A DNA stretch of 33,791 bases from Phycisphaerae bacterium (GTDB lineage Bacteria; Planctomycetota; Phycisphaerae; Phycisphaerales; SM1A02), in contig JABHZL010000124.1 of NCBI GenBank assembly GCA_018656645.1, positions 1 to 33,791 on the forward strand. Reading direction: 5' to 3'. The notes beneath the pieces are model-generated. The model had not been told where the DNA came from and did no database searches. It was given only the letters and a program-made list of their open reading frames with translations. The first letter of the stretch is position 1. Every line of letters starts with the position of its first letter. Below, piece after piece: positions 1 to 33,791 of the stretch. Position numbers and translations under genes: made by a program.

Positions 1-86
1 ATGCGCACCCCCTTCCTGCTGCACAGAGCGGTATCGAGAAGAACGGGGTATTCCTAGTAAAGTTGTAAGTGTAGAGGGTGCAGAAA

Positions 87-120
87 GATACAACCCCCTG
101 CATGAACAGGAGGTTGTATC
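87..120 (-). terminator. Hairpin downstream of tRNA-Ile, probable terminator
   Basis: A 14-bp inverted repeat (87-100 with 107-120, one mismatch, 6-nt loop) begins 4 nt after the tRNA 3' end. On the minus strand the stem is followed by ATCTTTC, a short, imperfect U-tract. Position and structure fit transcription termination or a 3' processing barrier for the tRNA transcript. The weak U-tract is the main reservation. Confidence 0.55.
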
Positions 121-124
121 GGAA

Positions 125-198
125 TGGGCCAGAGTGGACTCGAACCACCGACCTCACCCTTATCAGGGGTGCGCTCTAGCCAGCTGAGCTACTAGCCC
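125..198 (-). tRNA. tRNA-Ile (GAT anticodon)
   Basis: The minus strand folds into a full cloverleaf: acceptor arm GGGCTAG paired with CTGGCCC, D arm GCTC/GAGC, anticodon stem CACCC/GGGTG around loop CTGATAA (anticodon GAT), and a T arm containing GGTTCGAGTCC. The discriminator base is A. The 3' CCA is not encoded (TTC follows), so it must be added by nucleotidyltransferase. This isoacceptor often sits in a 16S-23S spacer, but here no rRNA flanks it: a protein gene lies upstream and a hairpin downstream. Confidence 0.96.
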
Positions 199-209
199 CA
201 TGTATCTCT

Positions 210-246
210 AAAAAAGAAACACGGTCGCAACCAGAAGGTGCGACCG
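210..246 (-). terminator. Intrinsic terminator of the sugar dehydrogenase gene
   Basis: A perfect 8-bp inverted repeat (222-229 and 239-246, CGGTCGCA/TGCGACCG) has an inner CC/GG pair. Read on the minus strand it is followed by TGTTTCTTTTTT, a good U-tract. It lies between the stop codon of the minus-strand dehydrogenase at 384 and the tRNA at 198, so it separates the two transcription units. Confidence 0.75.
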
Positions 247-383
247 AGGATTATATCAAAAACGACTTATGAGGTAGTTTCTATTGCGACGCCAAATATA
301 TCGCCTCAGCAAAACCTTGGTGTAGACGAACGGCACCCCGAGTTATTGTGTCTAAGGTAGAAACGACCCGTTGGGTTATTTTA

Positions 384-1934
384 TTAGCACGGTCCCCAAG
401 CGCTGACGACTTCAAGAATATCGGTTACATCAACTACCCCGTCATTGTTGACATCAGAGGCACAGCCAGAGCACGAGCCCCAGTCATCAATTAAAGACAA
501 GAGGTCAGATATTCCAACTTCACCATCACCATTGACATCTTGTGGGCAGTTGTTTGGGTCACAACCACCATCATCACAAACAGTGTCAGCTCCAAGCCAA
601 GTGCCTCCGCCATTGTTGCAATTGCTTTCGTAAATTTCTACGCAAGTACCATTTGTACCAATGCAGCATGCACCGGTTGAAGGTAGTGGAATAATTTTAA
701 AAACTTCACCGCCGAGATCACAGATGTATATTTCACCAGCAGCATCCTGACCAAAACCAGAGATAGAACCAATGGAACCCGCATCGGGCACAAGTTCGCT
801 TGTGCGATCTTGGTAATCGTAAATTGCCGAACCATCGAAGCGGAACGACCAAATTTTATTGGTGCAGTAATCACCGAAGAAGTAGGTACCATCTAAACTT
901 GGAATTGCAGCCCCACGATATATATCTCCACCGGTGACGGAACAGCCGTATGAATGAGAATATTCCCAAACAGGACCAACCATTGAACTTTGAGGATCGC
1001 ATCCACTCGTGTTGTAACCATGGTTGCCTTCGTAACAGCGCCAGCCATAATTTTCACCACCAGTGCTAGACGCTGGTTGGAATGTAATTTCTTCCCAGTC
1101 ATATTGACCAACGTCACCGATCCATAAATCTCCAGTTTCCCTGTCAAAACCACAGCGCCAAGGGTTTCGCAGACCATACGCCCAAATTTCATCATCACCC
1201 GTGACACCAACAAACGGATTACTAGATGGAATCGCGTATGGCGATCCACCATCAACATCAATTCTTAACATTTTCCCTAGTTTTTGGTTGGTGATATCTT
1301 GACCCCTATTACCAGGATCACCACCACTACCACCATCGCCGGTACCAATGTATAAGTACCCATCAGGACCGAAACCCAACCACCCACCATTATGGTTTGA
1401 GTATGGTTGGTCGATTGTCATAATTGTGTAACCGCTTCCAGAATCAGCGACATCAGGATTTGCAGAAACAGAATAACGTTTGATGTATGTGTCACCATTA
1501 CTTGCGGTGTAGTTCACATAAAAATATCCGTTTTGTGCGTAGTTTGGGTGAAACGCAAGACCAAGCAAACCTTGCTCAGAACTTGTGCTTACACTTAAAC
1601 TTAAAAACGCAGTTGAATTGAGTGTGCCAGAAACAAGATTAAAAATTCTAATTCGTCCAGTTGAACCAGAGCGTTGTTCAACAATGAAAATTCTCTCAAA
1701 ATCATTTGGTGGCGCTACAACCTGTACCGGTCGAGCCAATCCGGTGATGAGCCGAGTTGAAGAAATAGCAGCCGATCCAAGCGCACGAACAGGTGCGGGG
1801 TCTTGCCCAGTGTGAGAAAGAGCAGGGTTCTTGGAGGGGTCTTGTCCAGTGTGTGTTTCAGGTTTAATCGCCATGCCTGCACCAACGATGCAAAGACCAA
1901 TAAGGGATGAAGTTAGAATTGTGCGTGCGAACAT
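384..1934 (-). CDS. Secreted PQQ-dependent glucose/sorbosone dehydrogenase-like protein with C-terminal dockerin-like repeats
   Basis: This is a 516-aa exported protein of the glucose/sorbosone dehydrogenase (GSDH, soluble PQQ) family, which oxidises sugars on a six-bladed propeller. Residues 1-22 form a signal peptide. A linker with a 13-residue duplication (HTGQDPSKNPALS, then HTGQDPAPVRALG) follows. The propeller carries family motifs such as NHNGGWLGFGPDGYLYIGTG, GLRNPWR, WIGDVGQ and ENYGWRCYEG. After it comes a Cys-rich segment (GACCIGTNGTC, CDDGGCDP) and two dockerin-like calcium loops (DVNGDGEVGISDLL, DVNNDGVVDVTDIL), typical of Phycisphaerae secreted proteins and probably used for surface attachment. 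ATG 1934 was chosen because AGGAG lies 7 nt upstream and the signal peptide starts there; the frame stays open upstream to 2126 without coding character. Substrate and PQQ dependence are family inference. A terminator follows at 210-246. Confidence 0.9.
   Translation of the reverse strand: MFARTILTSSLIGLCIVGAGMAIKPETHTGQDPSKNPALSHTGQDPAPVRALGSAAISSTRLITGLARPVQVVAPPNDFERIFIVEQRSGSTGRIRIFNLVSGTLNSTAFLSLSVSTSSEQGLLGLAFHPNYAQNGYFYVNYTASNGDTYIKRYSVSANPDVADSGSGYTIMTIDQPYSNHNGGWLGFGPDGYLYIGTGDGGSGGDPGNRGQDITNQKLGKMLRIDVDGGSPYAIPSSNPFVGVTGDDEIWAYGLRNPWRCGFDRETGDLWIGDVGQYDWEEITFQPASSTGGENYGWRCYEGNHGYNTSGCDPQSSMVGPVWEYSHSYGCSVTGGDIYRGAAIPSLDGTYFFGDYCTNKIWSFRFDGSAIYDYQDRTSELVPDAGSIGSISGFGQDAAGEIYICDLGGEVFKIIPLPSTGACCIGTNGTCVEIYESNCNNGGGTWLGADTVCDDGGCDPNNCPQDVNGDGEVGISDLLSLIDDWGSCSGCASDVNNDGVVDVTDILEVVSAWGPC
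1797..1853 (-). repeat. Tandem 39-bp duplication in the dehydrogenase linker
   Basis: GGGGTCTTG(C/T)CCAGTGTG occurs at 1797-1814 and 1836-1853, 39 nt apart. It encodes two in-frame 13-residue units that both begin HTGQDP, directly after the signal peptide. It looks like a recent in-frame tandem duplication lengthening the linker. Confidence 0.7.
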
Positions 1935-2150
1935 TGTTCTCTCCTGTTTTGATCCAAAAAGGATCATGCATTGGGGTGGGATAGACCTACAAATCTGTGC
2001 CGCTACACCCAGTCGGCATTCGACCTCATATATTCGCAAAACAACTGCAAATGGTTGCAAAATAGTCCGATAAGGGATTTTTTGAAACAAAGGTATGTTC
2101 AGACAAGGGTACCCCTCGATTCCCATGAAAGCAAGTAATAAATTTGGAGT

Positions 2151-2582
2151 CTACAGCCCTTTTTCAACTTCGCGACCACTATCGGTCCAAGAGGTTAAAC
2201 CGCCCCTAAGAGTTCTGACGTCCTTAAAGCCCTTTTTGATCAAATCCTTGCTCATCGCAATAGCAACTGAATCATTCCAAGTTAGGCCAGAAACAATGAT
2301 AATTCCAGCATTATCAAGTTTCCATGCATCAAAAAATAGGCTTTCAAGGGGCAAATTCATCGATCCTGGGATATGCCCTTGGCTGTATTGCCACGCACTC
2401 CGGGGATCTACCAACACCGTTGCACCATCCGTCCCGAAAAGTGATGTGTCCCCACTTTGAAGCAAGCGATCTGCTTCGTCCGTATTGACAAAAATAAGGT
2501 TTTTATCGCTAATTCCGGTTCCACAACCAAAAATTAACAAGGCGGCACACAATTCTATGAAAAGAATAATTTTGCGAAGCAT
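2151..2582 (-). CDS. Rhodanese-like lipoprotein lacking the catalytic cysteine
   Basis: A 143-aa protein. Residues 1-20 form a lipoprotein signal peptide ending in FGCG (probable lipidated Cys). The rest is a single rhodanese domain: VLVDPRSAWQYSQGHIPGSM is the characteristic D-R...GHIPGA-type signature, and LRGGLTSW near the end is the conserved G-G-W motif. The active-site loop, normally with a Cys after the hydrophobic strand, reads IIIVSGLTWNDS, so the nucleophile is absent and sulfurtransferase activity is unlikely; binding or a structural role is more plausible. ATG 2582 was chosen for the signal peptide and a TATTCT hexamer 8 nt upstream; the longer ORF to 2666 has no such support. It is divergent from the thiol-redox operon starting at 2645. 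Confidence 0.8.
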   Translation of the reverse strand: MLRKIILFIELCAALLIFGCGTGISDKNLIFVNTDEADRLLQSGDTSLFGTDGATVLVDPRSAWQYSQGHIPGSMNLPLESLFFDAWKLDNAGIIIVSGLTWNDSVAIAMSKDLIKKGFKDVRTLRGGLTSWTDSGREVEKGL

Positions 2583-2590
2583 GAATGAAC

Positions 2591-2596
2591 AGAATA
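2591..2596 (-). promoter_or_regulatory. Putative -10 element of the rhodanese-like gene
   Basis: TATTCT on the minus strand ends 8 nt before ATG 2582, and no Shine-Dalgarno sequence precedes the start. This fits the leaderless pattern seen repeatedly in the window. Confidence 0.4.
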
Positions 2597-2644
2597 CACA
2601 ACTCTCACGCTCGTTGTACGGTGTACGACCAAGGAGTTTTATCA

Positions 2645-3514
2645 ATGCTTGCAATCCTGCTATCAACCATGCTCACATCTACACACGCCCCTCCTCCCAT
2701 CTCTGAACAAGGCGGCGAAACTTCTGGAGCGAAAGGTCACGCCGAAGTTGTAGTTTCGACAGATGTAGGGTGGATCGGACCCGCCCAAGAATTTCACATC
2801 ATCGTCGCAATCACCCCAGACACTGGGTGGCACACATATTGGGAGAATTCCGGAGACAGTGGATCGCCGACAGAGATCAAAATTACTGCCCCAGAAGGAT
2901 ACATTGTTGGAAAACCCGTTTTTCCTAGGCCAGAAATTTTTAGGACGGTTGAAGAAACAACTTTTGGATATGAAAAACAAGCAGCTATTTTTGTACCCGT
3001 GACTGCCCCCGCTTCAACACTTGATGGGCGAGTTGATTTTCAAGTGACAACATCGTGGCTTGCATGCAAAAAACACTGCGTGCAAGGTAAAGATGAATCA
3101 ACACTTACCGTTTCAGTTCGCGCGTGGGAAGAGGGCCCTCTCCGAAAAAGCAAATCACTTGAGCGTTGGCAATCTGTGTTACCCAAACCACTTTCTAGTC
3201 TCGAAGATGGAAATGTTAGACTTGTTGGCAACCTGTTAAAAATTTCAGGAGAATCTTTAGAACGCCAAATTGGCTTCTTGGGAATAGAAAAACCAGGAGT
3301 TCGTTTTATAGAAATCGCCATGCCCATTTTTAACGGCGATTCTTTTGAGCTTTCTGTGCCCCTTACTCTTGATTCAATCAACGCAGAAGGAAAACCGCTG
3401 GAAATAACAGGGTTATTGACAATGGGTCGAAACCAAACAGATCCAAGTTACACTGTTACACTTACCGTAGATAATAAAACAAAACCTTATTTTGGAAGAG
3501 GAACAACACAATGA
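2645..3514 (+). CDS. DsbD alpha-like (N-terminal) domain protein, exported
   Basis: This 289-aa protein resembles the periplasmic N-terminal (alpha) domain of the thiol:disulfide interchange protein DsbD. A short hydrophobic signal segment (MLAILLSTML) is followed by the domain: VGWIGPAQEFHIIVAI, GWHTYWENSGDSG, PVFPRPEIF, FGYEKQAAIFVPV and TTSWLACKKHCVQG. The last contains the Cys pair (ACKKHC) expected to shuttle electrons. The membrane and thioredoxin domains of full DsbD are missing, so the partner must be separate. ATG 2645 has AAGGAG 8 nt upstream; the frame is open from 2585 but that segment lacks export features. Its TGA overlaps the next gene's start (ATGA), so the two are translationally coupled and probably work together in envelope thiol chemistry. 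Confidence 0.85.
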   Translation: MLAILLSTMLTSTHAPPPISEQGGETSGAKGHAEVVVSTDVGWIGPAQEFHIIVAITPDTGWHTYWENSGDSGSPTEIKITAPEGYIVGKPVFPRPEIFRTVEETTFGYEKQAAIFVPVTAPASTLDGRVDFQVTTSWLACKKHCVQGKDESTLTVSVRAWEEGPLRKSKSLERWQSVLPKPLSSLEDGNVRLVGNLLKISGESLERQIGFLGIEKPGVRFIEIAMPIFNGDSFELSVPLTLDSINAEGKPLEITGLLTMGRNQTDPSYTVTLTVDNKTKPYFGRGTTQ

Positions 3515-4233
3515 ACACTATTATTAAAACAACACTGCTCGCCGCAACACTTGTTGCTGCAACAGTAATTGCCCAGCCTGCAGGCATGGACGGAAAACCG
3601 CCAAAGAAAGATAAAGATGAAGTCGTTGCAAAAATTGGTGAACTGGCGCCAAAGTTTACACTTGAAGATCAGTGGGGAACAACACACACCCTAGATGAGT
3701 ATGAAGGAAAAATAGTTGTACTCGAATGGTTTACTGACACCTGTCCTTACAGCAAACGTTTGTGGGGTTCGGGTTTGGCCTCAAAGATGATTAATCAACT
3801 TGGAGAGATGGATGTTGAAGTTGTGTATCTTGCAGTGAACTCAACAGGCAACCGTCCTCAAGAGGAGATTGTAGAAAATGGGACTAAGTTTTTTGAAGAT
3901 CTTGAAGTTGGCACGCCAATGCTGATTGACCACGACGGAGAAGTTGGTCATGCCTATGGAGCAAAAACAACTCCGCACATGTTTGTGATTGATGTTGAAG
4001 GGGTGTTGGCATATCACGGGGCACTTAGTAATGACCCCCGTGGCAAAGAGGATATAGATGCAGAAACACACATTCTTCGTGCCGTGACTCAACTTCAAAA
4101 CGAAGAAGAAGTAAAACCCAACTACATAAAACCCTGGGGATGTTCTATTAAATACGGCAAGGGTGGCGACAAAGAGAAGAAGCAGGGTCGAAGAAAACCT
4201 AAGCGTGGACCCGGTGTTATGGGCATGCCCTAG
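3511..4233 (+). CDS. Secreted peroxiredoxin-like / thioredoxin-fold protein
   Basis: A 240-aa redoxin of the AhpC/TSA type. Residues 1-21 are a signal peptide ending near VIAQ, and a Lys/Asp-rich linker follows. The thioredoxin fold starts at GELAPKFTLEDQWG, has the active-site segment EWFTDTCPYSKRLWG (one Cys, CPYS, close to the CPF-type site of the PRX_like1 group), and continues through MLIDHDGEVGHAYGAKTTPHMFVID, with the fold's cis-Pro in TTPH. A second Cys lies in KPWGCSIKY, a conserved C-terminal element of these proteins. The tail is strongly basic (KKQGRRKPKRGP). It starts inside the stop of the DsbD-like gene (ATGA overlap), suggesting that gene supplies or receives its electrons. 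Confidence 0.85.
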   Translation: MNTIIKTTLLAATLVAATVIAQPAGMDGKPPKKDKDEVVAKIGELAPKFTLEDQWGTTHTLDEYEGKIVVLEWFTDTCPYSKRLWGSGLASKMINQLGEMDVEVVYLAVNSTGNRPQEEIVENGTKFFEDLEVGTPMLIDHDGEVGHAYGAKTTPHMFVIDVEGVLAYHGALSNDPRGKEDIDAETHILRAVTQLQNEEEVKPNYIKPWGCSIKYGKGGDKEKKQGRRKPKRGPGVMGMP

Positions 4234-4263
4234 TGCGGCGCAAACACACCACCCATGCGACGT

Positions 4264-5400
4264 CTATTGCAAACTCACGGGCATGATGACATAGGTAAAG
4301 TTGTTGCCACACTTGATCAACCCAGGCTTGTCAGACCGCTTGAGTTCCATCACTATTTCGTCGACGCCCACAACTTTTAGTGCATCAATGATGTACACAG
4401 GATTAAACCCAATTTCCATTCGTTCGCCGGAGAACCCCTGGATTGGAACTTCTATTTCAGCCTCTCCCGTTTCTGGGGCGCGGCTCGTGATAACAAGCTT
4501 GTCTCCATCGAAAACAAGACGAATGCCGCGAGACTCTTCATTTGTCATGAGATGTGCGCGTCGTACTGCGCGGGTGAGTGCGTCTGTGGAAATGGTGACT
4601 TTTTGATCAAGATCCTTTGGAATTACATCTTCAAATGGAGGGAATGTGCCCTCAACCAAATTGCTTGATAGTGTTGCTGCGTTATTTGCGCCATCATCAA
4701 CATGAAACACAATTCGGCCATTATCAACTTTTACAGATACAACACCTTCGTCGTGCAGTAAACGGCGAAGAAGGACCATCGCCTTTGTTGGCACGATGCA
4801 TTGTTGGTTTTCTTTATCACCATCACATGTGCCACTTGCAAGTGCTAGCCGGTGTCCATTTGTTGCAACTAGTCGCAACGTTTTTCCTGTTCTGTCAAGA
4901 AGTACGCCGTTGATGGCATAGCGGCTATGATCAGAAGCGGCGGCAAATACTGTTCGTTCCATAAGCCCACAGAACTGTGAGGCATCAATGGTGAAGTCTG
5001 GATCATCGTGGTCGAATGTTGGAATTTCAGGTGATTCTGTAATTGGGAACCCAAACACCTTAAATCGTGAATCTGAAGATCGGATGAGGAGCGATTCGCT
5101 GTCGCTTGCAATCGTGATTGTTTGGTCATCGCAACTCTTTGCGATCTGTGAAAACTTGTCTGCGGGAACAAGCGTGTCTCCATCTTGCTGTAAATCAACC
5201 CGGTCAATGGTGAGTGTAAGTGACACTTCTGCATCAGTTGCAGCGAGTTTCAAGCGACTGTCTTGTCCTGTTATCCGAACACATTGCAGTGCAGGGGTTG
5301 GGGTTCTTGTGGCGACCACGCCTGTAACCAAAGACATTGCCTCGACCAGGGCATCGCGTTCACATATAGCTTTCAAATTCGTTGCTTGTTTTACCGTCAT
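4264..5400 (-). CDS. dnaN: DNA polymerase III beta subunit (sliding clamp)
   Basis: This 378-aa processivity clamp dimerises around DNA and tethers the replicative polymerase; length and order match the family (about 366 aa). The N-terminus LKAICERDALVEAM matches the usual K-(I/V)-x-x-(D/E)RD-L opening. Further signatures are NGVLLDRTGKTLRLVATNGHRLA (central domain) and the C-terminal EIGFNPVYIIDAL...IMPVSLQ, where MPVSL replaces the typical MPMRL. ATG 5400 places that opening about 8 residues in, close to family usage; the open frame runs upstream to 5505 without clamp homology. An AAGGA lies about 10 nt upstream. dnaA is not adjacent, so this is not an obvious origin region. It is convergent with the redoxin gene, 30 nt apart. 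Confidence 0.97.
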   Translation of the reverse strand: MTVKQATNLKAICERDALVEAMSLVTGVVATRTPTPALQCVRITGQDSRLKLAATDAEVSLTLTIDRVDLQQDGDTLVPADKFSQIAKSCDDQTITIASDSESLLIRSSDSRFKVFGFPITESPEIPTFDHDDPDFTIDASQFCGLMERTVFAAASDHSRYAINGVLLDRTGKTLRLVATNGHRLALASGTCDGDKENQQCIVPTKAMVLLRRLLHDEGVVSVKVDNGRIVFHVDDGANNAATLSSNLVEGTFPPFEDVIPKDLDQKVTISTDALTRAVRRAHLMTNEESRGIRLVFDGDKLVITSRAPETGEAEIEVPIQGFSGERMEIGFNPVYIIDALKVVGVDEIVMELKRSDKPGLIKCGNNFTYVIMPVSLQ

Positions 5401-5528
5401 TTCTCTAATTCCTTCACCAAGTTGATCCACAAAAAAGCAGTTCATAATCCAAACTACTCCCACTGTGGTGAGTGTACCAAGAGATTCGAATAATCTCCCT
5501 AACATTCACCTTTTTTCATACTTTCCTA

Positions 5529-5559
5529 TTGAACAAAATCGTGCTCCATGGGATACTGT
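5529..5559 (+). promoter_or_regulatory. Putative promoter of tkt
   Basis: TTGAAC (5529-5534) and TACTGT (5554-5559) are separated by 19 nt (18 nt if ATACTG is taken as the -10). The predicted start, about 5566, falls at the beginning of the hairpin at 5565-5594. Read by eye only. Confidence 0.4.
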
Positions 5560-5564
5560 TGGTT

Positions 5565-5594
5565 CCTGCAAAGAGGCAAATTTTGCAGGTTTTT
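5565..5594 (+). terminator. Terminator-like hairpin in the tkt leader
   Basis: CCTGCAAA (5565-5572) and TTTGCAGG (5582-5589) form a perfect 8-bp stem around a 9-nt loop, followed at once by TTTTT (5590-5594). It lies 52 nt upstream of the tkt start codon and just downstream of a promoter-like sequence. It could be an attenuator or a 5'-end stabiliser. No leader peptide or ligand-binding domain was recognised. Confidence 0.45.
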
Positions 5595-5646
5595 CCCAAA
5601 TAAAGTACGGAACTCACCACGCCCCCCAAGGAAGGAAATCGCGAAT

Positions 5647-7611
5647 ATGTCCTATGAAGCAGAAATTCACGCAAGAGCCATCAAATTAGGTGGAATGTCC
5701 CTCGAAATGTGCGCCGAATCAGGTAGCGGCCACCCAACATCTGCTTTGAGTATTGGTCACATTGTGTCAATATTGATGTATCGAACAATGCGCTGGTTAC
5801 CAGGCGATCCAACCAATAGTACATCCGACCGACTCGTTCTTTCTGAAGGACACGCAGTCCCAGTGGTGTATGCAGCACTTGCAGACATTGGGGCAACAGT
5901 TGAGTGGAACGGCGAGCCAATGCAACTTACTCCCGAGCACCTTAAAACACTTCGTGTTGATGATTCTCCACTTGACGGACACCCGAACCCAGAAGAGGGT
6001 GTACGTTTCTTTGACGCAGCGACAGGTTCGCTCGGGCAAGGGCTTTCTGTTGCAGCCGGAGTAGGTCTCGCAGCGAGAGCAGACGAAACAGGTCGCAAGG
6101 TTTATTTCATCATTGGTGACGGTGAATCCCGCGAAGGTCAAATTACCGAAGCACTCGATTTTATTATGGACGAGTCCCTTGTACATGTCCTTCCTATTTT
6201 TAACTGTAATCAATACGGTCAAGCTGGAGAGGTAAGCAAACAACAATCACCAGAGAGAATGACGGCAAAATTAGAAGCCTTCGGGTTTGAAGTTGCTTGC
6301 ATTGATGGCCACAACCCAGACGCGATAAAGGCGGCGATCGATAGGTTTAACACCGAAGGTCGCACGCAGCCCATGGCAATTGTTGCAAAAACAGTTAAGG
6401 GTTGGGGTGTGCCAATGTTACAAGGTGCAAACTGGCACGGGAAACCGGTTGCGGGCAAAGAACTTGAACAAGCACTTGCAGAACTTAGACAAACTGGTCT
6501 TAAGTTGACCTCTTCCATGAGCACGAACCCGATTGCAATTCCCAAACCCCCGAAATCCACAACCGATTCAGCAGAAACACCAACAGCGATGACGTTCCGA
6601 GAGGCGATGACCAAGTGGGACATGATCTCTGTTTTGCAATCTGGAAAAATGGCGACTCGTCGAGCATACGGTGTCGCTCTTCGATCACTTGGGTATACCC
6701 ACAAAGATGTTTGGGCCGTTGATGCAGATGTAAGTAACTCTACATTTAGCAACGCATTTGGAAACGACCCCGCGCTGTCTGATCGGTTTGTTGAATGCAA
6801 AATTGCCGAGCAAAACATGTATTCTGTTGGCGCGGGACTAAGCGCTGCTGGAAAAATACCGTTTTGTTCAACGTTTTCTAAGTTTATTACCCGTGGATAT
6901 GATCAGATTGAAATGGCAATTAACTCAGGGGCAAATCTCAAAGTAGTAGGTTCACACAGCGGAATTTCACTTGCTGCTGATGGCCCAAGCCAAATGTCAT
7001 TACCCGATGTTGCATGGTTCCGAAGTTTTGGCACAATGAAAGATCACCACGGGAAACCTGGGTGTTACGTTTTGCAACCAGCAGATGCTTGGGGCGCGTA
7101 TGCGTTGACAATAAAAATGGCTGAACATCAAGGGTGTTGCTATCTTCGCACGTTCCGCCCAGATGTAGAAATGATTTATGATCAAAACACCGAGTTTGAA
7201 CTTGGTGGCATGGAAGTGCTCACAGAAGGTCGCGATCTTCTAATTGTCAGTGCGGGCTATATGGTGCACGAATGTAACAAGGCGCTTGACGAACTAGATC
7301 GAATGGGTGTAGACGCAACTCTGCTTGATTTATACAGCCTTCCGTTTGACGAAGACCGTTTATTGGATATAGCGAACGAAAACAACGGAAACATTTTGGT
7401 GGTTGAAGATAATTATGGTGCATCACTAGGTTCAGCTGTTTCTGATGCGTGCACAACATCTGGTGAATCATTTACTGTCAAACAAATGTTTGTGGAAAGA
7501 ATTCCAAAATCAGCCCGTTCGCCAGAATCAATTCTTCGAATGTGCGGACTGCATTACACCGATATTACCAAAGGCGCGGCGTCACTTCTTGGCGTGCACG
7601 CTACGCACTAA
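5647..7611 (+). CDS. tkt: Transketolase
   Basis: A 654-aa, thiamine-diphosphate-dependent enzyme of the non-oxidative pentose phosphate and Calvin-type pathways, moving two-carbon ketol units between sugar phosphates. Domain 1 has SGSGHPTSALSIGHI, GSLGQGLSVAAG and the ThDP/Mg motif GDGESREGQITEALDF. The pyrimidine-binding domain has the catalytic-Glu region ECKIAEQNMYSVGAGLSAAG and STFSKFITRGYDQIEMA. The C-terminal domain follows (VVEDNYGASLGSAV). The first motif is closer to the short animal/actinobacterial type than to E. coli TktA. A Pro/Ser/Thr-rich linker near residues 300-320 joins the two halves. ATG 5647 follows AAGGAAGG; the frame is open from 5548 but lies over the leader hairpin. 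A 43-aa ORF and nfo follow closely. Confidence 0.96.
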   Translation: MSYEAEIHARAIKLGGMSLEMCAESGSGHPTSALSIGHIVSILMYRTMRWLPGDPTNSTSDRLVLSEGHAVPVVYAALADIGATVEWNGEPMQLTPEHLKTLRVDDSPLDGHPNPEEGVRFFDAATGSLGQGLSVAAGVGLAARADETGRKVYFIIGDGESREGQITEALDFIMDESLVHVLPIFNCNQYGQAGEVSKQQSPERMTAKLEAFGFEVACIDGHNPDAIKAAIDRFNTEGRTQPMAIVAKTVKGWGVPMLQGANWHGKPVAGKELEQALAELRQTGLKLTSSMSTNPIAIPKPPKSTTDSAETPTAMTFREAMTKWDMISVLQSGKMATRRAYGVALRSLGYTHKDVWAVDADVSNSTFSNAFGNDPALSDRFVECKIAEQNMYSVGAGLSAAGKIPFCSTFSKFITRGYDQIEMAINSGANLKVVGSHSGISLAADGPSQMSLPDVAWFRSFGTMKDHHGKPGCYVLQPADAWGAYALTIKMAEHQGCCYLRTFRPDVEMIYDQNTEFELGGMEVLTEGRDLLIVSAGYMVHECNKALDELDRMGVDATLLDLYSLPFDEDRLLDIANENNGNILVVEDNYGASLGSAVSDACTTSGESFTVKQMFVERIPKSARSPESILRMCGLHYTDITKGAASLLGVHATH

Positions 7612-7620
7612 GGAAAGATT

Positions 7621-7752
7621 ATGGCAAGCCAAGAGAATGGGCATGCAATGGCCTCGTTGATGAACGAATGGGATTTACCCGCGGTTCTCAAAAGTCCACC
7701 AGACCTGGTAATCGACTTTGACCCTGTTGAATCAAATTTTCTTGCGGCGTAA
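7621..7752 (+). CDS. Small hypothetical protein (43 aa)
   Basis: ATG 7621 sits 9 nt after the tkt stop with AAGGAAAG just upstream, and the frame ends at TAA 7752, 5 nt before the TTG start of nfo. The product starts MASQENGHAMASLMNEWDLP and ends DFDPVESNFLAA; it is acidic, without a membrane segment or any motif I recognise. The good ribosome site, and the fact that it fills the gap between two cotranscribed genes whose downstream member has no ribosome site of its own, argue that it is translated and couples nfo translation. Function unknown. Confidence 0.6.
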   Translation: MASQENGHAMASLMNEWDLPAVLKSPPDLVIDFDPVESNFLAA

Positions 7753-7757
7753 ATAAA

Positions 7758-8684
7758 TTGTTTGGTTCTCACCTATCTATTGCTGGCGGAATGCACAACG
7801 CACTTGTTGCAGCAAAAGATCAAGGTATGGATTGTCTTCAAGTTTTCACGAAGAATCAGCGGCAATGGAAAGTAAAGCCACTTACTCATGAAGACACTGA
7901 GAAGTGGTTTGTGCAACTACAAAAGAATGGATGGGATCATTCAAACAGGGTTGTGAGTCACAACAGTTACCTTGTCAACCTTGCTTCCCCAGACACACAA
8001 TCTCGGGGAAAATCACTAGCGCTGCAACGAGAAGAAATTGAACGGTGCGAACAACTTCATATTCCATCACTTGTTTCTCATCCAGGCGCGAGGCTTGGCA
8101 CCCCACGAAAAACAAGCGAGTTAAACGACCTTTGCAGCGAACCTTCACGAGAAGAACTGGCTGGACTCAAACGGATCGCAAAATCAATTAATGAACTTCA
8201 TAGAGAATTACCAAACTACACCACGAAGATTTGCCTTGAAACCACGGTTGGGTCTGGAACAAACCTTGGATATGATTTCAAGCATCTTGCAATTATCCAA
8301 AACGAAGTAGCAGACCCAACAAGAATCGCATTTTGTTTTGATACATGCCACGTTACAGCCGCTGGATACGACATGCGTACAAACAAGAAGGCCGAGGAAG
8401 TTCTTCAAGAATTTGACGACATTGTTGGTTTAGAACAGATCAACGTGTTTCACTTTAATGATTCAATTGGAGAGGTTGGTTCTCGCAAAGATCGTCATAC
8501 CCATATTGGAGACGGTGCGTGCGGGCTATCGTGTTTCAGGGCGATTGTAAAAAATAGCCAATTCGATGATATTCCAAAAATTTTAGAAACGTCCAAAGAA
8601 GTGAATAAACAAGGGAAGTCGATGGATTTGTTGAATATCGAGAAGTTGCGTTCTATGCAGCCTAGGGCAAGAAAACGACGATAG
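7758..8684 (+). CDS. nfo: Endonuclease IV (AP endonuclease)
   Basis: This 308-aa, zinc-dependent apurinic/apyrimidinic endonuclease of base-excision repair has a TIM barrel with three metal ions. Visible metal-ligand motifs in order are VVSHNSYLVNLASP, LVSHPGARLG, ICLETTVGSGTNLG, CFDTCHVTAAGYD, VFHFNDSIGEVGSRKDRHTH and ILETSKE; all are standard for the family, as is FTKNQRQW near the N-terminus. The start is TTG 7758, directly before the family's GSHLSIAGG opening. No good Shine-Dalgarno sequence precedes it, so translation probably depends on coupling to the small ORF ending 5 nt upstream. C-terminus basic (RARKRR). Confidence 0.95.
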   Translation: MFGSHLSIAGGMHNALVAAKDQGMDCLQVFTKNQRQWKVKPLTHEDTEKWFVQLQKNGWDHSNRVVSHNSYLVNLASPDTQSRGKSLALQREEIERCEQLHIPSLVSHPGARLGTPRKTSELNDLCSEPSREELAGLKRIAKSINELHRELPNYTTKICLETTVGSGTNLGYDFKHLAIIQNEVADPTRIAFCFDTCHVTAAGYDMRTNKKAEEVLQEFDDIVGLEQINVFHFNDSIGEVGSRKDRHTHIGDGACGLSCFRAIVKNSQFDDIPKILETSKEVNKQGKSMDLLNIEKLRSMQPRARKRR

Positions 8685-8698
8685 AGTTTCATTCTAGG

Positions 8699-8704
8699 TA
8701 CCCT
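8699..8704 (+). promoter_or_regulatory. Putative -10 element (TACCCT) of the TPR lipoprotein operon
   Basis: GGTACCCT lies 10 nt before ATG 8715, with no Shine-Dalgarno sequence in between. It is one of several G-TA(T/C)CCT elements just ahead of start codons in this window. Confidence 0.45.
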
Positions 8705-8714
8705 ACGCACCCAC

Positions 8715-9722
8715 ATGTTAAGTCCTGTATTAAAAACACTATTTGTAATTACCTCCACAACGGTGTTTGTTGGTTGCCACGCTATCGCGCCAAAAGCAGG
8801 GCGTAACCCAAGTGTGCAGGTTATTGAGATGACTGTGCCACAAGAAGTAACGGTTCAGGCAGCCGAAATTGCTGCCGAGTACGGTGATTACGACGAAGCA
8901 ATGCGCCTCTTCAAGGAAGTGTTGGAAGATAACCCAGTGGCCACAGGCGCGTTTGTTGGTATTGGTGATATTTATTTGGCAAAAAAAGAGTGGAGCCAAG
9001 CAGCGTCCGTTTTTGCGCGTGCAGCAAAACTTGAACCACGAAACTTTGATGCCCAATATGGACATGGCGTTTCACTGCAAATGATGAAACGGTTTGTCGA
9101 AGCAATTCGAGCATATCATCGAGCATTGACAATTGAACCAGAAGATGCTGGTGCGAACCTTAATATCGCAACAACCTATCTTCAAATGGGGCGCCCAAAA
9201 AGTGCAATGGTGTTTGCAGAACGAGCCGTTGAAGTGTGTGGTGAAGACGCACCGGCGCACATTACCCTCGCTGCGACCTATCAATTACTCGGAAGGATGG
9301 ACGATGCCCTTGCTGAATATATTGCAGCCTCTGAAATGATGGATGATCCTTCTCCACAGTTGATGCGAAACATCATCTACCTACTTACGCAAGAAAAGAG
9401 ATATCGCGAGGTTGTCAACACAACAGAGCAACTTGTACGTGTTGATCCTTCTAGTGGTTCATATGAACAACTTGGCTGGGCCCAGTTTAGACTTGGCGAT
9501 TACACGGCTTCTAGTAATGCATATATCACTGCCGTGGAATTTGATGAAGAGAACTGGCGCGCTTTGAACGGCATTGGCGTGAACGCCCTGAACGCATGGC
9601 TGTTAAGCGAAAGGAAAAACACGAGTTCTTATGAAGACGCGAGGAGTGCTTTTAGAAGATCTCTTGTACTGAATCCAGATCAGCCCAAAGTAATTACCCT
9701 TGTTTTGCGATACGGTTTATAA
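8715..9722 (+). CDS. TPR-repeat lipoprotein
   Basis: A 335-aa protein with a lipoprotein signal peptide (hydrophobic to VFVGC, Cys about residue 21) and about six tetratricopeptide repeats: YGDYDEAMRLFKEVLEDNP, KKEWSQAASVFARAAKLEP, MKRFVEAIRAYHRALTIEP, MGRPKSAMVFAERAV, LGRMDDALAEYIAA and LGDYTASSNAYITAV. Such proteins usually scaffold envelope complexes; no specific partner is visible. It is transcribed from its own promoter-like sequence, and the queF start lies 1 nt beyond its stop, so it heads a TPR-queF-rdgB unit. The metabolic neighbours do not explain its role. Confidence 0.85.
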   Translation: MLSPVLKTLFVITSTTVFVGCHAIAPKAGRNPSVQVIEMTVPQEVTVQAAEIAAEYGDYDEAMRLFKEVLEDNPVATGAFVGIGDIYLAKKEWSQAASVFARAAKLEPRNFDAQYGHGVSLQMMKRFVEAIRAYHRALTIEPEDAGANLNIATTYLQMGRPKSAMVFAERAVEVCGEDAPAHITLAATYQLLGRMDDALAEYIAASEMMDDPSPQLMRNIIYLLTQEKRYREVVNTTEQLVRVDPSSGSYEQLGWAQFRLGDYTASSNAYITAVEFDEENWRALNGIGVNALNAWLLSERKNTSSYEDARSAFRRSLVLNPDQPKVITLVLRYGL

Positions 9723-9723
9723 C

Positions 9724-10089
9724 ATGCCAGACCAATCACTACTTGAAACATTTGAATCACCAACAAAAACACCTTTTTTGATTGAACACATAAATGAAGA
9801 ATTCACATCAGTCTGTCCGGTGACTGGTCACCCTGATTTTGGGATCATTACACTGCGATATGAACCAGGAAATTGCTGTGTAGAATTAAAAAGTTTGAAA
9901 CTTTACTTTCAATCGTTTCGCAACGAGGGTATTTATTACGAAGCAGTGACAAATCAGATCCGCGACGACCTTGTTGCGTGCATGAACCCAAACTGGTTGC
10001 AAGTAAAAACCTCTTGGAAAGGACGCGGGGGAATACGCAGTAACATTACTGCTTCTTTTGGCGATGAACATTCTCCTAGCAACATCTAA
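9724..10089 (+). CDS. queF: NADPH-dependent 7-cyano-7-deazaguanine reductase (QueF, single-domain type)
   Basis: This 121-aa enzyme reduces preQ0 to preQ1 in queuosine biosynthesis. The catalytic Cys is in SVCPVTGHPDFG, and the QueF signature follows as CVELKSLKLYFQSFRNEG, with the NADPH-binding E(L/S)K...SFRNE core. This is the short unimodular form (Bacillus type, 165 aa) and is even shorter, with a compact N-terminus. ATG 9724 is 1 nt after the TPR gene's stop; the frame opens at 9700 but that part overlaps the upstream gene. The rdgB start lies inside its 3' end. Other queuosine genes are not in the window. Confidence 0.93.
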   Translation: MPDQSLLETFESPTKTPFLIEHINEEFTSVCPVTGHPDFGIITLRYEPGNCCVELKSLKLYFQSFRNEGIYYEAVTNQIRDDLVACMNPNWLQVKTSWKGRGGIRSNITASFGDEHSPSNI

Positions 10090-10660
10090 TCCGCACAAAC
10101 TTGAAGAAGTGCAGGCTATTTTGGGTTCTCGTGGTATTTGTGTTGTGGGACTCACCGAAACCGAACGCTTACTTGATGAACCAGTCGAAGATGCCGATTC
10201 TTTTTCTGGGAATGCAAAACTAAAAGCGGTTGGATACGCCGAGGCAACTGGAAAGCGTTGCATGGCAGACGATTCGGGCTTGGTTGTTGACGCCCTCGGT
10301 GGTGCGCCGGGTGTTTACTCTGCGAGATATGCAGGCGTAGGTGATACAAGAGAAGAACGGGACGCTGCAAACAATAAACTGTTGTTGGAGAGCCTAGCGA
10401 AAACCGATACCCAAGAATCAACAGCGAGGTTTGTTTGTTCGCTCTGTATTGCCGACCCAGACGGAACAGTTGTAGCTGAATCAGAGGGAACCTTTGAAGG
10501 CGTGATTACAACAACACCGCGTGGCGTGAATGGCTTTGGCTACGACCCACTGTTGTTTTTGCCAGACGTTGGAATGACGAGTGCTGAACTTTCAACAGAA
10601 GACAAGAATGCTCGCTCCCATCGCAGTGTCGCGCTGCGAAATATCCTTAAACAACTTTAA
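10064..10660 (+). CDS. rdgB: RdgB/HAM1 family non-canonical purine NTP pyrophosphatase
   Basis: A 198-aa house-cleaning enzyme that hydrolyses dITP, ITP and XTP to monophosphates, keeping deaminated purines out of nucleic acids. Family motifs are complete: LLATSNPHKLEEV at the N-terminus, MADDSGLVVDALGGAPGVYS, RYAGVGDT, NGFGYDPLLFLP and SHRSVALRNI. ATG 10064 gives the canonical opening; a TTG two codons upstream is possible. It overlaps the queF 3' end by 26 nt in another frame, so the two are cotranscribed. It is convergent with the metallophosphoesterase gene, 40 nt away. Confidence 0.95.
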   Translation: MNILLATSNPHKLEEVQAILGSRGICVVGLTETERLLDEPVEDADSFSGNAKLKAVGYAEATGKRCMADDSGLVVDALGGAPGVYSARYAGVGDTREERDAANNKLLLESLAKTDTQESTARFVCSLCIADPDGTVVAESEGTFEGVITTTPRGVNGFGYDPLLFLPDVGMTSAELSTEDKNARSHRSVALRNILKQL

Positions 10661-10700
10661 GGATACCCGGTACACACGGACAGATAAGAGAACGCTTGGT

Positions 10701-11546
10701 TTATTTTGATCGAAGCGTAAGAATTGCGACCTCGGCAGGGCAGTTGATTCGCAGTGGGAACCATGCACCAACACCAACAGTGACAAATAAACGGCTGTCT
10801 TCTCGGTCATAGAGACCGCTTGAACGCTTGTGCGCAACAGCGAGGTTTGTGTTGGGTTTATCGCGAACAGCAAGCTGCCCCCCGTGCGTGTGTCCCGAAA
10901 GTGTGAGCGGTATATTATGATTGGCAGCTGCACTAAACGCTTTTGGATTATGCGATAACAAAAGGTGCGTTTTGTCGTGACAAACCCGGGCAACTTTCGC
11001 AGAACATTTTTTTTGCGATTTTGCCCAGTCGATTCCAGCAACATGCAACTTTGAACCATTGTGGTTAATTGTGCACCTCCCGTCTCGAAGCAGTGAAACT
11101 CCTGCTTCAAGGGCCATGTCACTTATTGTTGCAGCGCAATCAAGCTCGTCATGATTGCCCAACACAAGCATGGTTCCAAGAGGTGCATCTATGTTTGCCA
11201 TAGCTTCAAACAAAGGTTCTGCTCCAAGAGCGTTTAAGTCAACGACATCACCAGTGCACGCAACAATGTCAGGCTCTTCGCTTTTTAACATTTGTACAGC
11301 AGAAAGGGCTCTGTCCATTGGCATTAAATCACCAAGATGAAAGTCGCTGATATGCCCAACCCGAAGCCCATCAAACTCTTTTGGCCAAAGTGGCGTTGTT
11401 ACCTCTACATGTTTTACATCTATGCGCTGATCAAAATGTTTTTGGAACAAACGCCCCCGACTAATTTTGTTTGGACCACTTGTAAATAGCATGTGGCGCA
11501 TTTTCGCCCTGCGATATTTATTGGATGGTTTGTCAGATGCACGCAT
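10701..11546 (-). CDS. Calcineurin-like metallophosphoesterase (YkuE/YaeI type)
   Basis: A 281-aa binuclear metallophosphoesterase with all five metal-binding blocks in order: VGHISDFHLGD, ACTGDVVDL, LVLGNHDE, LLLSHNP and LSGHTHGGQ. The HTHGGQ block and the late FVTVGVGAWFPLR segment are typical of the YkuE/YaeI group. The usual N-terminal membrane anchor of YkuE is absent; the first about 40 residues are basic (RASDKPSNKYRRAKMRH). The substrate cannot be told from sequence. It is the last gene of the purM/beta-barrel/phosphoesterase string, 38 nt after the barrel gene. No Shine-Dalgarno precedes ATG 11546, so an internal start (Met16 or Met19) is possible. Confidence 0.85.
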   Translation of the reverse strand: MRASDKPSNKYRRAKMRHMLFTSGPNKISRGRLFQKHFDQRIDVKHVEVTTPLWPKEFDGLRVGHISDFHLGDLMPMDRALSAVQMLKSEEPDIVACTGDVVDLNALGAEPLFEAMANIDAPLGTMLVLGNHDELDCAATISDMALEAGVSLLRDGRCTINHNGSKLHVAGIDWAKSQKKCSAKVARVCHDKTHLLLSHNPKAFSAAANHNIPLTLSGHTHGGQLAVRDKPNTNLAVAHKRSSGLYDREDSRLFVTVGVGAWFPLRINCPAEVAILTLRSK

Positions 11547-11584
11547 GTGTAATAATTACGGGACGAAGAACGTCTAGGTTCAGC

Positions 11585-12370
11585 TTAGAAACGGAACTGA
11601 ATTCCGGCATAAATGCCCTGTAATCCAGCATCAAAAGTATAAGTTCCATCTTCCCCGTTCATTTCTCTCAGTCGATACCCAAAATATCCAGAAAACCCCT
11701 TAGTAAATTCAAGGGATACACCAGCCTGTACGGCCCAGAGCGACCCCCCGTCGTTTCCAAGAAGTGCTCCCGCTGTCAACGTTGCCCCCATTGAAAAAGA
11801 GTCAATCCAACTAATTTTTCCACGAGTATCCCAACCCAAATCAAATCGAAGACCACCATACAACGCAAGCCAAGAGTTATCACGATTTACAGATAGAGCA
11901 GATGTATCGTTTTGCAAATCAACCCCTGTTCCATACCACTGTGCTCCGACAACAGGCGAAAGCGTGAACATTGTGTTGCCGCCACGTGGATAAGGTCGCC
12001 AATAATCCCACGCGGCTTCGGCAGAAACACTTTGCATTGTTGTTTTTCCACTCCACAAATCACCATTGTTAAAAGCAACACCGCCAAAAGTTTTGTTGCC
12101 AACAAAAGAGCCATTGCCGCTTGTTGAAAAATCAAACGCAGTGAGAGAAACTGTGAGATGTTCGATTGGGCGCAATTCAAACTCAACAAGAACAACATCT
12201 TCCCTACTTCGAAGATCAATGTTTGATTCAAAATCAATTGCCCCGCCACCATCTGTAACCGTGCCCCCTAGCCTTGGCAACCAAGCGCCAGTTCGCAGTG
12301 TTGCGGCATCTGTATCCAAATTTGTCCCCTGCATAGTTAGTAGTGCCGTAAGAAGCGTAGCTGTAATCAT
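11585..12370 (-). CDS. Putative outer-membrane beta-barrel protein
   Basis: A 261-aa protein with a short N-terminal hydrophobic segment (MITATLLTALLTMQGT) and then alternating, Gly- and aromatic-rich stretches typical of membrane beta-strands (VVLVEFELRPIEHLTVSLTA, LALYGGLRFDLGW, FSGYFGYRLRE). It ends in AGIQFRF, a C-terminal aromatic like the barrel-assembly signal of outer-membrane proteins. No specific family was recognised. Its ATG overlaps the purM stop (ATGA), so it is translationally coupled to purM even though the functions look unrelated. Confidence 0.65.
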   Translation of the reverse strand: MITATLLTALLTMQGTNLDTDAATLRTGAWLPRLGGTVTDGGGAIDFESNIDLRSREDVVLVEFELRPIEHLTVSLTAFDFSTSGNGSFVGNKTFGGVAFNNGDLWSGKTTMQSVSAEAAWDYWRPYPRGGNTMFTLSPVVGAQWYGTGVDLQNDTSALSVNRDNSWLALYGGLRFDLGWDTRGKISWIDSFSMGATLTAGALLGNDGGSLWAVQAGVSLEFTKGFSGYFGYRLREMNGEDGTYTFDAGLQGIYAGIQFRF

Positions 12371-13482
12371 GATGTTTTCAACCCCTTGAGGTGTACCTTC
12401 CCAGAACCCTTGGTTACTTCGCCGATGACAATTGCATTTTCACCAGACTGTTTGAGGTGTGCAACTATTGAATCCGCAAATGCGGGCCTAACCGCTAAAA
12501 CATATCCAATGCCCATATTAAACACGCGGTACATTTCTTCCGTGTCGATGTTTCCGTGTTTTTGTAAAAAATCAAAAATTGCAGGGATTTCCCACTCTTT
12601 AAGGTGAACGGTCGCATCAACACTATCATTCAATGAGCGGCAGATATTTCCACCTAGCCCCCCGCCGGTAATGTGTGACATACCAGAAACAACTTTTTTG
12701 ACCTTGTATTGCCGGAGCAACTTTACAATTTGTCGAACGTAAATTCGAGTTGGTTCAAGAAGAATTTCACCGAGGGTTTTTTCTTTGTCAAGGTCTTCAT
12801 ACGTTGTGTTCAAATCAAGATTTGCAACGGCTGCCCTAGCAAGTGTAAAACCATTTGAGTGCACACCGCTCGATGGAAGACCGACGAGAATATCACCAGC
12901 TTCGACTCGGCTAGGATCAATGGCTCGATCAAGTTCCACGACCCCTACTGCAAAACCGGCAATATCAAAATCGCCCTCTTGATAAATATCAGGCATCTCC
13001 GCGCACTCTCCCCCAATGAGCGCACAGTTAGAAATTTCACACCCCTTGGCGACTCCCGCAACAATTTGTGCAGTTGTCTCTGGATCTTGTGTGTGTAGCC
13101 CAAGATAATCAAGAAAAATCAACGGTTCTGCGCCTTGCACAATCATGTCGTTGACGTTCATGGCAACACAATCAATTCCTACGGTGTCATATATTTTCAT
13201 TTCACAGGCGAGTTTGACTTTCGTGCCAACACCGTCAGTGCACGCAACAAGAACGGGGTCGCGAAAATTTTGTTTAAAAAGGCGTTCGTTGAAGTCAAGG
13301 CGGAACATTCCAGCAAATCCACCATGCTCTCCAAGAACTCTAGGACCATGCGTTCGCCGCATCATGGTCTGGATCAGACCCACAAGGCGATCGCCGGCCT
13401 CGATGTCTACCCCAGTATCGGCATACGTCAAAGATTTTTTTGTGCTTGTTGGCATGGGGTGAAGTGTAGTCATTCCTGGCAC
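12367..13482 (-). CDS. purM: Phosphoribosylformylglycinamidine cyclo-ligase (AIR synthetase)
   Basis: This 371-aa, ATP-dependent enzyme closes the imidazole ring (FGAM to AIR), a late step in early purine synthesis. Motifs are TYADTGVDIEAGDRLV, HGGFAGMFRLD, PVLVACTDGVGTKVKLA, GIDCVAMNVNDMIVQGAEPL, LIGGECAEMPDIY, GLPSSGVHSNGFTLAR and SHITGGGLGGNI. It is slightly longer than E. coli PurM (345 aa) because of the N-terminus. GTG 13482 is kept because TAGGAT lies 8 nt upstream; ATG 13473 and ATG 13455 are alternatives. It is divergent from sucD, with promoter elements that overlap. The next gene is coupled through ATGA. Confidence 0.95.
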   Translation of the reverse strand: MPGMTTLHPMPTSTKKSLTYADTGVDIEAGDRLVGLIQTMMRRTHGPRVLGEHGGFAGMFRLDFNERLFKQNFRDPVLVACTDGVGTKVKLACEMKIYDTVGIDCVAMNVNDMIVQGAEPLIFLDYLGLHTQDPETTAQIVAGVAKGCEISNCALIGGECAEMPDIYQEGDFDIAGFAVGVVELDRAIDPSRVEAGDILVGLPSSGVHSNGFTLARAAVANLDLNTTYEDLDKEKTLGEILLEPTRIYVRQIVKLLRQYKVKKVVSGMSHITGGGLGGNICRSLNDSVDATVHLKEWEIPAIFDFLQKHGNIDTEEMYRVFNMGIGYVLAVRPAFADSIVAHLKQSGENAIVIGEVTKGSGKVHLKGLKTS

Positions 13483-13489
13483 TTGGCGG

Positions 13490-13496
13490 TATCCTA
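13490..13496. promoter_or_regulatory. Overlapping divergent -10 elements for sucD and purM
   Basis: On the plus strand TATCCT (13490-13495) precedes the sucD ribosome site and start. On the minus strand the same bases read TAGGAT (13496-13491), 8 nt before the purM GTG. The two polymerases would compete for the same 7 bp. Read by eye; no transcript data. Confidence 0.35.
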
Positions 13497-13519
13497 TGTG
13501 GTCTTATTTGGAGTAAAGC

Positions 13520-14476
13520 ATGGCAATTTTAATTAATGGCGACACAACAGTCCTTTGTCAAGGAATAACAGGTTCAGCTGGTGCATTTCACACCAGGGGC
13601 TGTCTCGATTACGGTACAAAAATGGTTGGTGGTGTGACCCCGGGAAAAGGTGGCCAAAAAGATACGAACGGGCTTCCTATCTTTAACACTGTTACAGAAG
13701 GTGTGAAAGAAACCGGTGCTACCGCATCCATGATTTTTGTTCCACCACCCTTCGCAGCAGATTCAATTTTAGAGGCTGCCGACGCGGGCATTTCTGTGAT
13801 TTGCGCAATTACAGAGGGAATCCCAACTGCAGATATGATGCAAGTGAAAGAGACGCTAAAAAAATATCCAAACGCCACACTCATTGGTCCAAATTGCCCT
13901 GGAATAATCACTCCCGGAAAGAAAACGGGCGGAGATGGTTCGAGTTCAACATTTGAAAACGGTTGCAAAATTGGCATTATGCCCGGCTACATTCACACTG
14001 CACCTTGTGATGCAGATTCAGGAAAGAGCGTTGGTATCATCAGCCGTTCAGGCACACTGACATACGAAGCGGTTTGGCAAACAAGCAGTCTTGGAATTGG
14101 ACAAACAACCTGTATTGGAATTGGCGGGGACCCTGTCAAAGGTGAGAACTTCATCGAACTTCTCGCTCGTTTTAATAACGATGATGAAACCGATGCAGTT
14201 GTGATGATCGGTGAGATTGGTGGATCTGACGAAACCAACGCAGGAATATGGGTGAAAGAGAACATGTCTAAGCCAGTGATTTCCTTTATTGCTGGAAGAA
14301 CAGCACCAAAAGGCAAGCGAATGGGACACGCAGGTGCCATTATTGGTGGCAGCGACGATACTGCGATTGCCAAAATGGAATCACTTCGCTCAAACGGCGT
14401 ATTGGTTTCTGAGAGCCCAGCTGAAATTGGCACAATGACCGCCGAGGCACTTGGTGTGACCGCAAACGCCTGCTGA
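13520..14476 (+). CDS. sucD: Succinyl-CoA synthetase (ligase) alpha subunit
   Basis: A 318-aa alpha subunit of the TCA-cycle enzyme that makes ATP or GTP from succinyl-CoA. The N-terminal CoA-binding Rossmann domain has [30 protein letters not shown] and [14 protein letters not shown]. The phosphohistidine is in [12 protein letters not shown], and GIGGDPVKG and [12 protein letters not shown] are standard. The segment after ITPG carries an insertion ([15 protein letters not shown]), making it about 25-30 residues longer than E. coli SucD. GGAG lies about 6 nt before ATG 13520. The beta subunit (sucC) is not in the window, which is unusual since the two genes are normally adjacent. Confidence 0.95.
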
Positions 14477-14481
14477 GGCTG

Positions 14482-14487
14482 TATCCT
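14482..14487 (+). promoter_or_regulatory. Putative -10 element (TATCCT) of the yggS-like gene
   Basis: GTATCCT sits in the 38-nt gap between the sucD stop and GTG 14515. An AAGGAGG ribosome site lies between it and the start, so this is a short-leader promoter rather than a leaderless one. Confidence 0.4.
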
Positions 14488-14514
14488 GTACACAACTCCC
14501 AAGGAGGGGAATGC

Positions 14515-15288
14515 GTGACTACGATAAAGCAACGATATGAATCCGTGAAACTACGAATTGCAGACGCTGCAATCCGTTCAAACCGAAAACCTGAAGATAT
14601 TCACCTTGTTGCGGTGACAAAGCACGCATCAATGGATGAAGTCCGCCAACTTCTTGAAATTGGGCACGTTGATTTTGGCGAGAGTCGAGTGCAACACTTT
14701 ACACAACTCGATGCTCAGGTCAAAGAACACATTGACCGCAGGAGCGAGATTGGTGAACTGAAACAAACCGAACCGGTTCGATGGCACTTTATTGGACACC
14801 TTCAGCGCAACAAATGCAGAAGAGTGTTGCCACTTGCTAGGTTAGTGCAATCGCTTGATTCCTTGCGACTCGCCGAAGAGATACAAGAATCTGCAGAAAA
14901 AAAACAACTAACAGTAGAAGTTCTCGTGCAAGTGAATGTGAGCGGCGAACGCAACAAATCTGGAGTTGCTCCAGCAGCAGTGACACACATTTTGGACCAA
15001 ATCGACACAATGCCCAACGTGGTTCCAAGGGGCATGATGTGCATGGCGCCATTTTTTGAAGACGCAGAAGAAACCCGACCAATCTTTACACGGTGCAGAG
15101 AAATATTTGAAGATTTAAAAATTTCTCCAAATGTTGGTTCTCGATTCAACGTTCTTTCAATGGGAATGTCAAATGATTTTGAGGTTGCAATTGAGTGCGG
15201 CGCAAACATCGTGCGTGTAGGAACAGCTCTTTTTGGTGAGGTTGACGAAGTTTCTGATGATTCAACTGCGGAATGCGCGAAATCGTAA
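14515..15288 (+). CDS. YggS/PLPBP family pyridoxal-phosphate-binding protein
   Basis: A 257-aa, single-domain PLP protein of the YggS/PROSC family, which controls vitamin B6 homeostasis and amino/keto-acid balance without known catalytic turnover. The PLP lysine is in HLVAVTKHAS. Other family marks are DFGESRVQ, WHFIGHLQRNK, VQSLDSLRLA, VLVQVNVSGERNKSGV, RGMMCMAPF and LSMGMSNDFEVAIECGAN...VRVGTALFG. The start is GTG 14515 with a strong AAGGAGG 7-8 nt upstream. It follows sucD by 38 nt and is convergent with rex. Confidence 0.94.
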   Translation: MTTIKQRYESVKLRIADAAIRSNRKPEDIHLVAVTKHASMDEVRQLLEIGHVDFGESRVQHFTQLDAQVKEHIDRRSEIGELKQTEPVRWHFIGHLQRNKCRRVLPLARLVQSLDSLRLAEEIQESAEKKQLTVEVLVQVNVSGERNKSGVAPAAVTHILDQIDTMPNVVPRGMMCMAPFFEDAEETRPIFTRCREIFEDLKISPNVGSRFNVLSMGMSNDFEVAIECGANIVRVGTALFGEVDEVSDDSTAECAKS

Positions 15289-15316
15289 TCACCCACCTCA
15301 CCCAAAAGTAAAATAA

Positions 15317-15952
15317 TTAATTTATTTCAACCATTGTTTCAAGCGCAAGTTGTTCGAGTGACCGTGAAAAATCTACACTTGAAACACCAACACCTTCTGG
15401 CACACTCAGCCGAATTGGTGCAAAGTTTAATATTCCTGTAATTCCTGAAGCCACAAGCCTGTCAGTTACATCTTGTGCTACATGCGCAGGAACAGAAAGA
15501 ACGGCAAGGCGGATTTTGCGGAGTGGAATAATGCGAGTCATATCAGCAACCGGTCTTACTTGGTGGTTTGCAACCATGGTTCCTACAATTTTTGGGTTAC
15601 TGTCAAATACAGCAACTATTTGAAAACCACGATCTGCAAAACGAGAGTACGACGAGAGGGCTTGACCAATTTTTCCAGCCCCCACCACCGCCACATCCCA
15701 CGTACGGTTTGTTCCCATGATTTTTCGTAGTTGTTCACAGAGCGGAACTACCATGTAACCAAGACCAGGTCTTCCAAAAGTACCAAACGTTGCAAAATCT
15801 TTTCTTACTTGCGCAGAGGTAATATCAAGTGCATCACCAAGCTGTTTTGAATTGATTGAAACAATGTTGGCATCACGAAGTGCATCAAGTTCGCGAAGAT
15901 ACAGACTCAACCTTCTGGCGGTTGGTTTTGGGATGGATTGGCGATTAGACAT
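15317..15952 (-). CDS. rex: Redox-sensing transcriptional repressor Rex
   Basis: A 211-aa repressor, normal family length. The N-terminal winged helix (PKPTARRLSLYLRELDAL, DITSAQVRKDFATFG) binds operators and is followed by GRPGLGYMV. The Rossmann domain senses NADH/NAD+ through VAVVGAGKIGQALSSY and ends with domain-swap helix DFSRSLEQLALE. Rex de-represses fermentation and respiration genes when NADH rises. ATG 15952 was chosen because the helix-turn-helix begins about 9 residues in; the frame is open to 16243 but that stretch lies across metF. There is no Shine-Dalgarno; TATACT lies 7 nt upstream. Its targets are not evident in the window. Confidence 0.94.
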   Translation of the reverse strand: MSNRQSIPKPTARRLSLYLRELDALRDANIVSINSKQLGDALDITSAQVRKDFATFGTFGRPGLGYMVVPLCEQLRKIMGTNRTWDVAVVGAGKIGQALSSYSRFADRGFQIVAVFDSNPKIVGTMVANHQVRPVADMTRIIPLRKIRLAVLSVPAHVAQDVTDRLVASGITGILNFAPIRLSVPEGVGVSSVDFSRSLEQLALETMVEIN

Positions 15953-15959
15953 GAATAAA

Positions 15960-15986
15960 AGTATAGAGATTGTGCAAAAACGTACA
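15960..15986 (-). promoter_or_regulatory. rex promoter (-10 TATACT) with a possible Rex half-site
   Basis: TATACT (15965-15960, minus) ends 7 nt before the rex start. Just upstream, GCACAA (15975-15970, minus) matches one half of the known Rex operator (TTGTGA...TCACAA). The other half is poor, so autoregulation is only a suggestion. Confidence 0.3.
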
Positions 15987-16019
15987 CGTAGTGTAGCTTT
16001 ATTGTATGAAACATCTTGA

Positions 16020-16025
16020 TACCCT
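16020..16025 (+). promoter_or_regulatory. Putative -10 element (TACCCT) of metF
   Basis: TGATACCCT, with an extended -10-like TG, ends 6 nt before ATG 16032. There is no Shine-Dalgarno, so transcription would begin at or next to the start codon. Confidence 0.5.
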
Positions 16026-16031
16026 ATATCC

Positions 16032-16922
16032 ATGCACGTGCTAGAAATTTTAAAACGGGATACCACCATTTTTTCTTTTGAGTTTTTCCCCCCAAAGAAC
16101 GAAGCCAAGTGGGACACCCTCGTTGAGCAATTGCATTCATTCGAAGCCCTAGAGCCATCGTTTGTTTCAATTACATATGGCGCAAGTGGGTCTGCAAGAG
16201 ATAAAACACATGCTCTTGTAACGCATTTGGCTACAGAAACCACACTAGACCCAGTTCCACACCTGACCTGCGTTGGTCACACCAAAGAAGAAATCAACCA
16301 AATTTTGCAAGGGTATGCCAAGGCTGGCGTTGATAACATTTTGGCACTTCGGGGAGATATACCAAAAGAAGGTGACCATTTCAGTGATTTTGCATACGCC
16401 TCTGACCTTGTTACCCATATTCGATCTTTTGAAGAAAAAAAGTTCGGTATTTGTGTGGCGGGTTTTCCAGAGGGACACCCCGAAACACCAAACAGGCTTG
16501 TTCAACTTGATCATCTTAAAATGAAGGTTGATGCTGGTGCTGACTGGATTTGCTCACAGTTATTTTTTGATAACAACGCTTTTTTAGATTGGTGTGAACG
16601 GTGCGAATTGAATGATGTTTCAATTCCAAAAATCGCAGGAATAATGCCGATTACATCTTTGGCGGGAATGAAACGAATGGCCGAACTTGCAGGCGGGACC
16701 AACTTTCCGGCAAAACTTTTGAAGCGGTTATACAAATTTCAAGATGACCCAGAATCAGTGAAGAGGATAGGAATTCAATGGGCAACGGAGCAGTGCAGCG
16801 ATTTACTTGATCACAAGGTTCGCGGTATTCATTTTTACACAATGAACCAATCCTCAGCAACAGAAGAAATATTCCGCTCTCTTGGTACCTTAGCAGGCAC
16901 TCGCCTCAGAACTTCCACCTAG
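16032..16922 (+). CDS. metF: Methylenetetrahydrofolate reductase
   Basis: A 296-aa flavoprotein that reduces 5,10-methylene-THF to 5-methyl-THF for methionine synthesis. Diagnostic blocks are FSFEFFPPKNEAKWDTL (catalytic Glu), FVSITYGASGSARDKT, PHLTCVGHTKEEI, GVDNILALRGDIP, GICVAGFPEGHPE, DWICSQLFFD, IPKIAGIMPITSLAGMKRMAELAG and VRGIHFYTMNQSSAT. Length and order equal E. coli MetF (296 aa). ATG 16032 directly follows a -10-like TACCCT by 6 nt, consistent with a leaderless message. Divergent from rex; a small membrane-protein gene follows after its own promoter-like element. Confidence 0.97.
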   Translation: MHVLEILKRDTTIFSFEFFPPKNEAKWDTLVEQLHSFEALEPSFVSITYGASGSARDKTHALVTHLATETTLDPVPHLTCVGHTKEEINQILQGYAKAGVDNILALRGDIPKEGDHFSDFAYASDLVTHIRSFEEKKFGICVAGFPEGHPETPNRLVQLDHLKMKVDAGADWICSQLFFDNNAFLDWCERCELNDVSIPKIAGIMPITSLAGMKRMAELAGGTNFPAKLLKRLYKFQDDPESVKRIGIQWATEQCSDLLDHKVRGIHFYTMNQSSATEEIFRSLGTLAGTRLRTST

Positions 16923-16926
16923 TTGG

Positions 16927-16932
16927 TATCCT
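16927..16932 (+). promoter_or_regulatory. Putative -10 element (TATCCT) of the small membrane-protein gene
   Basis: TTGGTATCCT, with an extended -10-like TG, ends exactly 6 nt before ATG 16939, without a Shine-Dalgarno sequence. Confidence 0.5.
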
Positions 16933-16938
16933 TTGCAC

Positions 16939-17142
16939 ATGCGACGACTACAAACATTATTGACCACATTCTTGTGTAGCACCATTGTCCTTGAAACCAT
17001 TGCTGCCTCTGCGGCGATTCCCCCAACCCCGAACATTCGTAAGGGCCCCGCAGCGTGGATGGGGTTCGGGCTGATGTTCTTGTTTTTCGCCGGCGTTGTC
17101 CTTGTGAGCATCATGCCATCAAAACGCGGTCACCAAGATTAA
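16939..17142 (+). CDS. Small secreted/membrane protein (67 aa)
   Basis: The N-terminus MRRLQTLLTTFLCSTIVLE looks like a signal peptide (cleavage near ASAAIP). A second hydrophobic helix, WMGFGLMFLFFAGVVLVSI, precedes a short basic tail (PSKRGHQD). The mature protein would therefore be a single-span membrane peptide of about 40 residues. No family recognised. The start is set by the -10-like hexamer 6 nt upstream; a TTG two codons earlier is less likely. It lies between metF and deoC, each with its own promoter-like element. Confidence 0.65.
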   Translation: MRRLQTLLTTFLCSTIVLETIAASAAIPPTPNIRKGPAAWMGFGLMFLFFAGVVLVSIMPSKRGHQD

Positions 17143-17184
17143 TAAATTTTGTTTTACTAAATGATTCATAATTGCGGGGTAAGG

Positions 17185-17190
17185 TACAAT
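17185..17190 (+). promoter_or_regulatory. Putative -10 element (TACAAT) of the deoC operon
   Basis: GGTACAAT ends 6 nt before ATG 17197 with no Shine-Dalgarno. The spacing is identical to that at metF and the small membrane-protein gene. Confidence 0.5.
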
Positions 17191-17196
17191 GTAAGC

Positions 17197-18108
17197 ATGC
17201 GACGACATGTTGACACCGTGATGGTTGAACAGCGGGCTGCTTCATTTACCCGAAGGTCGATCAAAACCCAATCAAAGACACAAGGGTTGCGACTCGCCCT
17301 ATCTATGATTGATTTGACCACACTTGAGGGCAAAGACTCGGACGAAAAAGTCCGTTCACTTTGTAGAAAAGCAATTACACCTTGGGAGGGAGAAATAACC
17401 CCTTCGCTCCCATCCGTCGCTGCAGTCTGTGTGTATCCCAGTCTTGTGAGAATAGCAAAGCGGGCTCTCGAAGGCTCTGGTGTGCATGTCGCCTCGGTTG
17501 CAACCGGCTTTCCAAGCGGGCAATTTCCTCTTTCCGTTCGAATTGATGATGTAACAAAGGCAGTTGAAGCCGGTGCAGATGAAATTGACATGGTGATTAA
17601 TCGTGGTGCATTTTTATCTGGACATTACGATGAAGTGGCAGAAGAGATCAAACAAGTTCGTATTGCTTGCGGCGATGCACATTTAAAAATTATTCTTGAA
17701 ACAGGTGAGCTTGAGACATTAGAAAATGTTCGGGCTGCTTCCGACCTTGCGATAGAAGCAGCTGCGTCTGCTGGCCCTATTGCAGATGGAGAGGTTTTTA
17801 TTAAAACATCCACAGGCAAAGTAAGTCCCGCAGCGACAATGCCGGTCACACTTGTCATGCTTGATGCGATTCAATCATATTTTGATAAAACGGGTGTGCG
17901 AATCGGCATGAAACCAGCCGGTGGAATTCGCACTGCAAAACAATCGTTACATTACCTTGTGATGGTAAAAGAAACTCTCGGTGACGACTGGCTTACACCC
18001 AACCTTTTTCGGTTTGGTGCTTCAAGTCTCGCCAACGACGTTCTGCGGCAACTTGTTCGGCAACACACTGGGCGTTACACAGCAAACTTTGATTTTAGTG
18101 AGGCATAA
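17197..18108 (+). CDS. deoC: Deoxyribose-phosphate aldolase
   Basis: A 303-aa class I aldolase that cleaves 2-deoxyribose-5-phosphate to acetaldehyde and glyceraldehyde-3-phosphate, the last step of deoxynucleoside breakdown. The Schiff-base lysine is in VFIKTSTGKVSPAAT. The barrel also shows SMIDLTTLEG, AAVCVYPSLV, VASVATGFPSGQ, AGADEIDMVINRGAFLSG, KIILETGEL and MKPAGGIRTAKQSLHYL. It has an N-terminal extension of about 30 residues relative to short bacterial DeoC, as in eukaryotic/actinobacterial forms. ATG 17197 is supported by the -10-like element; the frame opens at 17161. The ALDH gene starts on the base after its stop, giving a path for acetaldehyde oxidation. Confidence 0.95.
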   Translation: MRRHVDTVMVEQRAASFTRRSIKTQSKTQGLRLALSMIDLTTLEGKDSDEKVRSLCRKAITPWEGEITPSLPSVAAVCVYPSLVRIAKRALEGSGVHVASVATGFPSGQFPLSVRIDDVTKAVEAGADEIDMVINRGAFLSGHYDEVAEEIKQVRIACGDAHLKIILETGELETLENVRAASDLAIEAAASAGPIADGEVFIKTSTGKVSPAATMPVTLVMLDAIQSYFDKTGVRIGMKPAGGIRTAKQSLHYLVMVKETLGDDWLTPNLFRFGASSLANDVLRQLVRQHTGRYTANFDFSEA

Positions 18109-19575
18109 ATGGCGACCGAAACAACAACAAACACACCATCTGCGTCATGGGAATACAGCGCGGCCCCAGAGCGGTTTCCAATTTCAATCGAAGAAACCCA
18201 TAAACTTTTTATTGACGGGAAGTTCGTTTCCCCGAAGTCTCGAAAGTGGTTTGCAACAACAAACCCCGCAACGGATGAAAAACTAGCAGACATAGCAACA
18301 GCTGGGGCAGCAGATGTAAATACCGCTGTACTCGCAGCCAAAAAAGCACTGCCAAAATGGTCCAAACTTCCCGGCTCAGAACGTGCAAAATATTTGTATC
18401 GAATTGCAAGACGGATCCAAGAACGAGCGCGTGAGTTTGCGGTTCTAGAAACACTTGACGGCGGTAAACCAATTAAAGAATCTCGTGATGTGGATGTACC
18501 TCTTGTCGCCCAACATTTCTTTTATTGTGCTGGTTGGGCAGACAAATTGGAATATGCTTTTCCGGGGAGAGAAGTGCAACCTATTGGCGTGTGTGGTCAA
18601 ATTATTCCTTGGAACTTTCCATTAATGATGGCTGCGTGGAAATTAGCACCTGCGCTTGCTTGCGGTAATACGTGTGTTTTAAAACCAGCCGAAACCACGT
18701 CTCTCACTGCCCTTCGATTAGCAGAAGTGCTACAAGAAGTGGAGTTACCAGCTGGAGTGGTTAACATTGTTACTGGCGCGGGAGATACGGGAAAACACTT
18801 GGCGGAACACAAGTCGATAAACAAACTTGCCTTTACGGGGTCGACTGGCGTTGGAAAAATGTTGATGAGAAATTCTGCAGGAACAGGCAAGAGGCTTACT
18901 CTTGAACTTGGTGGAAAAAGCGCCAACATAATATTTGCCGATGCAGCAATTGACCAAGCCGTTGAGGGCATAGTGTCTGGTATTTACTTTAACCAAGGGC
19001 ATGTTTGTTGTGCAGGCTCACGCCTGTTTGTCGAAGAGCCAATTTTGGAAGAAGTAATTCAGAAACTAACACATAGAATGAAATCGCTCAGAGTTGGCGA
19101 TCCTATGGACAAAAACACAGACGTTGGAGCGATTAATTCACGCGCCCAATTGCAAACAATTGAGCAGTACATCAAAACGGGTATTGCAGAAGGTGGACAA
19201 CTTCACGAAGCAAACAACCAACAATTACCATCAAAAGGTAATTGGTGTAACCCTTGCTTCTTTACAGATATTCAACCAAGCCACACCATTGCAAGAGAAG
19301 AAATATTTGGTCCTGTTCTTTCGGTGATGACGTTTAGAACTCCAGAAGAAGCAATTACACGGGCGAACAATACACCCTATGGTTTGGCAGCAGGAGTTTG
19401 GACAGATAAGGGTTCGAAAGTGTTTGAAGTTGCCAAACGTTTAGAGGTAGGCATTGTCTGGTGCAACAGTTATAACCAGTTTGATGCGGCCTCACCATTT
19501 GGCGGTTTTAAGGAATCTGGCTTTGGGCGAGAGGGTGGCATGCAGGGGTTGAAACCCTATGTCAAACTTGTGTAG
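18109..19575 (+). CDS. NAD(P)+-dependent aldehyde dehydrogenase, ALDH16-like catalytic half
   Basis: A complete 488-aa ALDH. The N-terminal NAD domain has QIIPWNFPLMMAAWKLAPAL, KPAETTSLTAL and FTGSTGVGK. The general base is Glu266 in LELGGKSANIIF, and the nucleophile is Cys300 in NQGHVCCAGSR. EEIFGPVLSV and SPFGGFKESGFGREGG close the fold. It starts directly after the deoC stop, so acetaldehyde from DeoC is the likely substrate (inference). The N-terminal SWEYSAAPE resembles the SLEYGPVPE opening of human ALDH16A1 as I remember it, and the next gene resembles that protein's C-terminal pseudo-domain. Together they suggest a two-gene ALDH16. The gene ends TAG TAA, a double stop. Confidence 0.93.
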   Translation: MATETTTNTPSASWEYSAAPERFPISIEETHKLFIDGKFVSPKSRKWFATTNPATDEKLADIATAGAADVNTAVLAAKKALPKWSKLPGSERAKYLYRIARRIQERAREFAVLETLDGGKPIKESRDVDVPLVAQHFFYCAGWADKLEYAFPGREVQPIGVCGQIIPWNFPLMMAAWKLAPALACGNTCVLKPAETTSLTALRLAEVLQEVELPAGVVNIVTGAGDTGKHLAEHKSINKLAFTGSTGVGKMLMRNSAGTGKRLTLELGGKSANIIFADAAIDQAVEGIVSGIYFNQGHVCCAGSRLFVEEPILEEVIQKLTHRMKSLRVGDPMDKNTDVGAINSRAQLQTIEQYIKTGIAEGGQLHEANNQQLPSKGNWCNPCFFTDIQPSHTIAREEIFGPVLSVMTFRTPEEAITRANNTPYGLAAGVWTDKGSKVFEVAKRLEVGIVWCNSYNQFDAASPFGGFKESGFGREGGMQGLKPYVKLV

Positions 19576-19590
19576 TAAAAGGATGAACGA

Positions 19591-20466
19591 ATGAGTAGGC
19601 TTACAGTTCCAAAAACATACAAGTTGTACATCGGCGGCAAGTTCCCAAGAACAGAATCCGGCCGTTCGATTCCAATCCAAGACTGCAAAGGTGAAATTGC
19701 AGCGCATATTTGCCACGCTTCAAGAAAAGATTTTCGCGAAGCGGTAGAGGTGGCGGCAAAAGCTGCTCACGGCTGGTCGGGTATAACGGGATATTTACGA
19801 GGGCAAATTCTCTATCGAATGGCTGAAATGCTCGAAGGTAGGCGGGAAGAGTTTGCAGCGGCAATTTGCGCGACTGCTGATGTAACCACTGCTGCTGCGA
19901 GAAAAGAAGTTGACGCTTCGATTGACCGCCTTGTTTGTTTTGCTGGTTGGACAGATAAATATCAACAAGTATTAGGGTGTCAAAATCCGGTCGCTTCTAA
20001 TTTTTACAACTTTACAGTTCCGGTTTCACAAGGTGTGACATGTGTGATAGCCCCAGATGAACCATCTCTACTTGGTCTGGTTTCACTCATCGCCGCTCCA
20101 CTTTGTGCAGGCAATACAGTAGTTGCTCTTGGTTCACAAAAGCACCCAATTCCAACAGCTATATTTGGAGAGGTTTGCCAAACCTCAGACGTTCCGGCGG
20201 GAGTAATTAATTTACTGACCGGAAAGCGGTCTGATCTCATTGAACAAGTCGCAACACACCGGCAGGTAGCAAGTGTAAATGCCGCTGGTCTGAGCAAGAA
20301 GGATCGTGTTACTATCGAGGTTGGGGCTGCAGACAGCATTAAACGGGTTTCTTTCTCGTCTCTCAAAGGTGACGCGTGGTATGACCCCCAACTCTGTGCA
20401 TCACCCTGGGCAATCGAGCCGTTTGTTGAAATGAAAACAATTTGGCACCCTAGTTCTTCACACTGA
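19591..20466 (+). CDS. Non-catalytic ALDH-like protein, resembles the C-terminal pseudo-domain of ALDH16
   Basis: A 291-aa protein with the ALDH N-terminal fold only: YKLYIGGKFPRTESG, REAVEVAAKAAHGWSG, LYRMAEMLEGRREEF, CFAGWTDKYQQ, GVTCVIAPDEPSLLGLVSLI, APLCAGNTVVAL and VPAGVINLLTG. The PWN motif, the G-S-T-x-x-G cofactor loop and the catalytic Cys are absent, and the protein stops where the catalytic domain would begin, so it cannot be an active dehydrogenase. The end, FVEMKTIWHP, aligns by eye with the C-terminus of human ALDH16A1 (RTKALWLP). ATG 19591 has AAAGGA upstream and lies 15 nt after a clean double stop, so this is a separate gene rather than a frameshift artefact. A structural subunit for the preceding ALDH is the best guess. 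Confidence 0.85.
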   Translation: MSRLTVPKTYKLYIGGKFPRTESGRSIPIQDCKGEIAAHICHASRKDFREAVEVAAKAAHGWSGITGYLRGQILYRMAEMLEGRREEFAAAICATADVTTAAARKEVDASIDRLVCFAGWTDKYQQVLGCQNPVASNFYNFTVPVSQGVTCVIAPDEPSLLGLVSLIAAPLCAGNTVVALGSQKHPIPTAIFGEVCQTSDVPAGVINLLTGKRSDLIEQVATHRQVASVNAAGLSKKDRVTIEVGAADSIKRVSFSSLKGDAWYDPQLCASPWAIEPFVEMKTIWHPSSSH

Positions 20467-20486
20467 AAAGCAACCCTGCGGGTTAT

Positions 20487-20924
20487 TTATTTTTCGATAA
20501 TGTTGTTTGCTCGGAGTTTGGTACCAGAGTCAGGGGTAAATAATACAGAAACTCGGACTTTTGTAAGATCTGCAGGCACTTCATTAAAACGAATGAGATA
20601 CGTTCTTGTTGGGGCATCAAATCGGTCGCGGTTTACTTGGCTGTCAGTAAGATCGATCGTTTCTACAGCATTGTTGATGCCCGTCTCAGAAAGGGTGATG
20701 ACCAAAGAGCCAACCGCTCGACACTGAAAACCATCACTATCTGTAAAGGCCACGTGCACAACAATACCTTCGGGGCTAAATCTACTTAGTGGGTGCACCT
20801 GAGCTGACTGGGGTGTATATGCCCACACACTGACAATAGATGGTCCACCGCCCCTTTGCCCAGTACTGCATGCCGAACAAAAAAAGATCGCCACTGCAAG
20901 GAGTGCAATGGCGATTCTTTGAAT
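20487..20924 (-). CDS. Hypothetical lipoprotein, start codon probably non-AUG
   Basis: About 145 aa. The mature part (GGGPSIVSVWAYTPQSAQV, then a beta-rich region FSPEGIVVHVAFTDSDGF to RVSVLFTPDSGTK) matches no family I know. The only standard start, GTG 20894, would give MAIFFCSAC, too short and uncharged for a signal peptide. Reading upstream in frame adds IQRIAIALLAVAIFF before CSAC, a proper lipoprotein signal, but no ATG, GTG or TTG exists between GTG 20894 and the in-frame TAA. ATT 20924 (or a nearby ATT/ATC/ACG) may be the true start. A sequencing error is the alternative. If GTG is used, the CDS is 20487-20894. Convergent with the ALDH pair. Confidence 0.65.
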   Translation of the reverse strand: MQRIAIALLAVAIFFCSACSTGQRGGGPSIVSVWAYTPQSAQVHPLSRFSPEGIVVHVAFTDSDGFQCRAVGSLVITLSETGINNAVETIDLTDSQVNRDRFDAPTRTYLIRFNEVPADLTKVRVSVLFTPDSGTKLRANNIIEK

Positions 20925-20957
20925 AGAACTCGTATTAATAATAAACCTACCGTTCCA

Positions 20958-21275
20958 TTAGCCCATCATTTCATCAATCATTCGATTGACAGCGATGTCT
21001 AATTTGTCGTTCGTGAGGTACGTGTTGTTTGCAATCGAATCTTTGATTGCGTCAATTTTATCTTGCCGAACATCTGGTAACTGATGCACCTTTTCAAGCA
21101 GTTGTGCGTGTTCGGAAAATTCAACCCGATCAGCTGTTGTCGTGGCCTCAATGTTGCTGCTCGCAGCCGCCTCAGAAGTTGCTTCAGGAGCAACTACTTC
21201 CACCGGGGCGGTTGTTGGCGCAGTTTGGCGTGCAGCGTTTGCCGCAGCGTTTCCGATGACTGAAATTTCAGACAT
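20958..21275 (-). CDS. FlgM-like anti-sigma-28 factor
   Basis: A 105-aa protein with a low-complexity Ala/Thr/Glu N-terminal half (residues 1-50), expected to be disordered, and a C-terminal FlgM-like region: DRVEFSEHAQLLEKV, then LPDVRQDKIDAIKDSIANNT and LDIAVNRMIDEMM. FlgM holds the flagellar sigma factor FliA until hook completion. A FliA/WhiG-type sigma gene lies about 5 kb away at 26058-26924, a plausible partner. ATG 21275 has GAAAGG 7 nt upstream; ATG 21281 is an alternative. No flagellar structural genes are in the window, so a non-motility role is possible. Confidence 0.75.
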   Translation of the reverse strand: MSEISVIGNAAANAARQTAPTTAPVEVVAPEATSEAAASSNIEATTTADRVEFSEHAQLLEKVHQLPDVRQDKIDAIKDSIANNTYLTNDKLDIAVNRMIDEMMG

Positions 21276-21382
21276 ATTCATACCTTTCGTGCCAAGCCTA
21301 TACGTCTTGGTCTTTCCTCAAGTTTTACGTTGACGTTCCGTTGCCAACTTAGTTGTTCAAACACTTCCCTAACTACTTTCAA

Positions 21383-21419
21383 AGCGTCAAATTGACCACC
21401 AAGTCTAACACTTGACGCT
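21383..21419. repeat. Inverted repeat in the flgM-like/lipoprotein intergenic region
   Basis: AGCGTCAA (21383-21390) and TTGACGCT (21412-21419) are perfect inverted 8-mers 21 nt apart. The first overlaps a smaller palindrome, GTCAAATTGAC (21386-21396). It could be an operator or a weak RNA hairpin. The rest of 21276-21546 shows only a small CCAAG/CTTGG hairpin near 21293-21310 and no gene. Confidence 0.45.
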
Positions 21420-21546
21420 AAGTATTTATCGAGCAAACCTAGGCTTTTTCTTGAACTTTATAGAAAAACAAGAGGTTTTCGTAAAGTCCGATAGTACCAA
21501 CGATTAGTAGCCCAAAACCGCGGTTTTTCTCTACCCAATCCTCTGC

Positions 21547-21552
21547 TACGAT
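21547..21552 (+). promoter_or_regulatory. Putative -10 element (TACGAT) of the SPOR-like lipoprotein gene
   Basis: TACGAT ends 7 nt before ATG 21560 and overlaps the earlier ATG at 21551. This favours the second ATG as a leaderless start. Confidence 0.35.
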
Positions 21553-21559
21553 GACCGCC

Positions 21560-22432
21560 ATGGGACAAATTCTAGCTAGTACACTTTCAGTTTTTCTCCT
21601 TCTCGGTCTTGTGGGATGTGGTCCAGAACCGGCACCACCTAACAAACCAACAGTTGTTGACCAAATCGACCTTTCAGAATGGGGATACGAGGAAGAAACA
21701 GACACAATACCGGTGGTTAATTCAGAATCTGGAAAAACAACGTACGCCATCACTGTTGCGACGTTTACGGGTCCACACCATAATGAAGCCGCTAGAGAAG
21801 CCGCCTCCTCGTTTGTTTTGTTACGACCAGATATTGGAAGGATGCTTGTTGTGCGACCTCGTCGAAGAGGCTCAGTCCTTACATTTGGCTCTTATTCTGG
21901 TTACGACGACCCAGCAGCAAGAGAAGATATTAATATTCTTCGCAGCATTCGTCTTTCAAACGGGCGACCTGCTTTTGGGCAAATGATTTTGACTCGCTTT
22001 AGATCACCTCGCTCAATGCAATCGCTTCATCCATTCGATCTTTGGACTGTTCGCAGAGATTATCCAACGATAGTTCCCATTTACACGCTTGATGTAGCCA
22101 TTTGGGGAGATTTTGAGAGTGGGCAACTTCCCAAAGCGGAACGAAGAAATCTCGCCCAAAATTACGCCACTTCACTGAGGAGTAAGGGTTTTGAGTCATT
22201 TTTCTACCATGACGATGAAAAAAATCTTAGTTCAGTGACGGTTGGTCTTTTTGATTATAAAGCGGTTGATGCTGAAACCGGTTTTTATAGCTGGGAAGTT
22301 GAATCTTTACTCGAGCAATTCCCAGAACGTTTGGTTAATGGCGAACAATTTATGGAGTTTCGCAATGTGGCTAACCCCTCATTGGGCATGAAACCACAGC
22401 AACCAAGGCTTGTTGAGGTTCCAATAGATTAA
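21560..22432 (+). CDS. Lipoprotein with SPOR-like repeats
   Basis: A 290-aa protein with a lipoprotein signal peptide (MGQILASTLSVFLLLGLVGC). Two regions look like SPOR folds: TTYAITVATFTGPHHNEAAR...RMLVVRPRRRGSVLTFGSYS, and later IYTLDVAIWGDFESG...SKGFESFFYHDDEKNLSSVTVGLFD. Both show the opening beta-strand, the helix of paired residues and the terminal VxxGxF/Y of SPOR domains, which bind denuded peptidoglycan at division sites. The assignment is tentative. ATG 21560 fits the -10-like element and begins the signal peptide; ATG 21551 is possible. Its TAA shares TTAA with the stop of the convergent M16 gene. Confidence 0.6.
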   Translation: MGQILASTLSVFLLLGLVGCGPEPAPPNKPTVVDQIDLSEWGYEEETDTIPVVNSESGKTTYAITVATFTGPHHNEAAREAASSFVLLRPDIGRMLVVRPRRRGSVLTFGSYSGYDDPAAREDINILRSIRLSNGRPAFGQMILTRFRSPRSMQSLHPFDLWTVRRDYPTIVPIYTLDVAIWGDFESGQLPKAERRNLAQNYATSLRSKGFESFFYHDDEKNLSSVTVGLFDYKAVDAETGFYSWEVESLLEQFPERLVNGEQFMEFRNVANPSLGMKPQQPRLVEVPID

Positions 22433-23676
22433 CCACTGCCAAGAATGCGACTTTCGTCTATATGTAGTGCCTTTGGACCAAGAAAAACCAGTGTCATAGC
22501 ACCAATTACCCTTGATTCAAGATACGCATTTACTTCGTCGAGCGAGACAGAAGAGAGCTCATCAAGGCGGTTTTCTAGTGTTCTTGTTTTACCCGTTGCG
22601 TATTGATCTCCAAGCAAAGCACTTGCTCTTGCAGCGGTTGATTCTCCACCCATCACGGTTCCTGCCCGCAGCCTTGTAATTGTTCGATCAAGCTCTTCTT
22701 TGGTAACACCTTTTTGTAGAAGTGCGAGTTGATCAAGAATGACGTCAATAGTTTCTGTTGCACGATCTGGCGTTGTACCAGCATGGATACGAACCGTTGC
22801 ATTTTCCTTCGTTGGTTGATAGGACGCGTGCACACTATAACAAAGCGATCGTTTTTGTCGAACTTCCGTAAACAGCCTTCCACTCGTCGCTCCACCAAAG
22901 ATAGAGACGGCAACTCGCTCAAGTACAGAGTGCGTTTCACTTGCGTCGGGTGCATCGAGTGCTAAACCAATATGAACCTGCGAAGTATCTTGTTCGATAT
23001 GGTGTATTCCGCGGGATGGTGATGCGGTTTCTGTTGGAACAACACCTTCGCCACACCAATTCTTGGTCTGCTCTTCAACAGATCGTATTATTTCGTCGTG
23101 ATTTACATCACCGGCAATCGAGATAACCGAACCCACTGGACAGACGGTGCTTTTATATACACTTCGAATTCGTTCTATCGTTGCAGTTTCAAGACTTTTT
23201 CTATCCCCATAGGTTGAACGATTGAACGGTTCGCAGAAGTGATGTTTATTAAGGCCAAGACCAACTAGTTTTGGGGGATTATCTTGCAGAGAGTCAAGCG
23301 CTTGAAGTGAAAGTTGCTGGCTCGGAACCAATCCGGCACTAGGCAGTTTTGGACACAAAAACATGTTAAAAACAGGCTCTATTGCTTCATGTACCCTTGA
23401 ACCAAGACAAAGTGCTTGAAGTTTAAGAAGCCTAACACCACAGTTAATATTACGCCGTACTCCTAGGTGATCTAGCTTCTGGGTATGTTCCCTGTCAGAA
23501 AGATCTCCTGCTCCGCGAAACATCAGTTCGGTTAACAAGACGCTGTCGCCATCGTGTTCGTTGGTTGCAACTCCGCCACAAACCAACCATTCGATTGCTG
23601 CGGTTCGAACATCTCGAACAGATTCAGTTATAAGTTGGAGGCCATTATCAAATATTGTGTGTCGAATTGATTGCAC
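22429..23676 (-). CDS. M16 family peptidase-like protein, zinc site lost
   Basis: A 415-aa protein with the two-lobed M16B (processing peptidase-like) layout: N-terminal FDNGLQLITESVRDVRTAAI, a middle region with INCGVRLLKLQALCLGSRVHEAIE, and a C-terminal lobe with IFGGATSGRLFTEVRQKRSL and CYSVHASYQP, the conserved R/Y substrate motif. The zinc signature HxxEH is replaced by LLTEL (in VLLTELMFRGAG), so it should be proteolytically dead. M16B proteins often work as an active/inactive pair, but no active partner is present here. The start is GTG 23676; TATCCT lies 8 nt upstream and there is no Shine-Dalgarno. Confidence 0.85.
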   Translation of the reverse strand: MQSIRHTIFDNGLQLITESVRDVRTAAIEWLVCGGVATNEHDGDSVLLTELMFRGAGDLSDREHTQKLDHLGVRRNINCGVRLLKLQALCLGSRVHEAIEPVFNMFLCPKLPSAGLVPSQQLSLQALDSLQDNPPKLVGLGLNKHHFCEPFNRSTYGDRKSLETATIERIRSVYKSTVCPVGSVISIAGDVNHDEIIRSVEEQTKNWCGEGVVPTETASPSRGIHHIEQDTSQVHIGLALDAPDASETHSVLERVAVSIFGGATSGRLFTEVRQKRSLCYSVHASYQPTKENATVRIHAGTTPDRATETIDVILDQLALLQKGVTKEELDRTITRLRAGTVMGGESTAARASALLGDQYATGKTRTLENRLDELSSVSLDEVNAYLESRVIGAMTLVFLGPKALHIDESRILGSG

Positions 23677-23684
23677 GCACCCGA

Positions 23685-23690
23685 AGGATA
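23685..23690 (-). promoter_or_regulatory. Putative -10 element (TATCCT) of the M16-like gene
   Basis: TTGTATCCT on the minus strand ends 8 nt before GTG 23676. No ribosome site follows. Confidence 0.45.
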
Positions 23691-24028
23691 CAAAACAAAT
23701 TCGACCGATGTTGAAAAAAACTGGAATAATTAATAAATAGCTAAATCCACTAAGCGGTTTGACCTTGGCTGCGTTAGAGAAACAACAACACGTTGTGTTG
23801 AAGCGAGTAAAAAATGTTTTGTTTTAAATAAATGAAATAAAAAAACGCTGTAAGTGCAAAAAAATAAAAAAGTTACAAAGTTTGTAAAACAAACACACAA
23901 CGCAGTTTCGCAAACAAAAAAACCGCTTGTAACACAGCTACGCAAGTGTTTTGCGCGCAAAAACACAAATACAATTGAACCAATGTTATGTTTTAAGAAA
24001 CGTACTTGAAAAAAAATAATAAAGATAC
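23691..24028. other. A-tract-rich intergenic region, no gene seen
   Basis: About 340 nt, strongly A-rich on the plus strand. A-runs of 5-8 lie at 23809-23814, 23839-23845, 23858-23864, 23866-23871, 23916-23922, 23959-23963 and 24009-24016; several spacings are near multiples of 10-11 bp, as in curved DNA. Small hairpins are CAACAC/GTGTTG near 23788-23800 and a near-palindrome at 23946-23966 (GTGTTTTGCGCGC...). The only long minus-strand frame here encodes a Phe-rich product produced by the A-richness. It lies upstream of the histone-like gene. Confidence 0.5.
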
Positions 24029-24058
24029 TTGCAAATCGCACCCGATATAGGGTACAAC
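24029..24058 (+). promoter_or_regulatory. Promoter of the (KKATR)n gene
   Basis: TTGCAA (24029-24034) and TACAAC (24053-24058) are separated by 18 nt. The predicted start is about 24065, which puts the hairpin at 24064-24080 at the very 5' end of the transcript. Confidence 0.5.
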
Positions 24059-24063
24059 TCTAT

Positions 24064-24080
24064 TGGCGGAACGTCCGCCA
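24064..24080 (+). promoter_or_regulatory. Perfect inverted repeat at the 5' end of the (KKATR)n mRNA
   Basis: TGGCGGA-ACG-TCCGCCA is a GC-rich 7-bp stem with a 3-nt loop. It may cap and stabilise the mRNA, or be an operator in the DNA. The ribosome site AAGGAGG lies 30 nt further on. Confidence 0.5.
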
Positions 24081-24125
24081 GTGGTCCGAACGCGCGTTAG
24101 TACTGATACAAGGAGGTCAATGATC

Positions 24126-24563
24126 ATGGCCAAGAAAAAGAAAAAAGTGACTCGCAAAAAAGCGACTCGCAAAAAGGCAACAAGGAAGAAAGCCACCCGC
24201 AAGAAAGCTACTCGTAAGAAAGCTACTCGCAAAAAGGCTACTCGTAAGAAAGCCACCCGCAAGAAAGCTACTCGTAAGAAAGCTACTCGCAAAAAGGCTA
24301 CTCGTAAGAAAGCCACTCGCAAGAAAGCTACTCGTAAGAAAGCTACTCGTAAGAAGGCTACTCGTAAGAAAGCTACTCGTAAGAAGGCTACTCGCAAGAA
24401 AGCTACTCGTAAGAAGGCTACTCGTAAGAAGGCTACTCGCAAGAAAGCAACTCGTAAGAAGGCTACTCGTAAGAAAGCAACCCGCAAGAAAGCTACTCGC
24501 AAAAAGGCTACTCGTAAGAAAGCCACTCGTAAGAAGGCTACTCGCCGCCGACGAAAAAAATAA
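24126..24563 (+). CDS. Lys/Arg-rich pentapeptide-repeat histone-like protein (KKATR)26
   Basis: A 145-aa, extremely basic protein made almost wholly of one pentapeptide: MAKKK, KKVTR, 26 copies of KKATR, then RRRKK. It has no globular domain, signal peptide or membrane segment. The composition (Lys, Arg, Ala, Thr only) resembles the C-terminal tails of eukaryotic histone H1 and bacterial H1-like proteins such as chlamydial Hc2, so DNA binding and compaction is the expected role. ATG 24126 is 9 nt after AAGGAGG; ATG 24120 is too close. Codons vary among copies (AAG/AAA, GCT/GCC/GCA, ACT/ACC/ACA, CGT/CGC), so the peptide is conserved while the DNA drifts. A strong terminator follows at 24589. 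Confidence 0.9.
   Translation: MAKKKKKVTRKKATRKKATRKKATRKKATRKKATRKKATRKKATRKKATRKKATRKKATRKKATRKKATRKKATRKKATRKKATRKKATRKKATRKKATRKKATRKKATRKKATRKKATRKKATRKKATRKKATRKKATRRRRKK
24141..24545 (+). repeat. 27 tandem 15-bp units encoding KK(A/V)TR
   Basis: The array runs without interruption in units of 15 bp. Most differences are third-base changes; the only amino-acid change is Val in the first unit. A 60-bp higher-order pattern is visible near 24195-24310, suggesting block duplications. Copy number may vary between strains through slippage. Confidence 0.95.
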
Positions 24564-24588
24564 ATTCGCGGCACACACGGATCACATG

Positions 24589-24620
24589 AGACGGCCCCTT
24601 GTAGGGGCCGTCTTTTCTTA
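24589..24620 (+). terminator. Strong intrinsic terminator after the (KKATR)n gene
   Basis: AGACGGCCCC (24589-24598), loop TTGTA and GGGGCCGTCT (24604-24613) form a perfect 10-bp GC-rich stem. It runs into TTTTC (24613-24617), giving a classical terminator. Confidence 0.92.
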
Positions 24621-24639
24621 TGGAGTTACTTGTAGAATG

Positions 24640-24668
24640 TTGCCGAGAATTATGGCATAATCTATACA
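24640..24668 (+). promoter_or_regulatory. Putative ferredoxin promoter
   Basis: TTGCCG (24640-24645) and TATACA (24663-24668) are spaced by 17 nt. The predicted start, about 24675, leaves a leader of about 30 nt with no clear Shine-Dalgarno. Confidence 0.5.
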
Positions 24669-24704
24669 CACTGTTCTTAAAAACAAAAAAAGACCCAACT
24701 ATTT

Positions 24705-24965
24705 ATGACACATATTATTGCTGAGCCCTGTATTGGAACAAAAGACACCGCGTGTGTAGATGTTTGCCCCGTTGATTGTATTCACCCGATGGATGACGAT
24801 GACCGTTTTGAAAACGCTGAAATGTTATACATTGACCCAGACACCTGCATTGACTGTGGTCTATGTGTTGACGAGTGTCCGGTACAAGCCATATTCCCAG
24901 AAGAAGATTTACCAGAAGAGTGGCACAAATACACACAAATTAACGCCGACTATTTTGATGTTTAA
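24705..24965 (+). CDS. Ferredoxin, two Fe-S clusters (FdxA-like)
   Basis: An 86-aa soluble electron carrier. Cluster motifs are CIGTKDTACVDVCPVDCI and CIDCGLCVDECPV. The first half has the expanded spacing typical of seven-iron [3Fe-4S][4Fe-4S] ferredoxins (FdxA type) and the second is a standard CxxCxxCxxxCP. The rest is strongly acidic (MDDDDRFENAE, PEEDLPEEW), as expected for docking to reductases. It is monocistronic, between a terminator and a convergent gene whose stop overlaps its own by TTAA. No obvious partner enzyme is in the window. Confidence 0.93.
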   Translation: MTHIIAEPCIGTKDTACVDVCPVDCIHPMDDDDRFENAEMLYIDPDTCIDCGLCVDECPVQAIFPEEDLPEEWHKYTQINADYFDV

Positions 24966-25312
24966 CAACCAGTATCAGCGTCGAATTTTTCTGTCCAATC
25001 ATCTACCGATGGACCTAAATCTAACTCGCTCTTTTGTGTTTTTCGATATCCAAGTTTTCGAACCACCTCAAGAACATCGGTCCAAGTTGGAAATGATCGA
25101 TTGTTTGCCTGTTTGAATGCATTGATAGCCATGAGAAACTGAAACTGCTCTGGGGTCATCTCGCCCTCTTCGGCGGATTTTACAAAGTCACTTCTTCTTC
25201 TTCCGGGGCCCCGCCTTCTATCTAAATCCTGCTCAGCCTCCCCAAAATTGCGTCGGTCGAGCCCACTTCTTCGATCCACAACATCGTCATGATTGTTCTG
25301 TTGATCACACAC
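24962..25312 (-). CDS. Hypothetical protein with DRR-rich N-terminus
   Basis: A 116-aa soluble protein. The N-terminal third is charged and repetitive (VDRRSGLDRRNF, DLDRRRGPGRRRSD); RR-x-G-x-DRR motifs of this sort occur in bacterial signalling proteins, often near PilZ or response-regulator domains. The C-terminal half (MTPEQFQFLMAINAFKQANN, FPTWTDVLEVVRKLGYRKT) looks like a compact helical, wHTH-like unit. GTG 25312 was chosen because TATCCT lies exactly 6 nt upstream; the frame is open to 25423, but that would overlap the divergent membrane-protein gene. Function unknown. Confidence 0.65.
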   Translation of the reverse strand: MCDQQNNHDDVVDRRSGLDRRNFGEAEQDLDRRRGPGRRRSDFVKSAEEGEMTPEQFQFLMAINAFKQANNRSFPTWTDVLEVVRKLGYRKTQKSELDLGPSVDDWTEKFDADTGC

Positions 25313-25318
25313 ATCAGT

Positions 25319-25324
25319 AGGATA
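25319..25324 (-). promoter_or_regulatory. Putative -10 element (TATCCT) of the DRR protein gene
   Basis: GATATCCT on the minus strand ends 6 nt before GTG 25312 with no ribosome site, the same spacing as at metF, the small membrane-protein gene and deoC. Confidence 0.45.
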
Positions 25325-25385
25325 TCGAGTACCCACTCGCGTGTTGGGCGAACTTCCGCGTATGATGCCGCTTTCCACTAATAAT

Positions 25386-25829
25386 ATGCCCACTCCACCT
25401 CCACAAAACCCCGCAAACCTCAATATCGTGAATGCACTTCTTGGTTGGGTTCTGCCTGGATTGGGACATTTAACCCTTGGACACCACAGAAGAGGGCGTT
25501 ACATATTTTTGGGTGTTTTGTTTATGATCGTTACAGGCGTTTTTGTTGGTGGCATTGATGCAGTTGATCACAAAAACGACAGTTTGTGGTTTATGGCCCA
25601 AGTTTGCTGTGGTCCAATAGTCATTGCCATTGACCTTGCAACACAGTTTTTCATTGTTGAAGCGCCAATTGAAAAACGAGCCACGCTCGTTGGCTTGAGC
25701 CATGTGAATGAAATTGGAACCCTGTTTATCGCCATGGCAGGTCTTATGAATTTCGTTGTGATCTTAGATGCTCTTCAGGCTAAGCGAAACACAGATTTTG
25801 AGCGGCGTGGTAAGGAGTTAGAGAATTGA
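25386..25829 (+). CDS. Integral membrane protein, planctomycete DUF6677-like
   Basis: A 147-aa protein with about four hydrophobic helices: NALLGWVLPGLGHLTLG, YIFLGVLFMIVTGVFVGGI, WFMAQVCCGPIVIAIDLA and IGTLFIAMAGLMNFVVILDA. The GWVLPGLGHL-GHHRRG start resembles small planctomycete membrane proteins that I recall as DUF6677; that name is from memory and unverified. ATG 25386 follows a cytoplasmic Pro/Asn-rich stretch; upstream starts (25341, 25362) are possible. The next gene starts on the last base of its stop (TGATG), so the two membrane proteins are coupled. Confidence 0.7.
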   Translation: MPTPPPQNPANLNIVNALLGWVLPGLGHLTLGHHRRGRYIFLGVLFMIVTGVFVGGIDAVDHKNDSLWFMAQVCCGPIVIAIDLATQFFIVEAPIEKRATLVGLSHVNEIGTLFIAMAGLMNFVVILDALQAKRNTDFERRGKELEN

Positions 25830-26071
25830 TGCTTGCTTGGATTCCATTTTTAGAACCCATGAACGCACTTCAGCCTTGGTGGTACCTTTTACTCATTCCA
25901 ATGGCATTTGGCATTTCAATGATATACAAAGCGTTGAACGAGGACAATTTTTTACACTATTGGCGATCGGTTTTAGTAATGACAACACAGGTTGTGCTTG
26001 GTATCACATTTCTTGCAATTGGAATCGGACTTTTTGTTCAATTGATCATTCCACTCGCTACCCAGCCATAA
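25829..26071 (+). CDS. Small two-helix membrane protein
   Basis: An 80-aa protein with two predicted membrane helices: WWYLLLIPMAFGISMIY and VLVMTTQVVLGITFLAIGIG, continuing to LFVQLIIPLA. It starts inside the TGA of the preceding membrane-protein gene (TGATG), so it is a probable partner of that protein. No family recognised. Its 3' end overlaps the convergent sigma-factor gene by 14 nt. Confidence 0.7.
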   Translation: MLAWIPFLEPMNALQPWWYLLLIPMAFGISMIYKALNEDNFLHYWRSVLVMTTQVVLGITFLAIGIGLFVQLIIPLATQP

Positions 26072-26924
26072 GTATTAGTTCCTCGGGATGTTCACCGAAC
26101 CAATAGCGTAGTGTTTTATAGATATGCTGTAGTCTCTGGCTTACTCTTGATTCACTGCAACCAAGGCTCTTCCCAACCTCAAGCATACTTAAAGATTCAT
26201 AAAAGTATAAAGTTAAAATCAATTTGTCTCGGTCGTCGAGGCATTTACACATCCAACGAAGAAGGTCATTTTGTTCAGCAATATGTGTTTGAACGTCTCC
26301 TCCAATATAGTGAATAGGCTCACAGTCGTATTCGTCACCCTGTTCACCGGTTTGCATTCCAATAGTTGCAGGTGCGTGGCCATCTCGATATAGCGTTTCA
26401 AACTCTACTTCATCCATCCCCAACCGTAGACGCAACTCCTCTTCGGTTGGATCACAACCAAACTCACTTTTAAACGAAAGCCTTGCCGCATCTAAGGTTT
26501 TTGTTCTTGCTCGAGCAAGGCGAGGTACTGGGTCGTCGCGTCGAAGTTGATCTCGCATAGCACCTACGATTCTTAACCTAGAAAACGCCTCAAAACATAC
26601 ATTTCTGCTCGTGTCATATTTATCGAGTTGCGTATTGAGTGCAATAAAACCACATTGCTCAAGATCGTCTGGGTCAACACATTTTGGAAGTTTTGATGCA
26701 AGGTTTCGGGCTACGGGCCTGACAAACGAAACCATGTAATGTTGGAGCAATTGTGATCTGGTTTCGTTACACCCAGTCGACTTGAAGTGTGACATCGCAC
26801 ACTTTACCCACGAATCACTTGCGGGGAAAGACATTGGGCCCTTCGCTTCAATTACGATTTCTGGTTTTCTTATTTCATGTCGCGGCAAAAAATCGCCGCC
26901 TTCCTTTTGTGGATGACTCACCAT
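26058..26924 (-). CDS. RNA polymerase sigma factor, FliA/WhiG (sigma-28) type
   Basis: A 288-aa sigma factor with regions 2, 3 and 4. Region 2 is HYMVSFVRPVARNLASKLP...VDPDDLEQCGFIALNTQLD and FEAFSRLRIVGAMRDQLRRD; VPRLARARTKTLDAA begins region 3, and PTEEELRLRLGMDEVEFE follows. Region 4 is DRDKLILTLYFYESLSMLEV with GCSESRVSQRLQHIYKTLR, the DNA-binding helix-turn-helix. The domain order and region-4 wording are typical of FliA/WhiG. It carries an N-terminal extension of about 50 residues. ATG 26924 has AGGGA 9 nt upstream. A FlgM-like anti-sigma gene lies at 20958-21275. No flagellar genes are nearby, so the regulon is unknown. Confidence 0.88.
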   Translation of the reverse strand: MVSHPQKEGGDFLPRHEIRKPEIVIEAKGPMSFPASDSWVKCAMSHFKSTGCNETRSQLLQHYMVSFVRPVARNLASKLPKCVDPDDLEQCGFIALNTQLDKYDTSRNVCFEAFSRLRIVGAMRDQLRRDDPVPRLARARTKTLDAARLSFKSEFGCDPTEEELRLRLGMDEVEFETLYRDGHAPATIGMQTGEQGDEYDCEPIHYIGGDVQTHIAEQNDLLRWMCKCLDDRDKLILTLYFYESLSMLEVGKSLGCSESRVSQRLQHIYKTLRYWFGEHPEELILMAG

Positions 26925-27155
26925 TTGTATTCGTCCCTGAATATGATTGCGATGTACGGGCTCCACGCGGTGTGCTATGCCCAACCCTTACTCATCGTCG
27001 GCATCAGGAGATTGTCCGTAATAATTCCAAATGATTTTGTTTTATCCATGGATGGGCTCGACCCAAAAACTTGGGACAAGCCCTACAGATGGACAAAAGG
27101 GTATTGCCACTGCCCCCTTGTTGGCATACACTTACCCGTTGGAGTATTACGAATT

Positions 27156-28127
27156 ATGGCGAAACTGTTCTATACCATCGAAGAAACCTGCTCAAAACTT
27201 GGCAAGTCTGAAGACGAAGTCAAGGAAATGGCGTCATCTGGCCAACTCGACGAAATGCGAGACGGCGACAGCATTATGTTCAAGCGACAACAGGTCGATC
27301 TGCTCTCTGGGAGTACTGACCCAGGTGAAGAAGTTGAACTTGATCTCACAAGCGGCGAATCTGGTTTTAATTTAAATCTTGGCGATACTGGCGAAAACGA
27401 TTCTCCTGCCGATGCCTCTGGCGACGCCTCTTCTGGTGGAAGTGGCTACGACTTGAGTGGTAGTGGCATGGGTCTTTCTCAAAGCGGAAGCGCTGCGGGG
27501 TTAGATCTAGGCGGTAGTGCGAGCGGACTTGGTTTTGACCTTGGTGACAGCGGAAGTGCTGCTGGTTTTGATTTAGGCGAAACGGGTGATGCAACGGGAT
27601 TTGGAGCAGCTTTTGACGAAGATGATGATTCAGCAGAAACCCGTGTAAGCGATGCTGTTGACGAAGAACTGAGTTTGGAATCAGTTGGGAGCGGTAGCGG
27701 CTTGCTTGACCTTACTCGCGAATCTGATGATACATCACTGGGTGCTGAACTTCTTGACGAAGTTTGGGAAGGTGGAGATAGTGGCGAGTTTGGCGCAAGC
27801 GCCTCAGGTTTATTTGAAACTACTGGTGGCGGCGGCGATGCAACGCCATCAACAACACCTGCCGCGGAAGTACCAATGGGTCTTGCTGTGCCAATGATGT
27901 CAGAAGCCTATGACGGCAAGTGGTCTGGAGCGGGTACGGGTCTCATGATTGGCGCTTTTTTAGCGTTAACTGCCGTACTATTGATGCTCATCTTTAGTCT
28001 TGCAGGCGTCGGACCCCATCTCGCTGTTCGAATGACAGACAATATCCCAATGTACGCGGGCGGTCTTGCCGGTATTGCGGTTGTATTTGGCCTCATCGGC
28101 ATGTTTATTGGCAAAGCCAGCGAGTAA
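27156..28127 (+). CDS. HTH-domain, low-complexity, two-TM membrane protein
   Basis: A 323-aa protein in three parts. Residues 1-50, AKLFYTIEETCSKLGKSEDE...DEMRDGDSIMFKRQQVDLL, form a MerR/excisionase-type helix-turn-helix. About residues 50-240 are acidic Gly/Ser/Asp-rich repeats such as GSAAGLDLGGSASGLGFDLG and GSAAGFDLGETGDATGFG, likely disordered. Two membrane helices follow (GLMIGAFLALTAVLLMLIFS; AGGLAGIAVVFGLIGMFIG). The layout suggests a membrane-tethered DNA- or protein-binding factor. ATG 27156 has GGAG 11 nt upstream; the frame is open to 26877 but that part shows no coding signs. psd starts 8 nt after its stop. The 231-nt gap to the divergent sigma gene holds no other feature I can support. 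Confidence 0.75.
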   Translation: MAKLFYTIEETCSKLGKSEDEVKEMASSGQLDEMRDGDSIMFKRQQVDLLSGSTDPGEEVELDLTSGESGFNLNLGDTGENDSPADASGDASSGGSGYDLSGSGMGLSQSGSAAGLDLGGSASGLGFDLGDSGSAAGFDLGETGDATGFGAAFDEDDDSAETRVSDAVDEELSLESVGSGSGLLDLTRESDDTSLGAELLDEVWEGGDSGEFGASASGLFETTGGGGDATPSTTPAAEVPMGLAVPMMSEAYDGKWSGAGTGLMIGAFLALTAVLLMLIFSLAGVGPHLAVRMTDNIPMYAGGLAGIAVVFGLIGMFIGKASE

Positions 28128-28135
28128 GACGTAAG

Positions 28136-28792
28136 GTGACACTTACAAAATACGGATGGAAACAGTGGTTGTGTATCACTGTGGTTCTTGCAATCCCCTT
28201 TGGTTTTTTGATGTGGCTTGGGTGGTGGGTAGGTGGTTTAGCAGTGGTTGCCCTTTGGGTGGCGCTGGTTTCATTTTTCCGAAATCCATGGAGACGAATT
28301 CCCACAGGCTTAGAAGCGGGAACAATGTTGAGTCCAGCAGATGGGACAATCTCTGCAATAGAACGAGTTGATCACCACAATGCCATTGGCGGAGAAGCAC
28401 TGATTATTCGTATTTTCCTTAGTGTTCTGAATGTGCACATAAATCGAGCGCCATGTGATTGCACACTTAAAGAAATGATTTACACCCCCGGGAAATTTCT
28501 TGATGCCAGAACAGCCGAATCTGCACAGGTGAATGAATCGAACCTTTTGATTTTTGACAACGGCGGTGAGCCCCTCGGTGTTCGTCAAGTTTCGGGAAAA
28601 ATAGCAAGGCATATCGTCTGCCCACTGAAAACAGATGACACGCTTGTGCAGGGTCAACAATTTGGCATGATCAAATACGGTTCAACAACCGAACTCATTT
28701 TGCCGCGTCCAGATGATGTTGAGGTGCGTGTTAAGGTTGGCGATAAGGTCAAGGCGGGGTTGACAACTTTTTGTATTTTGAAAAAACCATGA
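28136..28792 (+). CDS. psd: Phosphatidylserine decarboxylase (short, PSD-A type)
   Basis: A 218-aa proenzyme that makes phosphatidylethanolamine from phosphatidylserine. Residues 10-50 hold two membrane helices, followed by FFRNPWRRIP. The catalytic region shows LSPADGTISAIE, IIRIFLSVLNVHINRAP and YTPGKFLDAR. Self-cleavage is expected at Gly-Ser in FGMIKYGSTTELILP, giving a pyruvoyl-Ser on the small subunit (about 45 residues). Length matches the short archaeal/many-bacterial form rather than E. coli Psd (322 aa). The start is GTG 28136, 8 nt after the HTH-TM gene, so the two are cotranscribed. pssA is not in the window. A bidirectional terminator follows at 28873. Confidence 0.93.
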   Translation: MTLTKYGWKQWLCITVVLAIPFGFLMWLGWWVGGLAVVALWVALVSFFRNPWRRIPTGLEAGTMLSPADGTISAIERVDHHNAIGGEALIIRIFLSVLNVHINRAPCDCTLKEMIYTPGKFLDARTAESAQVNESNLLIFDNGGEPLGVRQVSGKIARHIVCPLKTDDTLVQGQQFGMIKYGSTTELILPRPDDVEVRVKVGDKVKAGLTTFCILKKP

Positions 28793-28872
28793 ACCCGTAT
28801 TGTTCAAAGTTATACACATTTTCTTTCACGGGAGAGACGCAGAAACATAGAGAAAAAGAGATCTGTTGAGTC

Positions 28873-28913
28873 AAAAAATCTGGTTTTGTTTGTGCCCTAC
28901 AACCAGATTTTTT
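28873..28913. terminator. Bidirectional terminator overlapping the end of the secreted TPR gene
   Basis: AAAAAATCTGGTT (28873-28885) and AACCAGATTTTTT (28901-28913) pair perfectly over 13 bp with a 15-nt loop, giving a U-tract in either direction. It serves psd on the plus strand and the convergent secreted protein on the minus strand. One arm encodes the last codons (KKIWL) of the latter, whose TAG lies at 28899-28897. Confidence 0.8.
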
Positions 28914-30450
28914 TGAGTAATCGAACAAGCGGGTCATTGGCACCCTCCCGTTCTTCAAATACGGCAAGCCCGCGCTCAATCATCTCACGATCACCGAGTT
29001 GATGTCCGATGTAAGCCAGCAAAAATGCATAGGTGCCACCGTCTCGTTTCTCATCGAGCCGGCCCGTGATGCTTACTGCAGCCTTAACCAAATCAATCCT
29101 TGGTGGTAGTAAACGATCGGCGTATGTCACGTCAATCATTTCAGGTTGTAGTGAAAGCAGTGATTGCAACGCAAGTGATGCAGACAAGTACAACCCAGCA
29201 CCAATTCGTGCGTGCGCTAGCCCAGCAGTTGCAAGCGGATGCCCAGGTGTAAAGCGTAACGCTCGGTCATATCTCCGCTCTGCCCAAAAATATTCCCCGA
29301 TATCGAATCGTTGCTGGGCCATCTCCATCAGTTCGTTGAACCGAGTTTGGTTCTCGCTAGTGAGCTTGTCAATTTGTTCACCATGTTGCAAAATAAATGC
29401 AATTTCATCTGTTGCATTTTCTGTTGTTTCACTAACTTCGCCATCCTCCCCTTCTGCGATCGCGACAAAATCATCATCTTCCTCGTCATATGGAATGGTT
29501 CCCGCAAGTTGTCCCTGCAACAAACCATATTGTTGGTCAAGCCACCCCTCGGGCTGTTCACTGAGCAGAGCATCAGAAGTAAGTTGATCTAACGCTCGGT
29601 TGCTTACTGTGGTAAGAATTGAATCATGCGTTGAAGGAAGTTGTGCCCGTTCGTCCAATCCTCGATCAGTCAATCCAGTGTCTGAAACCCAACGGTTGAT
29701 AAGCGTGTTTGGTGTCTCATCATCATCTCTTGCACGCGCAGCATCCCAGGGTGAGAGCCCAAATGCAGCAGCGTGGTTCCTGGTTTCTATTGAAACACCG
29801 CGAAGAGGCGATGCTGTGATGTAACCAGCACCGTCGTTCGTCCTTAGATTTCCGACAACAGGCATGGTTGAATATCCTGTTGAAGGGTCATAGGTTGAGC
29901 CAGTTGCTTGCGTGAGTTGATGTTGATCTATTTGTCTATCAGACCATGAAGATGGATAATTCAACATCGCTGATTGATCTCTGTTGTCATCCTCAGCACT
30001 CCAGGTGTGGGATATCGATTGCATGCTTTGCCCAATACGAACTTTCATAGGCGACTGAGCCCAGTTGTCAATAAAGCGGGGATTGAAGTAACTCGTATCC
30101 CCCTGAGAAAGAAACTGAGCCGACTGTGTATCCCAGTTGTCCCAATACCACGGGCTATTATTCATCGTATCTGACAGCATTTGGGCATCGGTATCAGATG
30201 CATCAGAAAGCAGTTGCATGTGCGATTGGGTATCAAGCCCCACACCATCGTTGAAGTTCCTGCCTGCTAAAACACTATTTGTGCGTATTTCGCTATTGGT
30301 AGTTCCACGAGGGAGCGATCTGCGAAGGTTATCTCTGCCAGATGTAGAAAGATTGTTATCAAGAGCATTGCCAGAGCCCATTGACTCTTGAGCGTGAATC
30401 TGTCCCACAAAAAGAAATAGAACAAGAATGATGTGCAGAAAGATGTGCAT
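28897..30450 (-). CDS. Secreted protein with C-terminal TPR-like region
   Basis: A 517-aa protein with a signal peptide (MHIFLHIILVLFLFVGQIHA, cleavage near AQE). A long Asn/Ser/Asp/Gln-rich, probably disordered region (residues 25-330) follows, with Trp-rich patches (SPWYWDNWDTQSAQFL; DNWAQSPMKVRIGQSM) and an acidic stretch (YDEEDDDF). The C-terminal about 150 residues are helical and TPR-like: FDIGEYFWAERRYDRALRF, GHPLATAGLAHARIGAGLYL. No family was recognised beyond the TPR-like fold. ATG 30450 has GGAG 6 nt upstream; the in-frame TTG at 30462 is less likely. It is divergent from metG. Confidence 0.75.
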   Translation of the reverse strand: MHIFLHIILVLFLFVGQIHAQESMGSGNALDNNLSTSGRDNLRRSLPRGTTNSEIRTNSVLAGRNFNDGVGLDTQSHMQLLSDASDTDAQMLSDTMNNSPWYWDNWDTQSAQFLSQGDTSYFNPRFIDNWAQSPMKVRIGQSMQSISHTWSAEDDNRDQSAMLNYPSSWSDRQIDQHQLTQATGSTYDPSTGYSTMPVVGNLRTNDGAGYITASPLRGVSIETRNHAAAFGLSPWDAARARDDDETPNTLINRWVSDTGLTDRGLDERAQLPSTHDSILTTVSNRALDQLTSDALLSEQPEGWLDQQYGLLQGQLAGTIPYDEEDDDFVAIAEGEDGEVSETTENATDEIAFILQHGEQIDKLTSENQTRFNELMEMAQQRFDIGEYFWAERRYDRALRFTPGHPLATAGLAHARIGAGLYLSASLALQSLLSLQPEMIDVTYADRLLPPRIDLVKAAVSITGRLDEKRDGGTYAFLLAYIGHQLGDREMIERGLAVFEEREGANDPLVRLLKKIWL

Positions 30451-30470
30451 GATTGTCTCCAAGTACAGCG

Positions 30471-30476
30471 TATCCT
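30471..30476 (+). promoter_or_regulatory. Putative -10 element (TATCCT) of metG
   Basis: GCGTATCCT ends 16 nt before ATG 30493 with no Shine-Dalgarno, so any leader would be about 10 nt at most. Confidence 0.45.
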
Positions 30477-30492
30477 ACATACACTGTGCGAC

Positions 30493-32049
30493 ATGGCTCA
30501 AGAAACGCGCTATATAACAACGCCTATTTACTACGTAAACGATAGACCTCATATCGGCCATGTTTACACTACAACATTGTGTGACGTGTATGCAAGGGCA
30601 ATGAGAAATGCGGGTCATGATGTATTTTTCCTCACTGGTACGGATGAGCACGGCGTAAAGGTCGAAGAATCGGCTGAAAAACGCGGAATTACCCCTAAAG
30701 CGCTTGCGGATGAAAACGCTGCGATCTTTCAATCGATTATGGGCCTGTTTTCGCTGACCAATGACGCCTTCATCCGAACAACCGATCCCGAACACGAATC
30801 TCAGGTACAAACCTTAGTCACAAAACTGCTTGCGAGCGGCGACGTGTATTTGGGGGATTTTGAGGGTTGGTATGATCAGGGTCAAGAGGAATATCACACC
30901 GAGAATAGTGCAAGAGAGCTCGATTACAAATCACCAATCAGCGGGAAGCCACTCGTTCGGGCAACTGAGAAAAATTATTATTTCCGACTCAGTGCCTATC
31001 AAGAAAGATTAGAAAAATTATTTGAAACGTGTCCAGATTTTGTCCAACCAGTTGGAAGGCGGAATGAAGTGCTTGGCCGTCTTCGAGAAGGTTTACAAGA
31101 TGTTCCCATCAGCCGAACAAATTTCTCGTGGGGCATTCCGATGCCAGATGATGCCGACCATGTCATTTATGTTTGGATTGATGCCCTCTTTAATTACATC
31201 ACCGCCCTTGGTCTTGGAGAAGGTCAAACAGATAAAGACAGATATTGGCCCGCAAACTACCACGTTGTTGGCAAAGAAATCCTTTGGTTTCACGCAGTGA
31301 TTTGGCCAGCAATTCTTATGGCGCTTGATTTACCTCTGCCACACTGTGTGTATGCACACAGCTTTTGGATTAGTGAAGGTAGAAAGATGTCAAAGTCTCT
31401 TGGTAATTTTATTGACTTAGAGGAAATTGAAAAATACATCGAAGCATACAACATGGACGCGTGGCGATATTATTTAGTCACACAGGGTCCACTTGGATCA
31501 ACCGACGCAGATTTTTCTGCAGAGAAGTTTCACGACGTATATAACTCTCACCTTGTGAACACGGTTGGCAATTGTGCAAGTCGAGTGACTGCGATGATCG
31601 AAAAATATTTTGATGGCGCCGTGCCCCCTGATAGCGGAGAAATCTTTGCAGAAACAGACTGGAAAACTATTTGTAGTGACGGCGTACAGTGTTCGCTGCG
31701 TGCAATGGAAACCTTTTCCCCTCAAGAAGCAGTGGGATCAGCAATGTCGATTGTGCGGCAAATTGATTTGTTTATAAATACTACTGCGCCATTTAAGCTT
31801 GCAAAAGATGAATCAAAACAAACCGAACTTGGCGCGATACTTTATCAGTGCATTGAGGCACTGCGGGTTGCTTCTGTACTACTTCACCCAGTTATTCCTG
31901 TAAAAATGGACGAGTTACACCAAGCAATTGGTGTAAAAATGCCAGTGGGTAATACACATTCAACTCTTGCGTGGGGCGGCATGCGGCCAGGAACCCTAAT
32001 TCAAAAGGTGGCGTTATTCCCAAGAGTCGAGCTTGCCTCTTCAGAGTAA
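30493..32049 (+). CDS. metG: Methionyl-tRNA synthetase, zinc-less form
   Basis: A 518-aa class I synthetase that charges tRNA-Met. The HIGH motif is RPHIGHVYTT and the KMSKS loop is EGRKMSKSLGN. FFLTGTDEHG, SRTNFSWGIPMP, VIYVWIDALFNYI and WFHAVIWPAILMAL mark the catalytic and connective regions. The zinc-knuckle Cys of the connective peptide are missing (EGWYDQGQEEYHTEN where many have Cys), as in known zinc-free MetRS. The anticodon-binding helical domain is present, while the C-terminal tRNA-binding dimerisation domain of E. coli MetG is absent. ATG 30493 opens AQETRYITTPIYYVN as expected; the upstream frame from 30433 overlaps the divergent gene. Its stop abuts the stop of the convergent lipoprotein gene. 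Confidence 0.96.
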   Translation: MAQETRYITTPIYYVNDRPHIGHVYTTTLCDVYARAMRNAGHDVFFLTGTDEHGVKVEESAEKRGITPKALADENAAIFQSIMGLFSLTNDAFIRTTDPEHESQVQTLVTKLLASGDVYLGDFEGWYDQGQEEYHTENSARELDYKSPISGKPLVRATEKNYYFRLSAYQERLEKLFETCPDFVQPVGRRNEVLGRLREGLQDVPISRTNFSWGIPMPDDADHVIYVWIDALFNYITALGLGEGQTDKDRYWPANYHVVGKEILWFHAVIWPAILMALDLPLPHCVYAHSFWISEGRKMSKSLGNFIDLEEIEKYIEAYNMDAWRYYLVTQGPLGSTDADFSAEKFHDVYNSHLVNTVGNCASRVTAMIEKYFDGAVPPDSGEIFAETDWKTICSDGVQCSLRAMETFSPQEAVGSAMSIVRQIDLFINTTAPFKLAKDESKQTELGAILYQCIEALRVASVLLHPVIPVKMDELHQAIGVKMPVGNTHSTLAWGGMRPGTLIQKVALFPRVELASSE

Positions 32050-32703
32050 TTACTCAGGAACAACACCCGTCATCGTTGGACCAGGAATTTCACCATGACC
32101 CCGAAGGGCATCCGCTACCTGTGTGTTTGAAGAATCAATAGCCCACGCTTCTTTCCAACGCGTAAGTGCAAGCGTGTCGTCACCAAGTTGTTCAGCAAAA
32201 GTTGCAGCCACAATATATGGGTTTGCAGTTGTACCACCATCTAGGGCAATTGCTGTATCGATTGCAATTGTTGCGCTGTCTGGATCACTAATCGCCATTG
32301 CATATTCAGCAAACTTGGTCCACGCGCGAACCGTTTGTTGTTCACCCGCTTGCGCTTCTAAGAACGTAAAAAGTTTGTTTTCATTTCCTGTCGCAAGGTA
32401 AGTTTCTGCAAGAAGATCACTAACGTCAAGATTTGTTGGAACGATTGTGTTTGCAATTTCTAGTGACGCAGACGCACCTCTTGGATCGCCAAGTTCAAGT
32501 AAACACTTGCCAAGGTTGTAATGGGCTTCCCAATCCCCGGGGTGCATTTCTGTGATTTCTCTATAACTTGTAGCGGCATCATTCCACCGACCCTGCCACA
32601 TTGCAAAACTGCCCTTCTCCATAAGTGCTGTTGTACTTGGTTGCCCACAAGCGGCGAGAAACAAGGTTGCTGATGCGGTAAAAAGTAAATATGTTATTTT
32701 CAT
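32050..32703 (-). CDS. TPR-repeat lipoprotein
   Basis: A 217-aa protein with a lipoprotein signal peptide (MKITYLLFTASATLFLAAC). Three to four TPR-like units follow: MWQGRWNDAATSYREITEMH, WEAHYNLGKCLLELGDPRGA and, later, AEQLGDDTLALTRWKEAWAI. No specific function can be given. ATG 32703 has AAGGAG 8 nt upstream. Its stop is directly adjacent to the metG stop. Confidence 0.8.
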   Translation of the reverse strand: MKITYLLFTASATLFLAACGQPSTTALMEKGSFAMWQGRWNDAATSYREITEMHPGDWEAHYNLGKCLLELGDPRGASASLEIANTIVPTNLDVSDLLAETYLATGNENKLFTFLEAQAGEQQTVRAWTKFAEYAMAISDPDSATIAIDTAIALDGGTTANPYIVAATFAEQLGDDTLALTRWKEAWAIDSSNTQVADALRGHGEIPGPTMTGVVPE

Positions 32704-32768
32704 GACAAGATCTCCTTCTTTCTATGTCACACGATTCCTTTGTCCATGATACGGTAGTCATACGAACT

Positions 32769-33506
32769 ATGGCAGCCCCATCAAAAGAACATTCCTTTCC
32801 AACAGTCGTGTTAGAGCACGAAATGCCCGACGGAACTACCCATTTTGACTGGTTGCTCGGTGTTGATGCCGATGGCAAGAAACCATTGATCAGTTTTAGG
32901 TCAAACCAACGACCCGATCTTCTTACAAATAATGAGTGGATTGACCTTGAGACAAGACCTGATCACCGCCCAGAATACCTAACATTTGAAGGTCCCCTTG
33001 AAGGCAATCGCGGAACAGTGAAGCGGCTTGGGGTTGGAACAATCCAAGAGTGGCAGCAAACGATGAGTGGTTGGCAGATGAAGATTGAATGGGAAGGCGG
33101 TCCGATTGTTCCGCTAGAAGTCACAACAGGCAGTGTTGTTCGCCTGCGTTTAATGCCAATCAAACAAAATGAATCCTCAATAGATGACATTCCTATCGTT
33201 GGAGATCTTCCTATTTCTGCCGCTTCTGGTCCGGCTGGCTTGACCCGAAAAATTACTGCATTTGGTTCAAAGACAATGCACGAGGACTCTTGGAGCCGAG
33301 TTCCAAACACGACAGGTACCGGTGCAATCCACGTCCAAACCTTTCACAGCAAGTTGACAGATGATGCACTCAAATATCTTGACCAGCAAGTGAATGAATG
33401 GCTTGATGAACATCCCCAGTATGAAGTAAAGCAAGTGACAACAACAATTGGCACATTTACAGGCAAGGTGAAGGAGCCACATATCATCTGCCAAGTCTGG
33501 GTATAA
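32769..33506 (+). CDS. LigD 3'-phosphoesterase-like protein with an extra C-terminal domain
   Basis: A 245-aa protein. Residues 1-110 resemble the phosphoesterase (PE, LigD N-terminal) domain of NHEJ ligase: THFDWLLGV (HYDFRLE-like), KPLISFR, DHRPEYLTFEGPLEGNRGTV and KRLGVGTIQEW. PE domains trim 3'-phosphate or ribonucleotide ends. Whether the catalytic His/Asp set is complete here is unclear. Residues about 150-245 form a second conserved-looking domain (FGSKTMHEDSW; IHVQTFHSKLTDDALKYLDQ; EWLDEHPQYEVKQVTTTIGT; GKVKEPHIICQVWV) that I do not recognise. ATG 32769 is tentative; ATG 32724 is in frame. No Ku or ligase gene is in the window. The BFD-type gene starts 8 nt after its stop. Confidence 0.6.
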   Translation: MAAPSKEHSFPTVVLEHEMPDGTTHFDWLLGVDADGKKPLISFRSNQRPDLLTNNEWIDLETRPDHRPEYLTFEGPLEGNRGTVKRLGVGTIQEWQQTMSGWQMKIEWEGGPIVPLEVTTGSVVRLRLMPIKQNESSIDDIPIVGDLPISAASGPAGLTRKITAFGSKTMHEDSWSRVPNTTGTGAIHVQTFHSKLTDDALKYLDQQVNEWLDEHPQYEVKQVTTTIGTFTGKVKEPHIICQVWV

Positions 33507-33513
33507 CCTTCAC

Positions 33514-33791
33514 GTGAAACCAGAAGAAGATATTTGCGTTTGCCACCACGTGTCGCTTCGTAAACTACAAAGTTTTGTTAAAAGAAAAAACCCAAAAGTT
33601 GCATCTCAACTTTCCGAATGTTTGGGTGCCGGAACCTCCTGTGGTTGGTGTATACCGTTCCTTAACAAACTTCACCAATGTCACATTGATGGGCAACAAA
33701 TGGAGCTGAGTGTTTCATTTGAGAATTACTCAGAACGCCGTAAACAACACAACGCAAAAAAAACAGCACAAGAAACAAATCATGACGCCGG
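33514..33791 (+). CDS. BFD-type [2Fe-2S] domain protein, truncated by the window edge
   Basis: GTG 33514 opens a frame that runs off the window (92 complete codons seen). Residues 1-55 match the bacterioferritin-associated ferredoxin-like fold: DICVCHHVSLRKL (C-x-C-H) and ECLGAGTSCGWCIPFL (C-x-x-C), the four ligands of a [2Fe-2S] cluster, with KNPKVASQLSE between them. The rest is basic and Gln/Asn-rich (RRKQHNAKKTAQETN). It starts 8 nt after the upstream stop, so it is probably cotranscribed with it. BFD domains usually handle iron release or act inside larger reductases; the C-terminus is not visible. Confidence 0.75.
   Translation, partial: MKPEEDICVCHHVSLRKLQSFVKRKNPKVASQLSECLGAGTSCGWCIPFLNKLHQCHIDGQQMELSVSFENYSERRKQHNAKKTAQETNHDA

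Follow-up and report, generated by a model that had tools for sequence, protein, structure and literature searches.

Gene organization of the locus

The locus raises a simple question: why should deoC be followed first by a complete aldehyde dehydrogenase gene (ALDH) and then by a second, shorter ALDH-like gene (pseudo-ALDH, or pALDH)? The three genes lie head to tail on the plus strand of the window, i.e., the whole 33,791-nt stretch of DNA that was analyzed. The first, deoC (positions 17197 to 18108), encodes a class I deoxyribose-5-phosphate aldolase of 303 amino acids; the product matches the TIGR00126 equivalog family at 163.4 bits (cut-off 117.3, E 4.8e-48), also matches PF01791, and carries the motifs IKTSTGK, which we take to be the Schiff-base lysine motif, and GMKPAGGIR, both read from the sequence. 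An alternative start, the upstream ATG at 17161, would give a protein of 315 amino acids; the frame measures 303 amino acids from its first start in 6 of the 10 other loci of the genus with a complete deoC. No nucleoside phosphorylase, kinase, or transporter was recognized beside deoC within the window.

The ATG of the 488-amino-acid ALDH (18109 to 19575) directly abuts the TAA stop of deoC, leaving a gap of 0 nt, and 15 nt separate ALDH from the 291-amino-acid pALDH (19591 to 20466). ALDH ends in tandem in-frame stops, TAG TAA, and a Shine-Dalgarno-like AGGA (19580 to 19583, plus strand) lies 7 nt 5′ of the pALDH ATG. The first-pass annotation of this DNA had described deoC, a full ALDH with Cys300 and Glu266, and a pALDH with clean stops and a ribosome site of its own; the coordinates and lengths all hold. 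A tandem stop disfavors a single sequencing error in one gene, and the same two-ORF layout is kept in relatives, i.e., it is more than chance; together with the separate pALDH start, these features lead us to reject one gene split by sequencing error. A possible intrinsic terminator (20472 to 20484, plus strand) that would end the three-gene unit comes only from a pattern scan, and the call is weak because the window contains six such hairpins against 4.6 expected in shuffles.

ALDH and pALDH as two parts of ALDH16

The Pfam Aldedh family (PF00171) spans ALDH residues 39–486 (542 bits), and the catalytic residues are present as Glu266 (ELGGK) and Cys300 (NQGHVCCAG); over 22 aligned sequences, one of them from the window itself, Cys300 never varies and Glu266 is conserved in at least 90%. 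In pALDH, the Aldedh match is limited to profile positions 13–233 of 461, and the catalytic domain is thus absent, as had been claimed. The best PDB match of both proteins, using whole sequences, is the bacterial ALDH16 6mvr, and the matched parts are complementary: ALDH matches residues 35–476 (E 7.7e-161) and pALDH residues 500–764 (E 2.7e-58). Residues equivalent to ALDH Lys192 and Gly249 are kept in none of 55 split and none of 26 fused C-domains, and the equivalent of Asn169 in one of each, whereas all three are kept in 11 of 11 ordinary ALDH sequences.

Bacterial ALDH16 oxidizes aldehydes and is a dimer in solution. The Loktanella protein (6mvr, 6mvs, 6mvt, and 6mvu), which shares the motifs noted at the start and end of pALDH (there as AKLYIGGK and EVKTIWVP), likewise joins a catalytic ALDH to a non-catalytic C-terminal part resembling the cofactor domain; its sequence and fold are related to those of our pair, as is the docking pose that modeling of a read-through chain predicts, but it is one polypeptide rather than the product of two genes. 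Since ALDH and pALDH are two ORFs, the second with a separate start and Shine-Dalgarno-like site, we term the pair a two-gene variant and not a standard ALDH16 protein. The correspondence of ALDH plus pALDH to the single two-domain protein ALDH16 is nevertheless supported, both by the shared 6mvr match and by a C-domain clade (100/100, described below), and the earlier view of the pair as an ALDH16 split in two stands. Human ALDH16A1, which gives its name to the family, also consists of two fused ALDH-like domains. It has been reported as an interaction protein whose catalytic triad is lost, according to PMC10650815; Cys and Glu are, in contrast, kept in the N-terminal part found here.

Proposed function and linkage to deoC

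The best explanation of the locus, to which we assign a probability of about 0.8, is that ALDH and pALDH would form a hetero-oligomeric ALDH16 that oxidizes the acetaldehyde made by DeoC. It builds on the observed homology, conservation, co-occurrence, and gene linkage, and on docking predicted in a read-through chain. The trio would be an operon, presumably read as a single transcript, for the last part of deoxyribose catabolism. Using NAD+, the 488-residue ALDH would convert acetaldehyde, or a small aldehyde like it, into the acid; the 291-residue pALDH, having lost its catalytic domain and cofactor-contacting residues, would be a structural partner, packing on ALDH at the site taken by the second ALDH subunit in the classical dimer. 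The active unit may then be an ALDH:pALDH heterodimer of separate chains, paired to (ALDH:pALDH)2 and thereby approximating the dimer of fused ALDH16.

Coupling of an acetaldehyde-releasing aldolase to an acetaldehyde dehydrogenase has precedents in DmpG-DmpF and BphI-BphJ, for which channeling has been reported; both differ from the deoC trio in having another type of aldolase and a CoA-acylating dehydrogenase. The E. coli deo operon has the same DeoC route of deoxyribose-5-phosphate and, to our knowledge, no dedicated ALDH16 pair. This route is described in PMC6365646. SPU bacterial microcompartment loci also combine a DeoC-like aldolase with an aldehyde dehydrogenase, but they include shell proteins, their dehydrogenase possibly forms acetyl-CoA, and no pseudo-ALDH was seen in the portion of the source at hand (PMC4207490).

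The two-gene ALDH16 plus deoC arrangement is widespread and not unique to the source genome: the split trio was found in Planctomycetota, Verrucomicrobiota, Actinomycetota, Bacteroidota, and others. Of 80 named loci, 63 had deoC inside the stretch that was fetched, and eight showed no ALDH upstream there, three of these eight starting near a contig end. For split loci, deoC was in the fetched region of 63/72 named, 21/30 order-level, and 13/14 planctomycete ones. Fused ALDH16 genes gave a similar picture, deoC being adjacent in 25 of 26 Pseudomonadota loci, with 53–858 bp between match ends, and within the fetched region in all nine fused plasmid loci and in 9/10 classified planctomycete fused loci; these counts exclude six planctomycete fused-like loci that fell below the match filter (L274 and L277–L281, open frames 810–936 amino acids). 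The first-pass annotation had proposed DeoC as a metabolic context for ALDH16, and the neighborhood survey makes the case stronger than it was put there because the fused genes also adjoin deoC. Further genes lie nearby: a ribokinase, an epimerase-like gene, and ABC permeases lie upstream of four of seven annotated fused loci, and a phosphosugar-mutase-family gene lies upstream of a Streptomyces split locus.

Linkage is common, not strict: G021, G027, G029, G030, G036, and G058 carry deoC on a separate contig or at a distance above 90 kb, and several relatives with an unlinked deoC keep the pair. ALDH families are, moreover, often promiscuous. Both points would fit a hetero-oligomeric ALDH16 whose physiological aldehyde is another one, with deoC a neighbor through shared regulation only. 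We consider this unlikely, though it is the alternative to be taken most seriously, because deoC recurs beside split and fused forms in far-apart phyla and because, among 61 relatives, deoC is present in 33/33 genomes with pALDH vs 17/28 of the others.

The recurrence of the trio, split or fused, across many phyla gives a poorly understood family a likely original job, and deoC beside both fused and two-gene ALDH16 in distant phyla makes that function concrete and testable. The human substrate is listed as unknown and the exact biological roles as not fully understood in PMC10650815, and among the open-access papers listed none names a split ALDH16 or an ALDH16-deoC link. With the pseudo-domain as its own gene, its contribution should be measurable by adding or omitting pALDH.

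Predicted structure of the pair

ALDH and pALDH were modeled with AlphaFold2 as one chain joined by a 6-residue artificial link, and proximity of the two is thus forced. The read-through chain gave a pLDDT of 84.8 and a pTM of 0.71; an earlier model from eight alignment rows was weaker (74.0 and 0.55, respectively). Against 6mvs, the TM-scores were 0.88/0.92, and 724 residues (19 to 783) of this one linked chain, not a multimer, superposed at 1.9 Å with a Z of 51.1. An alignment spanning these residues means that both parts superpose at once, with pALDH predicted to dock as in 6mvs, in line with the interaction originally suggested. The best ordinary ALDH has a Z of 49.3, little below that of 6mvs, and the case for 6mvs therefore rests on the aligned length, 724 residues as against 449–476 for ordinary ALDHs.

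It could be imagined that pALDH acts apart from ALDH, e.g., as a scaffold or regulator binding DeoC or another protein, with any contact to ALDH secondary: one relative (G030) retains both genes on separate contigs, and PMC10650815 discusses the human counterpart as an interaction protein. This seems rather improbable, given that the predicted docking agrees with the ALDH16 crystal and that the two parts exist as a natural fusion, which implies a stable common pose.

Conservation and phylogeny of split and fused forms

The pALDH gene was present in 13 of 13 sampled genomes of the genus and is under purifying selection (dN/dS 0.04–0.09, compared with 0.02–0.03 for ALDH). It is not a full-length gene cut short in our genome: in 32 of 32 order-level loci, the stop lies no more than three codons from the end of the pALDH match. 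Among the 61 relatives, 32 have both ALDH and pALDH, one has only the first, one only the second, and 27 neither (Fisher p 5e-15); outside the genus, the corresponding numbers are 19, 1, 1, and 27 (p 3e-11), both p values being optimistic owing to the shared ancestry of the genomes. ALDH is present and pALDH undetected in G015. The pair of G032 is divergent, with identities of about 30% and 35%.

In the C-domain tree, pseudo-domains from split and fused genes fall together in one clade (support 100/100), away from the 11 rows of ordinary ALDHs or N-halves. That pALDH is a functionless decayed or truncated paralogue, as its missing catalytic domain and cofactor residues and its somewhat faster evolution might suggest, is thus rejected on the tree together with dN/dS and the genome survey, since pALDH keeps its length and position across many phyla and co-occurs almost perfectly with ALDH.

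Within the C-domain tree, the fused rows are a single clade (26 rows, 100/99) and sister to the split rows (94/95). Six faulty or long rows, including the most divergent pALDH (L068), and 28 near-copies or thinned rows had been left out, and eight N-half rows were added. In the N-domain tree, too, the fused rows group as one clade (16 rows, 100/100), and a 99/99 branch separates split and fused N-parts from six long-branched ordinary ALDHs; just 34% of bootstraps unite the split rows in a clade, and the outgroup branches are very long. An earlier 120-row tree with one faulty outgroup row required one change for its 43 fused rows, on a branch left unsupported because that row fell beside them; another, with two faulty outgroup rows, placed the split rows on one side (94/91) and the fused rows in one clade (98/89). 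Judged from these sequence trees, a single ancient event, either fusion or fission, seems to separate fused from split ALDH16, which narrows the pre-fusion (or fission) arrangement proposed at the outset.

A bolder scenario, which we regard as doubtful, is that ALDH16 began as an acetaldehyde dehydrogenase coupled to DeoC, the pseudo-subunit completing the oligomer, docking DeoC, and passing acetaldehyde to the active ALDH. Two separate genes would have come first, with a single fusion later, and ALDH16A1 of eukaryotes, a pseudoenzyme with links to gout and HPRT1, would be the remnant of this nucleoside-catabolism machine. Independent fusions in Actinomycetota were suspected from open frames of 671–927 amino acids, but all seven genomes concerned proved to be split, the long frames simply being open upstream sequence.

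The deoC-ALDH-pALDH locus

The deoxyribose-5-phosphate aldolase gene deoC (positions 17197-18108, + strand; DeoC scores 163.4 bits, above the TIGR00126 cut-off of 117.3) is followed on the same strand by genes for a 488-aa catalytic aldehyde dehydrogenase (ALDH, 18109-19575), whose start directly abuts the deoC stop codon, and for a 291-aa ALDH-like protein (pALDH, 19591-20466). ALDH matches the Pfam Aldedh profile nearly end to end, keeps both Cys300 and Glu266, and ends in an in-frame TAG TAA; pALDH matches only profile positions 13-233 of 461. The layout claimed in the first-pass annotation was borne out in its coordinates, lengths, clean stops, and a separate ribosome-site-like AGGA for pALDH, 7 nt 5' of its ATG. 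Seven Aldedh matches were found in the window's genome (2.0 Mb, 137 contigs): this ALDH and pALDH, four more that exceed 420 bits, and a weak one.

Assignment to ALDH16

The deoC-linked pair is an old and widespread two-gene (split) variant of ALDH16, a protein otherwise encoded by one (fused) gene and comprising a catalytic N-part and a non-catalytic C-domain. In phmmer searches of PDB sequences, the top match of ALDH was residues 35-476 of the bacterial (Loktanella) ALDH16 6mvr (E 7.7e-161, whole sequence), and that of pALDH was residues 500-764 of the same entry (E 2.7e-58), its best non-ALDH16 match reaching only E 7e-26. Equivalents of Lys192 and Gly249 (ALDH numbering) were present in 0/55 split and 0/26 fused C-domains, and of Asn169 in 1/55 and 1/26; all three were present in 11/11 ordinary ALDH rows. 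Of 176 classified loci, 175 have a stop within 12 codons of where the pALDH match ends, and therefore no catalytic domain follows.

In the C-domain tree (94 rows), a 100/100 branch separates every pseudo-domain from the ordinary-ALDH or N-half rows, 11 in number. A single clade (100/99) holds the 26 fused rows, 6mvr included, with the 55 split rows and two lacking an upstream ALDH on the opposite side (94/95). The 16 fused rows of the N-domain tree (45 rows) are likewise a single clade (100/100); its split rows were monophyletic in 34% of bootstraps, and its outgroup branches are very long. Because fused forms are clades in both trees, a single fusion or a single fission suffices to separate the two forms. 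The earlier reading of the locus as a split ALDH16 in a pre-fusion (or fission) arrangement was largely right: the 6mvr matches and trees uphold a two-gene ALDH16, and the arrangement in the window is possibly 'pre-fusion'.

ALDH and pALDH share a frame, so the window could be read across its two stops as a 785-residue chain with a 6-residue link. The alignment comprised the window and 64 further rows, the N-half being covered by 36 of the 65 and the C-half by 39. AlphaFold2 gave a pLDDT of 84.8 and a pTM of 0.71, which is a within-chain and not an inter-chain confidence. The best PDB match of the model was a second Loktanella ALDH16 entry, 6mvs (TM 0.88 by query, 0.92 by target; 724 residues spanning 19 to 783, 1.9 Å, Z 51.1), the single chain of course forcing proximity of the parts. 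The release of 6mvs (2018-12-26) postdates the training of the AlphaFold2 weights used. The ordinary ALDHs listed match only the N-part of the model (449-476 residues, Z up to 49.3).

Conservation and distribution

Among 61 relative genomes, pALDH was found in 33 (E <= 1e-30), among them every genome of the genus (13, counting that of the window), and the cognate ALDH also in 33 (E <= 1e-150). Both occur in 32, pALDH only in one (G032, which has a divergent ALDH next door), ALDH only in one (G015), and neither in 27 (p 5e-15); outside the genus the counts are 19, 1, 1, and 27 (p 3e-11). deoC, found in 50/61 (E <= 1e-15), is present in 33/33 relatives with pALDH versus 17/28 without (p 5e-5); these p values ignore shared ancestry. 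With synonymous sites near saturation, dN/dS between near relatives was 0.038-0.088 for pALDH (four pairs), 0.018-0.029 for ALDH (one pair saturated), and 0.021-0.042 for DeoC. The three genes are retained even where separated: deoC lies away from the pair in G021, G027, G029, G036, and G058, and in G030 ALDH and deoC are on a contig other than that of pALDH.

When named genomes were scanned with the pALDH alignment, 589 candidates were confirmed, the best 80 of which come from Planctomycetota, Verrucomicrobiota, Actinomycetota (Streptomyces, Amycolatopsis, Saccharopolyspora, and others), Bacteroidota, Balneolota, Rhodothermota, Chloroflexota, and Gammaproteobacteria. A separate upstream ALDH ORF was present in 72/80, deoC within the fetched stretch in 63/80, and the fused form in 0/80; the ranking, being by likeness to the window, favours split forms.

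Phylum samples, each counting a centre genome itself picked for having the gene, gave matches above ordinary-ALDH scores in 35/294 Planctomycetota: 19 in the split score range (17 confirmed split, two without an upstream ALDH) and 16 with fused-like frames (10 confirmed fused, six outside the classified set). Pseudomonadota gave 27/299, of which 26 were fused and one was split; two other rows were left out as ordinary ALDHs. Actinomycetota gave 28/149 and Bacteroidota 32/148; among 20 of these 60 loci, chosen non-randomly and fetched, 14/14 Actinomycetota were split, Bacteroidota were 5/6 split and 1/6 fused, and deoC was seen at 17.

The fused Bacteroidota locus (L307, genome G891) adjoins deoC, the other 31 matches of that sample scoring like split forms; horizontal transfer is possible. 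At split loci L061, L077, L078, L094, L116, L119, and L134, ~0.6-2 kb separate ALDH and pALDH, and some may hold an extra gene there. At L262, L263, L074, L089, and L139, pALDH is present but no ALDH lies upstream of it within the fetched stretch.

Linkage to deoC and proposed function

deoC accompanies both forms. By tblastn within fetched regions, it was found at split loci in 21/30 order-level, 63/72 named (from the best 80), and 13/14 phylum-level cases, and at fused loci in 9/10 classified planctomycete and 25/26 Pseudomonadota cases, the 26th lying near a contig start; in Pseudomonadota, 53-858 bp separate the match ends. Eleven of 156 matching plasmid records were taken, of which two were from Sinorhizobium meliloti, one was split, and one was cut at the record start; deoC was found in 9/9 of the fused plasmid records. 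In S. meliloti, genes for a DeoR-family regulator, DeoC, and a 794-aa ALDH16 are consecutive, and deoC adjoins fused ALDH16 on plasmids of Shinella, Roseicitreum, Pseudochrobactrum, Agrobacterium, Paracoccus, and Nitratireductor. Upstream, four of these plasmids carry genes for ribokinase and ABC permeases together with an aldose-epimerase-family or DUF4432 gene; the presence of transporters and ribokinase suggests that (deoxy)ribose or nucleosides are taken up. A phosphosugar-mutase-family gene upstream of a Streptomyces split locus would fit nucleoside salvage, a link not seen in the other neighbourhoods scanned. PNP/UDP-phosphorylase-family and phosphosugar-mutase-family genes, known by family only, lie elsewhere in the window's genome and could feed DeoC.

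DeoC yields glyceraldehyde-3-phosphate and acetaldehyde (PMC6365646). The acetaldehyde would then be oxidised by ALDH; we infer this substrate from the deoC linkage and co-occurrence. By analogy with the C-domain of ALDH16, pALDH probably takes the place that a second subunit has in the classical ALDH dimer. In other bacteria the same two parts are naturally fused, which by 'Rosetta stone' reasoning usually signals a physical complex. DeoC and an aldehyde dehydrogenase also occur paired in SPU microcompartment loci (PMC4207490), a system different from the ALDH16 loci. The two-gene form ties ALDH16 to DeoC, making the function of the family testable.

The window also holds, at 24150-24544, a 15-bp tandem array of ~26 copies of the unit ACTCGTAAGAAAGCT. 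One + frame would encode Thr-Arg-Lys-Lys-Ala repeats, which resemble the basic tail seen in proteins of the histone-H1-like or HctB type.
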